Assembly (NCBI GenBank): GCA_945875545.1
Contig: CAMCKZ010000009.1
Coordinates: 1 to 58,321 of the forward strand
DNA length: 58,321 nt
DNA from: Polyangium aurulentum
GTDB lineage: Bacteria; Myxococcota_A; Polyangia; Polyangiales; Polyangiaceae
Direction: 5' to 3'
Shown here one piece after another: positions 1 through 58,321 of this stretch (within the stretch, counting starts at the first letter, position 1; each line of letters opens with the position of its first letter). The position numbers and the translations under genes are program-made. Under the pieces are notes generated by a model that saw only the letters and a list, made by a program, of their open reading frames with translations, was not told the origin of the DNA and did not search any database.

Positions 1-1017
1 GTGCACGCGCTCTTCGGACGAAAAGCCGACGCGATGGTCTTTGTGGGTCCGCTCATTTTTGCCCAAGCGTGTGTCGTCATCGGGCGGCATCTCGGTGTGG
101 GCCCCGAGGTCGGCTTGGCCTCGTGGCTCCTTTTCGTCGTCGGCATCGACGTCGCCCACGTGTGGTCGACGCTGTGGGTATCGGTCCTTCACGGTGAACA
201 GCTACGGGCCCACGGCCTTCGCTTTTTAGGGCTGGCCGTCGGTCTCTACGGGCTCGCGGCGGCGACGTATTTCGCCTGGGGCGCGGTGGGCTTTTGGCGC
301 GCGGTCGCCTACATCGCGTGCTTTCACTTTGTGAGGCAGCAGATCGGATGGGTGCATCTTGCACGTTCCCGCGCCGGCGAATGCGACGCCTTCGGAGCTC
401 GCCTCGACGCAGCGGTGGCGGCGCTGTTGGCCCTCGAACCCCTGGCCTATTGGCATGTGCACGGGCGAAGTTTTGGGTGGATGACGACGGGCGACTTCAT
501 CACGTTTTCACCTGGTATTTTACTGCTTATTCGCGTTCTCCTCGCCGCGGCGGGGCTTCTCTTTGTCGTGCGCGAGGCGGCCCGGGCCCGGGGCGGAACC
601 TTGCATCTCGGCAAGCTGCTCGTGGTCGTCTCGACGGGCCTCAGTTGGCATTGGGCCATTGAAAGCAGCGACAACGATTTTGTTTTTACCGCGTTCAACA
701 CGACGGCCCACGCAGCCCCGTATGTGTACTTGGTCGCCACCCGATCGGTGCCCGGTTCGCTTGCGCGACGCAGCCTCGATGGCGCGCGGACCGCCGCCGT
801 CTTTCTCGGAATTCTTGCCCTCGCTGGACTCCTCGAAGAGACCGCGTGGGACTACCTCGTGTGGGGCGAGAGACTCTTTTCAGGGCCTCCGCCGTGGCTT
901 CGCGACCTCGCGCCAGCCCTCGTGCCGCTTCTCGTGTTGCCCCAGCTGACGCACTACGCGCTCGACGCATTTTTATGGCGACGCCAGCACCGTCCGTCGC
1001 TTCGCGGCACCTCGTAA
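1..1017 (+). CDS. polytopic membrane protein, possibly 5'-truncated
   Basis: A 338-codon reading frame opens with GTG at the first base of the window, so the true start may lie upstream. The protein is very hydrophobic, with about eight predicted membrane segments separated by short Arg-rich loops. It carries scattered His and Trp residues in or near membrane segments (FHFVRQQ, YWHVHGR, LSWHWAIESSD, LTHYALDAFLWR). Clustered membrane His residues resemble metal- or heme-binding membrane proteins, but I do not recognise the family. It is separated by 69 bp from the exported TPR-like protein downstream. A copy of the iterated palindrome (GTGCATCTTGCAC, 352-364) sits in frame within it. The function is unknown; the frame looks real because it is long and hydrophobically patterned. 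Confidence 0.75.
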   Translation: MHALFGRKADAMVFVGPLIFAQACVVIGRHLGVGPEVGLASWLLFVVGIDVAHVWSTLWVSVLHGEQLRAHGLRFLGLAVGLYGLAAATYFAWGAVGFWRAVAYIACFHFVRQQIGWVHLARSRAGECDAFGARLDAAVAALLALEPLAYWHVHGRSFGWMTTGDFITFSPGILLLIRVLLAAAGLLFVVREAARARGGTLHLGKLLVVVSTGLSWHWAIESSDNDFVFTAFNTTAHAAPYVYLVATRSVPGSLARRSLDGARTAAVFLGILALAGLLEETAWDYLVWGERLFSGPPPWLRDLAPALVPLLVLPQLTHYALDAFLWRRQHRPSLRGTS

Positions 1018-1086
1018 ACCCTGTCGATTTGCTGAAATAAAGAACGCTCATCCTTTTCGAGGCCGGTCCGGCTAGAGTCCTCCGCG

Positions 1087-1656
1087 ATGACCACGCAGCT
1101 CTTCGTCCTTGCCGCGATTCTTCTCGTTCTTGCCCCTACTTCGCGGGCAACGGCCGACGAGGCCGAGCGTTACGACGCCGATGGAGTGCGAGGCATTTCG
1201 CGCTTCGCGGAGCTGTACGCCAAGGCCGCAACGGCGCAGCGCGAACGCCGCCCCGACGAAGCCCTGGGCCTTTTGCAGAAGGCTTCCGTCCTGCAGCCAA
1301 AAAATGCGCTCGGGCACCTTGGCCAGGCGGAAATTCACTTTGCCGCCGGCCGTTTGGGCGAGTGCCAACAGGCCCTTAATGTGGCCGATGCCCTCACCGG
1401 CTCGCGCGATCAGCGCATGCGTACGCGCGTGCTCGTCTTGCGGGCCATGGTCGCCGAAAAACTGCCCGAAGGCGACGCACTGGCCGCTTGGCTTGGGGCC
1501 GACACGTGGGTTTCCGAGGTAAATGCCACGGGACCCGAGCGCGCGTCCATTCGCCAACACGTCGAGGCGCATGAGAAAATGCGCGGCCAAAAAGTGCGCG
1601 ACGAGGCCGTGCGCGCGCGCATCTTGGAAGGTGAGGCGAAGCTCGTCGCGCCCTGA
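1087..1656 (+). CDS. exported TPR-like small protein
   Basis: 189 aa. An N-terminal signal peptide is visible (MTTQLFVLAAILLVLAPTS..., cleavage expected near residue 23). The mature part is helical and contains one TPR-like pair (about residues 45-90, with RRPDEALGLLQKASVLQPKNALGHLGQAEIHFAAGRLGEC). The remainder is charged helix with no catalytic motif. It is likely a periplasmic or secreted scaffold protein. It ends at 1656 directly against a seven-unit 11-bp tandem repeat. No specific function can be assigned. Confidence 0.7.
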   Translation: MTTQLFVLAAILLVLAPTSRATADEAERYDADGVRGISRFAELYAKAATAQRERRPDEALGLLQKASVLQPKNALGHLGQAEIHFAAGRLGECQQALNVADALTGSRDQRMRTRVLVLRAMVAEKLPEGDALAAWLGADTWVSEVNATGPERASIRQHVEAHEKMRGQKVRDEAVRARILEGEAKLVAP

Positions 1657-1733
1657 ATGCCTGGGCGATGCCTGGGCGATGCCTGGGCGATGCGCGGGCG
1701 ATGCGCGGGCGATGCATGGGCGATGCATGGGCT
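1657..1733. repeat. tandem repeat, 7 x 11 bp
   Basis: Seven consecutive 11-bp units of the form ATGCNNGGGCG start on the base after the upstream stop codon: three ATGCCTGGGCG, two ATGCGCGGGCG, one ATGCATGGGCG and a final ATGCATGGGCT. The variation is confined to two positions. The array lies between two same-strand genes. The rest of the gap to 1865 shows no convincing feature. Confidence 0.9.
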
Positions 1734-1865
1734 CGGAGACGCCCGACAAACACACGAGACAATTTGGCCAAGAGACTCGCCTCGTGTACACCTTTCGGCA
1801 GTGCACGCGCTCTTTCCCGCAACATTGGTTCATCGCTTTCCCGGTCCGTGCGGGCGCTCCCTCGC

Positions 1866-3584
1866 ATGACCACCCAACACACGCCGGAAGAACGCCGCGG
1901 GGCCATCGGACTTTCGGTCACCGACGATCACATGGAGGCGTGGGTCCAGGTTCAAGACGGCTTTGAGCCTTCCGGCGAAGACTACCGCGAGGCATTGCAT
2001 GCCGCTGGAATCATTGAGGGAATAGACGAAGACGCCCTCGCCGGCGCCGAGGCAAATCCGCCCGTCTACGAGGGTGTTGTGCTGGCGCGGGGCCGGTTGC
2101 CCGTGGCAGGTCGGCAGGCCGAGGTCGAATTTCTCTTCGCCACCCTCAAGAGCCCGTTCGTCGCGCCCGACGACCTCGATGCCCCCCTCGCCATTGATTT
2201 TCGCGAGAGCAAAGTTCTCCAACATGTCGGCGCGGGAGACGTTCTGGCGCGCAAAAGGCCCGCCTCCGTGGGCGTGAGTGGTGCCACCGTTTTTGGGGCC
2301 GAGTTGCCGGCCAGCGGAGGAGGCGACACGGTTTTCTTGGCGAGCACCAACTGCACCTACTCCGACGACCGCACCGCGATTCTCGCGAAAATTTCAGGGG
2401 TTCCCATCCTTGAAAAGGGAAATAAGGTTTCCGTACAGGCCGTTCTTCAGGCCAAGAACGTCGACTACTCCTCGGGCAATCTGCACCACATCGGATCGGT
2501 CAAAATCGACGGCGACGTGCTTCCAGGTTTTCGCATCGAGGCCACGGGCAACATTGATGTCGGTGGCACCGTGGAGGGCGCAAGTCTTTTGGCGGGCGGA
2601 ATGGTGTTGATACGGGGCGGAATCCGCAACCGCGCGACGGTCGAAGCGGTCGGAGATGTCTTTGTCAAGTTCGTTGATTCGGAGTCTTCGGTGAAGTCCC
2701 AGAGCTCGATTCACGTGGCTCTCGACTGCATTCAGTCCAGACTTGATGCGAGTGAGTGCATCGTTGTGGGCGGGCAAATCTCAGGGGGTCACGCGAAGTC
2801 GGGCCTGCTGATCGAGGCCCGCGGGGTGGGCTCCATGCGCGAGGTTGCGACCCGCGTCGAAATTCTTCGCGTGGTTGGAGATGCGGCCCTCGTGCAGGCA
2901 CGCGAGGAGCTTGCGCGCCTTGAAGCAGCCGCAACACAGCCCATGCGCAGCCAAGGGTCAGCCGGTCCGTCGGTGGTGCCCGGAGGTCGTACGTCCGTCG
3001 CGGCGGGAGGAGCGCGGCCGAGCATGGTGGCCCCGCCACGCCTCATTGCGCCGCCGGCGATGCGCCCCGTGGGCACAAGCCTTCTGCCCCGTCCCAACAT
3101 GCCGGCCATCATGCCTCGGCCCCCCACGGGTCTCGGAGCGCCTCTGCGGCTGCCCAAGCCACCTCCGCCTGGCGCCTCGCTGCTGCCGCGGGCTGGGGTT
3201 TTGCTTGCAAAACCGACCGTCACGGCCAGTGATACGCCGGGTGCTACGAAGCCCGAATCTCTAGGCGCCCGCCTGGGTTTGCCCTCGGTCGCGTCCGCAC
3301 CTCAGACGGCAAGTCAGATGCGGCGCGCCGTGCAGGAGCAGGTGCGCCACGAATGGGACGTCCTCGCGTCACGCCGCGTAGTCGATTATTTGGTCACCGA
3401 GCTCGCCAACACGAACACGACGCGAGGCCGCGTGGTGGTTCGCGGCAACGTGCACGCGGGAACGACCGTCGCCATTCACCACATGGTTCAAGAGGTTCAT
3501 TCGCCGGTGCAGGGGCGCGTCTATTTTGCCGGCGAGGGATACGTCAAAGAGGCCATCGTCGCGATGGCGCATTTGGGCACTTGA
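1866..3584 (+). CDS. FapA-like DUF342 polymer-forming protein
   Basis: 572 aa from the ATG at 1866. The frame stays open upstream through the 11-bp repeats, but that part is low-complexity and rejected. The FapA (flagellar assembly protein A, DUF342) beta-helix signature is clear: an N-terminal segment, then a run of short strands about residues 150-320 (GNLHHIGSVKIDGDVLPGF, ATGNIDVGGTVEGASLLAGG, IRGGIRNRATVEAVGDVFVKFVDSESSV), and a C-terminal strand block near residues 520-572 (GRVVVRGNVHAGTTVAIHH). Between them, where many relatives have a coiled coil, lies a roughly 130-residue Pro/Ala/Arg-rich disordered segment (about 350-480). No flagellar or chemotaxis genes adjoin it, so a flagellar role is not supported; DUF342 proteins also occur in polysaccharide and surface systems. 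Confidence 0.8.
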   Translation: MTTQHTPEERRGAIGLSVTDDHMEAWVQVQDGFEPSGEDYREALHAAGIIEGIDEDALAGAEANPPVYEGVVLARGRLPVAGRQAEVEFLFATLKSPFVAPDDLDAPLAIDFRESKVLQHVGAGDVLARKRPASVGVSGATVFGAELPASGGGDTVFLASTNCTYSDDRTAILAKISGVPILEKGNKVSVQAVLQAKNVDYSSGNLHHIGSVKIDGDVLPGFRIEATGNIDVGGTVEGASLLAGGMVLIRGGIRNRATVEAVGDVFVKFVDSESSVKSQSSIHVALDCIQSRLDASECIVVGGQISGGHAKSGLLIEARGVGSMREVATRVEILRVVGDAALVQAREELARLEAAATQPMRSQGSAGPSVVPGGRTSVAAGGARPSMVAPPRLIAPPAMRPVGTSLLPRPNMPAIMPRPPTGLGAPLRLPKPPPPGASLLPRAGVLLAKPTVTASDTPGATKPESLGARLGLPSVASAPQTASQMRRAVQEQVRHEWDVLASRRVVDYLVTELANTNTTRGRVVVRGNVHAGTTVAIHHMVQEVHSPVQGRVYFAGEGYVKEAIVAMAHLGT

Positions 3585-3672
3585 GCGGACTCGCAGCGCT
3601 CCCGCACCATTCGCCTAGCGGCCGATTTGCGCCCCTCCCCAACGGAGGCCCTATCGGGTAAATGCCTCACGC

Positions 3673-4569
3673 ATGGCGGCCCACGGTGTCTTGCGAATTG
3701 TCTTTCTTGCTCTCATGGGCTCCCTCGGTGCCACGTGCAAAGGGCAGCAACCGGCCGAAGGCGCCGCAGCGAAGCCCGTGGCCGCGCCCATCGCCACAGA
3801 CCTCACCCTGCCCGGCATCGATACCAGCGCCTTTACACCGCGGGAGCGCAGGGAATTTTCAGCAATTGTGTCATCGCTGAAGGCCCCATGCGCGGCTATT
3901 GACAAAACCATCGCCGCGTGCATCCTCGAGAAGGCCAACTGCGGCGCTTGCGTTCCGGCGGCCTCTTTTCTGTGGCGCGCCATCCGCGACGGGCAACCGC
4001 GGGAACAGGCCGAAAAGGCCTTTCATTCGCGCTTTGACGCCGACCAGGTGAAGAGCGTTCCCATCGATAATTCGCCCGTTGCGGGCCCCGATGGAGCAGC
4101 CGTCACCATCGTGGAATTCGCTGATTTTCAGTGCCCGTACTGCGCCGTGGTCTACCCGCGCCTCGAGAAAGTGGTCGACGAGTTCAAGGGCAAAGTACGT
4201 GTGGTTTACAAGTTCTTTCCGTTGCCTTCCCACCCGCACGGAGAAGACGCGGCCCGCGCCGCAGCGGCCGCGCACCTTCAGGGCAAGTTTTGGCCCATGC
4301 ACCACAAGCTGTTCGACAACCAAAAGACGCTGGAGGTCAGCGATATCGAGCGTTACGCGAAAGAAGTGGGCCTTGATCTTCCCAAATTTCGCGCCGATCT
4401 GAGGGGTAAGGCCGTGTCCGAGCGCATTGACCGCGACAAGAAACTCGCAGCGGATCTGCAGCTCGCCGGCACGCCCACCATTTACATCAACGGCCGTTTG
4501 CACGAGCCCAGCGCCAGTCTCAGCGACTCGGTCTCGATGGAGTTGACCAGCCTCGAGACGGCTCCTTGA
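3673..4569 (+). CDS. DsbA-like thioredoxin-fold lipoprotein
   Basis: 298 aa. The N-terminus is a lipoprotein signal (FLALMGSLGATC, lipid-modified Cys about residue 22). The C-terminal 170 residues are a DSBA/thioredoxin-like oxidoreductase: VEFADFQCPYCAVVYPRL with a CPYC active site near residue 155, KFFPLPSHPHGEDAARAA, and the cis-Pro segment LAGTPTIYINGR. The intervening region carries extra cysteines, including a second CxxC (NCGAC, about residues 90-93) with CAAIDKTIAAC before it. It probably acts in envelope thiol-disulphide exchange. Its stop overlaps the TTG start of the next gene, suggesting translational coupling. Confidence 0.85.
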   Translation: MAAHGVLRIVFLALMGSLGATCKGQQPAEGAAAKPVAAPIATDLTLPGIDTSAFTPRERREFSAIVSSLKAPCAAIDKTIAACILEKANCGACVPAASFLWRAIRDGQPREQAEKAFHSRFDADQVKSVPIDNSPVAGPDGAAVTIVEFADFQCPYCAVVYPRLEKVVDEFKGKVRVVYKFFPLPSHPHGEDAARAAAAAHLQGKFWPMHHKLFDNQKTLEVSDIERYAKEVGLDLPKFRADLRGKAVSERIDRDKKLAADLQLAGTPTIYINGRLHEPSASLSDSVSMELTSLETAP

Positions 4570-5312
4570 GTGCCACCCCGGACGACGCTTGCGGCTGTTT
4601 CCCGTCCGGGCGCCACTGGCCTGGCATCGCCCATCTGATTGGCTCGAATATCCAGGGTGTAGCCCAAGAATTCGACGCACAGGCGCCCTGGGCCGACCTT
4701 CCCGTGGCCCTCCTCGATGTCGAAACCACGGGCCGCGATTCCGGCGTCGATCGCATCGTCGAACTCGGAATCGTGATCGCGCGCGGGGGAGCTATCATCG
4801 ACCGACGCGGATGGCTCGTGAACCCCGAGAGGCCGATCCCCGCCGAGGCGACCGCGGTTCATCGCATTACCGATGCCGATGTGGCGGAGGCACCCACTTT
4901 CGCCAAGGTGTTTCCCGAGGTTCTCGCGATGCTCTCCGGGGCCATTCCCGCCGCGTACAATGCAGACTTTGATCGAGGTTTTCTCCTCGCCGAAACGCTT
5001 CGAGCCGGGGTCGTCATCGGCCCCTCGTTGGCCCCGGCACTTCGCCGCGAGGTCGACTGGCTGGACCCGCTCGTGTGGGCCCGCGAACTGCAAGCGAGCG
5101 AGAAGTCGCGAACGCTCGGTGAGGTGGCGCGCCGCTTGGGGGTCGAGCTCGCAAATGCCCATCGCGCGACGGACGACGCCGAGGCGGCTCTCCGCGTTCT
5201 CATGGCCTTCGGCAAAGACGACCGCGTGCCGCGAACGTACGGCGCGTTTGTGATCGAGCAGAAACGATTGTCCCGCGCCCAGGCCGACGCTCGCGCCCGC
5301 TGGCGCCGCTAA
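4566..5312 (+). CDS. DnaQ-like 3'-5' exonuclease
   Basis: 248 aa from a TTG that overlaps the preceding stop (TTGA). The RNase T/DnaQ DEDDh fold is recognisable: Exo I LLDVETTGRDSGVDRIVELGI (Asp, Glu), Exo II AYNADFDRGFLLAET (Asp) and Exo III AHRATDDAEAALRVL (His, Asp). It most resembles the Pol III epsilon family. The first 45 residues before the nuclease domain are Cys/Gly-containing and unassigned, so the real start could be further downstream. No polymerase domain is attached. Likely role: proofreading-type or DNA/RNA end-processing exonuclease in the cytoplasm. Confidence 0.85.
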   Translation: MSATPDDACGCFPSGRHWPGIAHLIGSNIQGVAQEFDAQAPWADLPVALLDVETTGRDSGVDRIVELGIVIARGGAIIDRRGWLVNPERPIPAEATAVHRITDADVAEAPTFAKVFPEVLAMLSGAIPAAYNADFDRGFLLAETLRAGVVIGPSLAPALRREVDWLDPLVWARELQASEKSRTLGEVARRLGVELANAHRATDDAEAALRVLMAFGKDDRVPRTYGAFVIEQKRLSRAQADARARWRR

Positions 5313-5340
5313 AAACCGAATAAATCCAGACGGTTATCGC

Positions 5341-5380
5341 TCTCGCGCCCTGTCGCTCCCTGTCGCTCCCTGTCGCTCCC
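5341..5380. repeat. tandem repeat, 10-bp units
   Basis: Three exact TGTCGCTCCC units (5351-5380) are preceded by one degenerate unit, TCTCGCGCCC. The array lies in the short convergent gap between the exonuclease and the lipoprotein gene on the other strand. No transcription terminator with a T-run is visible beside it. Confidence 0.85.
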
Positions 5381-5393
5381 GGTTACGCCGGCG

Positions 5394-7076
5394 TCACATT
5401 GGCGAAGCTTGGCGCACAACAACGGTCAGCGGAGTTTTGCTCTGCGAGAACGTGTTGTCGAGCTCGCCGTCCACGAGGCGCAGGGCATCCATTTGGGAAG
5501 AAGCTGCACTCTGCATGGATCCCAAAAGGGTCGTGTACGTGGACTGCTTGCCGTCGAAGAGCCCCTTCAAGAGCGCCGCGGTGACCGCTCCACTGCCGCG
5601 AACGCTGGAGGGCAACCCGTTCACGATCTTGTCGAGATTCTTGGTGCCGCCGGGCTTCATCGCGAAGAAATCGTCGTGGTAGTAATTGAACGATAGGCAG
5701 GAATTTATCAGCATGAGCTGATACCGGTCGTTGAAGTTCGCGCTCGAATAGGCGGTGGGTTCGAGGGGGCCATGACCAAAGTGCGAGTGACCATTGTAGA
5801 GAAAAACGTCGCCGTGCCAGAAGGCTTCGAGGTACCGCCACTGGGCCTTTTGCCGTGCCTCCGCGGTGCCGTCTTCGTAGCCATAGAAGAAGCGAATATT
5901 GAGGCTTCGTTCCGCGGCCACCCCGTTTTGCCCGTTCCGAGAGACCGTCAACGGAACGCTGAGATCAATGGCGCGCTCCGTGAGCTTCTCAAGGCATTGC
6001 TTGCGGAATGCAAGTATTCGCGCGGCGTCTGTGCCGAGGGCCGTGGGGAACGGTTCTTCAGCCAAAATCCAGCCTGTTAGCTTGTCGTAAGTCACGCCAT
6101 CGACCTTCGCGCCGTCGACAAATACATCGAGGAGCATCGCGAAGGGCTGCGTTGCCACCACGCGCAGACCGGGCATCGCGCGCAGCATGGTGCGAAAGAA
6201 GGAAACCGCTTCGCGGCCGAGGGCATCGTCTGGACTTGCCGCGTCCGCATCAACGCCGAAGAACGAATGCACCTGCACCGTGGAGCGACTGGTGCCTACG
6301 CCGTAGAGGCGATCGTACTCGGGAGAAGCGCTCACGCTGCCCTGAGCTGCCGCCCCAAGCTTCATCGTCAGCGGCATGAAAACCCTGGAAAGTTCCTCGG
6401 GGCCAACCTTCAAGAGGCTCGGCCCGAGGGCTTTTCGTTCGTTCGCCAAACGCTTCGCTTCCGCGGCTTGCAGCGTGCGGCACGAGGTGAGCTCCGGCGA
6501 AAAATGATACCAAAGAGAGTCCGTCGCGCTCGTGCGATCATCGGAGCACGAGGCCCGCACGAGGTCGGCCTTCTGCTCGTAATCACCGAAGAGCAGCGTG
6601 AGCGCCGACGTGGAAAGCCGGTCGTAGGCCCGCGACACCACCGCGCGATCATTGTACGTGAAGCGAACGCGCTGCACTTGCGGGGCGGGCGCGACGGGCG
6701 CGACGGGCGCAGAGGGGCTCGACGCGCCCACCACCGAAACGGTTTCCCTCGTCCATTTGCTGGGATTCATCGTGTTCGACGCGGCCCGGTCGCGCAGACC
6801 AATTTTCGGCGATCGCAGCGCGCCGAGGGCCGTCTTCACTTGCTTCGCGATGGCCGCACTCACGGCTGCATCCGATGCATTCAACGGCTGGTACACGTAT
6901 GACGAAAACTGCACCGGCCTCTCCACGCCCGAGGTCGACGTCAACCCGTCGTCGCCGAGCTCCACCTCCACGGCGTCGGGCGACGCGTTCTCCGGCGCCC
7001 CCGAACAGCCCGCACACGCGAGGGCGACGAGGGAAAAAAGAGGAAGCGCGCGGCTGCGAAAAAGGTCCTTGAACAT
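5394..7076 (-). CDS. large lipoprotein, possible clan CD (caspase/gingipain-like) peptidase
   Basis: 560 aa from the ATG at 7076; the frame is open further upstream but the start here gives a textbook lipoprotein signal (MFKDLFRSRALPLFSLVALACAGC). A Ser/Ala/Pro-rich linker follows. The C-terminal region has a hydrophobic strand ending in His (VFLYNGHSHFGHG, His about residue 429) and 30 residues later a hydrophobic strand ending in Cys (QLMLINSCLSF, Cys about residue 459). Strand-His-Gly followed by strand-x-Cys is the layout of clan CD cysteine peptidases such as gingipains and caspases, so a surface protease is a reasonable inference. I cannot name the family and the similarity is motif-level only. 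It is divergent from the metallophosphoesterase at 7198. Confidence 0.8.
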   Translation of the reverse strand: MFKDLFRSRALPLFSLVALACAGCSGAPENASPDAVEVELGDDGLTSTSGVERPVQFSSYVYQPLNASDAAVSAAIAKQVKTALGALRSPKIGLRDRAASNTMNPSKWTRETVSVVGASSPSAPVAPVAPAPQVQRVRFTYNDRAVVSRAYDRLSTSALTLLFGDYEQKADLVRASCSDDRTSATDSLWYHFSPELTSCRTLQAAEAKRLANERKALGPSLLKVGPEELSRVFMPLTMKLGAAAQGSVSASPEYDRLYGVGTSRSTVQVHSFFGVDADAASPDDALGREAVSFFRTMLRAMPGLRVVATQPFAMLLDVFVDGAKVDGVTYDKLTGWILAEEPFPTALGTDAARILAFRKQCLEKLTERAIDLSVPLTVSRNGQNGVAAERSLNIRFFYGYEDGTAEARQKAQWRYLEAFWHGDVFLYNGHSHFGHGPLEPTAYSSANFNDRYQLMLINSCLSFNYYHDDFFAMKPGGTKNLDKIVNGLPSSVRGSGAVTAALLKGLFDGKQSTYTTLLGSMQSAASSQMDALRLVDGELDNTFSQSKTPLTVVVRQASPM

Positions 7077-7197
7077 GGGGCTGGCGCGTAGTGACTCAGA
7101 GATGAGGCGCGTGCAAGGAGAAAACGAAGGGAAATACCTTACACGGAAAAACACAAGGTTATTTCCAGTACAACCACGCACGGCGTATAACCGCATC

Positions 7198-8481
7198 ATG
7201 CGTTCAACCGTTTGTCTTGCCGCCCTCGTGCCTCTCACGTGGGGCCTATTTTCGTGCACGAAGACGACCCCCGAAGCGTCTGCCGAGGTCGACCCGCCGA
7301 TCGTCGACGCAGGTCCGCCGTGCCCCGGCGCGGGCATCCAAAAGGGCCCGTGGGTCGCCGGCGTCACGCGCACGTCGGCCATCGTCCGTTGGGAAACCTG
7401 CGGCGGCGCGCGGGCCCTCGGAATCAAGGTCGCAGTCGGGGCCAGTGCGGCCGTGGCCGTCGCGGGAACCGTCGCCGAATTCACCCTGACAGAGAGCTTT
7501 GAGGCACCCCTCGCCCCGAAGGCGCCCAAAGATTACGCCGGGCCCGTGTGGACCCACGAGGCCGTTGTCACCGGGCTAAATGCAGGCAATTGTGCGACGT
7601 ACACCCTCGACGGAGATGCCTCAAAACTGGGTGCATTCTGCACGCTTCGTGCCGCGACCGACGAGATAAGTTTCGTCGCGATCGGCGACACGAATCCGGG
7701 CCTGCTTCGCACGGGGCCGCTGTTGCCCTTCGCTGCGACGGCGACGTTCAAGCCCGACTTCGTTGTCCACCTTGGCGACATTCAATATTACGATTCGCGA
7801 TTGGAGACCTGGGCCAGCTGGTTTCCAGTGATGCAGCCCTTGCTGTCGCTCGGTGGATTCTTTCCCGTACTTGGAAACCACGAATTTGAGAATTCGACGG
7901 ACTTTTCCGAGTATTTCATGCGGTATTTCGCCAAAACAGGCTTCTCGGGCACCGACCGCTGGCACTCTTTTGAGAGCGCCGGAATCTCGTTCATCATCCT
8001 CGATACCGAGTCGCCCATGGACGACGCGAGCGAGCAGGGCCTCTGGCTCAACGCGACCCTCGCGGAGCTTGGGGCGCGCAAGGCGAGCGACGACTACCGC
8101 GGGGCCGTGGTGGGCTTTCACAAGCCGTTTCTGACGTGCGGCGACACCTACGACAACCCGGGACTGCTGGCGCTGTGGGAGCCCCGTTTTGTGGCAGCAG
8201 GAGTGGCCTCTGTTTTGATGGGCCACATGCACGGCTACGAGCGTTTTGACCACGGGGGGCGCCCATGGGTCGTCACGGGCGGGGGCGGCGGAGCAATTCG
8301 CGACCCAAGCCAAAACATGACGCGTGCATACTGCACGGAACGCACGAAAGGCGGGGCCTACTACCACGTGATGCGCATTCGGTCTGAGGGGACCAAACTG
8401 CACATGGACGCGGTGGACGACACGGGCGCCGTCGTTGACGCGTTCGATGCGCCGCTTTTGCGGGGCCCGAAATCGCTCTAA
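7198..8481 (+). CDS. purple-acid-phosphatase-like metallophosphoesterase lipoprotein
   Basis: 427 aa from the ATG at 7198, chosen because it gives a lipoprotein signal (CLAALVPLTWGLFSC). After a short linker comes a beta-rich fibronectin-like N-terminal domain (about residues 40-145, GIQKGPWVAGVTRTSAIVRWE), as in purple acid phosphatases. The calcineurin-like catalytic domain follows with its metal-ligand motifs in order: GDTN, VHLGDIQYYD, LGNHEFEN, GFHKP and MGHMHGYERF. It probably hydrolyses phosphomonoesters or diesters at the cell surface. Two iterated palindromes (7631, 8324) lie inside it. Confidence 0.88.
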   Translation: MRSTVCLAALVPLTWGLFSCTKTTPEASAEVDPPIVDAGPPCPGAGIQKGPWVAGVTRTSAIVRWETCGGARALGIKVAVGASAAVAVAGTVAEFTLTESFEAPLAPKAPKDYAGPVWTHEAVVTGLNAGNCATYTLDGDASKLGAFCTLRAATDEISFVAIGDTNPGLLRTGPLLPFAATATFKPDFVVHLGDIQYYDSRLETWASWFPVMQPLLSLGGFFPVLGNHEFENSTDFSEYFMRYFAKTGFSGTDRWHSFESAGISFIILDTESPMDDASEQGLWLNATLAELGARKASDDYRGAVVGFHKPFLTCGDTYDNPGLLALWEPRFVAAGVASVLMGHMHGYERFDHGGRPWVVTGGGGGAIRDPSQNMTRAYCTERTKGGAYYHVMRIRSEGTKLHMDAVDDTGAVVDAFDAPLLRGPKSL

Positions 8482-8514
8482 TCTTCGCGGCCGCGGCTGA
8501 GAATTTTCTGGCGC

Positions 8515-8850
8515 TCAGGTGGTTTTTGCCATCCAGCTGTTGCAGTAACCCGCGGGATTGATGGGGCCCTTCACGATGGTGCAAGCGCCGCACTGCCCAT
8601 CGGCCGGAGCTGCTTTGTAAAGCTGGCAGCCGCCGCACTGTTTGCCCGGTTGCACCGAGGCGTCGACGTAACCGAGCGTGGTGCGCATCTGCAAATCGGC
8701 AGGCGGCAGACCCGTGGTGTCGTTGCACGAAAGCGCCTTGGGGCCCGGCGCCTCTTTCTTGCCGCAGGCAGCCAACGCCGCTCCAGAAGCAAGAACCGCG
8801 AGGCTTTTTCCAAGGAATGAACGGCGGCTGGTCATCATCGGGTCACTCAT
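8515..8850 (-). CDS. high-potential iron-sulfur protein (HiPIP)
   Basis: 111 aa from the ATG at 8850, which has a good ribosome site (TAGGAG) 9 bases upstream. A twin-arginine signal is present (TSRRSFLGKSLAVLASGAALAAC), consistent with Tat export of a folded Fe-S protein; the Cys at its end could also be lipidated. The HiPIP cluster pattern is complete: CGGC, then Cys in CTIVKGPINPAGYC and the final Cys before NSW. One additional Cys (GQCGAC) precedes the third ligand. HiPIPs carry single electrons in the periplasm between bc1-type complexes and terminal acceptors. It is the last gene of the same-strand run DUF1704-metH-HiPIP. Confidence 0.92.
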   Translation of the reverse strand: MSDPMMTSRRSFLGKSLAVLASGAALAACGKKEAPGPKALSCNDTTGLPPADLQMRTTLGYVDASVQPGKQCGGCQLYKAAPADGQCGACTIVKGPINPAGYCNSWMAKTT

Positions 8851-8878
8851 TTGTTTTCTCCTAGCCGAGACAATGGCG

Positions 8879-11800
8879 TTACCCCAGGTTGGAAGCGAGC
8901 CATTTCTCTGCATCGCTTAGCGATAAGCCGCAGCGCCTTGCGTAGTCTTCGAGTTGATCTTTTCCGATGCGGCCAACGGTGAAGTACTTGGCCTCCGCAT
9001 GTGGAAAAAAGAGCCCGCTCACGCTCGCGGCGGGGGTCATGGCCATCGATTCGGTCAGCGCCATGCCGCTTTGCGCCGCGTCGAGCATGTCAAAAAGCGT
9101 CGCCTTGGGAAGGTGGTCCGGGCATCCGGGGTAACCAAACGCGGGGCGAATGCCGCGGTACTTTTCGCGCAGCAAATCGTCAACGGCGATGCCCTCGATT
9201 GGCTCGTAGCCCCACGCCATGCGGGCCTCCCGGTGAAGCCATTCGGCCGCGGCTTCTGCCAAGCGATCCGCCAGGGCTTTTACAAGGATTGAGCGGTAGT
9301 CGTCGAGGCGAATTTCATGCTCCCGCGCGAGTTCTTCGGCCCCAATTCCAGCGGTCACAGCGAAGGCCCCGACGGTGTCGTTCGTGGCCCTTTCTTTCGG
9401 TGCCACGAAGTCTGCGAGGCACGGGTTTCCATCTTTTCCGGCCACCTGACGCCGAAGCATCGGGAAGCGCCGTTCGAGGTCGTCGTGCCCCGTGAGCACG
9501 AGGTCGTCGCCGTCGGAATGGGCACGAAAAAAGCCCCAGCTGGCCTTGGCCTTGACGCGCCCGTTTGCCACAATTTCCTTAAGCATTTCAGTGGCATCCG
9601 CGAATAGTTCTCGCGCTGCTTTGCCTTGTTCTGGGTCGTTCAAAAGCTCGGGGTAGCGCCCGCGAAGTTCCCAGCTCGTGAAGAAGAACGTCCAGTCGAT
9701 GAGCGGTACGAGCGCGTCGAGCGCGAGGTCGATGTGGCGAACCCCAAGAAAAGAGGGCGTCGGCAAATCCGCAAAAGAAAGCTCGCGTCGGCGTGCGCGG
9801 GCTTCTCCGATGGTGAGAAGATCGCGGCCCGTACGCGACGCAAATGCGGCACGCGTGATCGCCTGTTCCGCAAGAAGCTCTTTCGCGAAGACCTGTCTTT
9901 TCTCTTCGTTTAGGAGCTTGGATACGACCCCGACCGCGCGGGATGCGTCGAGGACGTGGGTCACAATGCCGCTGTATTCCGGCGCGATTTTCACCGCCGT
10001 GTGCGGCTTGCTCGTGGTCGCGCCGCCGATCAAAAGCGGGAGGTTCAAGCCCCGTGCCTGCATCTGCCGCGCCACGCCGACCATCTCATCGAGGCTCGGA
10101 GTGATGAGCCCCGAGAGGCCGATGATGTCGACCTGCTCGCGCTTGGCGGCCTCAAGAATTTTGTCGGTGGCAACCATCACACCGAGATCGATGATCTCGT
10201 AATGGTTGCAGCCGAGCACCACGCCGACGATATTTTTTCCGATATCGTGCACGTCTCCTTTGACGGTGGCGAGCAGCACTTTTCCGTTCTTTCGGAGTTT
10301 TCCCTTCTCTCCCTGGGCCTCAATGAGCGGGGTCAGACGCGCCACGGCTTGCTTCATTGCGCGGGCACTTTTGACGACTTGCGGGAGAAACATTTTCCCG
10401 GCTCCGAAGAGATCGCCGACCACTTGCATGCCGGCCATCAGCGGTCCTTCGATCACCTGGATCGGGGCGCCAAGAACGCCGAGAGCCTCGTCGACGTCGG
10501 CTTCGAGATGGTCGAGAATGCCGTGCACGAGCGCATGTTCCAAGCGTTTTTCCACGGAAGCGACGCGCCAGCGTTCGTCGACCTCGCGCTTGGTGCCGGA
10601 GCCAGTCACCCTCTGCGCAAGAACCAAGAGCCGGTCGGTGGCATCGTTTCGCCGATCGAAGAGCACGTCTTCAACCGTGTCTCGGAGCTCCGCCTCGAGG
10701 GAGTCGTAGACCGCCAGCTGGCCCGCATTGACAATGCCCATGTCGAGGCCCGCGCCGATGGCGTGGTACAAAAAACACGCGTGCATGGCCTCGCGAATGA
10801 CCTGATTTCCTCGAAATGAGAACGAGAGGTTCGAAATTCCGCCGCTGAATTTGGCCCCCACGCAGCGCACTTTCAGTTCCTTGATCGCGTCGATAAAATC
10901 GATCGCGTACCGCGCGTGCTCCTCAATTCCCGTGCCGACGGCGAACACGTTGGCGTCGAAAATGATGTCTTCGGGGCGAAAGTTCAAACGCGTGACGAGG
11001 AGCTGAAACGCGTGCTCCAGAATCTCAACTTTGCGCTTCGACGTGTCGGCTTGGCCCTTCTCATCGAAGGCCATCACCACGACCGCGGCACCAAAGCGTT
11101 GCGCGATGCGGGCCTTCTCAAGAAACGGCTCGACGCCGTCCTTCATGCTGATGGAATTGACGATTCCTTTGCCCTGAACACAGCGAAGCCCCGCCTCGAT
11201 GACCGACCAGCGGGAGCTGTCGATCATGATGGGAATGCGGGAAATTTCAGGCTCCGACGCGACGAGGTTCAAAAATCGGACCATGGCCGCCTCGGAATCG
11301 AGCATGCCTTCATCCATATTCACGTCGAGAATATTGGCGCCCCCGCGAACCTGATCGAGGGCCACCGAGAGGGCCGCGTTGAAGTCGTCGGCCTTGATGA
11401 GATTCGCAAAACGAGCCGAGCCCGTGACGTTCGTGCGCTCGCCCACGAGGAGAAAGTTGGACTCTTTGGTGACCGTGAGTCGTTCGAGCCCGGCGTAGTG
11501 CGTCAGTTTGTCGAACGCTTTTTCTCCGATGATTCGCGGCGGAACGTGCGCGACGCTTCGGGCGATCGCCGCGATGTGCTCCGGCGTTGTGCCGCAACAC
11601 CCGCCCACGAGGTTGACGAGCGAGGCTTCCGCAAACTCCTTGAGGAAGCCGCCCGTTTGCTCCGGCTCTTCGTCGTATTCGCCCATCGCGTTCGGGAGGC
11701 CTGCGTTCGGGTAACACGACACGCCGGCGCTGGATATTTCCGATAGTTCCTCCAAATACGGACGCATTTCGCGCGCCCCAAGCGCGCAGTTTAGGCCCAC

Positions 11801-12529
11801 AAAAAGAGGGTTCGCGTGGCGGATGCTCGTCCAAAAAGCGTCGACGGTTTGACCGCTCAGAGTTCGCCCGCTGCGGTCTGTGACGGTGACGGAAATGCCG
11901 ACAGGAAGGCGTCGACCGAGGGCGCGAAAGGCGTCGTCGATGGCCACGAGCGCGGCCTTCGCGTTGAGGGTGTCGAAGATGGTTTCGACGAGAAGGAGGT
12001 CGACCCCGCCCTCCATGAGTCCCCGCGTCTGTACTTCGTATGCGGCGCGTATTTCCTCAAATGTTACCGCGCGGTAAGCGGGATCGTTGACGTCGGGAGA
12101 CAGCGAGAGGGTGCGATTCGTCGGCCCGATAGCGCCGGCCACGAATCGAGGTTTGTCCGGCGTGCGATCGGACCACTCGGACGCGGCCCGTCGAGCGATT
12201 CGTGCGGCTTCGACGTTCAGGTCGAAGGCAATGGCCTCAAGGCCGTAATCCGCCTGGGCAATCGCTGTGGACGAGAATGTGTTGGTCTCGACGATGTCGG
12301 AACCGGCTGCAAAATACAGGTTGTGGATCTTGCCAATGACCTCGGGTTGCGTGAGCACCAAAAGGTCGTTGTTGCCTTTCAGTTCGCGGCCGTGATTCTG
12401 AAATCGCGACCCGCGAAACGCGCCTTCGTCGAGGCCTTCGCGCTGGATCATCGTGCCCATCGCGCCGTCAAGAATCAGAATGCGCTGCTGAAGGGCTGAG
12501 CGAAGCAGAACTTCCGGGTCGGTGGCCAT
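8879..12529 (-). CDS. metH: cobalamin-dependent methionine synthase
   Basis: 1216 aa, close to the family's usual 1200-1250. All four modules are present in order. The homocysteine/Zn domain has GLNCALGA and [10 protein letters not shown]. The methyl-THF pterin domain has [15 protein letters not shown] and [12 protein letters not shown]. The cobalamin cap and Rossmann domain has the [11 protein letters not shown] Asp-x-His-x-x-Gly motif that binds B12 base-off. The C-terminal reactivation domain has [13 protein letters not shown]. It therefore appears able both to make methionine from homocysteine and methyl-THF and to reactivate itself with SAM and flavodoxin. The start at 12529 lies 9 bp after the upstream DUF1704 stop, so the two are probably co-transcribed. 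No SAM or cobalamin riboswitch is visible, as the gap is too short. Confidence 0.97.
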
Positions 12530-12538
12530 GGTGCGCGC

Positions 12539-13693
12539 TTAGCGCAAAACACCGCCCGTCCCCATGGCTTTGCGCAGGTCCGCGCACCACTCCGGGGCAA
12601 CGACGGCGCAGGCAAAGAGCGCCTCGTCGCCAGCGTGCTCCGCAAGGTGATCGCGTATGCGTATGTAGTAGTTAAGGTAATGCGATTCGCGGCCAAGGCC
12701 AGGAAGCGTGCCGAGACTGCCTCGAAAAAGGCGTTCTGCGAGGGCGTACGCCGCCTCGTGGGTGAACGCCGCCTCGCGCTGCAAAGCCCGAAGCACGTCG
12801 ACGAACGAGGCACCGTCGGCCATGCGCGCGCATGCGAGGGTGCGCCACGCAAGCTCGTGTTTCCGTGGCGCAGTCAGGAGACCCGCGCGCTCTTCGCACC
12901 GGAGGGCCCAACCTTCTTGCGCTGCAATTCCCTGGGCGGATCCGATCCGCGTCAACGCATGCCCCACGCGGTTGGCGCGCACGCGCGGGAGAACGTGACC
13001 CTCGATTTCGTGAACGACGGTGCGCCGCAAGGTCGCTTCGGTGAGTCTGCGACCCACCGCGACGGCCACAAATCCGTCGCCCGTGGCGGCGAGGGCGGCC
13101 ATCCCGGCCCGCGCCGTGACCGGCCAGTCGACCGCGACTTCGGCGAGCCGGGATCGCAACGCGCTTTCGAGGGAAACGCCAGGACCATCGCTCGCAACGA
13201 ATGGTTCGTGCGCGGGCGGTACTTGCAGTCTGCACCATTCGTTCGCGAGGGCGATCGCGGCCGCCGATGGAGCGTTACCCCGTTGCGAGAGGTGGGAAAA
13301 TCTCCGCGTCCCGACCGACTCCGCCATCTCCGTGTATTCTGCAAGTTCGTGCGCGCGCGCCGCGAGCAACCGGGCCACCGAACAGCCGCGCTCGCCGCCC
13401 AGAAAACGAGCCAGCGCGCGGAGTGCCTCCCCTCGCCCATCGGCATCATATCGAGCATAATTCCACGCGGGACTCGCCTCTGTGCCCGTCCATCGGCGTC
13501 GCTCGTCGCTGGCGTTAAGGGGCACGATGGCCGACGACAGCGGGCACGTAGCCGACGCTTCGCGAAGGGCTCGCAGCGCACTCGGAAGCCACGGGTGGTC
13601 CAGCGCCGCTTCTTCGTCGCTGCTTCGACAAGCCTGTTCGTCCAATTGGGGGGGCACGGTGAGCATCTCAAAAACGGCGTTCTGCGGCACCAA
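12539..13693 (-). CDS. DUF1704 / MATCAP-type zinc peptidase (QEGLA-motif family)
   Basis: 384 aa. The C-terminal half carries the hallmark of DUF1704 proteins (flavohemoglobin expression-modulating QEGLA-motif family, related to eukaryotic MATCAP tubulin carboxypeptidases): an HExxxH zinc site in VVHEIEGHVLPR, followed about 20 residues later by AQEGWALRCEE, the QEG[LW]A motif that supplies the third ligand. The N-terminal half is Ala/Arg-rich and poorly conserved in appearance. The natural substrate in bacteria is unknown. The gene begins 151 bp from the divergent PhoH gene and runs directly into metH, which is an unusual pairing. Confidence 0.85.
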   Translation of the reverse strand: MVPQNAVFEMLTVPPQLDEQACRSSDEEAALDHPWLPSALRALREASATCPLSSAIVPLNASDERRRWTGTEASPAWNYARYDADGRGEALRALARFLGGERGCSVARLLAARAHELAEYTEMAESVGTRRFSHLSQRGNAPSAAAIALANEWCRLQVPPAHEPFVASDGPGVSLESALRSRLAEVAVDWPVTARAGMAALAATGDGFVAVAVGRRLTEATLRRTVVHEIEGHVLPRVRANRVGHALTRIGSAQGIAAQEGWALRCEERAGLLTAPRKHELAWRTLACARMADGASFVDVLRALQREAAFTHEAAYALAERLFRGSLGTLPGLGRESHYLNYYIRIRDHLAEHAGDEALFACAVVAPEWCADLRKAMGTGGVLR

Positions 13694-13844
13694 ATGCCAA
13701 GGAACTTGCTGCCACTACTTCCGCTGCGTACGCGCGCCGATGACATTCGTCGCACGTCCCGCGTGTCTGCGGTTGCATCCGAGGCGCAGCGCGGGGACCA
13801 TAGGGCGAAAGACCCACGCCGGGTGGGATCTAAAGGGAACCCGA

Positions 13845-15155
13845 ATGAAGAAGAACTACGTCCTCGATACGAATGTCCTCCTCCACGATCCCAGAGCGAT
13901 TTTTCGCTTCGACGACAACCACGTGGTCATCCCGATCTACGTCATCGAAGAAATCGATCAGTTCAAACGAGAGGCCAGCGAACGAGGTCGTAATGCCCGT
14001 CAAATCACCAGGTTCCTCGACGAGCTTCGGGAGCAGGGCACGCTCTCGAGCGGCGTTGCTCTTGAGGGCGGCGGCAAGCTCACCGTCGCGGTTCCATCGA
14101 AAAAACCCGAGCTTCCGAGCGCCATCGACAAAGCCACGATGGACGCGGCCATCCTGCAAACGGCCTTCGATGTGCGCGTTTCGGACCCGGGCACGCCGAC
14201 GATTTTCGTCACGATGGACACGAACCTGCGCATTCGCGCCGACGCCCTCGGCCTGCCCGCAGAGAACTACGAAAATCAGCGGGTTGATGTCGACGAGGCG
14301 CTCGAGACGGGCCTTCGCGATATCGACGTTGACACGGGCGCCATCGATGAATTTTTTCGCGAGGGTTTCTTGGCGATTGAGCTCACGTACCTGCGTCCTC
14401 ACGCAGGTGTCGTCCTTCGCGACAAGACCAACCCCGCGCACACGGCCCTCGGTCGCTACGACTTCGCGCGTAAGGGAGTGGCGGCACTTCGGGTGCCCCG
14501 CGACGGCGTTCTCGGCCTTCGCCCACGCAACAAAGAGCAGGCTTTTGCCCTCGATATTCTCCTAGACGACTCCATTCGCATCGTGACGCTCGCGGGCAAA
14601 GCGGGCACCGGCAAGACCTTGCTGGCGCTCGCGGCGGGTCTCAAACGTACAACAGAAGATGCAGTCTACACGCGTGTGCTGGTCTCGCGTCCCATCATGC
14701 CCCTCGGCCGCGATCTTGGTTTTCTCCCCGGCGACGTCGACGAAAAACTGAACCCGTGGATGCAGCCCATCTTCGACAACCTCGAAATGATTTATGGCGC
14801 GGGCAGCAAAAAAGGAACCCGCGCTTACGCCGAGTTGATCGCTTCAGGGCAAGTGCAAGTGGAGCCTCTCACGTACATTCGCGGGCGCTCGTTGCCCCAG
14901 CAATACATCATCGTCGACGAGGCCCAAAACCTGACTCCCCACGAGGTAAAAACCATCATCACCCGCGCCGGCGACGGCACGAAGATCGTGCTCACGGGCG
15001 ACACCAATCAGATCGACAACCCGTTTCTCGATTCGGCCTCAAACGGTCTCACGGTCGTCGCCGATCGGTTTCGCGGCCAAGTGCTGGCGGGGCACATTGT
15101 GCTCTCCAAAGGTGAACGCAGCGAACTCGCGGAGCTCGCCGCCAACCTGCTGTAG
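13845..15155 (+). CDS. PIN-PhoH family ATPase/RNase (PhoH2 type)
   Basis: 436 aa from the ATG at 13845 (KKNYVLDTNVLLHDP). The first roughly 150 residues are a PIN nuclease domain with acidic residues in YVLDTNVLL, EEIDQFK and FVTMDTNLRIRA. The C-terminal part is a PhoH ATPase: Walker A LAGKAGTGKTLLALAAG, Walker B YIIVDEAQNLTPHEV, and sensor LTGDTNQIDNPFLD. PIN-PhoH fusions are reported to unwind and cleave RNA, in some species with a small antitoxin-like partner. No small partner gene is visible directly upstream here. It stands alone, divergent from DUF1704. Confidence 0.93.
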   Translation: MKKNYVLDTNVLLHDPRAIFRFDDNHVVIPIYVIEEIDQFKREASERGRNARQITRFLDELREQGTLSSGVALEGGGKLTVAVPSKKPELPSAIDKATMDAAILQTAFDVRVSDPGTPTIFVTMDTNLRIRADALGLPAENYENQRVDVDEALETGLRDIDVDTGAIDEFFREGFLAIELTYLRPHAGVVLRDKTNPAHTALGRYDFARKGVAALRVPRDGVLGLRPRNKEQAFALDILLDDSIRIVTLAGKAGTGKTLLALAAGLKRTTEDAVYTRVLVSRPIMPLGRDLGFLPGDVDEKLNPWMQPIFDNLEMIYGAGSKKGTRAYAELIASGQVQVEPLTYIRGRSLPQQYIIVDEAQNLTPHEVKTIITRAGDGTKIVLTGDTNQIDNPFLDSASNGLTVVADRFRGQVLAGHIVLSKGERSELAELAANLL

Positions 15156-15362
15156 AACTGCGGGAAAAAACGGCCCTGAATGGTCGCATTTTGCCGCCGC
15201 AAATCCGTTTACGCACCGGCGCGAAGTTTCCGTGGCAACGGGAGGCGCACCGCGTTATTCACTCGCACGCCCAGCGCGACGTCGGCGACCCAGCTCGTTT
15301 CGAGACGGATCGACACTGCCCCGCTTGGCGTACAGTGGTGAATCTCTTTTTGGGAGGTACTC

Positions 15363-16649
15363 GTGAGCGACAAGGCCCATATTCAAGTCGGTGATCAGAG
15401 CTTCGAGTGCGGGGTTGTCACCGGCACCGAAAACGAACGTGCCCTCGATATTTCCCAGCTGCGCGCGAAAACGGGGCTTGTAACCCTCGACCCGGCGTTC
15501 ATGAACACCGCCAGTACGAAGAGCGCGATTACGTTCATCGACGGCGATGCAGGCATTTTGCGCTACCGTGGCTACCCCATCGAGCAGCTCGCCGAGCAGT
15601 CCACGTTCGTCGAAACCGCGTACCTTTTGATGTACGGGCACTTGCCGAACGAGGTGGAGCTTGAGCGTTTTTCCACGTCGCTGACGCGGCACTCGCTCCT
15701 GCACGAAGACATGAAGCGCTTCTTCGATGGGTACCCGTCCACCGCCCATCCGATGGCCGTTTTGTCGTCGATGATTTGCGGGCTGTCGGCGTATTACCCC
15801 GCCACCCTCGACGTCGACAACAAAGACCACTTCGACATCACCGCGGCGCGGCTCATCTCGAAGGTGCGAACGATCGCGGCGTATGCGTACAAGAAGAGCA
15901 TCGGTCAGCCGTTCGTGTACCCGCGCAACGATCACAAGTACTGCGGCAACTTCCTGAACATGATGTTCTCCGTTCCAGCGGAGCCCTACTTCGTCGATCC
16001 GGAGGCCGAGAAGGTGATGAACCTCCTCCTGATTCTCCACGCCGACCACGAACAGAATTGTTCCACGAGCACGGTGCGCCTCGTGGGTTCATCCAAAGCC
16101 AACCTCTACGCCACGATTTCGGCCGGGGTGAATGCGCTTTGGGGTCCGCTTCACGGCGGTGCCAACCAAGAAGTCATCGAGATGCTGGAGGCCATTAAGG
16201 CCGATGGCGGAGACGTCAAGAAGTACGTCGCCCTGGCAAAAGACAAGAACTCCACGTTCAAGCTCATGGGCTTTGGGCATCGCGTTTACAAAAACTTCGA
16301 TCCCCGCGCGAAGATTATCAAGAAAGCCGCCGACGGCGTTCTCGCCAGACTCGGGATCAACGATCCCCTCCTCGACATCGCGAAAGAGCTCGAAGAAGTC
16401 GCCCTTCGCGACGACTACTTCGCCGAGCGAAAACTCTACCCGAACGTCGATTTTTACTCGGGCATTATCTACCGCGCCATGGGCTTCCCCACGAACATGT
16501 TCACCGTGCTCTTCGCCATGGGCCGCATGCCCGGCTGGATTGCCCACTGGAAGGAAATGGTCGACGATCCGACCATGAAGATCGGCCGTCCGCGGCAAGT
16601 GTATACCGGTGCCCCAGCCCGCGACTACACACCGCTTGTTTCGCGGTAG
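15363..16649 (+). CDS. gltA: citrate synthase
   Basis: 428 aa, the usual length of type II bacterial citrate synthase. The GTG start at 15363 is fixed by a strong ribosome site (GGGAGG, 6 bases upstream) and by the family N-terminus (LDISQLRAKTGLVTLDPAFMNT). The catalytic His residues are in GPLHGGANQEVIEML and MGFGHRVYKNFDPRA, and the catalytic Asp in LYPNVDFYSGIIYRAMG. It condenses oxaloacetate and acetyl-CoA at the entry of the TCA cycle. It is a monocistronic unit, preceded by 207 bp of non-coding DNA and closed by a rho-independent terminator. Confidence 0.97.
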   Translation: MSDKAHIQVGDQSFECGVVTGTENERALDISQLRAKTGLVTLDPAFMNTASTKSAITFIDGDAGILRYRGYPIEQLAEQSTFVETAYLLMYGHLPNEVELERFSTSLTRHSLLHEDMKRFFDGYPSTAHPMAVLSSMICGLSAYYPATLDVDNKDHFDITAARLISKVRTIAAYAYKKSIGQPFVYPRNDHKYCGNFLNMMFSVPAEPYFVDPEAEKVMNLLLILHADHEQNCSTSTVRLVGSSKANLYATISAGVNALWGPLHGGANQEVIEMLEAIKADGGDVKKYVALAKDKNSTFKLMGFGHRVYKNFDPRAKIIKKAADGVLARLGINDPLLDIAKELEEVALRDDYFAERKLYPNVDFYSGIIYRAMGFPTNMFTVLFAMGRMPGWIAHWKEMVDDPTMKIGRPRQVYTGAPARDYTPLVSR

Positions 16650-16716
16650 GTTCGCGGCAGTCCGTCATGTTACATGGTATTACTAGGCCATATGGCCTGT
16701 AGTACCGCAAAAGAGC

Positions 16717-16751
16717 CCGTCGCCCCCAATCCAAGAGGGCGACGGTTTTTT
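16717..16751 (+). terminator. rho-independent terminator of the citrate synthase gene
   Basis: A perfect 9-bp stem, CCGTCGCCC (16717-16725) with GGGCGACGG (16737-16745), encloses an 11-base loop and is followed at once by TTTTTT. It lies 68 bp after the citrate synthase stop. Just upstream (16687-16698) is a 12-bp palindrome, GGCCATATGGCC, flanked by partial complementarity, whose role is unclear. Confidence 0.9.
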
Positions 16752-16778
16752 GGTTTTCCAGGCTTTTTAGCTGTGTTT

Positions 16779-17675
16779 TTAGCTGTGACGGAGAGCCCCG
16801 CGCGCCCGATGAAACGCGAAGAAAGCGTCGCGAACAGCCTCAGGTGCTTCCACCTGCGGGTAGTGGCCGATGCCCGGAAGTCTGACGACGTCCGCATTTT
16901 GGACATCCGCTTCGTAGCGGTCGGCCATGGCCCCGCCGGACACCGGATCCTCGGGGCCGCTGATCAGCCGCGAGGGTATCGGGGAATCGAGAACGGCGTT
17001 CACCCAGCGATCCCGCTGAATCCGGCGCTCGGCCATGTAGCCCAGGAGCTTCGGTAACACGAGGTGGCCATCGTCTTGGCGCAGCTGCCACCAGGTGTCT
17101 GCGAGGAACTCGTCGCTGGGCGGCGTAGCCGGTCCAAAAATGTCCCGCATGCCCCTGCGAAAGAGCCTCTCGGACATGAACCGCGCCACGAAGCGACCGA
17201 AGGGCCCCACGAGGAGCTTCTGCACGAAGCGAGGCCGGTGCATCTCGGGAAAGATGCCTCCATTTAGGTAACATACTGATTTAATATGAAGTATGCTGTC
17301 TGACTGTGCTCCGTCTTCCTGCGTACGCGCGATGAGTTCTTGCGCCACCGACACGCCGTAATCATGCGCGAGCAAGTGAGCCTCGCGGACCCCAACCTTT
17401 CGCGCGAGAGCGGTCACGAGGTTCGCTTGATCCACGAGTGAATACGGGTACTTGGGAGGTTTTTCCGAAAGTCCGAAGCCGATGAAATCGCAGGCGATAA
17501 CTCGAAAATGCGCGGTGAGGCTCGGCTCTATGGCCGCAAAATCGAACGTGGCGCTCGGAAATCCGTGGAGCAAAATGAGAAGAGGCCCGTCGCCGTGGTC
17601 GCGAAAAAAGATGCGATGACCTCGGTGCAAAGTCCAGGTCCCGCCCTTGCGCCACGCGGCGAGCTCCGGGGTCAC
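16779..17675 (-). CDS. alpha/beta hydrolase, MEST/haloalkane-dehalogenase-like
   Basis: 298 aa. The fold is shown by the oxyanion segment LILLHGFPSATFDF, the nucleophile elbow LLAHDYGVSVAQELI with Asp as the nucleophile (as in epoxide hydrolases and haloalkane dehalogenases rather than Ser esterases), and the C-terminal catalytic His in GIGHYPQVEAPE. The segment YLNGGIFPEMHRPRFVQKLL closely resembles the MEST (PEG1) subfamily. Substrate unknown. The GTG start at 17675 overlaps the stop of the glutaredoxin-like gene (GTGA), so the two are translationally coupled. Confidence 0.87.
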   Translation of the reverse strand: MTPELAAWRKGGTWTLHRGHRIFFRDHGDGPLLILLHGFPSATFDFAAIEPSLTAHFRVIACDFIGFGLSEKPPKYPYSLVDQANLVTALARKVGVREAHLLAHDYGVSVAQELIARTQEDGAQSDSILHIKSVCYLNGGIFPEMHRPRFVQKLLVGPFGRFVARFMSERLFRRGMRDIFGPATPPSDEFLADTWWQLRQDDGHLVLPKLLGYMAERRIQRDRWVNAVLDSPIPSRLISGPEDPVSGGAMADRYEADVQNADVVRLPGIGHYPQVEAPEAVRDAFFAFHRARGALRHS

Positions 17676-18052
17676 GTCGTGCGCTCGGCCGCCAACAATG
17701 CCTTGATTTCGCCCGTGTCGATCGCCTTCTTAATGTCGTTGGCACCGCCCAAAAGAACGCCGCGGACAAACACCATCGGGAAGGTCGGCCAGCCCGTCCA
17801 AAGCTTGAGAGCATTTCTGCGGCGCCATTGGCCCAAGTACGACCCGTATTCAAGATATGTGTATTTTACACCTGCTTCGTCGAGAGTCTTTCGCGCGCGT
17901 TTCGGCGCGGGATTCTGCGCCATTCCCACCACCACGACATCGTGAGCGAGCACCGCCGCACGCACTTCGTCGACGATATCGCGGTGATTGTTGGCGACTT
18001 GTTCGCGAATGGCGGGATGAATGCAGGCTTCCGACAAGATAGTACGTGGCAT
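17672..18052 (-). CDS. glutaredoxin-fold protein lacking active-site cysteines
   Basis: 126 aa from the ATG at 18052. The fold follows monothiol glutaredoxins: an N-terminal helix, the strand VVVVGM, then the active-site helix RARKTLDEAGVKYTYLE, the cis-Pro segment WPTFPMVFVRG and the GSH-binding LLGGANDIKKAI. Where CPYC or CGFS should be the sequence reads AQNPAPKRA, with no Cys. The only cysteine is near the N-terminus (SEACIHP). It cannot do normal dithiol chemistry, so a binding, Fe-S carrier or regulatory role is possible but unproven. It overlaps the hydrolase gene by 4 bp. Confidence 0.8.
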   Translation of the reverse strand: MPRTILSEACIHPAIREQVANNHRDIVDEVRAAVLAHDVVVVGMAQNPAPKRARKTLDEAGVKYTYLEYGSYLGQWRRRNALKLWTGWPTFPMVFVRGVLLGGANDIKKAIDTGEIKALLAAERTT

Positions 18053-18311
18053 GCTCTGGACCCTAGAAGGCCTGGGGTCCAGGGTCGAGGGTGGCCCTCG
18101 CACCGGCGCGAATGTTTCGCACCTCCACGCGGCATCACCCAGTGTCTTGCCGGCCGCGAAAAACACGCGTCGCGCAGCCCGGCGCGTCGCGCGAACCTTG
18201 CGAGCAGTGGGAAAAGTCGCAGCCCTAGCCCTGCGCCCTGCGCGCGAAAAACGTCGAGGCGTTGCGCTTCGGCTTTCATGCTCCGCTTGGCAAGCTGGTA
18301 GCGTTTTTTCC

Positions 18312-21300
18312 GTGCCCCGCATTTCATTCGCAGCTCGGAGGTGCCTGCAACGAACCTCGCTGGTGGTTCTCGCGGCCTGCCTCGTCGCCGGCCCTGCGGG
18401 GGCGGTTGATCCGGGGCTGTCGTTTGATCAATACGCGACGCGAACGTGGACGCAAAACGACGGGCTTCCGCAGAATTCCATTCTGTGCATAGTACAGACA
18501 CCCGACGGCTACATGTGGCTCGGCACCGAGGGCGGGCTCGTGCGCTTCGACGGCGTGAAACTGACGACGTTTGATCGCACCAATCAACGGGCGTTGCGGT
18601 CCCCAAACATCACGGCGCTGGGCGTCGATCCCGCGGGCGTTCTCTGGGTCGGGACGAACGCGGGGCTTTACCGCATGATCGGTGAAACCCTTGAATCCAC
18701 TCCACTTTCCACGAGCGCTGCGGCGGGCTCGGGCGGCGTCACGAGTCTCAGTTTCCTCGGCGCCGACGTCATCGCCGGAACCGACGCGGGCCTTTTCCGG
18801 TCGCGAAACGGCTCGGCGCAAAGGCTCGATATTCCCGGTGCGCAGGACCAGCAAGTCACGGCCACAACGGTCGCCGGCGACCATGTGCTTGTGGGCACGC
18901 CCGCCGGCCTTTTTCAGATCGACGGAGACGCGCTGCGGAACGTCACTGCGGAACGAGGGTTGCCCTTTCGCGAGGTGAGTTCCCTCTACACGCTGCGCGA
19001 CGGCTCGGTGATGGCCGGCGGTCGAGGGCAGTTTGCGCGCTTGGGCGCCGCTGCCGCCGTTTACGGTGCCTCCGAAGGGGTGCCGCCCGTGAGCGTTGCG
19101 GCCTTCCTCGAAGATCGGCAGGGCACGGTGTGGGTCGCGAGCGATGGCGGCGGGCTGCTTCGCTTGGCGGGCCAGCGCCTCGAGCGCTTTGCCGCGCGCG
19201 ACGGCATCGCCGACGACCACGTCAAATCGCTCTTCGAAGACGAGCAAAATGGGCTCTGGATCGGCACGGCCGGCGGCGGCTTGCAGCGCGCATTTTCCGG
19301 CGTAGCGGTGACCTACGGCGTGCTGCATGGGCTCTCCTCCACCGACGTCCGCTCGGTCTACCGCGCCCGCCGCGGCGACCTCTGGGTAGGCACCGAGGGC
19401 GGCGGAGCGTTCCGCAGCGAGGGCAGCGCTTATGTGCATGATGCACGCATATCTGCGAACACCATCTACGGATTTCTTGAGGGCGAGGGCGAGCAAATTT
19501 ACGCTTTCTCCCGCGAGCAAGGAGTGCTGGTCGTGCCGCCGAACAAGGCCGAAGCCGCCGTTACGCTGGCGGGCACCGAAGGCCTTCGCGTGCGATCGGC
19601 GATCCTCGGCCCCGACGGCACTCCCGAATGGCTTGGCACCCACGGGCACGGGCTTCTTCGCCGCCAAGGTGCTCGTTACGTCCCAGCTTTTCCCGAGGTA
19701 ATTCTCCCGGGCGCTCTGGTTTTCTTTGTCCAAAAAGCCGGCGACGAGGTCGTGGTGGGCACGCGCGCGGGCCTCTTTCGCATCAACGAAGCGGGCGCTC
19801 GTCGCGATGAGGGGCACATTGGCGCCGACACGTCCGTGTTGGATCGACGGGTCGACTCCCTCGGCAACGAATGGATCAGCACTTCGGCTGGAATCGTCTG
19901 GCGGCGCGGCGGCGAAGAGACCGTTATCGATGCGCGAGCGGGTCTCATCGACGAGCAAGTTTACGCGACCGCCGAGCAACCTGTGGGAACCATCTGGGCT
20001 GCGACCAATCGCGGAGTCGTCCGCATTTTGCGCGCTGACGCCGAGGCTTTTGCATCGGGGCGCGCCCGCGACGTGAGTCCCCGAGTCTTCGGCCTCCAAG
20101 ACGGATTTCGATCCCTCGAGTCGAATGCGGGCTCGCCCAGCGTCTTGAGCGATGGGCCTAGTAGCGTCTGGTTCGGCACCACCGCCGGACTCACGCGGCT
20201 CGACGCGGTGCGACTTCAACGAACGTCGAGTCCCCCCGCCCCACACTTGGAAGATGTGGCCATCGACCGCGTGCGGCAACCGACCAGAGCCCATCTCGCG
20301 TACCAGTCGGGCCGTCACGATCTTTCCCTGGTTTTTACGGCGTTTGACTACGCTGCGGCCGGCTCGATTCGCTTTCAACACCGACTCGAAGGCCTCGACA
20401 ACGGCTGGATCGACGACGGCTTGCGGCGAGATGCAAACTACACAGACCTACGGCCGGGCACTTATCGTTTTCGCATTCGTGCGTGCTCCATCGATGGCGC
20501 CTGCGCCGACACCAAGACGCCCCTCACGATCGTCGTCGAGCCACGCTGGTTCGAGCGCCGCAGCGTTTGGGCGACTGCGATCGCAGCGGTTCTCATGGCC
20601 GTTTGGGCGCTCGGTCGGGCGCGCCTGCGGGGGCTCCGCGAGCGAGCGCGGGAACTCGAACTCCGTGTCAATGAGCGCACCGCCGAACTTCGCGAGGCCA
20701 TGAAGTCGATCGAGGCGAAAGACTTGCTGGTGCGCCAAGACATCGAGGAGGCGGCTCGCTTTCAGGCCGTCGCCCTGCGCATGAATCTTGTGACGCCGGC
20801 CTTGGGCACGGGCCTGTGTTCCATGCCTGCGGCGCTCGTCGGCGGCGATTTGGTCGATGCGTTCGAGCTGAGCGATGGGCACTTCCGTTTTTTCATGGCC
20901 GACACCACGGGTCATGGCGTGCAGGCGGCCCTGCGCACGATGGTTCTCAAGACCGAATACGAAGGTGCAAAATGGAACCACGAGTTCCCGAACCAGCTCC
21001 TCGAAAGCGTCAACGAAATCCTGGTCATCAACTTCACCGATTTGGAATTGCGCTCGACAGCCATCTGTTTTGACCTGGTCCTCGCGCGCGACGGCTCGTG
21101 GGAATTTCGCTTTTCAAACGCCGCTGCACCCGAAATATTTCTGCACGCCGGCGACTCCGTGAGCGAGATCTACGAGCCGGGCCCGTTCATTGGCATGATG
21201 GCCGGAGCAAAGTTCCAGTTGCGGCACCGAACGCTGCCCGCGGGCGCGCGCCTCGTGATCTTCAGCGATGGCCTGTTTGAGCAAGACGGAACCGATGGCC

Positions 21301-21467
21301 CGTTTGGTTACGAGCGCATCGAGGCCATGGTGCGGGGCCATGCGGGAACCCCTCAAGACCTCGCGGATGCCCTTGGGCAGGCCGTGAAGGCCTACTCAGC
21401 GTCTCCGGAGCTCGCAGACGACGTTACCATCCTCGTGGTCGACCTGGGCCGCCCAGCGCCCGTCTAG
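18312..21467 (+). CDS. Reg_prop/Y_Y_Y sensor with SpoIIE-type PP2C phosphatase
   Basis: 1051 aa from the GTG at 18312, chosen because it opens a signal peptide (FAARRCLQRTSLVVLAACLVAG); the open frame runs 97 codons further upstream and overlaps the opposite-strand glutaredoxin-like gene. A two-component-regulator beta-propeller fills about residues 45-640 (repeated W[LV]GTxxGLxR units such as MWLGTEGGLVRF and LWIGTAGGGLQR). A Y_Y_Y domain (about 660-740), one membrane helix, a short coiled coil and a SpoIIE/PP2C phosphatase (about 820-1045) follow, with metal-binding VGGDLVDAF, MADTTGHGVQAAL, IFSDGLFEQ and ADDVTILVV all intact. It probably senses a periplasmic ligand and dephosphorylates an anti-sigma-antagonist-type protein inside. 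Its TAG stop lies in the left end of an intergenic repeat. Confidence 0.9.
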   Translation: MPRISFAARRCLQRTSLVVLAACLVAGPAGAVDPGLSFDQYATRTWTQNDGLPQNSILCIVQTPDGYMWLGTEGGLVRFDGVKLTTFDRTNQRALRSPNITALGVDPAGVLWVGTNAGLYRMIGETLESTPLSTSAAAGSGGVTSLSFLGADVIAGTDAGLFRSRNGSAQRLDIPGAQDQQVTATTVAGDHVLVGTPAGLFQIDGDALRNVTAERGLPFREVSSLYTLRDGSVMAGGRGQFARLGAAAAVYGASEGVPPVSVAAFLEDRQGTVWVASDGGGLLRLAGQRLERFAARDGIADDHVKSLFEDEQNGLWIGTAGGGLQRAFSGVAVTYGVLHGLSSTDVRSVYRARRGDLWVGTEGGGAFRSEGSAYVHDARISANTIYGFLEGEGEQIYAFSREQGVLVVPPNKAEAAVTLAGTEGLRVRSAILGPDGTPEWLGTHGHGLLRRQGARYVPAFPEVILPGALVFFVQKAGDEVVVGTRAGLFRINEAGARRDEGHIGADTSVLDRRVDSLGNEWISTSAGIVWRRGGEETVIDARAGLIDEQVYATAEQPVGTIWAATNRGVVRILRADAEAFASGRARDVSPRVFGLQDGFRSLESNAGSPSVLSDGPSSVWFGTTAGLTRLDAVRLQRTSSPPAPHLEDVAIDRVRQPTRAHLAYQSGRHDLSLVFTAFDYAAAGSIRFQHRLEGLDNGWIDDGLRRDANYTDLRPGTYRFRIRACSIDGACADTKTPLTIVVEPRWFERRSVWATAIAAVLMAVWALGRARLRGLRERARELELRVNERTAELREAMKSIEAKDLLVRQDIEEAARFQAVALRMNLVTPALGTGLCSMPAALVGGDLVDAFELSDGHFRFFMADTTGHGVQAALRTMVLKTEYEGAKWNHEFPNQLLESVNEILVINFTDLELRSTAICFDLVLARDGSWEFRFSNAAAPEIFLHAGDSVSEIYEPGPFIGMMAGAKFQLRHRTLPAGARLVIFSDGLFEQDGTDGPFGYERIEAMVRGHAGTPQDLADALGQAVKAYSASPELADDVTILVVDLGRPAPV

Positions 21468-21593
21468 GTGGACGCTGGGAAACGCGGAACCGCCCCAAAT
21501 CGTCGCTTCGGCTCGTCGAAATACGACAAGTATTCCTGCCTCGCCCTGCACTAGCTTTGGGAGCGTCCGCGTTTCCCAGCACACTCCTAGACG
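21461..21593 (+). repeat. ERIC-like intergenic element, copy 1
   Basis: About 133 bp bounded by imperfect terminal inverted repeats. The left end is CGTCTAGG, five bases, then GCTGGGAAACGCGGA; the right end is its reverse complement (TCCGCGTTTCCCAGC, a short spacer, CCTAGACG). An inner pair, GCCCCAAATCG and AGCTTTGGGAGC, and a small central stem GTCG-AAATA-CGAC, add further dyad structure. A second copy lies at 31383-31531 on the other strand. The element contains the phosphatase stop codon and ends one base before the prepilin peptidase ATG, so any transcript across both genes would carry it as an RNA hairpin. Confidence 0.85.
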
Positions 21594-22529
21594 ATGCCCC
21601 TGGCCGACCTCCTTCCGCCCTCCTTTTTCGCTGTGCTGTCCGTCGTCTGGGGCCTTCTCTGGGGAAGTTTCGCCACGGTCGCCATCGTGCGAATTCCTGA
21701 AGGCCGCAGTGTCGTGAGGCCCGGCTCCTCTTGCGACGGGTGCGGCGTGCCCATCCCGCCGTGGAAGAACATTCCCGTCTTCGCCTGGCTCTTTTTGCGA
21801 GGGCGCGCATCGTGCTGCGGCGCCGTGATTCCATGGCGGGTCCCCGTCGTGGAAGCCCTCGGCGGGGCCCTCGCGTACCTGAGTTTCGTGCGGGCTACGG
21901 GCACTGACCAAGGCCTGACCGCGGCAAATCTGGTGCTCGCCCTCGTCGTCTTCGCAGGTGCCCTCACGGCGATCGTGCTGACATTTATCGATCTCGATTG
22001 CATGTACCTGCCCGATGGCGGCGTCGTTCTGCTGGCGATCCTGGGTGCCGTCTGCGTGTGGATCAAACGAACCCCGTGGGAAGACGCGGCCCTCGGCGGC
22101 CTCGTGGCCTTCGCGGTGGTCTACATCCCTTTTATTTGGGGCTACGAAAAACTCCGGGGATTTCCTGGCATGGGCCTCGGCGACGCCAAACTTCTTGCGG
22201 CCGTGGGCGTGTGGTTTGGCTGGCAAGGTGCCACGACATGCCTCGTTTTGGCGGCGGTGCAAGGAACGATGATTGCATTGTGCACGTTCATGGTGGCGGG
22301 GCGCATCGACGAACCCGAGGCCGTCGTGCGAGAACGCCAAGAGCTCAAAGAGTTGGCCGCTTCGGGAGACATCGAGGCCCAAGAAGCTCTTCGGCAAGAC
22401 CCCCTCGCCGACGCACCTGCGGCCGGCCTTGGCAGCGCGCGGGTCGCCTTCGGTCCCTTCATTTGTTTGGCATTTTTGGAATGGCTCTTTGCTGAAGATT
22501 TCCTTGTTTCATGGCTGTTACCCGCCTAA
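21594..22529 (+). CDS. type IV prepilin leader peptidase (A24 family)
   Basis: 311 aa. The N-terminal methylase part has WGSFATVAIVRIPEG and a zinc segment that begins with a normal CxxC (SSCDGCGVPIPPWKNIPV) but ends in adjacent cysteines (RASCCGAV) rather than CxxC. The peptidase aspartates are in LTFIDLDCMYLPDG and GMGLGDAKLLAAVG. About seven membrane segments are predicted. A charged insertion of about 40 residues (PEAVVRERQELKEL...) precedes the last helix and is unusual. The enzyme cleaves prepilins and pseudopilins at the inner membrane; no pilus genes are adjacent. The start is preceded by the ERIC-like element instead of an ordinary leader. Confidence 0.93.
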   Translation: MPLADLLPPSFFAVLSVVWGLLWGSFATVAIVRIPEGRSVVRPGSSCDGCGVPIPPWKNIPVFAWLFLRGRASCCGAVIPWRVPVVEALGGALAYLSFVRATGTDQGLTAANLVLALVVFAGALTAIVLTFIDLDCMYLPDGGVVLLAILGAVCVWIKRTPWEDAALGGLVAFAVVYIPFIWGYEKLRGFPGMGLGDAKLLAAVGVWFGWQGATTCLVLAAVQGTMIALCTFMVAGRIDEPEAVVRERQELKELAASGDIEAQEALRQDPLADAPAAGLGSARVAFGPFICLAFLEWLFAEDFLVSWLLPA

Positions 22530-22589
22530 CTACGTGCAGTATGCACTAACTATTTTGGCGCCCTTCATCGCGCCGTGCGCGGCACGCGT

Positions 22590-23975
22590 TCAAGGGAGCG
22601 GAATGGCCCGCTCGGCCCACGAGCGAAGGCTGGCGCACGATGAACCCGAGGTTGGCAGCTGCCCGCCCGAGAACGACGCCGGCCCCGCCAGCACCACCAG
22701 TTCGCGGGGCGACGCGGCCCATGCCAAGGGCCCCACATTGGGCCGTTCAACGCAGTGAAAAAGAGCACTTGGGCGAGGCCGACCAAACCGCATTTGAAAG
22801 CTCTTTTCGAGATGCCTCGCTAGCCGCTGGGCCGTTGGGCCCGCGTCCGCATCCCAGCGAATACGCATGCGAAGCGCGCGTTCGTCGCCCCGCGCAAAAA
22901 GTTCCATACGACCATTTTCCCATGCGCCGGCGTGGGACTCCGCGACCTCGCAAGCCACGAACGCGCCGAGCCAATCGCGCACGTCGAGTTCACCCACCGT
23001 ATGGGCACTCGCGAGCGAAAAGTCTTTGGGGCCAACGGGGTCGCCGACGAGCGGCACGGGCCCTTCGTGCGTTACGTATTTGCCGTGGTGAAGAAGTTGC
23101 TCGGTGGTCACCGGTGGATCCCTCCACGCCGCATTCACCGCATCCCATCCGCCTCGAACATACAGGCGCCATACGAACCGCATTCCGTCCACATATGGGC
23201 TGACGAGGGAGTCGGCGATAGACCGGGGCACCTTGCCCTCCAAAATCTGCCGGTTCGTCTCCATCATGCCCGTGGTAAAATCAGCAATAAACCTGTCTGA
23301 AAGCTCACGGTGGCCGCCCCCGTCGAGGAGCATCGCGAGGGTCGCGTCGCCTTCCGCAAGCGCGTGGGCCGCGGCGGTTTGGTCGGTGCTCTCGGCGCGC
23401 CAACGAACGCGTTCGCCAAGATCGAAGTGCTCATCTTGGAGCGCATGAACCATTTCGTGAACGAGAAGAGCGTGCTCCTCGGGCGATCCGCGGGGGTCGT
23501 CGTCGACGACGTAAAGGGTTCGCGCGAGCGGCGAATAAAGCCCCGCCACTTGCGCGCTCACCATGCCCACCACCATCTCCTCGTAGTCCGCGGCCGGTGC
23601 GACGAGTGACAACAGTTTTTGTTCCGTCGCTTCGTTCCGAATGGCTTCTTGGGGAATGGCCGCCAACTCTTTGCGCACGATCGCGCCCATGCGCGTTCGG
23701 TCCACGTGCTCCGACCCAAACGCGCGCCGAGACGGCAGGCCCCGCACCCGAACAGCCGACGCCAACGCCAAGCTCAGAGCACGGTCGCTGGGCGAGATGA
23801 CCGCAGCCGAAACGACTGGGAAATTGCTGCTATTTTGAATTTCGGGTGGCATCTGCGCGGGAGCGTCAACCGCCGAAGATGGGGCACCGGCGGGCAACAA
23901 ATTGCGGCACCCCACGAGCAACAGCACGCCGGCGTAGGATCGCCAGCGGACGGGCGTCACCTCGCCTCGGCGCAC
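22590..23975 (-). CDS. lipoprotein with HExxH zinc-peptidase motif
   Basis: 461 aa. A lipobox is visible (SYAGVLLLVGC, Cys about residue 23), followed by a Pro/Ala linker. Near residues 160-205 are ALLVHEMVHALQDEHFDL and, 30 residues on, AAHALAEGDATLAML; HExxH plus a downstream Glu is the gluzincin layout, so an envelope-anchored metalloprotease is likely. The C-terminal half (to residue 461) is mixed alpha/beta without known motifs. Its start overlaps the end of rpe by 19 bp on the same strand, implying co-transcription. The 60 bp before the convergent prepilin peptidase contain an iterated palindrome at 22534. Confidence 0.82.
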   Translation of the reverse strand: MRRGEVTPVRWRSYAGVLLLVGCRNLLPAGAPSSAVDAPAQMPPEIQNSSNFPVVSAAVISPSDRALSLALASAVRVRGLPSRRAFGSEHVDRTRMGAIVRKELAAIPQEAIRNEATEQKLLSLVAPAADYEEMVVGMVSAQVAGLYSPLARTLYVVDDDPRGSPEEHALLVHEMVHALQDEHFDLGERVRWRAESTDQTAAAHALAEGDATLAMLLDGGGHRELSDRFIADFTTGMMETNRQILEGKVPRSIADSLVSPYVDGMRFVWRLYVRGGWDAVNAAWRDPPVTTEQLLHHGKYVTHEGPVPLVGDPVGPKDFSLASAHTVGELDVRDWLGAFVACEVAESHAGAWENGRMELFARGDERALRMRIRWDADAGPTAQRLARHLEKSFQMRFGRPRPSALFHCVERPNVGPLAWAASPRELVVLAGPASFSGGQLPTSGSSCASLRSWAERAIPLP

Positions 23976-24628
23976 GCGCGTCTTAGGCCATCGATCGCGA
24001 GCTTGTAGTCGGGGGCGCGAAAAATCGCGTTGCCCGCCACAAAAATGTCCGCACCCGCGGCCGCTATTTGGGCGGCCGTATCGGGCACAATTCCCCCGTC
24101 GACTTCGATCAAAGTCTCAAGCCCGAGGTGATCGATCATGGCGCGGACGCGGCGCACTTTTGGCACCGTTTGGGGGATGAAGCGCTGCCCTCCGAACCCC
24201 GGGTTGACACTCATAAGCAGTACGACGTCGCACAGATGCAGCACGTACTCGAGGCAACTTTCGTGGGTGCCCGGATTCAGCACAACACCAGCTTTTTTGC
24301 CCAGCGAACGAATCTGTTCGAGACTGCGATGAAGGTGCGGACAGGCCTCCGCATGAACAGTGATGATGTCGGCACCCGCCTTCGCAAACGCCTCCACGTA
24401 CTTCTCCGGTTCCACGATCATCAAGTGCACATCGATGGGCTTGCTCGTCGCTTTTCGGACGGCCTCGACAACGATCGGCCCGAGGGTGATGTTGGGAACA
24501 AATCGCCCGTCCATCACGTCGACGTGAATCCAGTCGGCACCCGCGGCGTCAACGGCCATCACGTCGCTCGCGAGGGCACCGAAGTTGGCAGACAGAATCG
24601 ACGGAGCAATGAAAATGGTGCGCGCCAT
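23957..24628 (-). CDS. rpe: ribulose-phosphate 3-epimerase
   Basis: 223 aa from the ATG at 24628, which matches the conserved family N-terminus (IAPSILSANFGAL); the longer open frame upstream is non-homologous. The TIM-barrel motifs are all present: HVDVMDGRFVPNITLG (metal His/Asp), VHLMIVEP, LLMSVNPGFGGQRF and IEVDGGI. It interconverts ribulose-5-phosphate and xylulose-5-phosphate in the pentose phosphate pathway. A terminator-like hairpin with a T-run lies in its leader (24667-24701), which could attenuate transcription. Confidence 0.96.
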   Translation of the reverse strand: MARTIFIAPSILSANFGALASDVMAVDAAGADWIHVDVMDGRFVPNITLGPIVVEAVRKATSKPIDVHLMIVEPEKYVEAFAKAGADIITVHAEACPHLHRSLEQIRSLGKKAGVVLNPGTHESCLEYVLHLCDVVLLMSVNPGFGGQRFIPQTVPKVRRVRAMIDHLGLETLIEVDGGIVPDTAAQIAAAGADIFVAGNAIFRAPDYKLAIDGLRRACAEAR

Positions 24629-24666
24629 TGCCCATGGCTCGTGCAGTGCGCATCGCCGCGCAAGAC

Positions 24667-24701
24667 AAAAAAAGGAGAACACGCAATGTGTTCGCGTTCT
24701 C
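24667..24701 (-). terminator. terminator-like hairpin in the rpe leader (putative attenuator)
   Basis: Read on the minus strand, GAGAAC, a spacer containing GAACAC-ATTGC-GTGTTC, and GTTCTC can form either a nested long stem or a perfect 6-bp inner stem. Both end beside a run of seven T (24673-24667). It is located 40-70 bases upstream of the rpe start, with no minus-strand gene before it, so it would act on rpe's own leader. No leader peptide or ligand-binding fold was recognised. Confidence 0.5.
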
Positions 24702-24741
24702 GGAGCTCCCCAGGGTAAGGGCCGGGTGCTAAGAAACACGT

Positions 24742-25218
24742 GTGACCTATGCAACCCGGCGCATCACCAAAGGCGACTTTGATCGCATCGTCGCTGTCAT
24801 TGATCACTGGTGGGGCGGGCCGCTCAGCACGCTCGCTCACCCCATCTTTTTTTACGAGCTCGGTCGTTACGCGCGCATCGTCGTCGACCACGAAGACGAA
24901 TTGGTCGGTTTTTTGCTGGGGTTCGTTTCGGAGGAGGGTGAACGCACCGGTTACGTGCACCTCGTCGGCATCAACCCCGACCATCGTCGGCGCGGCGTCG
25001 CCCGCACGTTGTACAAAGAGTTCCAGCGCGATTGTTTCAACGACGGCTGCCTCCAGATGAAGGCCATCACCACGCCGGGCAACGAGCCGTCCATTCGGTT
25101 TCACGAGGCGCTCGGCTGGGGTTTCGAGGAGGTCGATGGTTATGCGGGGCCTGGCCGGCGCCGCGTCGTGTTTACCAAGGCCTTGACAGCCCTCAGCGCG
25201 GGCATGAGGGCCGTATGA
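24742..25218 (+). CDS. GNAT family N-acetyltransferase
   Basis: 158 aa from the GTG at 24742. The GNAT fold is shown by the beta4-alpha3 acetyl-CoA loop VHLVGINPDHRRRGVARTLYKEF (R-R-x-G-x-A type) and by the C-terminal GNEPSIRFHEALGWGFEE, where N and F-x-x-x-G-[FW] are typical. The substrate is unknown. The stop codon overlaps the ATG of the cyclic-nucleotide-binding gene (ATGA), so the pair is translationally coupled. A link to cAMP-controlled protein acetylation, as in mycobacterial Pat, is suggested only by this neighbourhood. Confidence 0.9.
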   Translation: MTYATRRITKGDFDRIVAVIDHWWGGPLSTLAHPIFFYELGRYARIVVDHEDELVGFLLGFVSEEGERTGYVHLVGINPDHRRRGVARTLYKEFQRDCFNDGCLQMKAITTPGNEPSIRFHEALGWGFEEVDGYAGPGRRRVVFTKALTALSAGMRAV

Positions 25219-25757
25219 TCGCATGCGTCGACACGCCGTTCCCACGGGCGCCGAAAGAAGACTTGGCCACGGTCGATGAGCTTCGCGATTGCGCGCTGTG
25301 TGGTGGCCTCGACGACAACGCGCTGAGGTGGCTCACGCAACACGTTGAGCGCCTGGAGCTTGGGCCGGGGACAATTATTTTTCGCGAAGGAGAGGCCGCG
25401 CGGGAATTTTACCTGGTTCTGGAGGGCGACGTCGAGATCTGGAAGCGCCCCGCCACCGCGGAAAACGCGCTGGATCTCGGCGAGTGCATCAACATGATCC
25501 ACGCGAAAAGTATTGTCGGTGGGTCCTCGGTGATCGACATGCAGGGCCGTTTGGCGACGGCCCGCGCGGCGACGCCGGTGGTGCTGTTGCGCGTCTCGTG
25601 TCGGGCCATGACGGCGCTCTATCGCGAAGATTTGAAGAGCTACACGATGGTCATTTTGAACGTGGCGCGCGACCTCAGTCGACGCCTTCGGGTCGTGAAT
25701 ACCCTCGCGGCAAGCCTCTCGGCTCAGGCGCGCGGTGGGCCTCACACGCACGATTGA
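25215..25757 (+). CDS. stand-alone cyclic-nucleotide-binding domain protein
   Basis: 180 aa from the ATG at 25215. Residues 25-150 form a Crp/Fnr-type cNMP-binding beta-barrel (LRDCALCGGLDDNALRWL, GTIIFREGEAAREFYLVLEGDVEIWK, VGGSSVIDMQGRLATARAATPVVLLRVS). The phosphate-binding cassette, normally GE[LIV]...RxA, is degenerate (GGSSVIDMQGRLATARA), so nucleotide binding is uncertain. No DNA-binding helix-turn-helix follows; the C-terminus is a short helix. It may act as a regulatory subunit for the overlapping GNAT enzyme. Confidence 0.87.
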   Translation: MIACVDTPFPRAPKEDLATVDELRDCALCGGLDDNALRWLTQHVERLELGPGTIIFREGEAAREFYLVLEGDVEIWKRPATAENALDLGECINMIHAKSIVGGSSVIDMQGRLATARAATPVVLLRVSCRAMTALYREDLKSYTMVILNVARDLSRRLRVVNTLAASLSAQARGGPHTHD

Positions 25758-25867
25758 CGCCATCCCATCCCTCGTGCTAAGCTGCGCATCAAGTGGGCGG
25801 ATTCTACCGCCTGACGGGAATGCGGGAATAAACGGGTAGCCTGAGCGTTCCCGAACGTAAGGACGCA

Positions 25868-27271
25868 ATGGCAATGGCAATGGCGACGGCGAAAAAGAAG
25901 GCGACCGCACTCAAGGCGGGTTCCAAGGCGGCATCGGCTGCATCCAAGAGCCCTAAAAACGTCAAAGACGTTAAGGCTAAGTCGGTTGCCAAAGTGGCCA
26001 AGGCTTCCGCCAAGAAACCGGCCCCCCTGCCTGTCAAGAAGGCTGTCAAGAAGGCTGTTAATCCGGCAAAACCGGTGAAGTCCACGAAGCCCACAAAGCC
26101 TGCCAAAACGGTGAAACCTGCCAAAAAGGCGCTGAAGGCCGTTAAGTCTGCCAAAACTGTTAAACCCGCGAAGTCGGTGCCAGCGGTTAAAGGCGTCAAA
26201 GCTGTTAAGCCCGCGAAGTCGGTGCCAGCGGTTAAAGGCGTCAAAGCTGTTAAGCCCGCGAAGTCGGTGCCAGCGGTTAAAGGCGTTAAAGCTGTTAAAC
26301 CCGCGAAGTCGGTGCCAGCGGTTAAAGGCGTTAAAGCTGTTACACCCGCGAAGTCGGTGCCAGCGGTTAAAGGCGTTAAAGCTGTTAAACCCGCGATGTC
26401 GGTGCCAGCGGTTAAAGGCGTTAAAGCTGTTACACCCGCGAAATCGGTGCCCGCGGTTAAAGGCGTTAAGCCCGCGAAATCGGTGCCCGCTGTTAAAGCT
26501 GTTAAACCCGCGAAATCGGTGCCCGCTGTTAAAGGGGTTAAACCCGCGAAATCGGTGCCCGCGGTTAAAACGCTGCCAGCGATTCCCGTCGCCGCGCCGA
26601 CCAAAACGCGACCGCCAGCGGCCGCAATCGCGCCAGTTAAGCCCGCCTCCAGCGCGTCGGTCGCGGTGGCCAAGAAATCCCGCAAGTCGTTGCCCGCGGT
26701 GCCGCCCAGCCGAAAATCGGTTTCGCGCCTACCCACGCTGCGAAGCTTGGTGCCGGCCGCGGTGGCGGCAGCCCAGCTTGAACCCGTGACGTTCAAACTC
26801 CACGACCTCGCGGTTCATCCGAGCCACGGCGTCGGAGAGGTCGTCGCCATCGAACAAAAGACGATCGGCGGCGCAGCACCCACGGAGTTTTACGTACTGC
26901 TTGTGCAGGGCGGCTCCAAGGTCATCGTGCCGGTCAGGTCCGCGCAGGGCGTGGGTCTGCGGCGGGTGATGAGCGCGCCAGAAGCCGACGCCATCCTCGA
27001 CACGATTCGCAGCAAAGAGGTCGCCGTGAAGGTCGAGCCTTGGTCGCGCCGATTCCGTATTTACCAAGAAATGGTGAAAAGTAAGTCGCTGAACGAGGTC
27101 GCCAAAGTGATGCGCGACATGCACCGTTTGCGCGGGAGCAAGAATCTTTCCTTTGGTGAGCAGAATCTCCTTGACAAAGCCAAGGGCCTCCTTTTGCGGG
27201 AGCTTTCGGTCGCCAAGCGAATCACCGAGCAGGAGCTCGAAGGTCAAATCGAAGCCGCGCTCGCGAGCTAG
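25868..27271 (+). CDS. histone-H1-like tail fused to a CarD/CdnL-type domain
   Basis: 467 aa from the ATG at 25868 (AAGGA upstream). Residues 1 to about 300 are a Lys/Ala/Pro/Val-only basic tail, with seven 15-residue repeats of the type KPAKSVPAVKGVKAV, resembling histone H1 and other AKP-rich DNA-binding tails. Residues about 307-467 match the CarD_CdnL_TRCF family: LAVHPSHGVGEVVAIEQKTIGG, YVLLVQGGSKVIVPV, then the helical part with WSRRFRIYQEMVKSKSLNEVAKVMRDMHRL and LSFGEQNLLDKAKGLLLREL. CarD-family domains bind the RNA polymerase beta subunit. Myxococcus CarD has a CdnL-like N-terminus and an HMGA-like C-terminus; here the basic tail is N-terminal and H1-like. Likely a nucleoid-linked transcription factor. 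Confidence 0.88.
   Translation: MAMAMATAKKKATALKAGSKAASAASKSPKNVKDVKAKSVAKVAKASAKKPAPLPVKKAVKKAVNPAKPVKSTKPTKPAKTVKPAKKALKAVKSAKTVKPAKSVPAVKGVKAVKPAKSVPAVKGVKAVKPAKSVPAVKGVKAVKPAKSVPAVKGVKAVTPAKSVPAVKGVKAVKPAMSVPAVKGVKAVTPAKSVPAVKGVKPAKSVPAVKAVKPAKSVPAVKGVKPAKSVPAVKTLPAIPVAAPTKTRPPAAAIAPVKPASSASVAVAKKSRKSLPAVPPSRKSVSRLPTLRSLVPAAVAAAQLEPVTFKLHDLAVHPSHGVGEVVAIEQKTIGGAAPTEFYVLLVQGGSKVIVPVRSAQGVGLRRVMSAPEADAILDTIRSKEVAVKVEPWSRRFRIYQEMVKSKSLNEVAKVMRDMHRLRGSKNLSFGEQNLLDKAKGLLLRELSVAKRITEQELEGQIEAALAS
26159..26570 (+). repeat. in-frame 45-bp tandem repeats within the CarD-type gene
   Basis: Seven near-identical 45-bp units begin at 26159, 26204, 26249, 26294, 26339, 26384 and 26429, each starting GTTAAACCC or GTTACACCC. 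Shorter 27-36 bp derivatives follow to about 26570. The near-identity at the DNA level points to recent expansion or ongoing homogenisation, so repeat number probably varies between strains. The antisense strand stays open through the repeats, producing a spurious long ORF. Confidence 0.95.
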
Positions 27272-27299
27272 ACCCTCGCCAAAAAGCCCCCGCGTCCGC

Positions 27300-28805
27300 C
27301 TACGGGCGTGTCTCGATGCCCTCTTCGAGAAACGTCGCGACGTCGGCGGCCATGCGAACGAAGTGGTCGGAGTCCGTCTGGAGGCCGAGACCCGCGAGCA
27401 AGAGGGCAACGCGCAAGTACGGCAATTCCCACGCAGGAAAGATTTCAGCGGTGCGCATGTAAGCCGCGAGGGCCTCCTGGTTCATCGTCGCGTCTTGGAG
27501 CGCATCGCCGAGAAGGAGATTGGCGCGCAGGCTTCGCGGGGCACGCTCGAGGGCCTGCGAAATGTACTCGATGGGATTTGGCACGACGCGCGCCAACATC
27601 ATGAAAGGCTCGGGGCTACCGGGTATCAGTTCCGCGGCGCGCAAGAAATGCGAGCGCGCAGCCTCGCGATCCGACAGGGGACCGAAGGAAATAATGCCTT
27701 CGTACATCGCGTGCTCGTGAGGCAACATGGGGCCCGGAAGACGCGCGGGCAGCGTGGGCGTGGCGCCGGTGCGTTCGCGTTTTAAGAAAAGACGCCAATA
27801 AGAAACTTGCTCGTCGAGGCTCGCTTTGAGCTGCCGTTCCGCCGCAATTTGGTTGCCTGCCGCGGCACGAATATGGTGCAAAAATGCTGAATCGGTGGAC
27901 AGCCGATCGAGCGCCGCGATGACCTCGTCGGCCTCGGTGTAGAGTACACCGTTAGCTCCGTGGGTGATGCGCTCCTCGTAGGGCCCGCGCTTGGGGGCGA
28001 GAACGACGGCGCCACATGCGGCGGCCTCGAGCCAGTGACGATCACCCTGCCGCAGCGCATAGGGAGTAGCCTCGAGGGTCAGCACGACGACGTCGGCGCG
28101 GCCAAATGCGGCCACCCGTTCGAAGTGTTCGCGGGCGCTCGACAAAACGACCCGCCCCTCGGGACCACCTGAAAAAGCGCTATGGACGATCTCCGGTGCC
28201 AGCACCTCGAGGATGGCGGCGGGCACCGCCTGGAGCCATGCCAAAATGGACTCGATGACCTCCCGCGCCCCCTCGTACTCATGGAGCTCCACGACCATGG
28301 CGACGCGAAAAGGCACCTCTGGTGAACGCTCTTCGCGCTGCCATTCAACCTCGTGGGGCCAGCTATCGGCGACCAAATTTCCGCGGGGATTTACCGTTGC
28401 CCACTGGGCCAGCAGGCGGATATTCGACGCGGTAAAAAGCGTCGCTAAGCTCGCGAGTTTAAAGGCGTTTCGCTGCGATTGCTCTTCAACCCAAAAGCTC
28501 TGAAGCGGGTGGAGCAAGGGGAGAGATGTGACGTCGTGGGAAAGGTCGAAGACCACGACGCAGCCCCGCTCTCGGGCAGCGGTCACGCGCGGGAAGAGAT
28601 CCGGGTCGGCCAGATCTTGAATCACCACGACGTCGGCGGCCTCCATGAGCGCGTCGAGATTTGGATCGAGGTGCGAGGTGACATGCACCGCGGCGATATC
28701 GGCGCGCTCCGCAAGCTGCCTCGCGGGTTCAACGACGCGAAGCCACGCGGCATCGCCCGAAAGGTCGCTGAGCGTGGTGAGGAAGAGAACCGAGAGCGCA
28801 TTCAT
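27300..28805 (-). CDS. glycosyltransferase-like protein with TPR-like C-terminus
   Basis: 501 aa from the ATG at 28805 (NALSVLFLTTLSDLSG). The first roughly 340 residues have a GT-B glycosyltransferase layout: an N-terminal Rossmann half with VVVFDLSHD, then FRVAMVVELHEYEGAREVIESI and the nucleotide-sugar-binding end AACGAVVLAPKRGPYEERITHGANGVLYTEADEVIAAL. Residues about 390-500 are TPR-like helices (AARSHFLRAAELIPGSPEPFMMLARV, LRANLLLGDALQDATMNQEALAAYMRTAEIFPAW). It is divergent from the epimerase-like gene 92 bp away, suggesting a small glycan locus. The acceptor and sugar are unknown. Confidence 0.8.
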   Translation of the reverse strand: MNALSVLFLTTLSDLSGDAAWLRVVEPARQLAERADIAAVHVTSHLDPNLDALMEAADVVVIQDLADPDLFPRVTAARERGCVVVFDLSHDVTSLPLLHPLQSFWVEEQSQRNAFKLASLATLFTASNIRLLAQWATVNPRGNLVADSWPHEVEWQREERSPEVPFRVAMVVELHEYEGAREVIESILAWLQAVPAAILEVLAPEIVHSAFSGGPEGRVVLSSAREHFERVAAFGRADVVVLTLEATPYALRQGDRHWLEAAACGAVVLAPKRGPYEERITHGANGVLYTEADEVIAALDRLSTDSAFLHHIRAAAGNQIAAERQLKASLDEQVSYWRLFLKRERTGATPTLPARLPGPMLPHEHAMYEGIISFGPLSDREAARSHFLRAAELIPGSPEPFMMLARVVPNPIEYISQALERAPRSLRANLLLGDALQDATMNQEALAAYMRTAEIFPAWELPYLRVALLLAGLGLQTDSDHFVRMAADVATFLEEGIETRP

Positions 28806-28896
28806 TTCGCGTACCGCACCATAAATTGTGCGTTTCGTCGAGGTTGGTAACCTGCAGTATGAACAAGAGTTCGATACTCTTCGGGCCGGAGCGATC

Positions 28897-30036
28897 ATGA
28901 GCGAGACTTATTTTGTGACGGGTGGCGCGGGCTTTGTGGGGGCCAATTTCGTCCGTTACTTGTTGAAGAATACCGCGGCCAAAGTTGTGGTCGTCGATAA
29001 GCTCGTGCGCAGCGGTTCTTGGGAGAACCTGGCGGCGTGTGAAAGCGATTCCCGCTTTTCTTTTTTCGAAGTCGACACCGCCGATGGGCGCGGCTTGCGC
29101 GCGATTCTGCGCACCGCGAAGCCCACCAAGGTTGTCCATCTTGCGGGCGAAACCAGCGTCGACCGCAGCATCGACGAGGCGCGAATTTTTATGAAGACCA
29201 ACGTGGGCGGAGCGTTCGAGGTCGCGCAACAATGCAGGCAAATTCTCGCGGGTTACGACGACGACAGGCTGTCGCGTTTTTCACTGGTGCATGTTTCGTC
29301 GCTCCGGGCGGCGGGCCCGGTTGGCGAGAACGGCGAACCGCTGGGCCCCACATCGCCCGCGGCCGCCTCGGCCCTCGCGGCGGAAAGCATCGTCCTTTCT
29401 TACCACCGCACCTACGGCCTTCCGTACCTGGTCGTGCGCGCTTCGAACTTGATGGGCCCTTGGCAATTTCCTGAAAAACTTCTACCTCTCGTGGTCGCTC
29501 GTGCCCTTCAGGGCGCCTCCATTCCCCTCTACGGAGACGGCACGCCGCGCCGCGACTGGATGGCCGTCGACGACTTTTGCTCGGGACTTCTCGCTGCCTC
29601 CAAACGCGGTCGTTACGGCGCCGTTTATGAAATGGGGCGCGGCGAAACAACGACCAACCACGAGCTCGTCGCGAGAATTCTTGCGGCGCTCGAAGTCGAG
29701 AGACCGGCGGCAAAAAATCCCGCCATGCAGTCGGCCGGTTACAGCGAATACGCCCAGCTCGTCACACCGGTCGACGACAGACCCGCCCACGATCGAGCGT
29801 ATCGTCCCGTAAGCCCAGCGGCCCGCGACGACCTCGGCTGGCGGCCACAAAAGTCCCTCGAAGATTCCATTGCGAAGACCGTGCGGTGGGTTCTTCAGAA
29901 TGAAGCGTGGGCGACCGAGATCGTTGAACGCGCCGGCTGGCAAGGCGAACGCTTGGGCCTCGGTCTCGCACCGATGGACTCGGAAAAACGCGTCGCCGCG
30001 GGCTCTCCGGCCTCGAACAGGCCGCTGATTCCGTGA
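28897..30036 (+). CDS. NAD-dependent epimerase/dehydratase-like protein, catalytic Tyr/Lys lost
   Basis: 379 aa from the ATG at 28897. It is a clear extended short-chain dehydrogenase of the RmlB (dTDP-glucose 4,6-dehydratase) type: nucleotide loop VTGGAGFVGANFVRYLL, VVVVDKLVRSG, VVHLAGETSVDRSI, YHRTYGLPYLVVRASNLMGPWQFPEKLLPLVV, and PLYGDGTPRRDWMAVDDFCSGLL. The active-site YxxxK that should precede YHRTYG is absent: the segment reads SPAAASALAAESIVLSYHRTYG, with Ala at both the Tyr and Lys positions. The T[DE]E dehydratase motif is also missing. It probably binds NAD(P) or a nucleotide sugar without the usual catalysis, or works differently. Confidence 0.88.
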   Translation: MSETYFVTGGAGFVGANFVRYLLKNTAAKVVVVDKLVRSGSWENLAACESDSRFSFFEVDTADGRGLRAILRTAKPTKVVHLAGETSVDRSIDEARIFMKTNVGGAFEVAQQCRQILAGYDDDRLSRFSLVHVSSLRAAGPVGENGEPLGPTSPAAASALAAESIVLSYHRTYGLPYLVVRASNLMGPWQFPEKLLPLVVARALQGASIPLYGDGTPRRDWMAVDDFCSGLLAASKRGRYGAVYEMGRGETTTNHELVARILAALEVERPAAKNPAMQSAGYSEYAQLVTPVDDRPAHDRAYRPVSPAARDDLGWRPQKSLEDSIAKTVRWVLQNEAWATEIVERAGWQGERLGLGLAPMDSEKRVAAGSPASNRPLIP

Positions 30037-30065
30037 TGAGAGGCCTTTGACGCGCCCAAAGCCCC

Positions 30066-31382
30066 TTAACGCGTCGAGAGAAAGCCCCCAACGGCCAACG
30101 CGAGGCCCAGAGCGGCCACTGCAAGCGCCGGAACGACCCAAGCGGGTCGTAGTGGGGCCTGGGGCTGCGAAGCCTCCTTGGGCCACTCTATGCGGCCCGT
30201 CGGGGCGTCTGCGCCGTCGGAGAGGGCATCGCGGCCCCCTGCGAGACCCGATCGCGCGGCAGTCGCGGGATGGCCCGCATGGCCGGCATGACCGGCATGA
30301 GCGGGGTTAGTCGTTGGTGCGGGCGGGGAGGTCATCGCGCGGGCGTGCCCCGCAGCCATGCGCGCTTCGAGCTCGATGAGCGGGGTCTTCGCCCACTCGA
30401 GAAAGTCTCCTTCGAGGCCGAAACCGCGCCCGAGTTCGGTGGCAAACGCCCCGACCGATTTCGTGCGGATATCGGGTTTTTTCGCGAGCGCGCGCTCGAT
30501 CGCGTCATCCACGCCGGGAGGTATCTCGATGCCACTTTTTGCGAGCACCTGACTGGGCAGCTCGGGTTCGTTCATCAGGATGGCCATCAGAACCTGGGGA
30601 CCGTTGGGGCCGTCGAAGGGGCGGCGCCCGGTGAGGCACTCGCAGGCGATGGCCCCGCACGCGAACACGTCTGCGCGGCCGTCGAGGGTGAGACCGCTGG
30701 CCTGCTCCGGTGCCATGTAAAATGCCGTGCCGATGGTCGTTCCCATGGCGGTGAGTTTCTTGACGTCGCCCTTGTTGACGCGCACCGAGCCGAAGTCGAG
30801 GACCTTGACCAGATCGCCTTCTCGCGTACCGCAAATGAAGATATTTTCGGGCTTCAGATCGCGGTGCACAAAGCTGCGACGATGGGCGTCGTCGAGGCCG
30901 ATGGCCATCTGCGAAAAGATGCGCACGAGGCGCGCGTGCTTGATGGTGCCGTCGCGTTCCAAGTGCGAACGCAGTTCTTCGCCCTCGAGAAACTCCATCG
31001 ACAGAATCCACATGCCAAGTTCTTCGTCTTTCTTGAAGTCGAAGACCTCGATGATGTGGTCATGCGGCAAGGCGGCGCTGATCTCAAACTCGCGCTGAAA
31101 ACGGGCGCGGGCGACTTCATCTTTGGCCACGTCGGCGTGCAACACCTTGATGGCCACGCGGTCTTTGCGGCCCCGGTCAATGCCTTGGTAAACGCGGCCC
31201 ATTCCGCCATCGGCAACGAGCCGGCGGACCTCGTAGGTGCCGCAAAGAACGCGGCCGATGAGCGGATCGTCAGCGCTCGCGGCAGGCGGCACCAAGCTCG
31301 CGGAGGTGAGCTTGGCACCATCAAAGGGGCAAAAACCCGAGCTATCTGGAAAAACGCGTTGGCAGGTGGGGCAACTCTTCAT
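30066..31382 (-). CDS. Ser/Thr protein kinase with N-terminal zinc ribbon
   Basis: 438 aa. The first 25 residues are a double-CxxC-like zinc ribbon (SCPTCQRVF...GFCPFDG). The Hanks-type kinase domain spans about residues 45-310: LVADGGMGRVYQG, VAIKVLH (Lys), HRDLKPENIF, VLDFGSV, GTAFYMAPEQASG, and is fully equipped for catalysis. A linker with HAGHAGHAGH and Pro/Ala stretches leads to one C-terminal membrane helix (about 415-433), so the kinase domain is cytoplasmic and tail-anchored. It faces a zinc-ribbon protein gene upstream across an ERIC-like element. Targets unknown. Confidence 0.93.
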   Translation of the reverse strand: MKSCPTCQRVFPDSSGFCPFDGAKLTSASLVPPAASADDPLIGRVLCGTYEVRRLVADGGMGRVYQGIDRGRKDRVAIKVLHADVAKDEVARARFQREFEISAALPHDHIIEVFDFKKDEELGMWILSMEFLEGEELRSHLERDGTIKHARLVRIFSQMAIGLDDAHRRSFVHRDLKPENIFICGTREGDLVKVLDFGSVRVNKGDVKKLTAMGTTIGTAFYMAPEQASGLTLDGRADVFACGAIACECLTGRRPFDGPNGPQVLMAILMNEPELPSQVLAKSGIEIPPGVDDAIERALAKKPDIRTKSVGAFATELGRGFGLEGDFLEWAKTPLIELEARMAAGHARAMTSPPAPTTNPAHAGHAGHAGHPATAARSGLAGGRDALSDGADAPTGRIEWPKEASQPQAPLRPAWVVPALAVAALGLALAVGGFLSTR

Positions 31383-31531
31383 GGGCCTCTGGAAGTGTGC
31401 TGGGAAACGCGAACGCTCCCAAAGCTAGGACAGGCGGAGGTAGGCCTGGTTTAGAAAAGATGGCGTCGTATTTCGACGACGCCAACCGACGATTTGGGGC
31501 GGCCCTCCGGTTGCCAGCATCGACCTAGGCG
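31383..31531 (-). repeat. ERIC-like intergenic element, copy 2
   Basis: Reverse-complement copy of the 21461-21593 element, about 149 bp. On the minus strand it runs CGCCTAGGTCGATGCTGGC..., then a shared core (GCCCCAAATCGTCGG, TCGTCGAAATACGAC), a divergent middle, then CTAGCTTTGGGAGCG and CGCGTTTCCCAGCACACT. Its left terminal repeat is more degenerate than in copy 1. As in copy 1, the upstream gene's TAG stop lies in the CCTAGG of the left end, and the downstream gene's ATG follows the right end directly. Confidence 0.85.
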
Positions 31532-32238
31532 CTCGCTGCGTAGTAGATGAGCCGCTGGCAGGACGGGCACTGCTCGACGAGGCCCTCGCGCCGCAGTTTT
31601 TGAAAAAACGTCGGAGGCAAGGCCATCTGGCATGAGTCGCAACGGCCCGCGAAGGCACGCGCCAACGCGTTTCCGCGGCGTTCACGCACTTGCTCGTATT
31701 TGCGAAACAGCGGCACAGGAAGCTGCGCCTCGATGGCCTGCCGTTCGCCAAGCTTCGCGGTTCGCTCCGTATTGGCCTCGCCAGCCGTGGACGCGTAGCG
31801 GCCGCCGTCTCCGGAGAGTTCGGCGTCGAGGACGCGTTCACGCTCCTCGAGGACCTCGAATTCGGCGCTGATGCTCGCGAGCACCGTCGATTGATGTTCG
31901 AGCTCGACGCGTTTGTCGCGCGTGAGGCGAAGCAGGTCTTCTCGCTCGCTTTCCGCCGTCTGGACGTCGGCTAGTTTGTGTACGCGAAACTGGCGATCGC
32001 GCGCCACCTCGGTCTGCCGCGCGAGGCCCCGAAGGTCTTCGTCGAGAGCACGAAGTTTGCCCGTTTCTTCGGTGCGGCGAGCGGTGATGGAATCGCGGAC
32101 GGTGCCAATGGACGTGCGCTCACCGGCAATTTTTTTCAGTCGGCCGTCGGAACTGGCGAGGGTGGCGTCAAGGGTGATGATGGAGTCGTCGACGGCCGCG
32201 AGCGCTTGCAGGAGAACAATCGTTGGAGACGCGCTCAT
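31525..32238 (-). CDS. coiled-coil protein with C4-type zinc ribbon
   Basis: 237 aa. Residues 1-185 are a long charged coiled-coil hairpin (many Glu/Arg/Leu heptads), and the C-terminus is the C4 zinc ribbon (GRCDSCQMALPP...EQCPSCQRLIYY) typical of the zf-RING_7/DUF164 family. Members are widespread and often sit by RNA-processing or tRNA-linked genes, but their function is not settled. A tRNA gene lies 20 bp upstream on the same strand, and the kinase lies downstream after the ERIC-like element. Confidence 0.9.
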   Translation of the reverse strand: MSASPTIVLLQALAAVDDSIITLDATLASSDGRLKKIAGERTSIGTVRDSITARRTEETGKLRALDEDLRGLARQTEVARDRQFRVHKLADVQTAESEREDLLRLTRDKRVELEHQSTVLASISAEFEVLEERERVLDAELSGDGGRYASTAGEANTERTAKLGERQAIEAQLPVPLFRKYEQVRERRGNALARAFAGRCDSCQMALPPTFFQKLRREGLVEQCPSCQRLIYYAASA

Positions 32239-32258
32239 CGCCGTGATCTTTCGTGAAG

Positions 32259-32332
32259 TGGGCCCACCTGGATTCGAACCTGGACAAACCCGGTTATGAG
32301 CCGGGGGCTCTGACCGATTGAGCTATAGGCCC
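32259..32332 (-). tRNA. tRNA-Ile2 (anticodon CAU), or elongator tRNA-Met
   Basis: 74 nt. The acceptor stem GGGCCTA/TGGGCCC is followed by discriminator A. The D arm is GCTC-AATCGGTCA-GAGC, and the anticodon arm CCCGG-CTCATAA-CCGGG gives anticodon CAT. The T arm has loop TTCGAAT. The T-stem halves (CCAGG and CCAGG) pair except for a central A-A mismatch. CCA is not encoded. The GGGCCTATAGC start and A73 resemble tRNA-Ile, and CTCATAACCG resembles the lysidine-modified Ile2 tRNA of other bacteria, so I favour Ile2 over Met. Confidence 0.9.
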
Positions 32333-32560
32333 AAACTACCGCAGCGAAGGCGAAACGAAGATTCGATTTCTCCTTGGCTCAAAGCGGCATGCTAGCGAAA
32401 ACACGCGCCTCGCGAAAGCCTTTTATGGTTTCACGCTCGCCGCCTATGGCCCGTCCGTGCGAATCCGCGTGTGCTGAAACCCGCTCACGAAATCTTTTTT
32501 AAACGCGCCACTGCCGAACGCGTGATGCCAACCCCACAACGCGTTTTGGCCGCGCCAACT
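32333..32560. other. intergenic region upstream of the tRNA
   Basis: The 228 bp between the tRNA 5' end and the homocysteine methyltransferase stop hold no credible gene. The tRNA promoter must lie here, but I see no clear -35/-10 pair. A terminator with a T-run for the upstream gene is not evident. Most of the 322-bp gap between the two protein genes is accounted for by the tRNA and this leader. Confidence 0.5.
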
Positions 32561-34483
32561 TCAGGACTTCGCGAGGTAACCGTCGACGACCTCAAGGGCA
32601 ACCTCGTAGCGCTCGAGGGGCGGCATGACGTACGCGCCCGCGATGCGCCCATGGAATTGGGCCAGCATTTCTCGCGCAATCGCGACGCCTTCTTTGCGCG
32701 CAGAAGGGCCAGAACCTGCGAGCCGCATGCGCTCGCGAACGGTCTCGGGAATCTGCATACCCGGTACTTCGTTGTGCAAAAACTCAGCGTTGCGCCAAGA
32801 TGCGAGGGGAAGAATTCCGAGCAGCACGGGAATACCCAGAGCCTTCGCGTCGCCCAAAAACCGCTCGACAGTCGATGCATCATACACGGGTTGCGTCATC
32901 ACGAATTCGGCCCCCGCGAGCTTCTTTTCTTTGAGTCGTCGCAGTTCGCGTTCGTAGTCGAGTGCCGCCGGTTCGGCCCCCGTCGCGAGCACGAATGAAG
33001 TGCCTGCACCCAGGGGTTTTCCAGCCGGATCGATGCCGTGATTGAGCCGCGTCGCGAGCTTCAAGAGGCCGATGGAGTCGAGATCGTAGACCGCCGTTGA
33101 ATCGGGAAAGTCGCCCATCTTCGGAGGGTCGCCGGTGATGATCACGAGGTTGCGAATGCCGACGGCGTGAGCGCCAATCAGGTGCGCAATCTGCGCGAGC
33201 AGGTTTCGGTCGCGCCCGCACACGTGCAGAATGCTCTCAATTCCGATTTCACCAAGGCGCACCGCCATCGCGAGATTGCTCATTCGCGCTTGGGCGCGCG
33301 CACCGTCGGCGATGTTCACGACGTCGACGCCGCCGGCGATCAGCAACTTTGCCGCGGCGAGGGTTTTTTCAAGATCAACGCCGATCGGCGGATTGACCTC
33401 GACGCTCACGACAAACTGCTTGCCGAGCTTCGCACCGAGGCAACTTCGCGCTTCTATCGCTGGCGGGCGAACGCTCGCCGTGAGCCTCACCTCGTAAGCG
33501 AGTCCTCGCGTTTCTGTATCGTCTGCGGACGCCTCTTCGCCGTCGGTGGCCTTCGCCATACGCGCCGCCGCGGCCACCCTCTTGATATGTTCGGCGGTGG
33601 TCCCGCAACACCCGCCAACAGCCGCGGCACCTACCTTAAACATACGACGCGCATACACGCCAAAATACTCCGGCGTCGTGACGTAGACCATGCGCTCGTC
33701 GACGCGCTGAGGCAGCCCGGCGTTCGGATACGCGACGACGGGAAGGCCGGCCCCGGTCATGCGGCGCACGGCTTCAAGCACGTGCATGGGGCCATCGCTG
33801 CAATTGACGCCCACCGCGGACGCCCCCCATTCTTTCGCAAGTCGTGCAATTTCACCGGCGTCCGTGCCGTCGGCCATGCGGCCCGCCTCGTCCAGGGTGA
33901 CCACCGCCACCACGGGCAGCCGTCCGCCCGATGCCCCGAGCGCCGCCTCAATTCCAAGGCGCAATTCCACGGGCTGACGCATGGTCTCGACAAGCAGGCC
34001 GTCGACGACCGCGTCGCAAAGGGCATCGGCTTGTTCGCGTAGCGCAAAACCCACCCGCGCCAAGTCGTCTACGCCGGCCTCGCCAAGAAAATAGCCCGTG
34101 GGACCGATGGCACCGAGGACAAAAGCCCTGCCCTCCGCCGCGTCGCGAGCCAATGCCACGCCCGCGGCATTCAGCTCTTTTACGCGCGATGCGGCCCCGT
34201 GGCGTTCGAGGCGAAGGGAGTTCGCGCCGAACGTGTTGGTCTCGAGAACCGTGGCACCCGCTTGCAGGTAATCGCGGTGAATCGCCGCGACGAGCTCCGG
34301 GCGCGACACATTCAAGGCCTCGAAGAGTGCACTATACAACACGCCGCGTTCATAAATTTGCGTGCCCATCGCTCCGTCAAAGACGAGGGGCTCGCGGCCG
34401 ATGGACTCGAGAAACGAACGTTCGATAGACCTCTGATTGACCGCCACCCCGTCGTCGGTAGGCTCGATGGGCCCCTCGCGCAA
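32561..34483 (-). CDS. bifunctional homocysteine S-methyltransferase / methylenetetrahydrofolate reductase
   Basis: 640 aa, the architecture seen in Bacillus YitJ. Residues 25 to about 320 are a homocysteine methyltransferase barrel: LVFDGAMGTQIYERG, LETNTFGANSLRL, and zinc cysteines in VGVNCSDGP and [11 protein letters not shown]. Residues about 360-640 are a MetF-type reductase: VSVEVNPPIG, HVCGRDRNLLAQIAHLIGAHAVGIRNLVIITGDPP, AEFVMTQPVYD and LLGILPLASWRNAEFLHNEVPGM. It supplies methyl-THF and can methylate homocysteine. MetH in the same window can use the product. It is divergent from the glycosyltransferase with only 23 bp between starts. Confidence 0.95.
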   Translation of the reverse strand: MREGPIEPTDDGVAVNQRSIERSFLESIGREPLVFDGAMGTQIYERGVLYSALFEALNVSRPELVAAIHRDYLQAGATVLETNTFGANSLRLERHGAASRVKELNAAGVALARDAAEGRAFVLGAIGPTGYFLGEAGVDDLARVGFALREQADALCDAVVDGLLVETMRQPVELRLGIEAALGASGGRLPVVAVVTLDEAGRMADGTDAGEIARLAKEWGASAVGVNCSDGPMHVLEAVRRMTGAGLPVVAYPNAGLPQRVDERMVYVTTPEYFGVYARRMFKVGAAAVGGCCGTTAEHIKRVAAAARMAKATDGEEASADDTETRGLAYEVRLTASVRPPAIEARSCLGAKLGKQFVVSVEVNPPIGVDLEKTLAAAKLLIAGGVDVVNIADGARAQARMSNLAMAVRLGEIGIESILHVCGRDRNLLAQIAHLIGAHAVGIRNLVIITGDPPKMGDFPDSTAVYDLDSIGLLKLATRLNHGIDPAGKPLGAGTSFVLATGAEPAALDYERELRRLKEKKLAGAEFVMTQPVYDASTVERFLGDAKALGIPVLLGILPLASWRNAEFLHNEVPGMQIPETVRERMRLAGSGPSARKEGVAIAREMLAQFHGRIAGAYVMPPLERYEVALEVVDGYLAKS

Positions 34484-34506
34484 GGGGCCGGAGACCCGTA
34501 CAGCCC

Positions 34507-35580
34507 ATGAAAATACTCCACGTCGTTCAATCTCTCGCGCTCGGCGGCCAGGAGATTCTCATCGTGCGCCTCGCCGATGCCCTGCGTAGCCGCGGGCACG
34601 AGGTCGTTGTCGTGCCGCTCATTGCGGGCGGGGAACTCGAAGGGCGACTCCCGAAACACGAGGTTCACCCGGTGCCGCGAAGGCCTGGGCGAGACCCATT
34701 TCTTGTCGCCCGGCTTGCGTGGGCGATGCGGGAACACCGCGCCGACGTTGTTCACACGCACAACGATTCGCCGCTTGTTTACGGCGTTCCCGCAGCCCGC
34801 CTGGCCGGAGTTCCGCGCGTCATTCACACGAAGCACGGGGCCAAAGCACCCGCGCGAAATGCTGCACTCCGCACGCTTCTCTGCCGAGGCCTCGATGCCT
34901 TTGTCGCCGTGTCGAGTGAAACCGCCGACCGCGCGAGGGCCACAGAGCGCGTGCCGGAAGGCAAACTCGTGACCATCGCCAACGGCATTCCTACCCGCGA
35001 TTTTACTGCGAATCCTGAGTCACGCGCCGCCATTCGCCACGAGCTCCGCATCGGCGAAGACGCCTTCGTCGTTGGCACACTCGGGCGTCTCGTTCCGGAA
35101 AAATGCCCGACCCTTCTTCTCGAAGCAATGGCCCCGCTCCTTCTTCGCGGAGCGCATCTTTTGTTCGTCGGCGACGGCCCCGAGAGACGTGCGCTTGAAT
35201 CCGTCGTCGCCAGTCAAAAACTGCCGCGCGTTCATCTGCTCGGCGCCCGCAGCGATGCGTCGCGCGTCCTCGCAGCCTTGGACGTCTTTGCGCTTTCGTC
35301 GCAGATAGAAGGCCTCCCGCTGGCCCTCGTGGAAGCCATGGCGACGTCCCTCGCGGTCGTCTCGACGGACGTCGGCGGCATTCGCCAAGCGACCCAAGAC
35401 ACAGCCCGCCTTGTGCCCTTCGGCGACGCGGAATCCATGCGCTCGGCGATTCTGGAACTGTGGATTTCTCCAGCACTTCGAGCGTCTCTCGGGGCGAGCG
35501 CGATGGCTCGGGCGCGGGAGCACTTTGACTTTGATCGCGTGGTCGATAGCTACCTCCGCCTGTACCGAGGCGGGCAGTAA
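34507..35580 (+). CDS. family 4 glycosyltransferase
   Basis: 357 aa, GT-B fold. The N-terminal half has MKILHVVQSLALGGQEILIVRLADALRSRGHEV and DVVHTHND; the C-terminal half has VVGTLGRLVPEKCPTLLLEAMAPLL, LLFVGDGPERRALE and the E-x7-E motif region SSQIEGLPLALVEAMATSLAVVSTDVGGI. It probably adds a sugar to a lipid-linked or surface glycan using a nucleotide-sugar donor. No other polysaccharide genes directly flank it, although the GT and epimerase-like pair lies 5 kb upstream. Confidence 0.93.
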   Translation: MKILHVVQSLALGGQEILIVRLADALRSRGHEVVVVPLIAGGELEGRLPKHEVHPVPRRPGRDPFLVARLAWAMREHRADVVHTHNDSPLVYGVPAARLAGVPRVIHTKHGAKAPARNAALRTLLCRGLDAFVAVSSETADRARATERVPEGKLVTIANGIPTRDFTANPESRAAIRHELRIGEDAFVVGTLGRLVPEKCPTLLLEAMAPLLLRGAHLLFVGDGPERRALESVVASQKLPRVHLLGARSDASRVLAALDVFALSSQIEGLPLALVEAMATSLAVVSTDVGGIRQATQDTARLVPFGDAESMRSAILELWISPALRASLGASAMARAREHFDFDRVVDSYLRLYRGGQ

Positions 35581-35627
35581 GCCATACCATATCCCTCGTG
35601 TGTACGACGGCTACCTCACGTCATACG

Positions 35628-36017
35628 TTATATCTCATCGTCCACGAAATGTTCGTCGCCCTTCCGTCGGCGAATGGCCGACACAACGAAGACGACGAGG
35701 CCCGCGGTGATGGGCATCATGCCGACCTGAAAGCCTATGCGGCCACACGTGATGGCGCCGAGGTGACCAAAGGCGACGGCGTCGTCGGACACCTGACCTC
35801 GCGCGCGCTCGACGGCGGCATCCATGCGCTGCCTTGCGATGACCCCGAAGGCGAGCGCGAAGACGCCCACGGCCACCGCTGCGGCAGCGGCTTTGCGCGC
35901 GTGGCGTGAGGGCATCAGGAGGAGCACGAGAGCAAAAATCGACGCGACAAAACCCGTGACGCCAAGAAGCGTGAGAGGGAACGACGCGATCGTGCAGGTA
36001 GCAATTTCGTTGACCAC
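35628..36017 (-). CDS. small membrane protein, unknown
   Basis: 129 aa from the GTG at 36017, supported by TAGGAG about 9 bases upstream. Three hydrophobic segments are predicted (residues about 12-35, 45-60 and 95-113), with a charged C-terminal tail (IRRRKGDEHFVDDEI) expected in the cytoplasm. No family is recognised. It lies downstream of the Hsp70/DUF3731 gene on the same strand and convergent with the glycosyltransferase. Confidence 0.65.
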   Translation of the reverse strand: MVNEIATCTIASFPLTLLGVTGFVASIFALVLLLMPSRHARKAAAAAVAVGVFALAFGVIARQRMDAAVERARGQVSDDAVAFGHLGAITCGRIGFQVGMMPITAGLVVFVVSAIRRRKGDEHFVDDEI

Positions 36018-36076
36018 AGCTCACTCCTAGAACGATTTGACGCACGGGTTAGCGACCATTTTTTTGAGTCGCTTTT

Positions 36077-38773
36077 TTACGGGTCGAGCAAGAGGCCCAG
36101 GGGCAAATCGTCGCTGCCCGCCTCGATGCGCGACGCCAGCGACGGAGCTGCCCCATGGGTGATGGCGTCGAGCGCCGAGACCGCCGCCGGACTTGACGGC
36201 AACCCCCGCAGGCGATCGATCAGGCGGGCGCGCATCGCCTGGCTCACGTCGCGGCGCAGGTCGCCGGTGAGCCGCGCCATCCGCCCAACGGCGTCGATCC
36301 ATGCATTCTGCACGGACCAGTTTTCCCGCAACGCAAGCTCGCACCAACGCTCCACGACGAGAGAGGGCAGCGCCTGATCGTGGCCCGCCGGAAACGGCTC
36401 TCGCTCACCGACGAGCCCCAAACATCGGGACCAATGGGCCGCCGTCTCACCCGCCATGCAGCGATCAAAGATGGCGTCGCCGAGCACGGCCCGCCGCCTC
36501 GGCTCCACGCGATCAAGATGCCCGCACAGCTCCGCAAGCGATGCGTCGAACGCGTGTGGGCAAGCTTTTTTCTGCCGTTTCACCGTTAGCGCGAGTTCAC
36601 CCCGCTCAAACAAGAGCCCCTGCCGCCGCGCGTCGAGACCGAGGGAGACCCGCCGCCAAGCGTGAAAGTAGGCCTCCCACACGCGGGCCTCCTGCGCGTG
36701 GAGAACCCGATCTTGCTCCAAACGAAAGAGTCGGTCGATGCGCTCATCGTCGCCGTTTGCGCCGGTTCCGGGGCGCAATGTAAAACCCACGACCTGCCAA
36801 AATACGCGTTCATGATCCGCCGTGCTTCGCCGCCCTTTGGCGCGCTCGGTGACCACGTCACAGAGAGCTCGGCAGAGAGATATCGACCACGTTTTACGGG
36901 GACCAAAGCGGCCCTCGAGGGTTCGCCACAGGTCCTTGGCGGCGCGCTCGGTGCCGTCGCCAGCCGACCGGGGAAATGCGTCGTTTATGAGCGAAAGTGC
37001 TGCCTCTACGCCGCGTACAACCCCCGGGTCGAGGCGGGCCTGGCGCACCTTTCGGAGCGTGCGGGCCCGGGTCTCAAAGGTGCAAAAAAGGGGCTGCGCC
37101 ATGTGCGGCGATACGCATGTAAGATGCACGCATCCGAGCTCGTCGAGCCTGACGGTCACAGCGACCGGAACCGTCGCCGACGACGCGGACGGCACGGCCA
37201 CGACGAGCGCCGGCAGCGCATCGACCTCTTGTTGAAGCTCGTCGGCCAGAGCCCCGAGGGGAACCGAAACACCATCGGTCCACGCCAATTCGAACCGCGC
37301 CCGTTCGCCCGTGCGCAACGCGAGGTCGTCGATGGGAAGTGCGGTATTTTCGTTTTCTGGCGAGCCACTCGGCAGCACGCAGACGTACGACGGGCGGCCG
37401 TCGTTGCCATCGACGCGAAGAAACAGATTTCGCGTTACCTTGCCGCGAAGCAGGGATTTTCCTACGAAAAGCGCGCGCGCGTGGGACGCCGCACCGAGGG
37501 CCACCGCGACGTCGCCCGCGTCTCCCGTAAGAATTCCTGCCACGGCCACGCCAAACGCTTCAAGGGCGACAGCGATGCGCTGCCCGAGGACGGGAGGCTT
37601 CAGGGTTCCGCCGTTGGGCAAAACGAAGAGCGGACCATCGAGGAGTGCCCGGTGCCGATCCACGAACTCGAAGGCGTGCCTCGTGATGGCCACATCGCGC
37701 TCGTAGCTCAAACCAAAACCCAAGAACGCGCTCCTCGCGGGCTTCGGAGTGAGCTCGTGGGGCAATGGAAAAAACTCGTGTAGAACGCATGCATTCACGA
37801 GCTCACGGGTGACCTCTCCGGTGCGCAAGCCTCCGATGAGTTTGCTTCCGGGCAGCACCACGCGAATATCAACCGCCGCGAGGGACTCGTCACCGAGGAG
37901 ATTTTCTTTGGCCCGCCGGCACTCGCTCACGAGCGACGAAAACGCACGAGGCCCAATATTTCGCAGGGTTTCATGCGTTTCACTGACGCGATGGGCGAGC
38001 GCGAGGTCGATGTTGTCTCCGCCTAGAAGCAGGTGACGGCCTGTGGCAATCCGCTCAAAGACGTGCGCTTGCGAACCGCTGTTCAGGACGCGCACCAGGG
38101 CAAAGTCGCTCGTCCCACCGCCGATGTCGGCCACGAGCACGAGGGCCGACCCCTTGGCCGCCACGGTCTCGCGAAGCGCCGGCGAAAGCTCGGCAGCCCC
38201 GTGAAGCAGGGCCGCGGTGGGCTCCTCAAGGAGCGTTGCCAGCGGTGCCAACGCGCGCGCAGCGGTCAATACAAGCTCGCGCGCGAAGGGATCAAACGAC
38301 GCCGGAATGGTGACGACCACCGCCTGGTCCGCGAACGGCGCATCCGAATGCGCGCTGTTCCATGCAGTCTGCATGGTTCGTAGAATCAGCGACTGAGCCT
38401 CGGTCGGTGAAATCGAGGCGGCAGCTGCGCTCTCCAAGTCGAGGTCCGTCGCGAGGGGCAAAAACGCCGAGGTGCGGTCCACACGCGGCTCCGTGAGCCA
38501 GCTCTTCGACGACGCGACCACGCGTTCAGGAGCCGTTGCATGCATATTTCGTGCAAATACGCCCACATCCCAAGCCTTGGCCTCTTCGTGAAAAAGCAGA
38601 AATGAGGGGAGCAAGCTCCGAGCCTCGTAGTGGTCCTCGGCGATTCTTTGGCGCACGGGCACGACCTCGGGCACCTCGAAACCCGCGATGGCGACCGCGG
38701 CCAGCACGCTGTGCGTGGTGCCGAGATCGATGCCGATGCCGTAGGTTGCGGAGCGCTGGGCCGGGCGTGTCAT
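36077..38773 (-). CDS. Hsp70-family protein with DUF3731-type C-terminus
   Basis: 898 aa. The N-terminal half is an Hsp70/actin-fold ATPase: GIDLGTTHSVLAAV, VVVTIPASFDPFARELVLTAA, LLEEPTAALLHG, VADIGGGTSDFALV and LLLGGDNIDLALA. The substrate-binding-domain region is divergent. The last roughly 320 residues are helical (RKTWSISLCRALCDVV, RRRAVLGDAIFDRC, SWCLG-like and LALRENWSVQNAWIDAVGRMARLTGD) and match the DUF3731 extension of this Hsp70 branch. It is the third gene of a DUF2760-Hsp70-Hsp70 module, starting 6 bp after its partner's stop. A chaperone role is inferred. Confidence 0.9.
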   Translation of the reverse strand: MTRPAQRSATYGIGIDLGTTHSVLAAVAIAGFEVPEVVPVRQRIAEDHYEARSLLPSFLLFHEEAKAWDVGVFARNMHATAPERVVASSKSWLTEPRVDRTSAFLPLATDLDLESAAAASISPTEAQSLILRTMQTAWNSAHSDAPFADQAVVVTIPASFDPFARELVLTAARALAPLATLLEEPTAALLHGAAELSPALRETVAAKGSALVLVADIGGGTSDFALVRVLNSGSQAHVFERIATGRHLLLGGDNIDLALAHRVSETHETLRNIGPRAFSSLVSECRRAKENLLGDESLAAVDIRVVLPGSKLIGGLRTGEVTRELVNACVLHEFFPLPHELTPKPARSAFLGFGLSYERDVAITRHAFEFVDRHRALLDGPLFVLPNGGTLKPPVLGQRIAVALEAFGVAVAGILTGDAGDVAVALGAASHARALFVGKSLLRGKVTRNLFLRVDGNDGRPSYVCVLPSGSPENENTALPIDDLALRTGERARFELAWTDGVSVPLGALADELQQEVDALPALVVAVPSASSATVPVAVTVRLDELGCVHLTCVSPHMAQPLFCTFETRARTLRKVRQARLDPGVVRGVEAALSLINDAFPRSAGDGTERAAKDLWRTLEGRFGPRKTWSISLCRALCDVVTERAKGRRSTADHERVFWQVVGFTLRPGTGANGDDERIDRLFRLEQDRVLHAQEARVWEAYFHAWRRVSLGLDARRQGLLFERGELALTVKRQKKACPHAFDASLAELCGHLDRVEPRRRAVLGDAIFDRCMAGETAAHWSRCLGLVGEREPFPAGHDQALPSLVVERWCELALRENWSVQNAWIDAVGRMARLTGDLRRDVSQAMRARLIDRLRGLPSSPAAVSALDAITHGAAPSLASRIEAGSDDLPLGLLLDP

Positions 38774-38779
38774 CGGGGA

Positions 38780-40549
38780 TTAGAAGGCCTCTCGCAACGC
38801 GAGGTCCACCTGAAATTCCTCGCCGGTGCCGGTCTTGACCCGCAGGATAAGCGCGCCCTGTTCGGTGACCTCGCTCGAAAGGCGAGCGGCCACGACCTCA
38901 CCGGCGGCGATGGAAGTGGATGTAAACTGCAAGTGAATGGGTGCCAGTTCCACGAGGTCGTCTTTGCCCTCGCGGTGGTCGAACATCGCCGCGAGGGCGT
39001 CCTGTTTGCGCGACGACGAAACGAAAAAACGAAGGAGCACGGCCTCGCCAACGATGACGCCGAGGGAGTCGGTGGGCAGCTCCACACGCGCACCGTCTTC
39101 CATTCCTTGGGGGGCAATGCAGAGTGCATGTATAGGCGGTTCCACCCCAGGAATTGCAGGAAGCGCGCCTTCGACCCCCACGTAATAACTGAGCACGGTG
39201 GCGCCCCGTATACGAATGCCGCGCCCCGCTTTGGCCTTGGCAAATACGGCGGCACCTCGGCACACCCCCAATTCCAAATCTTCGCCCGGCAGAACGCGAG
39301 GCGCGGGCGCGCCGAGAGCGGTCGCCCACGATTCAAGCAGCTCAATCACGCGACGACGCAGGCGTTCCGCTTTGAACACGCCCCCATTGAAAAGCACCGC
39401 CGTCGGCATGCGCGATGCGCCCTCGCCGTGGGCCCCCAAGAAGGCTGCGAGATGGCGCGAAATCGCCGAGTCGTTTGCATACGGCAGGCCGACCTGCGCA
39501 AGCCCTGAACGCACGCGTTGCTGGGCCCGACTGCCCACGGGAACCATTGGAAAAAAGCCTTCAACCGCGAGGTTGTGAACCTCGTCGCGCGTGAGTTCGG
39601 TGCGCCACGTGGCGCCAAAAAGTTTGGAGCCGCGACCCGCAAGGGCGATGGGGGCCGCATCCGGCGCGGCCTCCGCCAAGAGACCTTCTTTGGCCGTGCG
39701 CGCGAGCCCCATGAGGGCCGCAAACTGCGCCGCGTCGAGGGACTTTCCCTGCTCTTCGAACTTCGTCCGCGCGAGATGCGCGAGGGCCAAATCCATGTTG
39801 TCGCCGCCTAGGAGCAAGTGGTCGCCGACGGACATGCGGTCGAGAACGAGCTGCCCCTGGTCTTCGGAGACACCCAAAAGGCTGAAGTCGGTCGTGCCTC
39901 CGCCCACATCCACGACGAGCACGCGATCGCCGACGCGAAGTTGTTTTCGCCAGCGTTCTCCCTGACGATCCATCCACGCATAAAAGGCCGCTTGCGGCTC
40001 TTCGAGGAGGGTCACCACCGCAAGCCCCGCATCGCGCGCGGCCTCGAGGGTCAGTTCGCGCGCCGCCGCATCGAACGACGCGGGTACCGTCACGACCACA
40101 TCTTGTTCCCCCAAAGCCGACCCTTCGGCTGCCCGCCAGGCCTCGGAAAGATGCGTGAAGACTGCCGTCGCCGCGGCCACGGGCGATATCTTTTTCACGC
40201 CCTCGTAGGCGCTAATGGGCAAGAGGTTTGATCGCCTGTCGATGGACCGATGAACGAGCCAACTCTTGCTACTCGCGACCACGCGGCCGGGCTGAGACGC
40301 GAGCTCTTGGCGAGCCAATTCCCCAATAGAATGAGGAGTTTGACCCCAAGGAAAGTCGTCGCCATCGCGGTCGCCTTCGCCCGCGCTCAAGCGAATAACG
40401 CTGGGCAACAGCCATCGCGCTTCAACGAGGTCGCGAGCCACGCGCTGGGGAATGGCGAAGGGCCCCACGCTCGCTTCTTCGCCATCGCGGGCAAACGACA
40501 GTGACGTATGCGTAGTACCTAGATCTATACCAACGAAAGCCCGTACCAT
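38780..40549 (-). CDS. Hsp70-family chaperone of the DUF2760 module
   Basis: 589 aa. The ATPase motifs are VGIDLGTTHTSLSFA, VVVTVPASFDAAARELTLEAARDAGL, LLEEPQAAFYAW, VVDVGGGTTDFSLLGV and LLLGGDNMDLALAHL. A beta-rich substrate-binding-like part covers about residues 470-589, shorter than DnaK and with no clear lid. It is distinct from housekeeping DnaK; no DnaJ or GrpE gene is adjacent. The ATG at 40549 overlaps the DUF2760 stop (TAATG), so the two are translationally coupled. Three iterated palindromes lie near or inside it (38920 and 39117 within). Confidence 0.92.
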   Translation of the reverse strand: MVRAFVGIDLGTTHTSLSFARDGEEASVGPFAIPQRVARDLVEARWLLPSVIRLSAGEGDRDGDDFPWGQTPHSIGELARQELASQPGRVVASSKSWLVHRSIDRRSNLLPISAYEGVKKISPVAAATAVFTHLSEAWRAAEGSALGEQDVVVTVPASFDAAARELTLEAARDAGLAVVTLLEEPQAAFYAWMDRQGERWRKQLRVGDRVLVVDVGGGTTDFSLLGVSEDQGQLVLDRMSVGDHLLLGGDNMDLALAHLARTKFEEQGKSLDAAQFAALMGLARTAKEGLLAEAAPDAAPIALAGRGSKLFGATWRTELTRDEVHNLAVEGFFPMVPVGSRAQQRVRSGLAQVGLPYANDSAISRHLAAFLGAHGEGASRMPTAVLFNGGVFKAERLRRRVIELLESWATALGAPAPRVLPGEDLELGVCRGAAVFAKAKAGRGIRIRGATVLSYYVGVEGALPAIPGVEPPIHALCIAPQGMEDGARVELPTDSLGVIVGEAVLLRFFVSSSRKQDALAAMFDHREGKDDLVELAPIHLQFTSTSIAAGEVVAARLSSEVTEQGALILRVKTGTGEEFQVDLALREAF

Positions 40550-41238
40550 TACTCTACCTCGGCTGCTTGAACGACGACCCCATCATGCGCGGAGGTGAGC
40601 TGGGGCAAGTCATCGCGCGTAATTCGCCAACCCCTGTGAACAACCGTGTATTTCCCCGCCTTTGCGCGCCCGGCACCGCCGCACGTCACGTGTTCTTCCG
40701 CACCGGAGAGCGCCATCGTCGAGCCTTCTTCTTCCCGAAGAACGGGCTCGAGCTCAATGCGCCCAGCGAACGCTTTCTTGCATCCTGCATGCACCACGCG
40801 GGCCGCTGCGCCGACGTCCGCATCGGAAAACGCATCGACCGGCTGCTGAAGAAAATCGATAAAGCGCCCCTCGCGCTGGAGCAACGCGAGGAGGACGCGC
40901 GCGCTCGCTTTGGGATTCACCGCGGGCGCCGGGTGCGGGGCCACGAGGAGCTGGGCGATGGGCGCCGACGGAGCGGGCGGTGGGGGCGGCGGCAACGGGC
41001 GCACAGGCGGCAACGCGGGCGCTTCATGCGGCACCTCGCCAGAAGACTCACCGCTCACCCCCGTTGACCCCGTGAGGCGCCGCACAGACGCCGCAAAACG
41101 AGGGTCGGTGAGCACGCGGAGGAAACAGCCGAAGGCAAAAAACAGCCGCGAAAAAAAATGGGGCTCGTGCACACGGGTGCACCTAGCGCCTTTCTTGGGG
41201 CCACTGGGCACCGACCGCAAGCGCCGCATCCTGGGCAA
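40549..41238 (-). CDS. DUF2760 protein
   Basis: 229 aa as drawn; a GTG at 41172 (VHEPHFFSRLFFAF) matches the usual family N-terminus better, so the true protein may be about 207 aa. The segment LTDPRFAASV, a Pro-rich linker, then ALLQREGRFIDFLQQPVDAFSDADVGAAARVVHAGCKKAF and VVHRGWRI...VVQAAEVE, is characteristic of DUF2760. The family is almost always found upstream of paired Hsp70 genes, as here, but its biochemical role is unknown. It may be an adaptor or nucleotide-exchange factor for those Hsp70s. Confidence 0.85.
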   Translation of the reverse strand: MPRMRRLRSVPSGPKKGARCTRVHEPHFFSRLFFAFGCFLRVLTDPRFAASVRRLTGSTGVSGESSGEVPHEAPALPPVRPLPPPPPPAPSAPIAQLLVAPHPAPAVNPKASARVLLALLQREGRFIDFLQQPVDAFSDADVGAAARVVHAGCKKAFAGRIELEPVLREEEGSTMALSGAEEHVTCGGAGRAKAGKYTVVHRGWRITRDDLPQLTSAHDGVVVQAAEVE

Positions 41239-41333
41239 AGGCCGTGAGCAACGGGCGATCCATCGCCCACTAGCGAGGATTTGTTATCCCGCCCCTTTCC
41301 TCCCGGCCCTTCTCGCGCGAGTCTTGCAGGGCC

Positions 41334-43574
41334 ATGCGCACCATGCCTTGTCGGTCCGTTCCGTCTGCGTTCACCCTTGTTCTCGTCGTTGCCACCGTTT
41401 CCGCTGCCCTCGTCGCGGCTTGCGGTTCCGGCGGCGGCGGCGCTTCGACGTTTGATGCGCCCGTAAAAGACGCGGCGCCGGAGGTCCAATTCGACTCCGC
41501 ATTTATCGAGCCCGACGCGGGCAGCGCGCTGCGCTTGCCGCAAGTTCTCAACGTTCGTTTCGCGAGCCCGAACGCGTGCACCGCGGCTTCTTCGCCGGCC
41601 ACCGGGCAATGCATTCTCGACCCCGCGCAAGCCGGTCAAACGCTCGCTCTGGAAGCATTTGAGCAGGCGTCAACCACGCCGATTGCGGGCGTTCTTTGGT
41701 ACGTGGACCCGCCCGGTGCGGGCACGATCGACGCCGCCGGGCACCTCACGATTTCGGGCGATGTGGCGGGGCAAGTGCGCGTTTACGCAGAGGTTCCCAA
41801 TGGGCTCGGGCACGCCGCCGTTGACCTGAGGCTGCGTGCCACCGACGGTGCCGCGAACATCGACGCCGCCACGAAATCGCGCCTCGATGCCGCGGTGCTC
41901 GCGGTTTCTGCGGGCACTCCCGCGCTGCCCACCGACACAGGGTTTACGTTTCTATACCCGTACGATGGCACGGTTTTTCCTCGGGGCCTTCAGGCACCGA
42001 CCTTGCAGTTTTCCGGTGCCGCGGCGCTCGCGTACCACGTAAAAATAACCGTGCATAATGCACGCACAAATGTGAGCCCGCTGCTCTTCGACGGCTACTA
42101 CGTGGGGGCCACGCCGGGCCGCGTGCGCGTTGGTGCGGCCCGCTGGAAGACGATTACCGACAGCGCCGGTGCGGGAGATACGGTGGCGGTGCAGGTGCTC
42201 AAGGTCGATGCGGTGCGGGCCTACGCGCCGGTGCGCGCCACGTGGACGGTCGCCCCGGGAAACCTTCGCGGCTCGGTATTTTACAACAGTTACGACTCCC
42301 GACTCGCGCAGCTTCAACCGAACGGGAGCGGCGGCGCGATTCTCAAAATTCGACCCAACTCCCCTCAACCCGAGGTGCTTTTGGGCGGCGGCGGCCAGTG
42401 CACCGTTTGCCACTCGGTGTCGGCAAACGGCGCGGTGTTGGCCCTCTCCAACGGCCACATCGACGACCGCGCCTACGACCTCTCGCCCACGGCGGCCCCT
42501 CGCCAGCGCTCCGCAACCACGCGGTACCGCTACGGATTTGGGGCCCTCTCCCCCGACGGCAAATGGCTCTTGTCGTCCGCGGGCGTGAGCGACATCCCGG
42601 CCGGTGTTGAGGGGTGCGGCAACGGCACGTGGCGAGGCAACGTGGCGAGTGTGCGAGACCGCTTCGATTCGCAACTTCTCGACACATCTTCGGGGCAACT
42701 TGTGCCCTCGCCGTCGTTTTCCACGAACGTCCGGCAAGCTCTAATGCCCAGCTTTTCTCCTGACGGCAAGCACGTGGCGTTCAACCACTACGACGCGGTT
42801 CAAGGCGGGCAAGGCCATTCCCTCGCGGTGATGGATACGGACCTCGCGGTGAGCCCTCCGGCGTTCCGAAACCTCCGAACCCTCGTGCGCAAAGACGACG
42901 CCTTTCTGTCGTGGCCGGCCTTCGTTCCGAGCAGCCAAGGGGTCATCTTTCAGAACGGCTCCTCGGACGACTACGGCACGTGGTGCGACGAAACCGGATT
43001 CTTGCAGATTGCAGATATTACGAGCCGTACCGACATCCAGCTCCGTCGCATGAACGGCTGGAAGCCGTCGGGGGCGGCGTGGCAAACGTACTTGCCGACC
43101 GAGGCCGAAACACGCCTGAACTTTGAGCCCACCGTGCTCCCGGTTGCCGTCGGTGGCTACTACTGGGCGGTCTTCACGAGCCGGCGAACCTTCGGCAACA
43201 CCATCACCACGAGCGATGCCACAAGCCCTCTTCGCAAGAAGCTTTGGGTAGCCGCGATCGACATCAAAACAGGTTACATCGACGACCCCTCGCACCCGGC
43301 CTTCTACCTCGAAGGGCAAGAGCTAGAGTCAGGCAATTTGCGGGGTTTTTGGGCGCTTGATGCCTGCAAACCCCTCGGCGAAACTTGCGAAAGCGGCGCC
43401 GATTGTTGCGACGGCCGATGCCGCCCCGTGATGCGCAACGGCCAGGTTCGCAACGAGTGTTCCCAGTCCCAAGATTGCGCGCGCACCGAAGAGCGTTGCC
43501 GCACCTCCGCCGACTGTTGCGACGTCACGCAAACGTGCATCAACGGCTTCTGCAGCGTCTCTCAGATTCGGTGA
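41334..43574 (+). CDS. TolB-like propeller lipoprotein with a CxxCH motif and Cys-rich tail
   Basis: 746 aa. It has a lipoprotein signal (LVATVSAALVAACGSGGGG). An Ig-like region is followed by a beta-propeller with TolB/PD40 repeats (LSPDGKWLLSSAG, PSFSPDGKHVAFNHYD). Inside is GGGQCTVCHSVSANGAVLAL, a c-type heme-binding CxxCH at about residue 355, rare in propellers. The last 70 residues contain 12 closely spaced cysteines in two similar C-x6-CC modules (ETCESGADCCDGRC and ERCRTSADCCDVTQTC), resembling disulphide-knotted animal-type modules. It is probably an outer-membrane or surface protein that binds heme or metal. Confidence 0.85.
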   Translation: MRTMPCRSVPSAFTLVLVVATVSAALVAACGSGGGGASTFDAPVKDAAPEVQFDSAFIEPDAGSALRLPQVLNVRFASPNACTAASSPATGQCILDPAQAGQTLALEAFEQASTTPIAGVLWYVDPPGAGTIDAAGHLTISGDVAGQVRVYAEVPNGLGHAAVDLRLRATDGAANIDAATKSRLDAAVLAVSAGTPALPTDTGFTFLYPYDGTVFPRGLQAPTLQFSGAAALAYHVKITVHNARTNVSPLLFDGYYVGATPGRVRVGAARWKTITDSAGAGDTVAVQVLKVDAVRAYAPVRATWTVAPGNLRGSVFYNSYDSRLAQLQPNGSGGAILKIRPNSPQPEVLLGGGGQCTVCHSVSANGAVLALSNGHIDDRAYDLSPTAAPRQRSATTRYRYGFGALSPDGKWLLSSAGVSDIPAGVEGCGNGTWRGNVASVRDRFDSQLLDTSSGQLVPSPSFSTNVRQALMPSFSPDGKHVAFNHYDAVQGGQGHSLAVMDTDLAVSPPAFRNLRTLVRKDDAFLSWPAFVPSSQGVIFQNGSSDDYGTWCDETGFLQIADITSRTDIQLRRMNGWKPSGAAWQTYLPTEAETRLNFEPTVLPVAVGGYYWAVFTSRRTFGNTITTSDATSPLRKKLWVAAIDIKTGYIDDPSHPAFYLEGQELESGNLRGFWALDACKPLGETCESGADCCDGRCRPVMRNGQVRNECSQSQDCARTEERCRTSADCCDVTQTCINGFCSVSQIR

Positions 43575-43647
43575 AACCGGCGTCTGCCGCAGCGTTAAAC
43601 GAGCAGCGCCCTTCCCGCATCGGCGCGTCGTGTGCCATAGAGCGGCC

Positions 43648-44166
43648 ATGAGCCATGTGCGAAATATCGCCCTGTTGTCGACGGGCGGAACGATCGAAAA
43701 GACGTACAGCGAGAGCGACGGAACGATATCGAACCAGCGCTCCGTTTTGGAGATGATGCTCGCGGGGCTCATTCTGCACGGCGTGCGCATCACGCGGATT
43801 TCGCTCATGAACAAAGACTCGCTGCTCATGACGGCGGGGGATCACGTGGCCATCGGAGACGCGGCTGAAAGCGCGCTCGAACGGCACGACGGGGTGGTCA
43901 TCACACATGGCACAGACCGCCTTCAGCACAGCGGCGAGTACTTGGCCCAGCGCTTTGGCGACGCCCCCGCGCGGCCGATTATTCTCACGGGGGCCATGCG
44001 GCCCTACGAGCTACGCACCACCGATGCGCTGCAAAATCTCACAGAAGCTCTTCTCGCGGTGCAGCTCGTAATACCGGGCGTATACGTCGCCATGCACAAC
44101 GAGGTTCTGCGGTTTCCGGGCGTGGTGAAAGACACCCTTCGCATGCGGTTTGTTCGGCAACCGTGA
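43648..44166 (+). CDS. short asparaginase-family protein (N-terminal domain only)
   Basis: 172 aa from the ATG at 43648. The N-terminal catalytic domain of L-asparaginase is present: LLSTGGTIEKTYSESDG (first catalytic Thr), VVITHGTDRLQHSGEYLAQRF (second Thr and Asp), PIILTGAMRPYELRTTDALQNLTEAL. The C-terminal domain of full-length enzymes (about 330 aa) is absent. The length matches the short type described from Rhodospirillum rubrum (172 aa), so it may be active. The stop codon is part of a 9-bp tandem repeat. Confidence 0.9.
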   Translation: MSHVRNIALLSTGGTIEKTYSESDGTISNQRSVLEMMLAGLILHGVRITRISLMNKDSLLMTAGDHVAIGDAAESALERHDGVVITHGTDRLQHSGEYLAQRFGDAPARPIILTGAMRPYELRTTDALQNLTEALLAVQLVIPGVYVAMHNEVLRFPGVVKDTLRMRFVRQP

Positions 44167-44197
44167 CCGGCGTGACCGGCGTGACCGGCGTGAACCG
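44162..44197. repeat. tandem repeat, 9-bp units
   Basis: Three exact CGTGACCGG units and a diverged fourth, CGTGAACCG, run through and past the asparaginase stop codon. The array lies in the short convergent gap before the next lipoprotein gene. Confidence 0.85.
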
Positions 44198-44221
44198 CGC
44201 GACGGCAAACTCGCTCGCCGT

Positions 44222-45112
44222 TTAACGAACCTCATCGACGGGTGCCGACGTGGTGGACCCGGCGCCCCAAAAGCTCAGACCGGGCGGACGGCCGGGGATA
44301 GCGATGACCGTCGTGGTCATCATTGTGCCGCGAAAGGCCACGGAAAAGAGCTCTCCGGAACTCGTGAAGCCGTAAACGGCGCCGGCCCAAAACGCGAGAC
44401 CGTAGACATCGGAGTGGTTCACGGCACCCCAGTTTTTCACCATGGCGCCCGTCGTGGGGTTGATCTCCACGAGGCAATCGGCGCAGCCGTTGCCCTTGAC
44501 CGTGAGAAACGTACTGCCACCGATAACGCTGACCACATCTCCGCTCGATTGAAACCCCGCGCCGAGTTGCCCGACGGTGGTGCGACTCCCGCTGACCGGA
44601 TCGATTCGCAGGTACGTTGCGCCCGAGTAACCAACGAGCGCTTCTTTCACGGGATCGAGGGTTCCAGCCGGAACAAAACTCAATGAATTCGGGTAGTTGG
44701 CGTCAGTTCTAATCAGCGTACAGCGCGCAGTCAGGCGGTCGATGGCGACGAGCGCCCCGAACGTCGTGCCGTACATTTTTGAGTCTTTGTCGATGGCGAT
44801 GTCGATGACGCCCTCGTCGCAACCCGAAAACAGGCCGACCGTGGTGACGGCCTTCGTGACGGGGTTCAAACGGTACAAGGTGTTCGAGCTGTGCCCAAAC
44901 ACCTCAGAGATCAGCACCGGCGGGGGCAAGGCGGCGTCCGTGTCGCCGCCGGGCACGACGACAGGTACGGCTGCATCAACCGCGGCATCGGCCGTTCTGG
45001 GCGCGCCGCCGTCGGGGGCTCCGCTGTCGGGCGCGGTCGCGATCGCCGCGAGGCCGGCCGGAGCGGTGGACGCGCACCCTGCGAGAAGGACCCCGAATGC
45101 AAAACTTTTCAT
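44222..45112 (-). CDS. lipoprotein with beta-propeller-like repeats, unknown
   Basis: 296 aa from the ATG at 45112, which gives a lipobox (FGVLLAGC). A long Ala/Asp/Pro linker (about residues 20-65) follows. The rest is beta-propeller-like: LYRLNPVTKAVTTVGLFSGC, IDIAIDKDSKMYGTTFGALVAIDRLTARCTLIRT, LRIDPVSGSRTTVGQLG, VEINPTTGAMVKNWG. Such proteins often hold DUF4394 or lectin-like folds at the cell surface. Four cysteines occur in the propeller. It is the minus-strand neighbour of the EAL protein, and the function is unknown. Confidence 0.75.
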   Translation of the reverse strand: MKSFAFGVLLAGCASTAPAGLAAIATAPDSGAPDGGAPRTADAAVDAAVPVVVPGGDTDAALPPPVLISEVFGHSSNTLYRLNPVTKAVTTVGLFSGCDEGVIDIAIDKDSKMYGTTFGALVAIDRLTARCTLIRTDANYPNSLSFVPAGTLDPVKEALVGYSGATYLRIDPVSGSRTTVGQLGAGFQSSGDVVSVIGGSTFLTVKGNGCADCLVEINPTTGAMVKNWGAVNHSDVYGLAFWAGAVYGFTSSGELFSVAFRGTMMTTTVIAIPGRPPGLSFWGAGSTTSAPVDEVR

Positions 45113-45168
45113 ATGTGGATGACTAGCACGCCAATCGCGCGCCGGGAAAGGCTGTATTTTCCCAGCCC

Positions 45169-46932
45169 TCAGGCCACTCCCTCGGTTTTTCGAAACCCGC
45201 CCCAACCCGCGCCAAGTTCGTGAATGAGTTTCGCTTCGAGCTGCGCAGCGGGCTCCGGCGCGCCGAGAAAATAACCTTGGGCTTCGGTGCAACCGATGGC
45301 GCGCAGCTGCTCGATTTGCGCCGAGCTTTCGACGCCCTCGGCGACAACGCGCAGCTCGAGGGCCCGGGCGAGCGCCACGATGCCGCGCGTGACGAGTTCA
45401 CCTTCGCGGCCTTGGGCGAGTTCACTCACAAACGTGTGATCAATCTTCACGCCTTGAATCGCAAATCGCCGCAGGTACTGCAGCGACGATGACCCCGTTC
45501 CGAAGTCGTCGATCACCACGGTGGCACCCACCGCGTCGAGTTCGTCGATCAGCGCGAGGCTTGCTTGCACGTCGTGCATTGCGACGCGCTCGGTGATTTC
45601 GAGTTCCAGCGCGCCGGTCGGAAGGCCCGAGGAACGCAGGGCTTGGTCCACGGTTCGAGGAAGACTTGGATCAGTAAAATGCCTCGCGGAAAGATTCACG
45701 GCCATGCGAAATCGGCGCCCCGTAATCTCCCGCCAAGCGCGCAGTTGGCGGCACGCCGTGTGAAGCACCCATCGCTCCACATCGACCATGTTTCCGCTCT
45801 GCTCGAGGGCCCCCACGAATTGCGCCGCGTGCACGAGCCCGTGCCCTGGCCGTGCCCACCGCAAGAAGGCCTCAACCCCCGCGAGCTCGTTGGTGCGCAG
45901 ATCAAATTGCGGCTGGTAGTGCAGAACAAATTCTTCGTGCTCGAGGGCCAGTCGCAGGGCCTCGAGAAGCGGCGTATGCGTATGCAGCCGCGCGGGAAGG
46001 CGGTCCGCCGAAAAGTGAGCGTGCCCGTGGGCCGTGCGTTTACCCCGGCGCAAGGCCTCGTCGGCGATCTCAAAAAGGACGTCGGGCTGTTCGCCATCGA
46101 GCGGATAAAAGGCCGCGCCAGCCGTGATGGAAGGGCGAACCTCTTGCTCACCGACACGCCACACGCGCGACGCGACCTTGATCAGTTCGTCGAGGCGGCG
46201 AACCACCTCGGGGCCCTCGGTCAGGCCGTCGAGGCGGAGCAAAAATTGGTCGTCACCGCGGCGCGCGACCTGCATTGGGCCGTCAAGTTGTTCCGCGAGC
46301 CGCGACGCTATTTCGATCAAAAACTCATCGCCGGCGTGGCGCCCCAAACGCTGATTGAGTTCGCGAAAACCATCGACATCAAGAACGGCCAAAACGAAGC
46401 GCTTTTGCCCGTGCCCCGAATGGAGAATGGCGTGGGTAATTCCTCGGCGAAACGCGTGCACGTTCGGAAGCCCCGTGAGCATATCTTGGAGACGCAATCG
46501 CTCGATTTCGCCCTCCGCATCGCGCCGCAGCAGCGCGTAGCGAATCGCACGCAAAATACCCCGCGGCGTGCACTCGTCGGCGGCCAGGACCGCATGCGCT
46601 CCAAAGCGCAAAAGAGCATCGCCCTCGATTTCGTCGTCTGCGGGAACGACGGCGATCACGGGCTCAAAAGGGAACTCCCGCTGCACCTCCAAAAGGCGCG
46701 CGAGGGACTCGCCGCCGGTGGACGCATCCACGATGACCATCGTCACCGGATCGGTTTCGCCCTCGAAACGAATCGGCCCGGTGCAAAGCGTGGATTCAGA
46801 GCCGAGAACGGCCCGCAGCACTCCCTCCCACGGGGGCGACGTGTCGCCGCAAACAAGGCGCGCGCACAAGGCTGGCGACTGCGCTAACGCGGGATGGATC
46901 GCCTCGACCGGACCTGCAGACTCCGCATTCAT
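45169..46932 (-). CDS. c-di-GMP phosphodiesterase with degenerate GGDEF and pseudo-receiver
   Basis: 587 aa. Residues about 60-155 resemble a receiver fold without the conserved phosphorylatable Asp. A GGDEF domain follows, but the signature reads RRGDDQFLL instead of GGDEF, so cyclase activity is probably lost, though it may bind GTP. The EAL domain (about residues 330-580) keeps its key residues: VEAFLRW in place of EALLRW, VNLSARHF, LELEITERV, VVIDDFGTGSSSL, VKIDHTFV, VVAEGVESSAQ and QGYFLG. It is therefore likely to hydrolyse c-di-GMP in the cytoplasm. Confidence 0.93.
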   Translation of the reverse strand: MNAESAGPVEAIHPALAQSPALCARLVCGDTSPPWEGVLRAVLGSESTLCTGPIRFEGETDPVTMVIVDASTGGESLARLLEVQREFPFEPVIAVVPADDEIEGDALLRFGAHAVLAADECTPRGILRAIRYALLRRDAEGEIERLRLQDMLTGLPNVHAFRRGITHAILHSGHGQKRFVLAVLDVDGFRELNQRLGRHAGDEFLIEIASRLAEQLDGPMQVARRGDDQFLLRLDGLTEGPEVVRRLDELIKVASRVWRVGEQEVRPSITAGAAFYPLDGEQPDVLFEIADEALRRGKRTAHGHAHFSADRLPARLHTHTPLLEALRLALEHEEFVLHYQPQFDLRTNELAGVEAFLRWARPGHGLVHAAQFVGALEQSGNMVDVERWVLHTACRQLRAWREITGRRFRMAVNLSARHFTDPSLPRTVDQALRSSGLPTGALELEITERVAMHDVQASLALIDELDAVGATVVIDDFGTGSSSLQYLRRFAIQGVKIDHTFVSELAQGREGELVTRGIVALARALELRVVAEGVESSAQIEQLRAIGCTEAQGYFLGAPEPAAQLEAKLIHELGAGWGGFRKTEGVA

Positions 46933-47174
46933 CGCTCCAGTATCACCCCTCGGTGCGCCGAGCGCAACGGCGCTGCGAGTGCCAAGTCGTCACCAAAATC
47001 AGCAGGCCGAACCCGGGCCGAGCCCGCCTCAAACAGCGGCCTCTTGGACGACCGTAATGCTTCGAGATTGTGGGGCCATAAGCGCGGCTTTTCGCTGCGA
47101 AATCATTGCGCCGACGAAGTTTTTCTTGGCCATTCGTACCGGCGACTCGGATGCTTCTACGAGCTCCAACGACC

Positions 47175-47717
47175 ATGCGCACACCGGATATTACCCACGC
47201 ATTGACGCGCACCACGAGCACGACGGGGCACACGCTCTGGGCGCTCACGGAAACGAGGCCGGGGCTCCTCGTGTTTCTGCGCGATTTCGGGTGCACTTTC
47301 TCGCGCGAGGCGGTCAGCGACCTCACACGCGTTCGCTGCGACATCGAGGCCCACGCCAGCATCATCGTGGTTCACATGGGGTCGCCAACCGACGGCTGCG
47401 CATTCTTAAACAAATACAACCTCACCGGCGTTGAGCACGTGAGCGACCCGAAATCGCGGGTCTACGAGGCCTTCGGGCTCGAGCGCGGAACCCTCGCGCA
47501 GGTGGCGGGGCTCGCCGGATGGAGACGCCGCGTGGAGGCGGGCATTCTCGCGCGTCATGGCCTAGGCCTCGGGCCCGGTGACTGCTTCCGTATGCCTGGC
47601 GTTTTCCTCGTTTACCGTGGGTCGTTGATGCACTCGTTCGTCCACAAAAATGCCGCCGATCGCCCGGATTATTCGGAGTTGGCCATCTCCCCGCGGCCCA
47701 CAAAATACCCCGGCTGA
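47175..47717 (+). CDS. peroxiredoxin-like AhpC/TSA_2 protein
   Basis: 180 aa from the ATG at 47175. The thioredoxin-fold peroxiredoxin-like 2 motif is clear: RPGLLVFLRDFGCTFSREAVSDL, where the usual C-x-x-C is Cys-Thr-Phe-Ser, so only the first (peroxidatic-position) Cys remains. GSPTDGCAFLNKYNL, VSDPKSRVYEAFGLERG and PGVFLVYRGSLMHSFVHKNAADRPDY complete the fold. It is likely a cytoplasmic peroxidase or redox protein. The 242 bp before it are non-coding and I see no regulatory motif there. Confidence 0.87.
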   Translation: MRTPDITHALTRTTSTTGHTLWALTETRPGLLVFLRDFGCTFSREAVSDLTRVRCDIEAHASIIVVHMGSPTDGCAFLNKYNLTGVEHVSDPKSRVYEAFGLERGTLAQVAGLAGWRRRVEAGILARHGLGLGPGDCFRMPGVFLVYRGSLMHSFVHKNAADRPDYSELAISPRPTKYPG

Positions 47718-47859
47718 ACGGGTGTTCCCCGGGGCCCGACGGGGCGCAGCGCAGCCGGCTCGTTATTCGTTTGCGCCGCGTCGATTGTTCGCGTTTCTTT
47801 CGCACGGGTCGAAGACGATGATAGGTTGTGGGTAGTTGAATCTTCGCGACGGGATACGT

Positions 47860-48759
47860 ATGAACGGCAACAACCAAGCTCTACTCGTCGGCAGTCCCGA
47901 CAGCCTCGTGCATGCCGTCGCGCGGCGATTCCAGTCCCTTGGGCTCCCCTCGACCCCCATCTCCGACGTCACCGAGGCCCTTGAGGTGCTCCACGACGGG
48001 CGCGTCATCACGTTTATCGCGATTGACGAGGCCCTCGGTGAAACCGCCGCCTCCGATGTGCTGGCCGCCGCGAAAACCCTGTACCCCGAGTCGCCGGTCC
48101 TGTGGATTGGCCCCGTCGGAGACCCGGGTCGCTTTTCGAGTTATGCCCCAGACAGCATCATGCCGCCGACCTCGAGCGCCCATGCAGTGGAGCGCACGGG
48201 AGAACTCCTCCTCCGCGAGGTCTTTTACCCGAACGTCCTCGTAGACGCATTTTCGCAGTCTTTGAAGACCGTTTTGCGCGGCAGCTTCGACGTAAACGCG
48301 AACATCGACGACATCTACCTGCGCTCCAACCGCAACGTTCTATCGTTTGTCAACACACTTCTTCCCTTCGCCGGAAAAAAAGTGAGCGGCCGCCTCGCCG
48401 TTTCGTCGTCGCTTCTCTACCTCAAGTCCGTGCACAAGCGCATTTTTGGCGCCGATGTTCCGGCCACCATCGAAGACGCCGAAGATATCGCCGCAGAAAT
48501 GTGCAACCAGACCCTCGGCACGCTGAAGGTCTTCCTGGCCAGGCGAGGGCTCACCGTTGAGTCAGGTTTGCCGATGATGATCCGCGGCCAGCAGGCCGAG
48601 ATTCGTTACAAGGCCACGCACCCGGCCCTGGTCTTCCGCCTTGAAGAACCTCAAGGTACGCTGTTTTTTGAGGCTTACTTCGACATCTTCAACGCCGCAG
48701 AACTGCGCAGGCCCATCAGCGAAGATTTGGTTGTGCCCGGGGTTGTCGTATCGCTGTGA
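47860..48759 (+). CDS. receiver-like and CheX-like phosphatase-domain protein
   Basis: 299 aa from the ATG at 47860; an upstream TTG at 47836 is possible. Residues 1-110 look like a degenerate receiver (LLVGSPDSLVHAVARRFQSLGLPST, TFIAIDEAL). Residues about 140-290 resemble CheX: VSGRLAVSSSLLYLKSVHKRIFG, then the Glu-x-x-Asn signature within DAEDIAAEMCNQTLGTLKVFL, the catalytic pair that dephosphorylates CheY-P. It is followed on the same strand by the sigma/anti-sigma pair. A role in phospho-signal termination is likely; the partner regulator is not in the window. Confidence 0.8.
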   Translation: MNGNNQALLVGSPDSLVHAVARRFQSLGLPSTPISDVTEALEVLHDGRVITFIAIDEALGETAASDVLAAAKTLYPESPVLWIGPVGDPGRFSSYAPDSIMPPTSSAHAVERTGELLLREVFYPNVLVDAFSQSLKTVLRGSFDVNANIDDIYLRSNRNVLSFVNTLLPFAGKKVSGRLAVSSSLLYLKSVHKRIFGADVPATIEDAEDIAAEMCNQTLGTLKVFLARRGLTVESGLPMMIRGQQAEIRYKATHPALVFRLEEPQGTLFFEAYFDIFNAAELRRPISEDLVVPGVVVSL

Positions 48760-48840
48760 GGTCTTGTCCGTGAGGCCGGTCCCTCGGGCGCAGTGTTTTT
48801 CCAGGCTTAAGGCACGGCTTTCGACCAGGCGGGCGTTGCG

Positions 48841-49479
48841 TTGAGCGTCGTCGACCCCACGCTTCTGCCTGCTGTGCTCGCGCGCGAGCCGCGTGCCACC
48901 CGCGCGTTCATACGCGCCGCGAAAACGGTCGTTGAGGCCCGGGTCGCCCGGTGCCTGCTGCGGTCGGGGCGTCGGTCGTCGCAGCGCGATGCGCGACAAG
49001 AAGTGTGCGACATCGCCCAAGATGTCTTTCTCCATCTTTTCGACAACGACGGCGCGGTGCTGCGCGCCTGGGATGCTGCCCGTGGCCTCTCGCTCGCGAA
49101 CTTTATCGGGCTTGTCGCCGAGCGCGATGCCCTCTCCATACTCCGGAGCGGGCGCCGATCTCCGTGGACGGAAGACCCCACCGACTTCAACCTCGACGAA
49201 GATTTCAGCGACACAACGGCACCCAGTTTGCACCGCGTTCTGCAGTCGCGCGAAATGCTTCTTACCCTCGTGGATCGCTTGCGTGCGGAGTTGAGCCCGC
49301 GCGGTTTCGAGCTATTCGTGCGCCTCTACGTGGATGAGTGCACCGTTGAAGAGGTTTGCACCGGGTTTGCCATGCAAACCGACGCCGTATACGCTTGGCG
49401 CAGCCGTTTGGCCAAGCGCGTGAGAGCCCTCGCCGAAGAACTCTTTCCGCCCGACTCCACGTCAGACCTTCTGCCTTGA
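48841..49479 (+). CDS. ECF-type sigma-factor-like protein
   Basis: 212 aa from a TTG; other in-frame starts are possible. Region 2 is recognisable in DARQEVCDIAQDVFLHLFDNDGAVLRAWDAARGLSLANFIGLVAERDALSILRS (D-V-F-L-x-L-F and the helix ending in Arg/Lys-rich turns). Region 4 is SREMLLTLVDRLRAELSPRGFELFVRLYVDECTVEEVCTGFAMQTDAVYAWRSRLAKRVRAL, with a helix-turn-helix at the end. It directly precedes a single-pass membrane protein that looks like its anti-sigma factor. The regulon is unknown. Confidence 0.85.
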   Translation: MSVVDPTLLPAVLAREPRATRAFIRAAKTVVEARVARCLLRSGRRSSQRDARQEVCDIAQDVFLHLFDNDGAVLRAWDAARGLSLANFIGLVAERDALSILRSGRRSPWTEDPTDFNLDEDFSDTTAPSLHRVLQSREMLLTLVDRLRAELSPRGFELFVRLYVDECTVEEVCTGFAMQTDAVYAWRSRLAKRVRALAEELFPPDSTSDLLP

Positions 49480-49506
49480 CCGCGAAGACCCTCTCGTGAG
49501 GCTACA

Positions 49507-50163
49507 ATGAGCAACGACAATCTTCTTATCCACATCGGCAAAGCGCTCCAAGACGCGAACCGTCCTGAGAATTCAACCGCGGCCGAACGTGAGCTCGAAG
49601 GCAGCCTCGACAGCGCTTTTGAAAACCGGCTCTTCGAGCAATTGGGTGTGGCCGAGGCACAACAAGAAACGCCGCGCAATCTTATTCCGTTTCCGCCGAA
49701 TCGTGCACGCGCGTCATCTACGACGCGTATCGCCGCAGTGACGGGGCTGTTTTTTGCCGCGGCAGCAGCCTTTTTCCTGGTGCAACGGGGTCCAACCTCG
49801 CCTCTTGGCACGTACGAAATGTCCGCGCAAAGTGATCAACTTGAGCGAGGAACGGCGGCACCCGAGGGCGATTCGAGCGAAGTAACGGCAACTGTCGGTC
49901 GCCCTTTTACGCTGATCCTTCGGCCCACCATTCAGACCTCGGCCACGCCCGATGTCCACGTCTTCGCGACGCTCGACGGCCAGCGCGTCACGTGGTCGGC
50001 GCAGATTGAACAGGCACAAACCGGCGCGATTCGCGTCGTCACCACGCCGTCGTCGCTTGGCCGAGGCCAGCTCACGGTGGTGCTCGTTCCCCACGGCCAG
50101 TCTTTCACCGAGCAGCCGCGCGTCGAACTGACCAGGGCCATCGCCGTGCGCGCGCTTCCGTAG
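49507..50163 (+). CDS. putative anti-sigma factor, single-pass membrane protein
   Basis: 218 aa. The cytoplasmic N-terminus (residues 1-70, acidic, helical) precedes one membrane helix (TRIAAVTGLFFAAAAAFFLV, about residues 75-95). The periplasmic part is a beta-rich Ig-like domain (VGRPFTLILRPT, VHVFATLDGQRVTWSAQIE). No zinc-binding HxxxCxxC anti-sigma motif is present, so the assignment rests on topology and on the immediate position 27 bp after the sigma-like gene. Confidence 0.75.
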   Translation: MSNDNLLIHIGKALQDANRPENSTAAERELEGSLDSAFENRLFEQLGVAEAQQETPRNLIPFPPNRARASSTTRIAAVTGLFFAAAAAFFLVQRGPTSPLGTYEMSAQSDQLERGTAAPEGDSSEVTATVGRPFTLILRPTIQTSATPDVHVFATLDGQRVTWSAQIEQAQTGAIRVVTTPSSLGRGQLTVVLVPHGQSFTEQPRVELTRAIAVRALP

Positions 50164-50217
50164 CGTGCAGTCTGCAGGCAGTCGTCCGTCCTCGGCGGGC
50201 GGCTGCGGGTCATGCGC

Positions 50218-51267
50218 TCACGACGAAGACGTATCTCCGAGGGGGTTCCACGCCAGGTCTTTGGAGCCAGCGCTCGGGTACGGGTAGTGGCCCGTGGTCT
50301 TGGAGTAGGCCCCCCAAATGGTTGTTTCGATGGCGCTATTCGCCCGAGCAAAGTGCCCGTTATCCCGCAGAAATGCGTGAACTTTGGGCAAGTTGAAGAA
50401 CGGCACCGACGGGTACATGTGGTGCTCCAAATGGTAATTGATGTTGTGGTACAAAAACGTGAACCAGGGATGTGTGCGCGAGCGCGTGTCGCAGAGAACA
50501 CCTTCTTCGAGGCCTGCGTGTTCCAGGTACGGGCGCAAACCCGAATAGTGCACGACCACCATATGCGGCAGCACCACGCAAATGATGCCCGTCGCGAGGT
50601 CGTGCATGGTCAGCCAAACGTAGAAGCTCGCGTACAGGGCGGTCACCATAAAGTTCATGTTCGCGAGCACCGTGGTGGCCCGCTTGGAGAACGGAAGCTT
50701 CACTTTCAGCGGCAAGTCGAGGCCCAAAGACAGCCGAAGACCATACAAGGCATATTTCGCATCTGCGTCGAGCCGAGCGAACATGAACCGGGAGAAAAAG
50801 TTCTTGTACTTTGCAAATACTTGCGCGTCCGGGTCCGACGCTTGGTTCGTGTACCGATGGTGATTCCAGTGCGACGCCGCAAAGCCGGTGACGCTAAAAC
50901 CGATGATGACCGAAGCCGTGAATAGGCCCGTGATGGCGCTGACGTATTTGTTCTTGTGAAGCGAAAGGTGAAACCCTTCGTGGCCCACAAGACCCAAAAT
51001 CTGCATGCCCTGCCCTGACAGGAAAACGAACGGCGCCATCAGCACGACCCGCGCCGCGACCGGCAACGCATCGACCGACCAGATCACCCGGGCGACGGCC
51101 CCGAACCCGGCGAAAAAGCCAACCCCGTACAGGATAAAACCGATGGTGCGCAGCGTGCTCGGCTCGTAGAGCTCGCGCGGCAAAATGGGCGGACGCGCAT
51201 AGCGTACCGCGGGAACTGTCTTCGGTTTGATACCACTTTCGGGCGTGGTCCAGGTCATAGGACGCAT
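50218..51267 (-). CDS. membrane fatty acid desaturase
   Basis: 349 aa from the ATG at 51267; the open frame extends to 51348 without homology. The three histidine boxes that bind the di-iron centre are HEGFHLSLH, HWNHHRYTN and NYHLEHHMYP, spaced as in acyl-CoA/acyl-lipid desaturases. Four to six membrane segments are visible. It introduces a double bond into membrane acyl chains, with electrons from a ferredoxin or flavodoxin partner not seen here. A direct repeat lies 100 bp upstream on the same strand. Confidence 0.93.
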   Translation of the reverse strand: MRPMTWTTPESGIKPKTVPAVRYARPPILPRELYEPSTLRTIGFILYGVGFFAGFGAVARVIWSVDALPVAARVVLMAPFVFLSGQGMQILGLVGHEGFHLSLHKNKYVSAITGLFTASVIIGFSVTGFAASHWNHHRYTNQASDPDAQVFAKYKNFFSRFMFARLDADAKYALYGLRLSLGLDLPLKVKLPFSKRATTVLANMNFMVTALYASFYVWLTMHDLATGIICVVLPHMVVVHYSGLRPYLEHAGLEEGVLCDTRSRTHPWFTFLYHNINYHLEHHMYPSVPFFNLPKVHAFLRDNGHFARANSAIETTIWGAYSKTTGHYPYPSAGSKDLAWNPLGDTSSS

Positions 51268-51371
51268 GGGAACCCCAGGGCGTGTTGATGGGTGAGCCTC
51301 TAGTGTGCGCGGCGAAATCGCAGCCGTCGAGTGCCTTGAACGCGACAACTTTGCGGCTGCGGCGTCATTTT

Positions 51372-51448
51372 GGCCGGGCTCGCGCGATCCCTGCGCGCTT
51401 TACCCGCTAGGAGGGCCGGGCTCGCGCGATCTTTGCGCGCTTTCCCGG
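51372..51448. repeat. 35-bp direct repeat, two copies
   Basis: Two 35-bp copies, 51372-51406 and 51414-51448, each beginning GGCCGGGCTCGCGCGATC and continuing TGCGCGCTTT, differ at only four or five positions and are separated by 7 bp. Each contains a small dyad (GCGCGA...TGCGCGC). The second copy ends 2 bp before the EVE gene stop. They occupy the space between the desaturase start and the EVE gene end, so a regulatory role for the desaturase is conceivable. Confidence 0.85.
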
Positions 51449-51449
51449 A

Positions 51450-51887
51450 TTAGAGCGGGCAATCAGCCATGTGCATAATACACACAAAATCGGCTTCGGT
51501 GACGGGCACCACCGAGAGCCGCGAACGCTTGATCAAGGCCATTTCGGAGAGGGCTTTTTCGCTCTTGATCGCCGCGAGGCTGACCGGTTTTGGGAGCGCG
51601 CAAACCGGTGTCAGGTCCACGACACTCCAGTCGTCGGAGCTGGTTTTATCGGCGTAGGCCGCCCGGGCAACGCGCGCGAGGCCGACAATCTCTTTGCCCT
51701 CGTTCGAGTGGTAAAAAAGGACGAGGTCACCGAGAGTCATGGCCCGGAGGTTGTTGCGCGCTTCAAAGTTTCGCACGCCGTCCCAAGCCGTAAGCCCATC
51801 TCGCACAAACTGAGCCCACGGGTATTTTGTTGGTTCGCTCTTGGCCAGCCATTTTCGCACAGGGGTCACACGGGCAGTTACTGCCAC
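51450..51887 (-). CDS. EVE domain protein
   Basis: 145 aa. The single EVE domain (THYN1-like PUA-related fold) is shown by KWLAKSEPTKYPWAQFVRDGLTAWDGVRNFEARNNLRAMTLGDLVLFYHSNEGKEIVGLARVARAAYAD. EVE domains bind modified cytosines or related bases in DNA or RNA, so the protein may read a modified base. Its C-terminus carries an iterated palindrome (51471-51483). It is convergent with nothing and stands alone. Confidence 0.93.
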   Translation of the reverse strand: MAVTARVTPVRKWLAKSEPTKYPWAQFVRDGLTAWDGVRNFEARNNLRAMTLGDLVLFYHSNEGKEIVGLARVARAAYADKTSSDDWSVVDLTPVCALPKPVSLAAIKSEKALSEMALIKRSRLSVVPVTEADFVCIMHMADCPL

Positions 51888-52024
51888 GACTCCCCGCGAT
51901 GGCCAGCAAAATCGTTAGGTTTCGGCGCGCCGGCGCGATCGACACGAGCCGTGCCCAAGCCCCGAACTCGGGTCGCAGAAAAATTGCGCCCATGGCCGCC
52001 CGCTTCGTGCGGTAATTGCGAGTC

Positions 52025-53659
52025 ATGGTGAGATTGTTTGTCTCGTGCGTCTTGATCACGTCGGCCGCATTTTCCGCAGAGCCTTGGGCAGATGGTGATC
52101 CCGCCGGGCCTGCAGCGCGCCACGCGCTCTCGGAAGATTACGGCGTGCGGGCCCGCGCAGAATATCGCGTGCAGCATACACGGATAACTCCGCTCGATCT
52201 TTCGTCCGAGACGAACTCGAATTTTACGACGATGGATCAGCGCCTGCGCGTGGACGCCACGTTGGACTTCCGCGATCGCCTGCGACTCACGACGTCTATC
52301 GATGCCCTCGACGGCGTGATTTGGGGCGACAACGGGGCCCTCGGATCGGCACCGGAGCCCGATTCGGGGGGCAACATCAACAGCCGAAACGTGAACTTTG
52401 CACGTATCTGTTATCGCCCTGTAACCGGGGGAAATACAGTGGATCCGAAGGGCTGGGCCTACGGTCTCTGCGACGCCAACCCGCTCTTTATTCGGCGGCT
52501 CTTCATTGATGTCGTGACGCCCATTGGTCTTCTGCGCATTGGCCGCCAAGCCATCAACGAGGGCCTCGCTCTCTTGGGCAGCGACGGCGACGGGCGACGA
52601 AACCGCTTTGGCGTAGCGGGCCGAGGCAACAACGTCGACCGCATTGTCTTTGCGACGAAGCCCTTGGAAGGCCTAAAACCCAAGGGCGAACGAAACACGT
52701 CGGAGACCGAGGGCACGTTCCTATTCCTTGGTTACGACCGCATCGTGGGGGACAACCCCATGAACGACCGCGACGACGTGAACCAGTTTTTCGGTGCCTT
52801 CAAGATCATCGAACCGGCGTTTGGCCCACTGACGAACAACGAGTTTCGCGGCTTCGGTGCGGTGCGCTCGAACCGGCAGTTTGGGTCGTCGATCGGGAGC
52901 TTTGGCGCCCGCGCGTCCACGAGCCTAGGCAAGCTCACGGCGGGCGCGGAAGGCGCCTTGATCGTGGGCCGTACGCGAGAGCTTTCCGAGGCTTTTTCCG
53001 TCATAAGCAACGATCCACCCGTGTCTCAAGAGGTCGCACAAGTTGGTGCCCGCGCGGTGATTCGATGGGACGAACCGGACCTCACTTTTTACCTCGAAGG
53101 CGATTACGCCAGCGGCGATTCAGACCCTCGTTCGCGCTCCGCCCTTACGCAGTTTCGTTTCGCCGAAGACTCGAACGTTGGCCTCTTGCTGTTCAAGCAC
53201 GTCTACGCGTACCAAACGGGTCGCGCGGCCGCCGCAGCGACGGAACTTCTTAAGAATCTTCGTGCGCCAATCATTCCCGTCGAGGCCATCGCGACGCGCG
53301 GTTCCATGATGAACGCGGCGGTGCTTTTTCCTCAAATCGATGTGCGTCCCGCAGCAGGCTGGCTCCTTCGCGGCGGCGTGCTCATGGCCTGGGCGCCCGC
53401 AGTGGCGAACGATCCCGTGGCGAGCGTGCAGCGCCACGACGCGTTCTCTGTGCCTGGAAATTTGCTGAATTTCGCCGGAGGTCTCGGCGGCCGGTACTAC
53501 GGCACCGAAATCGACGCGCGCATTCAATACCGCTGGGAGGAGCACGCGATCCTCGACCTCGAAGGTGCCGTTTTGTTTCCCGGCGACGCGCTCCGCGACC
53601 GCAACGGAGATGCGGCGACAGCCTTCCTGACCCAAGCCCGGACGACCTTTCTTTTTTAA
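52025..53659 (+). CDS. outer-membrane beta-barrel protein
   Basis: 544 aa from the ATG at 52025 (a TTG at 52016 is in frame). A signal peptide is visible (VRLFVSCVLITSAAFSAEPW). The rest is dominated by alternating amphipathic strands (YGVRARAEYRVQHTRITPL, RLRVDATLDFRDRLRLTTSIDAL, LLRIGRQAINEGLALLG, LTFYLEGDYASGDSD, GTEIDARIQYRWEEHAILDLEGAVLFPGD), and it ends in Phe (TTFLF), the outer-membrane insertion signal. It resembles alginate-export/porin-like barrels in composition, but I cannot name the substrate. The lipoprotein gene 22 bp downstream may encode a partner. Confidence 0.85.
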   Translation: MVRLFVSCVLITSAAFSAEPWADGDPAGPAARHALSEDYGVRARAEYRVQHTRITPLDLSSETNSNFTTMDQRLRVDATLDFRDRLRLTTSIDALDGVIWGDNGALGSAPEPDSGGNINSRNVNFARICYRPVTGGNTVDPKGWAYGLCDANPLFIRRLFIDVVTPIGLLRIGRQAINEGLALLGSDGDGRRNRFGVAGRGNNVDRIVFATKPLEGLKPKGERNTSETEGTFLFLGYDRIVGDNPMNDRDDVNQFFGAFKIIEPAFGPLTNNEFRGFGAVRSNRQFGSSIGSFGARASTSLGKLTAGAEGALIVGRTRELSEAFSVISNDPPVSQEVAQVGARAVIRWDEPDLTFYLEGDYASGDSDPRSRSALTQFRFAEDSNVGLLLFKHVYAYQTGRAAAAATELLKNLRAPIIPVEAIATRGSMMNAAVLFPQIDVRPAAGWLLRGGVLMAWAPAVANDPVASVQRHDAFSVPGNLLNFAGGLGGRYYGTEIDARIQYRWEEHAILDLEGAVLFPGDALRDRNGDAATAFLTQARTTFLF

Positions 53660-53680
53660 CGAGCACCCGAGAAACACCTC

Positions 53681-54811
53681 ATGAATCAGCTCCTTGCGGC
53701 AGAAAAAATACGCGCGGTATTTTCCCGGGTGATGCCGACGCACCTCGTTCGCGTCGCACTTTTTCTTGTTGCCCTGCACGCCGTCGGAGCTTGCGCGCCC
53801 TACGCCTCGCCGCCGGCCGCCACAATCGAGGGCCTCACCGACGGCCTCCTCGACAGCAAAAGTGCTAACCTGTCGATTCGTTTTGACAAGGCAATTCGCT
53901 GGGAAACACTGCGCCTCGAGATCGTTCCGTTCGTTGTGGACGGGGCGGGAAATCTCGCGGACGAAGGCCCAACCGCCGAAGCAGACGCCGCCATCAGCCC
54001 CCTCCTCGCCTACGACACGGGCGATGCAAGAGGAGCTATTTTCACGCCGTCCGAAGACGGCCGATCGCTTCTCATCGCCCCGAAAGCGCATCTTCCCGTT
54101 GGTCCCAAACTAGCCCTTTTGCTATACGCGGGCCTTACAACGACAGACGGAATAGTACTTACGTATCGTTCTCGTGTTCCCTTTTCGTACAAGTTTGAAT
54201 GCACAGGCGCAGCTGGGCCCGGCGCGTTCAAGTCCGGTGCGTACTTTTTTCTTTTGAACGTCGATAAGCCCACCGCCACGCAAGTGAAACTCTTCGGCCG
54301 CCTCCGCATCGATGAGGCCACCGGGCGATTTATGGGAACGTTTACGAACGCCGGGCGCAACCGCGATCCGAACCGCTGCCCGACGCCGTGCGCGAACACC
54401 GAAGCGTGTCAACTTCACCCGCAGACGGCCTGCGTGGCCCCTTCGCTGCGCGCCGGAAGTGCGGAAGAATGGGGCGATTTCCTTCCGAATCCTACGCCGC
54501 CAACGGGCTTCTCGCTCGATATTCGGGGATGCGCCGAGGCGCGAGAAGACGGAACGATCGCGTTTGCGACGGTGCCCGCCGATTTGGTCCTGGAGCAACC
54601 GCCAGTAAAAGTGCAGGGACTCGTGGTTTCGGCGGCCTTTGAAAAGCGCGCCGATGGCGCTTGGACGGCAACGGGCGGCATCACCGGCGACAACGTCGTA
54701 TTTGGAAACACGAACCTCGGGCCAGGCCAAGGAACCGTCCTCGTCGCGTCGGTTCCCGCATCCGTCAACCTCCCGGGCCTGCCCGCCATCGAGGCCATTC
54801 CGAAGCCTTAA
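53681..54811 (+). CDS. lipoprotein, unknown
   Basis: 376 aa. Translation may really begin at the ATG at 53732, which gives a standard lipobox (MPTHLVRVALFLVALHAVGAC); from 53681 the N-region would be unusually long. The N-terminal part looks like an Ig-like Big_5 domain (LDSKSANLSIRFDKAIRWETLRLEIVP, ISPLLAYDTGDARGAIFTPSEDGRSLLIAPKAHLPVGPKLALLLYAG), common in surface lipoproteins. A Cys-rich stretch follows (NRCPTPCANTEACQLHPQTAC). The gene lies between a beta-barrel gene and another lipoprotein gene. Confidence 0.8.
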   Translation: MNQLLAAEKIRAVFSRVMPTHLVRVALFLVALHAVGACAPYASPPAATIEGLTDGLLDSKSANLSIRFDKAIRWETLRLEIVPFVVDGAGNLADEGPTAEADAAISPLLAYDTGDARGAIFTPSEDGRSLLIAPKAHLPVGPKLALLLYAGLTTTDGIVLTYRSRVPFSYKFECTGAAGPGAFKSGAYFFLLNVDKPTATQVKLFGRLRIDEATGRFMGTFTNAGRNRDPNRCPTPCANTEACQLHPQTACVAPSLRAGSAEEWGDFLPNPTPPTGFSLDIRGCAEAREDGTIAFATVPADLVLEQPPVKVQGLVVSAAFEKRADGAWTATGGITGDNVVFGNTNLGPGQGTVLVASVPASVNLPGLPAIEAIPKP

Positions 54812-54845
54812 GGCGCAGCCGCGACGGATTTGTTGGGCACCATCG

Positions 54846-56393
54846 ATGAACACGGTCGTCGCTTGCCGATGGGTCGTGCTGCTCTTTTTGGCGGCGTGCA
54901 CACCGGTGCGTGGCTGCGGCGCGCAGGTTGCATCTGACCGATCCCTCGCCGGGCGTGTGGTCATCTTCGACGCGAGCCACGACCAAGTTTATGGGCCCTT
55001 GGACCGCAGTCCATCGGGCTACGCGATCGCGGCGGATGCCTTACGTGAGGCCGGGGCGACGGTCGCCGAAACCCACACGACGCTGACCGAAATGCTCCCA
55101 TCCCTCGACGCCCCAAGCGCGGTGGTGGTCTTGGGCGTCGCGATGCATGAACGTTACAATGCTGGCGAATTTGCAGCCCTCGACGCATTCATGCGGGGCG
55201 GCGGGGGAGTTCTCGCCCTCGTCGAACACGACGATCTTTTTGCCAACGCGCAGTTCCAAAACGAGCTTTCGGGGCGCTACGGAATCACCGTCGAACAGCC
55301 GTCGATCGCGCCCGACACCGCCGCAAATACGCCCACGGAGCTCTGGGTTCCCGTGCGCAGCGAACGTCTTCGCGTGCCTCGGGCAACGTTCTATTTGTCG
55401 CCGTCTCTCAAGGTCTCCGAGCCTGCCGTCGCCCTCGCGCGGGCGGCTGAATCCTACGCGCGTGAGAGGCCGATTGTGGGCGCGTTTGCGGCGGTGGGCG
55501 CGGGGGCCATCGCGGTACTCGCCGACGCGGAATTCATCTGGAACGGAGGGCCCAAGTGGGGAGCACGTTCTCCGGGGAATCTTCAGTTATTTCTACGCAC
55601 CATTGCGCTCCTTGGCGCCGGGGGTGCGGCTCCTGCACCCGTGTCGCCGGGCCCAACTCCTACGACGTTATCCGTGTATCTTACACAGGATTCCTCGCTG
55701 GGTCTGGACACGGGCCCATCGGGACTTTCTCGTCTCGCGACCGAGCTCGAACGCCGCGGAATCCATCTTCGCACCGGCGGAACTGCCGCCGCCGATGACG
55801 TTTTGCTCGTGGTCGCACCAGGGGTATTGATGCATGATACACGGATGCGCGTGGCGTCTCAGCGCTCGATTTTGGTCGGCTCGGGCGAGACCGATCCACG
55901 CGGCACTTCACGAGAGGAATTGCAGCTCTTTCAATCGTTCATTGCTCCTGATATTTGGCAGTCTGAGCTGTCTGAACTGGCTTTCGCAACCGGCGTTCGC
56001 TTTGCACCGGCAACCCTTGTGAGCTCCGTAAGACCCCATCTCGAGTCGGCCGCCGAGATGGCCTCGGGCGCTCGGTTCGCGATGCATCGGGCAACCCACC
56101 TTGAGCTTAGTGGAAGCGAGTGGACTGTGCTTGCGCGGGCAGATTCGCGCTCGTGGCCCACAAGTTCGCTCACACCGAAGCAAGAATTCGGCGCGGCACG
56201 GCAGGCCCAATTGCCCTGGTCGCGGCCCTCGGAAATGCCTCATCTTGGCCCGGTAGTCTTGGCGAAAACGCCGCGCGTTTTGGCGTGTTCTTTCGCATTT
56301 TCCCTCGTCAACGAGAGCGCCTCATCGCCCCGGAGAGGCGAATTGGTGGACCTCCTCGCGGACTTCATTCGCTCGCCGCCACCGCCCCAATAA
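54846..56393 (+). CDS. lipoprotein with GATase-like (ThuA/DUF4350-like) domains
   Basis: 515 aa from the ATG at 54846, with a lipobox (WVVLLFLAAC). Residues about 35-230 resemble the Rossmann-like GATase1/DUF4350 fold seen in ABC-associated and trehalose-utilisation-type proteins (VVIFDASHDQVYGPLDRSP, AVVVLGVAMHERYNAGEFAALDAFMRGGGGVLALVEHDD). The second half repeats a similar fold weakly (STLSVYLTQDSSLGLDTGP, VLLVVAPGVLMHDTRMRVASQRSILVGSG). No catalytic Cys is obvious at the elbow, so it is likely a non-enzymatic sensor. Two iterated palindromes (55674 and 55830) are inside. Confidence 0.78.
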   Translation: MNTVVACRWVVLLFLAACTPVRGCGAQVASDRSLAGRVVIFDASHDQVYGPLDRSPSGYAIAADALREAGATVAETHTTLTEMLPSLDAPSAVVVLGVAMHERYNAGEFAALDAFMRGGGGVLALVEHDDLFANAQFQNELSGRYGITVEQPSIAPDTAANTPTELWVPVRSERLRVPRATFYLSPSLKVSEPAVALARAAESYARERPIVGAFAAVGAGAIAVLADAEFIWNGGPKWGARSPGNLQLFLRTIALLGAGGAAPAPVSPGPTPTTLSVYLTQDSSLGLDTGPSGLSRLATELERRGIHLRTGGTAAADDVLLVVAPGVLMHDTRMRVASQRSILVGSGETDPRGTSREELQLFQSFIAPDIWQSELSELAFATGVRFAPATLVSSVRPHLESAAEMASGARFAMHRATHLELSGSEWTVLARADSRSWPTSSLTPKQEFGAARQAQLPWSRPSEMPHLGPVVLAKTPRVLACSFAFSLVNESASSPRRGELVDLLADFIRSPPPPQ

Positions 56394-56431
56394 CTTGGCC
56401 CTGGGTGCGCTGATCATGTGTCTCTACGCGC

Positions 56432-57082
56432 ATGGTGCCAGCCCTCGCACTTGCTCAATTTCGCAACAGCCAGCCCCGTTGCCCGTGCGTGCTCGTCCTC
56501 GATTCGTCGGGAACCATGGAGGGCGACCGGCTCACGGCGCTGAACGAAGGCCTCGTCACGTTGTGGCAAGACCTCCTCGACGACCCCATCGCGCGGGAGC
56601 GAATTGAGGTCGCCATCGTGGAATTCTCCAGCGATGCGCGCGTCACGCGGGGCTTCGATCTGCCCGGCGAACTCATTCCGCAAGTCGCCAAAGCCGACGG
56701 ACTCACCGCGATGGGCAAAGGCATTCGCGAGGGTCTGCGTTTGGTCGAGGAGCGCACGAAGCTTTATCGAAAGGTCGGCGTGCCTCACTACAAGCCTTGG
56801 GTATTTCTCATCACCGACGGCTCGCCGACGGACGATACCGACGCGGCAACGAAGCTCATCGCCAAGGCGGAAGCGGATCGGGCCCTCGCGTTTTTTGCCG
56901 TCGGTGTCGCCGATGCGAACATGGAGAGACTCGCAAAGCTGTCTTCGCGCGGAGCACTTCGCCTCGATGCTCTTCGTTTTCGTGAGCTTTTTCGCTGGCT
57001 TTCCACAAGTCTCATTGGGGTCTCTCTAAGCCGCGTCGGGGACCGCGTTCCGCTTCCGGCCCTCGACTGGGCCGCGGTTTAG
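56432..57082 (+). CDS. TerY-like von Willebrand factor A protein
   Basis: 216 aa. The VWA fold has a MIDAS site at VLVLDSSGTMEGDRLTALNEGL (D-x-S-x-T type) and the later loop LITDGSPTDDTDAATKLI. The length and the ALNEGLVTLWQDLL helix match the TerY subgroup, which in tellurite-resistance-type phosphorylation triads works with a PP2C phosphatase and a kinase. A kinase gene follows 3 bp after the stop; no PP2C gene lies between them. It is cytoplasmic, as no signal peptide is seen. Confidence 0.9.
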   Translation: MVPALALAQFRNSQPRCPCVLVLDSSGTMEGDRLTALNEGLVTLWQDLLDDPIARERIEVAIVEFSSDARVTRGFDLPGELIPQVAKADGLTAMGKGIREGLRLVEERTKLYRKVGVPHYKPWVFLITDGSPTDDTDAATKLIAKAEADRALAFFAVGVADANMERLAKLSSRGALRLDALRFRELFRWLSTSLIGVSLSRVGDRVPLPALDWAAV

Positions 57083-57085
57083 GGC

Positions 57086-58321
57086 GTGGTCGCCGTGCTT
57101 CGCGACAGCGCGGGTCGTGTCATCGACACGGGCGGTGCCATCCTTCTGGGGCGCGGTGGCGAGGCCCGTGTATGGGGTCATCCGGCCTCGGGAAAAGCGT
57201 TTAAGTGGCTCGAACCTCACGCGCGAACGGACGCGCGAAGGCGATCCCTCGACCGCTTACTCACCCTCGATGCACCGCGAATGATCGGCGCGCGAGACGA
57301 GACGCCATGGGGATGGCCCGAGGACCTCGTGTTCGATGGCGACGCGTACGTGGGCTACACCATGCGGTGGTTTCGCAAGCGAAAAACCTTGTTTTCCCTT
57401 CTGTGCCCGACAGAACGCATGCGCGTTTTTCCGGCCTTCGATCATCGGTATTTGCACAGGCTCGGGGCCAATCTCGCAAGCGCCATCGAACAGTTGCATT
57501 ATGCACATATTGTGATCGGAGACCTCAGCGAGGCGAACGTTCTCGTGGCCAGCGATGCCACCGTGGCGCTCATCGACGTGGACTCGTTTCAGCTGCTCGA
57601 TGCGGATGGAACCCTGCTTCCATGCCCCGTGGGAAAGCCCGAACTGCTGCCGCCGGAACATCACGGGGAGTTCTTTTCTGCGAACGAAAAGACCGTTGCG
57701 TCGGACGCGTTTTCGCTCGCCGTCCTCTTGTTTCAACTCTTGTTCGATGGGCCCCATCCCTTCTCCGGCGTCCAAAAAGATGGACGAAATCCGCCCACCA
57801 CGGCCGAAGCGATTCTCGCCGGCGAGTACGTTTTTGGGCCGGGAACGAATCTGTTGCCGCGGCTTGGAATGCCGGCGGTGACCCTGCTTCATCCCGCGCT
57901 AAAAACCGCGTTTGAACGCACATTTGTCGCCGGGCTCCATCGACCGCACCTGCGCACGACGCCGCGCGAGTGGACTGCTCTGCTCACGATGGCCGAGAAC
58001 GAGCTTGTGCGCTGCCCGGCCTCCGCAGCCCACATGCATACGCGACACGCGCCACAGTGCCCCTGGTGCGAGCGGCGGGCCACGTTTGGGCGCGCTTGGG
58101 AGACGTTCGTCGAGTCGCCGGAGAGCCCGATCCAGCATGCGCCGCCGACCCAGCGGCCGTTGCCGCGGGTGTCCAATGACGAAACGCCTGCGCCGCCAAA
58201 CGCAATTTATGCGCGTGACGGTGACGGCGCGGTTGACGGCGCGGGCGCGCGGGACGGCGCGGGCGCGGCCGCCGACGCGACCCCGGTACCCGCGGCGGCG
58301 GCCCTCTTGGGCGCGCGGGAC
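57086..58321 (+). CDS. kinase-like protein with C-terminal zinc site, 3' end cut by the window
   Basis: At least 412 codons from the GTG at 57086 run open to the last base. The kinase fold has a degenerate glycine loop (ILLGRGGEARVWG), Lys in GKAFKWLEP, a catalytic loop IVIGDLSEANVLV and the metal-binding VALIDVDSFQLLD (D-x-D in place of DFG), as in the kinases paired with TerY-like proteins. A zinc-type segment follows (VRCPASAAHMHTRHAPQCPWCERR), then a Pro/Ala/Asp-rich low-complexity stretch. Its position 3 bp after the VWA gene supports joint function. The C-terminus lies beyond the window. Confidence 0.85.
   Translation, partial: MVAVLRDSAGRVIDTGGAILLGRGGEARVWGHPASGKAFKWLEPHARTDARRRSLDRLLTLDAPRMIGARDETPWGWPEDLVFDGDAYVGYTMRWFRKRKTLFSLLCPTERMRVFPAFDHRYLHRLGANLASAIEQLHYAHIVIGDLSEANVLVASDATVALIDVDSFQLLDADGTLLPCPVGKPELLPPEHHGEFFSANEKTVASDAFSLAVLLFQLLFDGPHPFSGVQKDGRNPPTTAEAILAGEYVFGPGTNLLPRLGMPAVTLLHPALKTAFERTFVAGLHRPHLRTTPREWTALLTMAENELVRCPASAAHMHTRHAPQCPWCERRATFGRAWETFVESPESPIQHAPPTQRPLPRVSNDETPAPPNAIYARDGDGAVDGAGARDGAGAAADATPVPAAAALLGARD

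Follow-up and report, generated by a model that had tools for sequence, protein, structure and literature searches.

In Myxococcus xanthus, the essential protein CdnL binds the β subunit of RNA polymerase (RNAP) through its RNAP interaction domain (RID), requires R90, R91, and R93 for stabilization of the open promoter complex, and does not itself bind DNA in vitro (PMC4182748). DNA binding belongs instead to a separate protein, CarD, the activity of which is raised by its DNA-binding tail (PMC4374960). CarD and its partner CarG have been reported only from the Cystobacterineae, where the CarD proteins of Anaeromyxobacter dehalogenans and Vulgatibacter incomptus join an RNAP-binding CarD module to a C-terminal histone H1-like domain rich in Lys, Ala, and Pro (PMC9304148). 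These CarD proteins coexist with CdnL. CarD tails reportedly act by DNA binding, with tails of the H1 and HMGA types being interchangeable in this protein (Garcia-Heras 2009, cited in PMC4374960 and PMC9304148). Mycobacterium CarD and Caulobacter CdnL, neither of which is known to have a long basic N-terminal tail, also belong to the CarD/CdnL family.

Here we analyze a window of 58,321 nucleotides from Polyangium aurulentum (Polyangiales; contig CAMCKZ010000009.1 of assembly GCA_945875545.1). It encodes a protein with the same combination of parts in the opposite order, in a lineage reported to be without CarD and CarG, and this tailed form is the only CdnL found in two genera (Table 1). What appears new relative to the described systems is the N-terminal order, the existence of a Polyangiales paralogue group, and, in two genera, the replacement of canonical CdnL; among the papers searched, none was found to describe an N-tailed CdnL in Polyangiales. 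The protein offers a natural test of two questions: what contribution an H1-like tail makes to an RNAP cofactor, and whether linkage between RNAP and nucleoid DNA arose more than once.

Table 1. Features of the tailed cdnL locus (window coordinates)
Feature	Position	Strand	Basis or remark
Neighboring block: hypothetical protein (−), rpe (−), GNAT (+), cNMP-binding protein (+)	22590..25757	.	near canonical cdnL in several relatives
Promoter-like element TTGACG-N18-TAAGCT, TG before it	25754..25783	+	conserved in three congeneric genomes
Small leader hairpin GGCGG-ATTCTA-CCGCC, 5' of start codon	25796..25811	+	stem kept in congeners
CDS, N-tailed CdnL-type protein, 467 aa	25868..27271	+	single open frame
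N-terminal cap MATAKKKA	25880..25903	+	identical in 3/3 congeners
Six 45-bp repeats coding [KM]SVPAVKGVKAV[KT]PA	26171..26440	+	repeat analysis
12-residue repeats KSVPAVK(G/A)VKPA, final unit incomplete	26441..26572	+	repeat analysis
Basic junction motif KKSRKSxPAVPPSRKSVSRLPTLRSLV, residues 269–295	26672..26752	+	congener alignment
CarD_TRCF RNA polymerase interaction domain (RID)	26792..26968	+	Pfam PF02559, fold
CarD C-terminal helical domain, W392 and R394/R395/R397	26993..27250	+	Pfam PF21095

The first-pass annotation had recognized a full CarD-family domain behind the tail, and profile searches bear this out. The C-terminal 165 residues form a complete CarD module, in which the RID (residues 309–367) scores 42.4 bits against a cut-off of 23, and the CarD_C domain (residues 376–461) scores 73.4 bits against a cut-off of 23.1. 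CarD_C directly follows the RID and no helicase is present, which places the protein with CarD/CdnL rather than with TRCF/Mfd; Mfd is encoded by a separate gene of the same genome (contig C78). Among solved structures, M. xanthus CdnL (2lwj, E = 1.5e-36) is the closest relative, and a structure model of moderate confidence (pLDDT 66) has its best fold matches among CarD/CdnL structures, including Mtb CarD, whereas prediction of the full-length structure was poor because the alignment had three rows. The basic patch is retained, W392 and R394/R395/R397 being equivalent to W88 and R90/R91/R93 of M. xanthus CdnL, and so is the equivalent of F125. Among the residues contacting RNAP β, P51 is kept, M49 is replaced by Ile, and alignments differ in placing F341 or E340 at the position of F36. 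Like M. xanthus CdnL, which has no tail, the protein has a two-domain module and presumably stabilizes σA open complexes.

The RID is 40% identical to that of M. xanthus CdnL and 32% identical to that of CarD, the latter comparison being restricted to the 63-residue CarD RID (identical letter for letter to PDB 2lt1) because the sampled phylum yielded no close CarD from which to take a full-length sequence. As the first-pass annotation had proposed, the order is reversed compared to myxobacterial CarD, with the tail at the N-terminus and the CarD_C match ending at residue 461 of 467. Its further claim that the type of tail is also different does not stand, since an H1-like tail is already present in the CarD proteins of Anaeromyxobacter and Vulgatibacter (PMC9304148), from which the window protein differs in its N-terminal tail, in ending with CarD_C, and in being the sole CdnL-type protein of its genome, a point that the first-pass annotation had not made. 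The equal set of parts, an RNAP module plus an H1/HMGA-like tail, could be taken to mean that the protein is a Myxococcus-type CarD, that is, a CarG-dependent ECF-σ regulator, in which the DNA-binding part has switched ends. We consider this already disfavored explanation hardly credible in view of the lower RID identity to CarD, the reported confinement of CarD and CarG to the Cystobacterineae (PMC9304148), and the tailed group's own syntenic locus within the family (see below). Moreover, the window genome and two congeneric genomes have no M54-type CarG candidate and no match to PF07998, a model that may not detect CarG. Because of its closer resemblance to CdnL and the reported distribution of CarD/CarG, we classify the protein as a CdnL-type paralogue, and not as a CarD with its parts swapped.

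A search for the same architecture in relatives, which the first-pass annotation had suggested, returned 20 readable tailed cases within the family. CarD_C matches from 79 relatives were extracted for a domain tree, and a focused tree was also computed. Three groups emerge in the trees: canonical CdnL, which includes M. xanthus CdnL (100/99), a short sister group, and a tailed group. A single branch (89/86; present in 92% of bootstrap trees) sets the 20 rows of the tailed group apart. Each of the 20 readable tails is basic, with a length of 83–346 residues and a net charge of +11 to +72, while the N-terminal extensions of the short groups are mostly shorter than 20 residues and carry little net charge. 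In other families, the long frames preceding canonical CdnL are rich in Arg and Gly, poor in Lys, and mostly have an ATG at the domain border, and are therefore not tails. In other genera, tailed and short paralogues occupy one common locus close to HU/IHF and tyrS, with a gene for a PduO-type cobalamin adenosyltransferase downstream in several of them (names assigned by sequence inspection). Phylogeny and composition thus point to a CdnL paralogue group with basic N-terminal tails across the Polyangiales family, to which we assign the window protein. Outside the tailed group, a CdnL from another family of the order (L090, genome G065) has a Lys-rich N-terminal tail of 173 residues, probably a second, separate gain.

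Relatives normally retain a short canonical cdnL as well, located after an OmpA-like gene and ppx/gppA (again named by sequence inspection). In the window genome (G000), by contrast, the RID occurs in two genes only, those for Mfd and the tailed protein. With M. xanthus CdnL as the query, only the tailed gene is matched in G000, in its two freshwater congeners from samples of other lakes (G001 and G002, with loci L033 and L034, respectively), and in G013, whereas G035 has both forms. In G360, which belongs to the genus of G013, a single tailed gene is the only one. The gene directly after ppx in G000 and G002 encodes an acyl-CoA dehydrogenase-like protein; in G013, what follows ppx is part of the gene normally found beyond cdnL. 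Neither a canonical cdnL nor a remnant was detected in the ppx neighborhood of these three genomes. As no canonical gene was found and the contigs read through its usual site, the tailed paralogue appears to be the only CdnL-type protein in the window genus and in one other genus. In two further genomes of the family (G027, L061; G026, L062), the tailed paralogue is accompanied by a canonical CdnL that has diverged strongly and sits on a long branch; these genomes may show the replacement of the window genus at an earlier stage.

The sole remaining gene might alternatively be the canonical cdnL itself, diverged in place and furnished with a tail, rather than a paralogue that took over. Indeed, the gene adjoins the rpe-GNAT-cNMP block, which in several relatives has canonical cdnL in its vicinity, and an AU test does not reject grouping of the genus with the canonical CdnL clade (p = 0.31), although the tree alone is not decisive on this placement because the genus branch is long. 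However, at 31 diagnostic sites the window genus has the paralogue state 24 times, the canonical state once, and other states six times. Furthermore, the gene carries the tail of the paralogue group, is not next to ppx, and differs from canonical cdnL in orientation and immediate neighbors. The window genus retains HU/IHF and tyrS at the tyrS locus but has no tailed gene there, as expected after a move. Divergence in place, already disfavored, is accordingly very unlikely, and takeover by the paralogue is the reading we retain. In the window, two inverted copies of a palindromic, MITE-like intergenic repeat (21454–21591 and 31388–31538, with arms around GCTGGGAAACGCGGA...TCCGCGTTTCCCAGC) flank a 9.8-kb block containing the tailed gene; the repeat has a very stable predicted fold (z −6.0), and a third copy (93%) lies on the ppx-bearing contig (L200:1328–1463).

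The tail comprises the first ~304 residues, in agreement with the earlier estimate of about 300 residues rich in Lys, Ala, Pro, and Val (K 22%, A 22%, V 17%, P 13%), and has a net charge of +72. It is histone H1-like in composition, being K/A/P-rich and highly basic with almost no acidic residues, and used as a query against its own genome it retrieved no second similar tail. It is probably disordered, as suggested by the lack of predicted structure and low pLDDT, a weak sign given the shallow alignment. The first-pass description of a tail built from 15-residue repeats applies only in part: six such units exist, but regular repeats are confined to about residues 102–235 and include the 12-residue units, the rest being degenerate K/A/P sequence. 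Near-identity of the repeats at the DNA level, also claimed, was confirmed, as the six full 45-bp copies differ at three codon columns only (TRF reports seven copies with 95% matches). The copy number is uncertain, since miscounting may occur in a metagenome-assembled genome (MAG) when an array is longer than typical short reads. An assembly artefact as the origin of the tail was considered and rejected, as gene and tail are present in three MAGs, the two congeners carrying them beside the same rpe-GNAT-cNMP neighbors. Likewise rejected was a spurious upstream frame, given the conserved MATAKKKA start preceded by an RBS-like GAGGA/AAGGA and the net-basic tails throughout the family.

Comparison of the congeners indicates which properties of the tail are maintained. 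Their cores are ~90% identical, whereas the tails of the other two proteins are 154 and 221 residues long and have unrelated repeats, in line with the first-pass suspicion that tail length may vary between strains. Charge density is nevertheless 0.25, 0.24, and 0.24 per residue in the three proteins, acidic residues are almost absent, and the 27-residue junction directly before the RID has a single variable position. The simplest reading is that selection acts on the composition of the tail and on both of its ends, while its middle varies freely. Alternatively, the tail could be a nearly neutral low-complexity expansion without dedicated function on an ordinary CdnL module, as suggested by the wholly different middle repeats, the unstable copy number, and the fact that the short sister and canonical proteins manage without a tail. 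We regard this as unlikely, as it does not sit well with the net positive charge of 20/20 readable tails, the constant charge density and near-absence of Asp and Glu within the genus, the invariant start, and the near-invariant junction.

We propose that the tailed paralogue, as the sole CdnL of its genus, probably does the job of CdnL, while the tail would add nonspecific DNA binding. Following loss of canonical cdnL, the N-tailed paralogue would have been left as the only CdnL; judging from homology and conserved residues, its RID would bind the RNAP β lobe and its C-terminal helical domain would stabilize the open promoter complex. The probably disordered, basic tail may bind DNA nonspecifically, whether close to the promoter or along the nucleoid, and so raise the local occupancy of RNAP with its cofactor. 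By analogy with CarD, we infer that the tail supplies DNA affinity to an otherwise non-DNA-binding CdnL, and this suggests that the holding of DNA and the start of transcription are combined in a single protein, making a coupling of nucleoid binding to RNAP contact plausible. More tentatively, the canonical form may have been replaced in at least two genera by a DNA-tethered, H1-tailed CdnL, so that one protein would serve both open-complex stabilization at housekeeping promoters and nonspecific nucleoid binding, and a rapidly changing repeat array would determine the length of its tail.

The tail may also have polyphosphate or RNA as its partner. Polyphosphate granules can be a site of action for H1-like K/A/P proteins, as in the case of AlgP of Pseudomonas, which shares the Lys/Ala/Pro-rich repeated tail but is not fused to an RNAP-binding module (PMC9239181). 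In addition, canonical cdnL adjoins a Ppx/GppA-like phosphatase gene in relatives (named by sequence inspection), although this concerns a different locus. CarD tails of like composition, moreover, reportedly act through DNA binding. That the tail binds such another polyanion, or serves chiefly in phase separation or regulation, is in our judgment quite unlikely, and DNA binding remains the preferred role.

At the 5' end of the gene, the starts of the orthologues align with the ATG at 25880 and not with that at 25868, and the two ATGs ahead of the former look like the result of a GCAATG duplication. The stem of the leader hairpin is kept in the congeners, one pair changing from G-C to G-U as read from the alignment. 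The conserved element upstream of it may function as a promoter, a status that we infer because a scan with the σ70 consensus does not call it. An antisense frame of 330 codons (25804–26796, minus strand) is open across the tail repeats and is probably a by-product of the repeat codons. Elsewhere in the window, two adjacent HSP70-like genes lie on the minus strand (36077–40549), the first of which has a DUF3731 (DNA-K related protein) domain.
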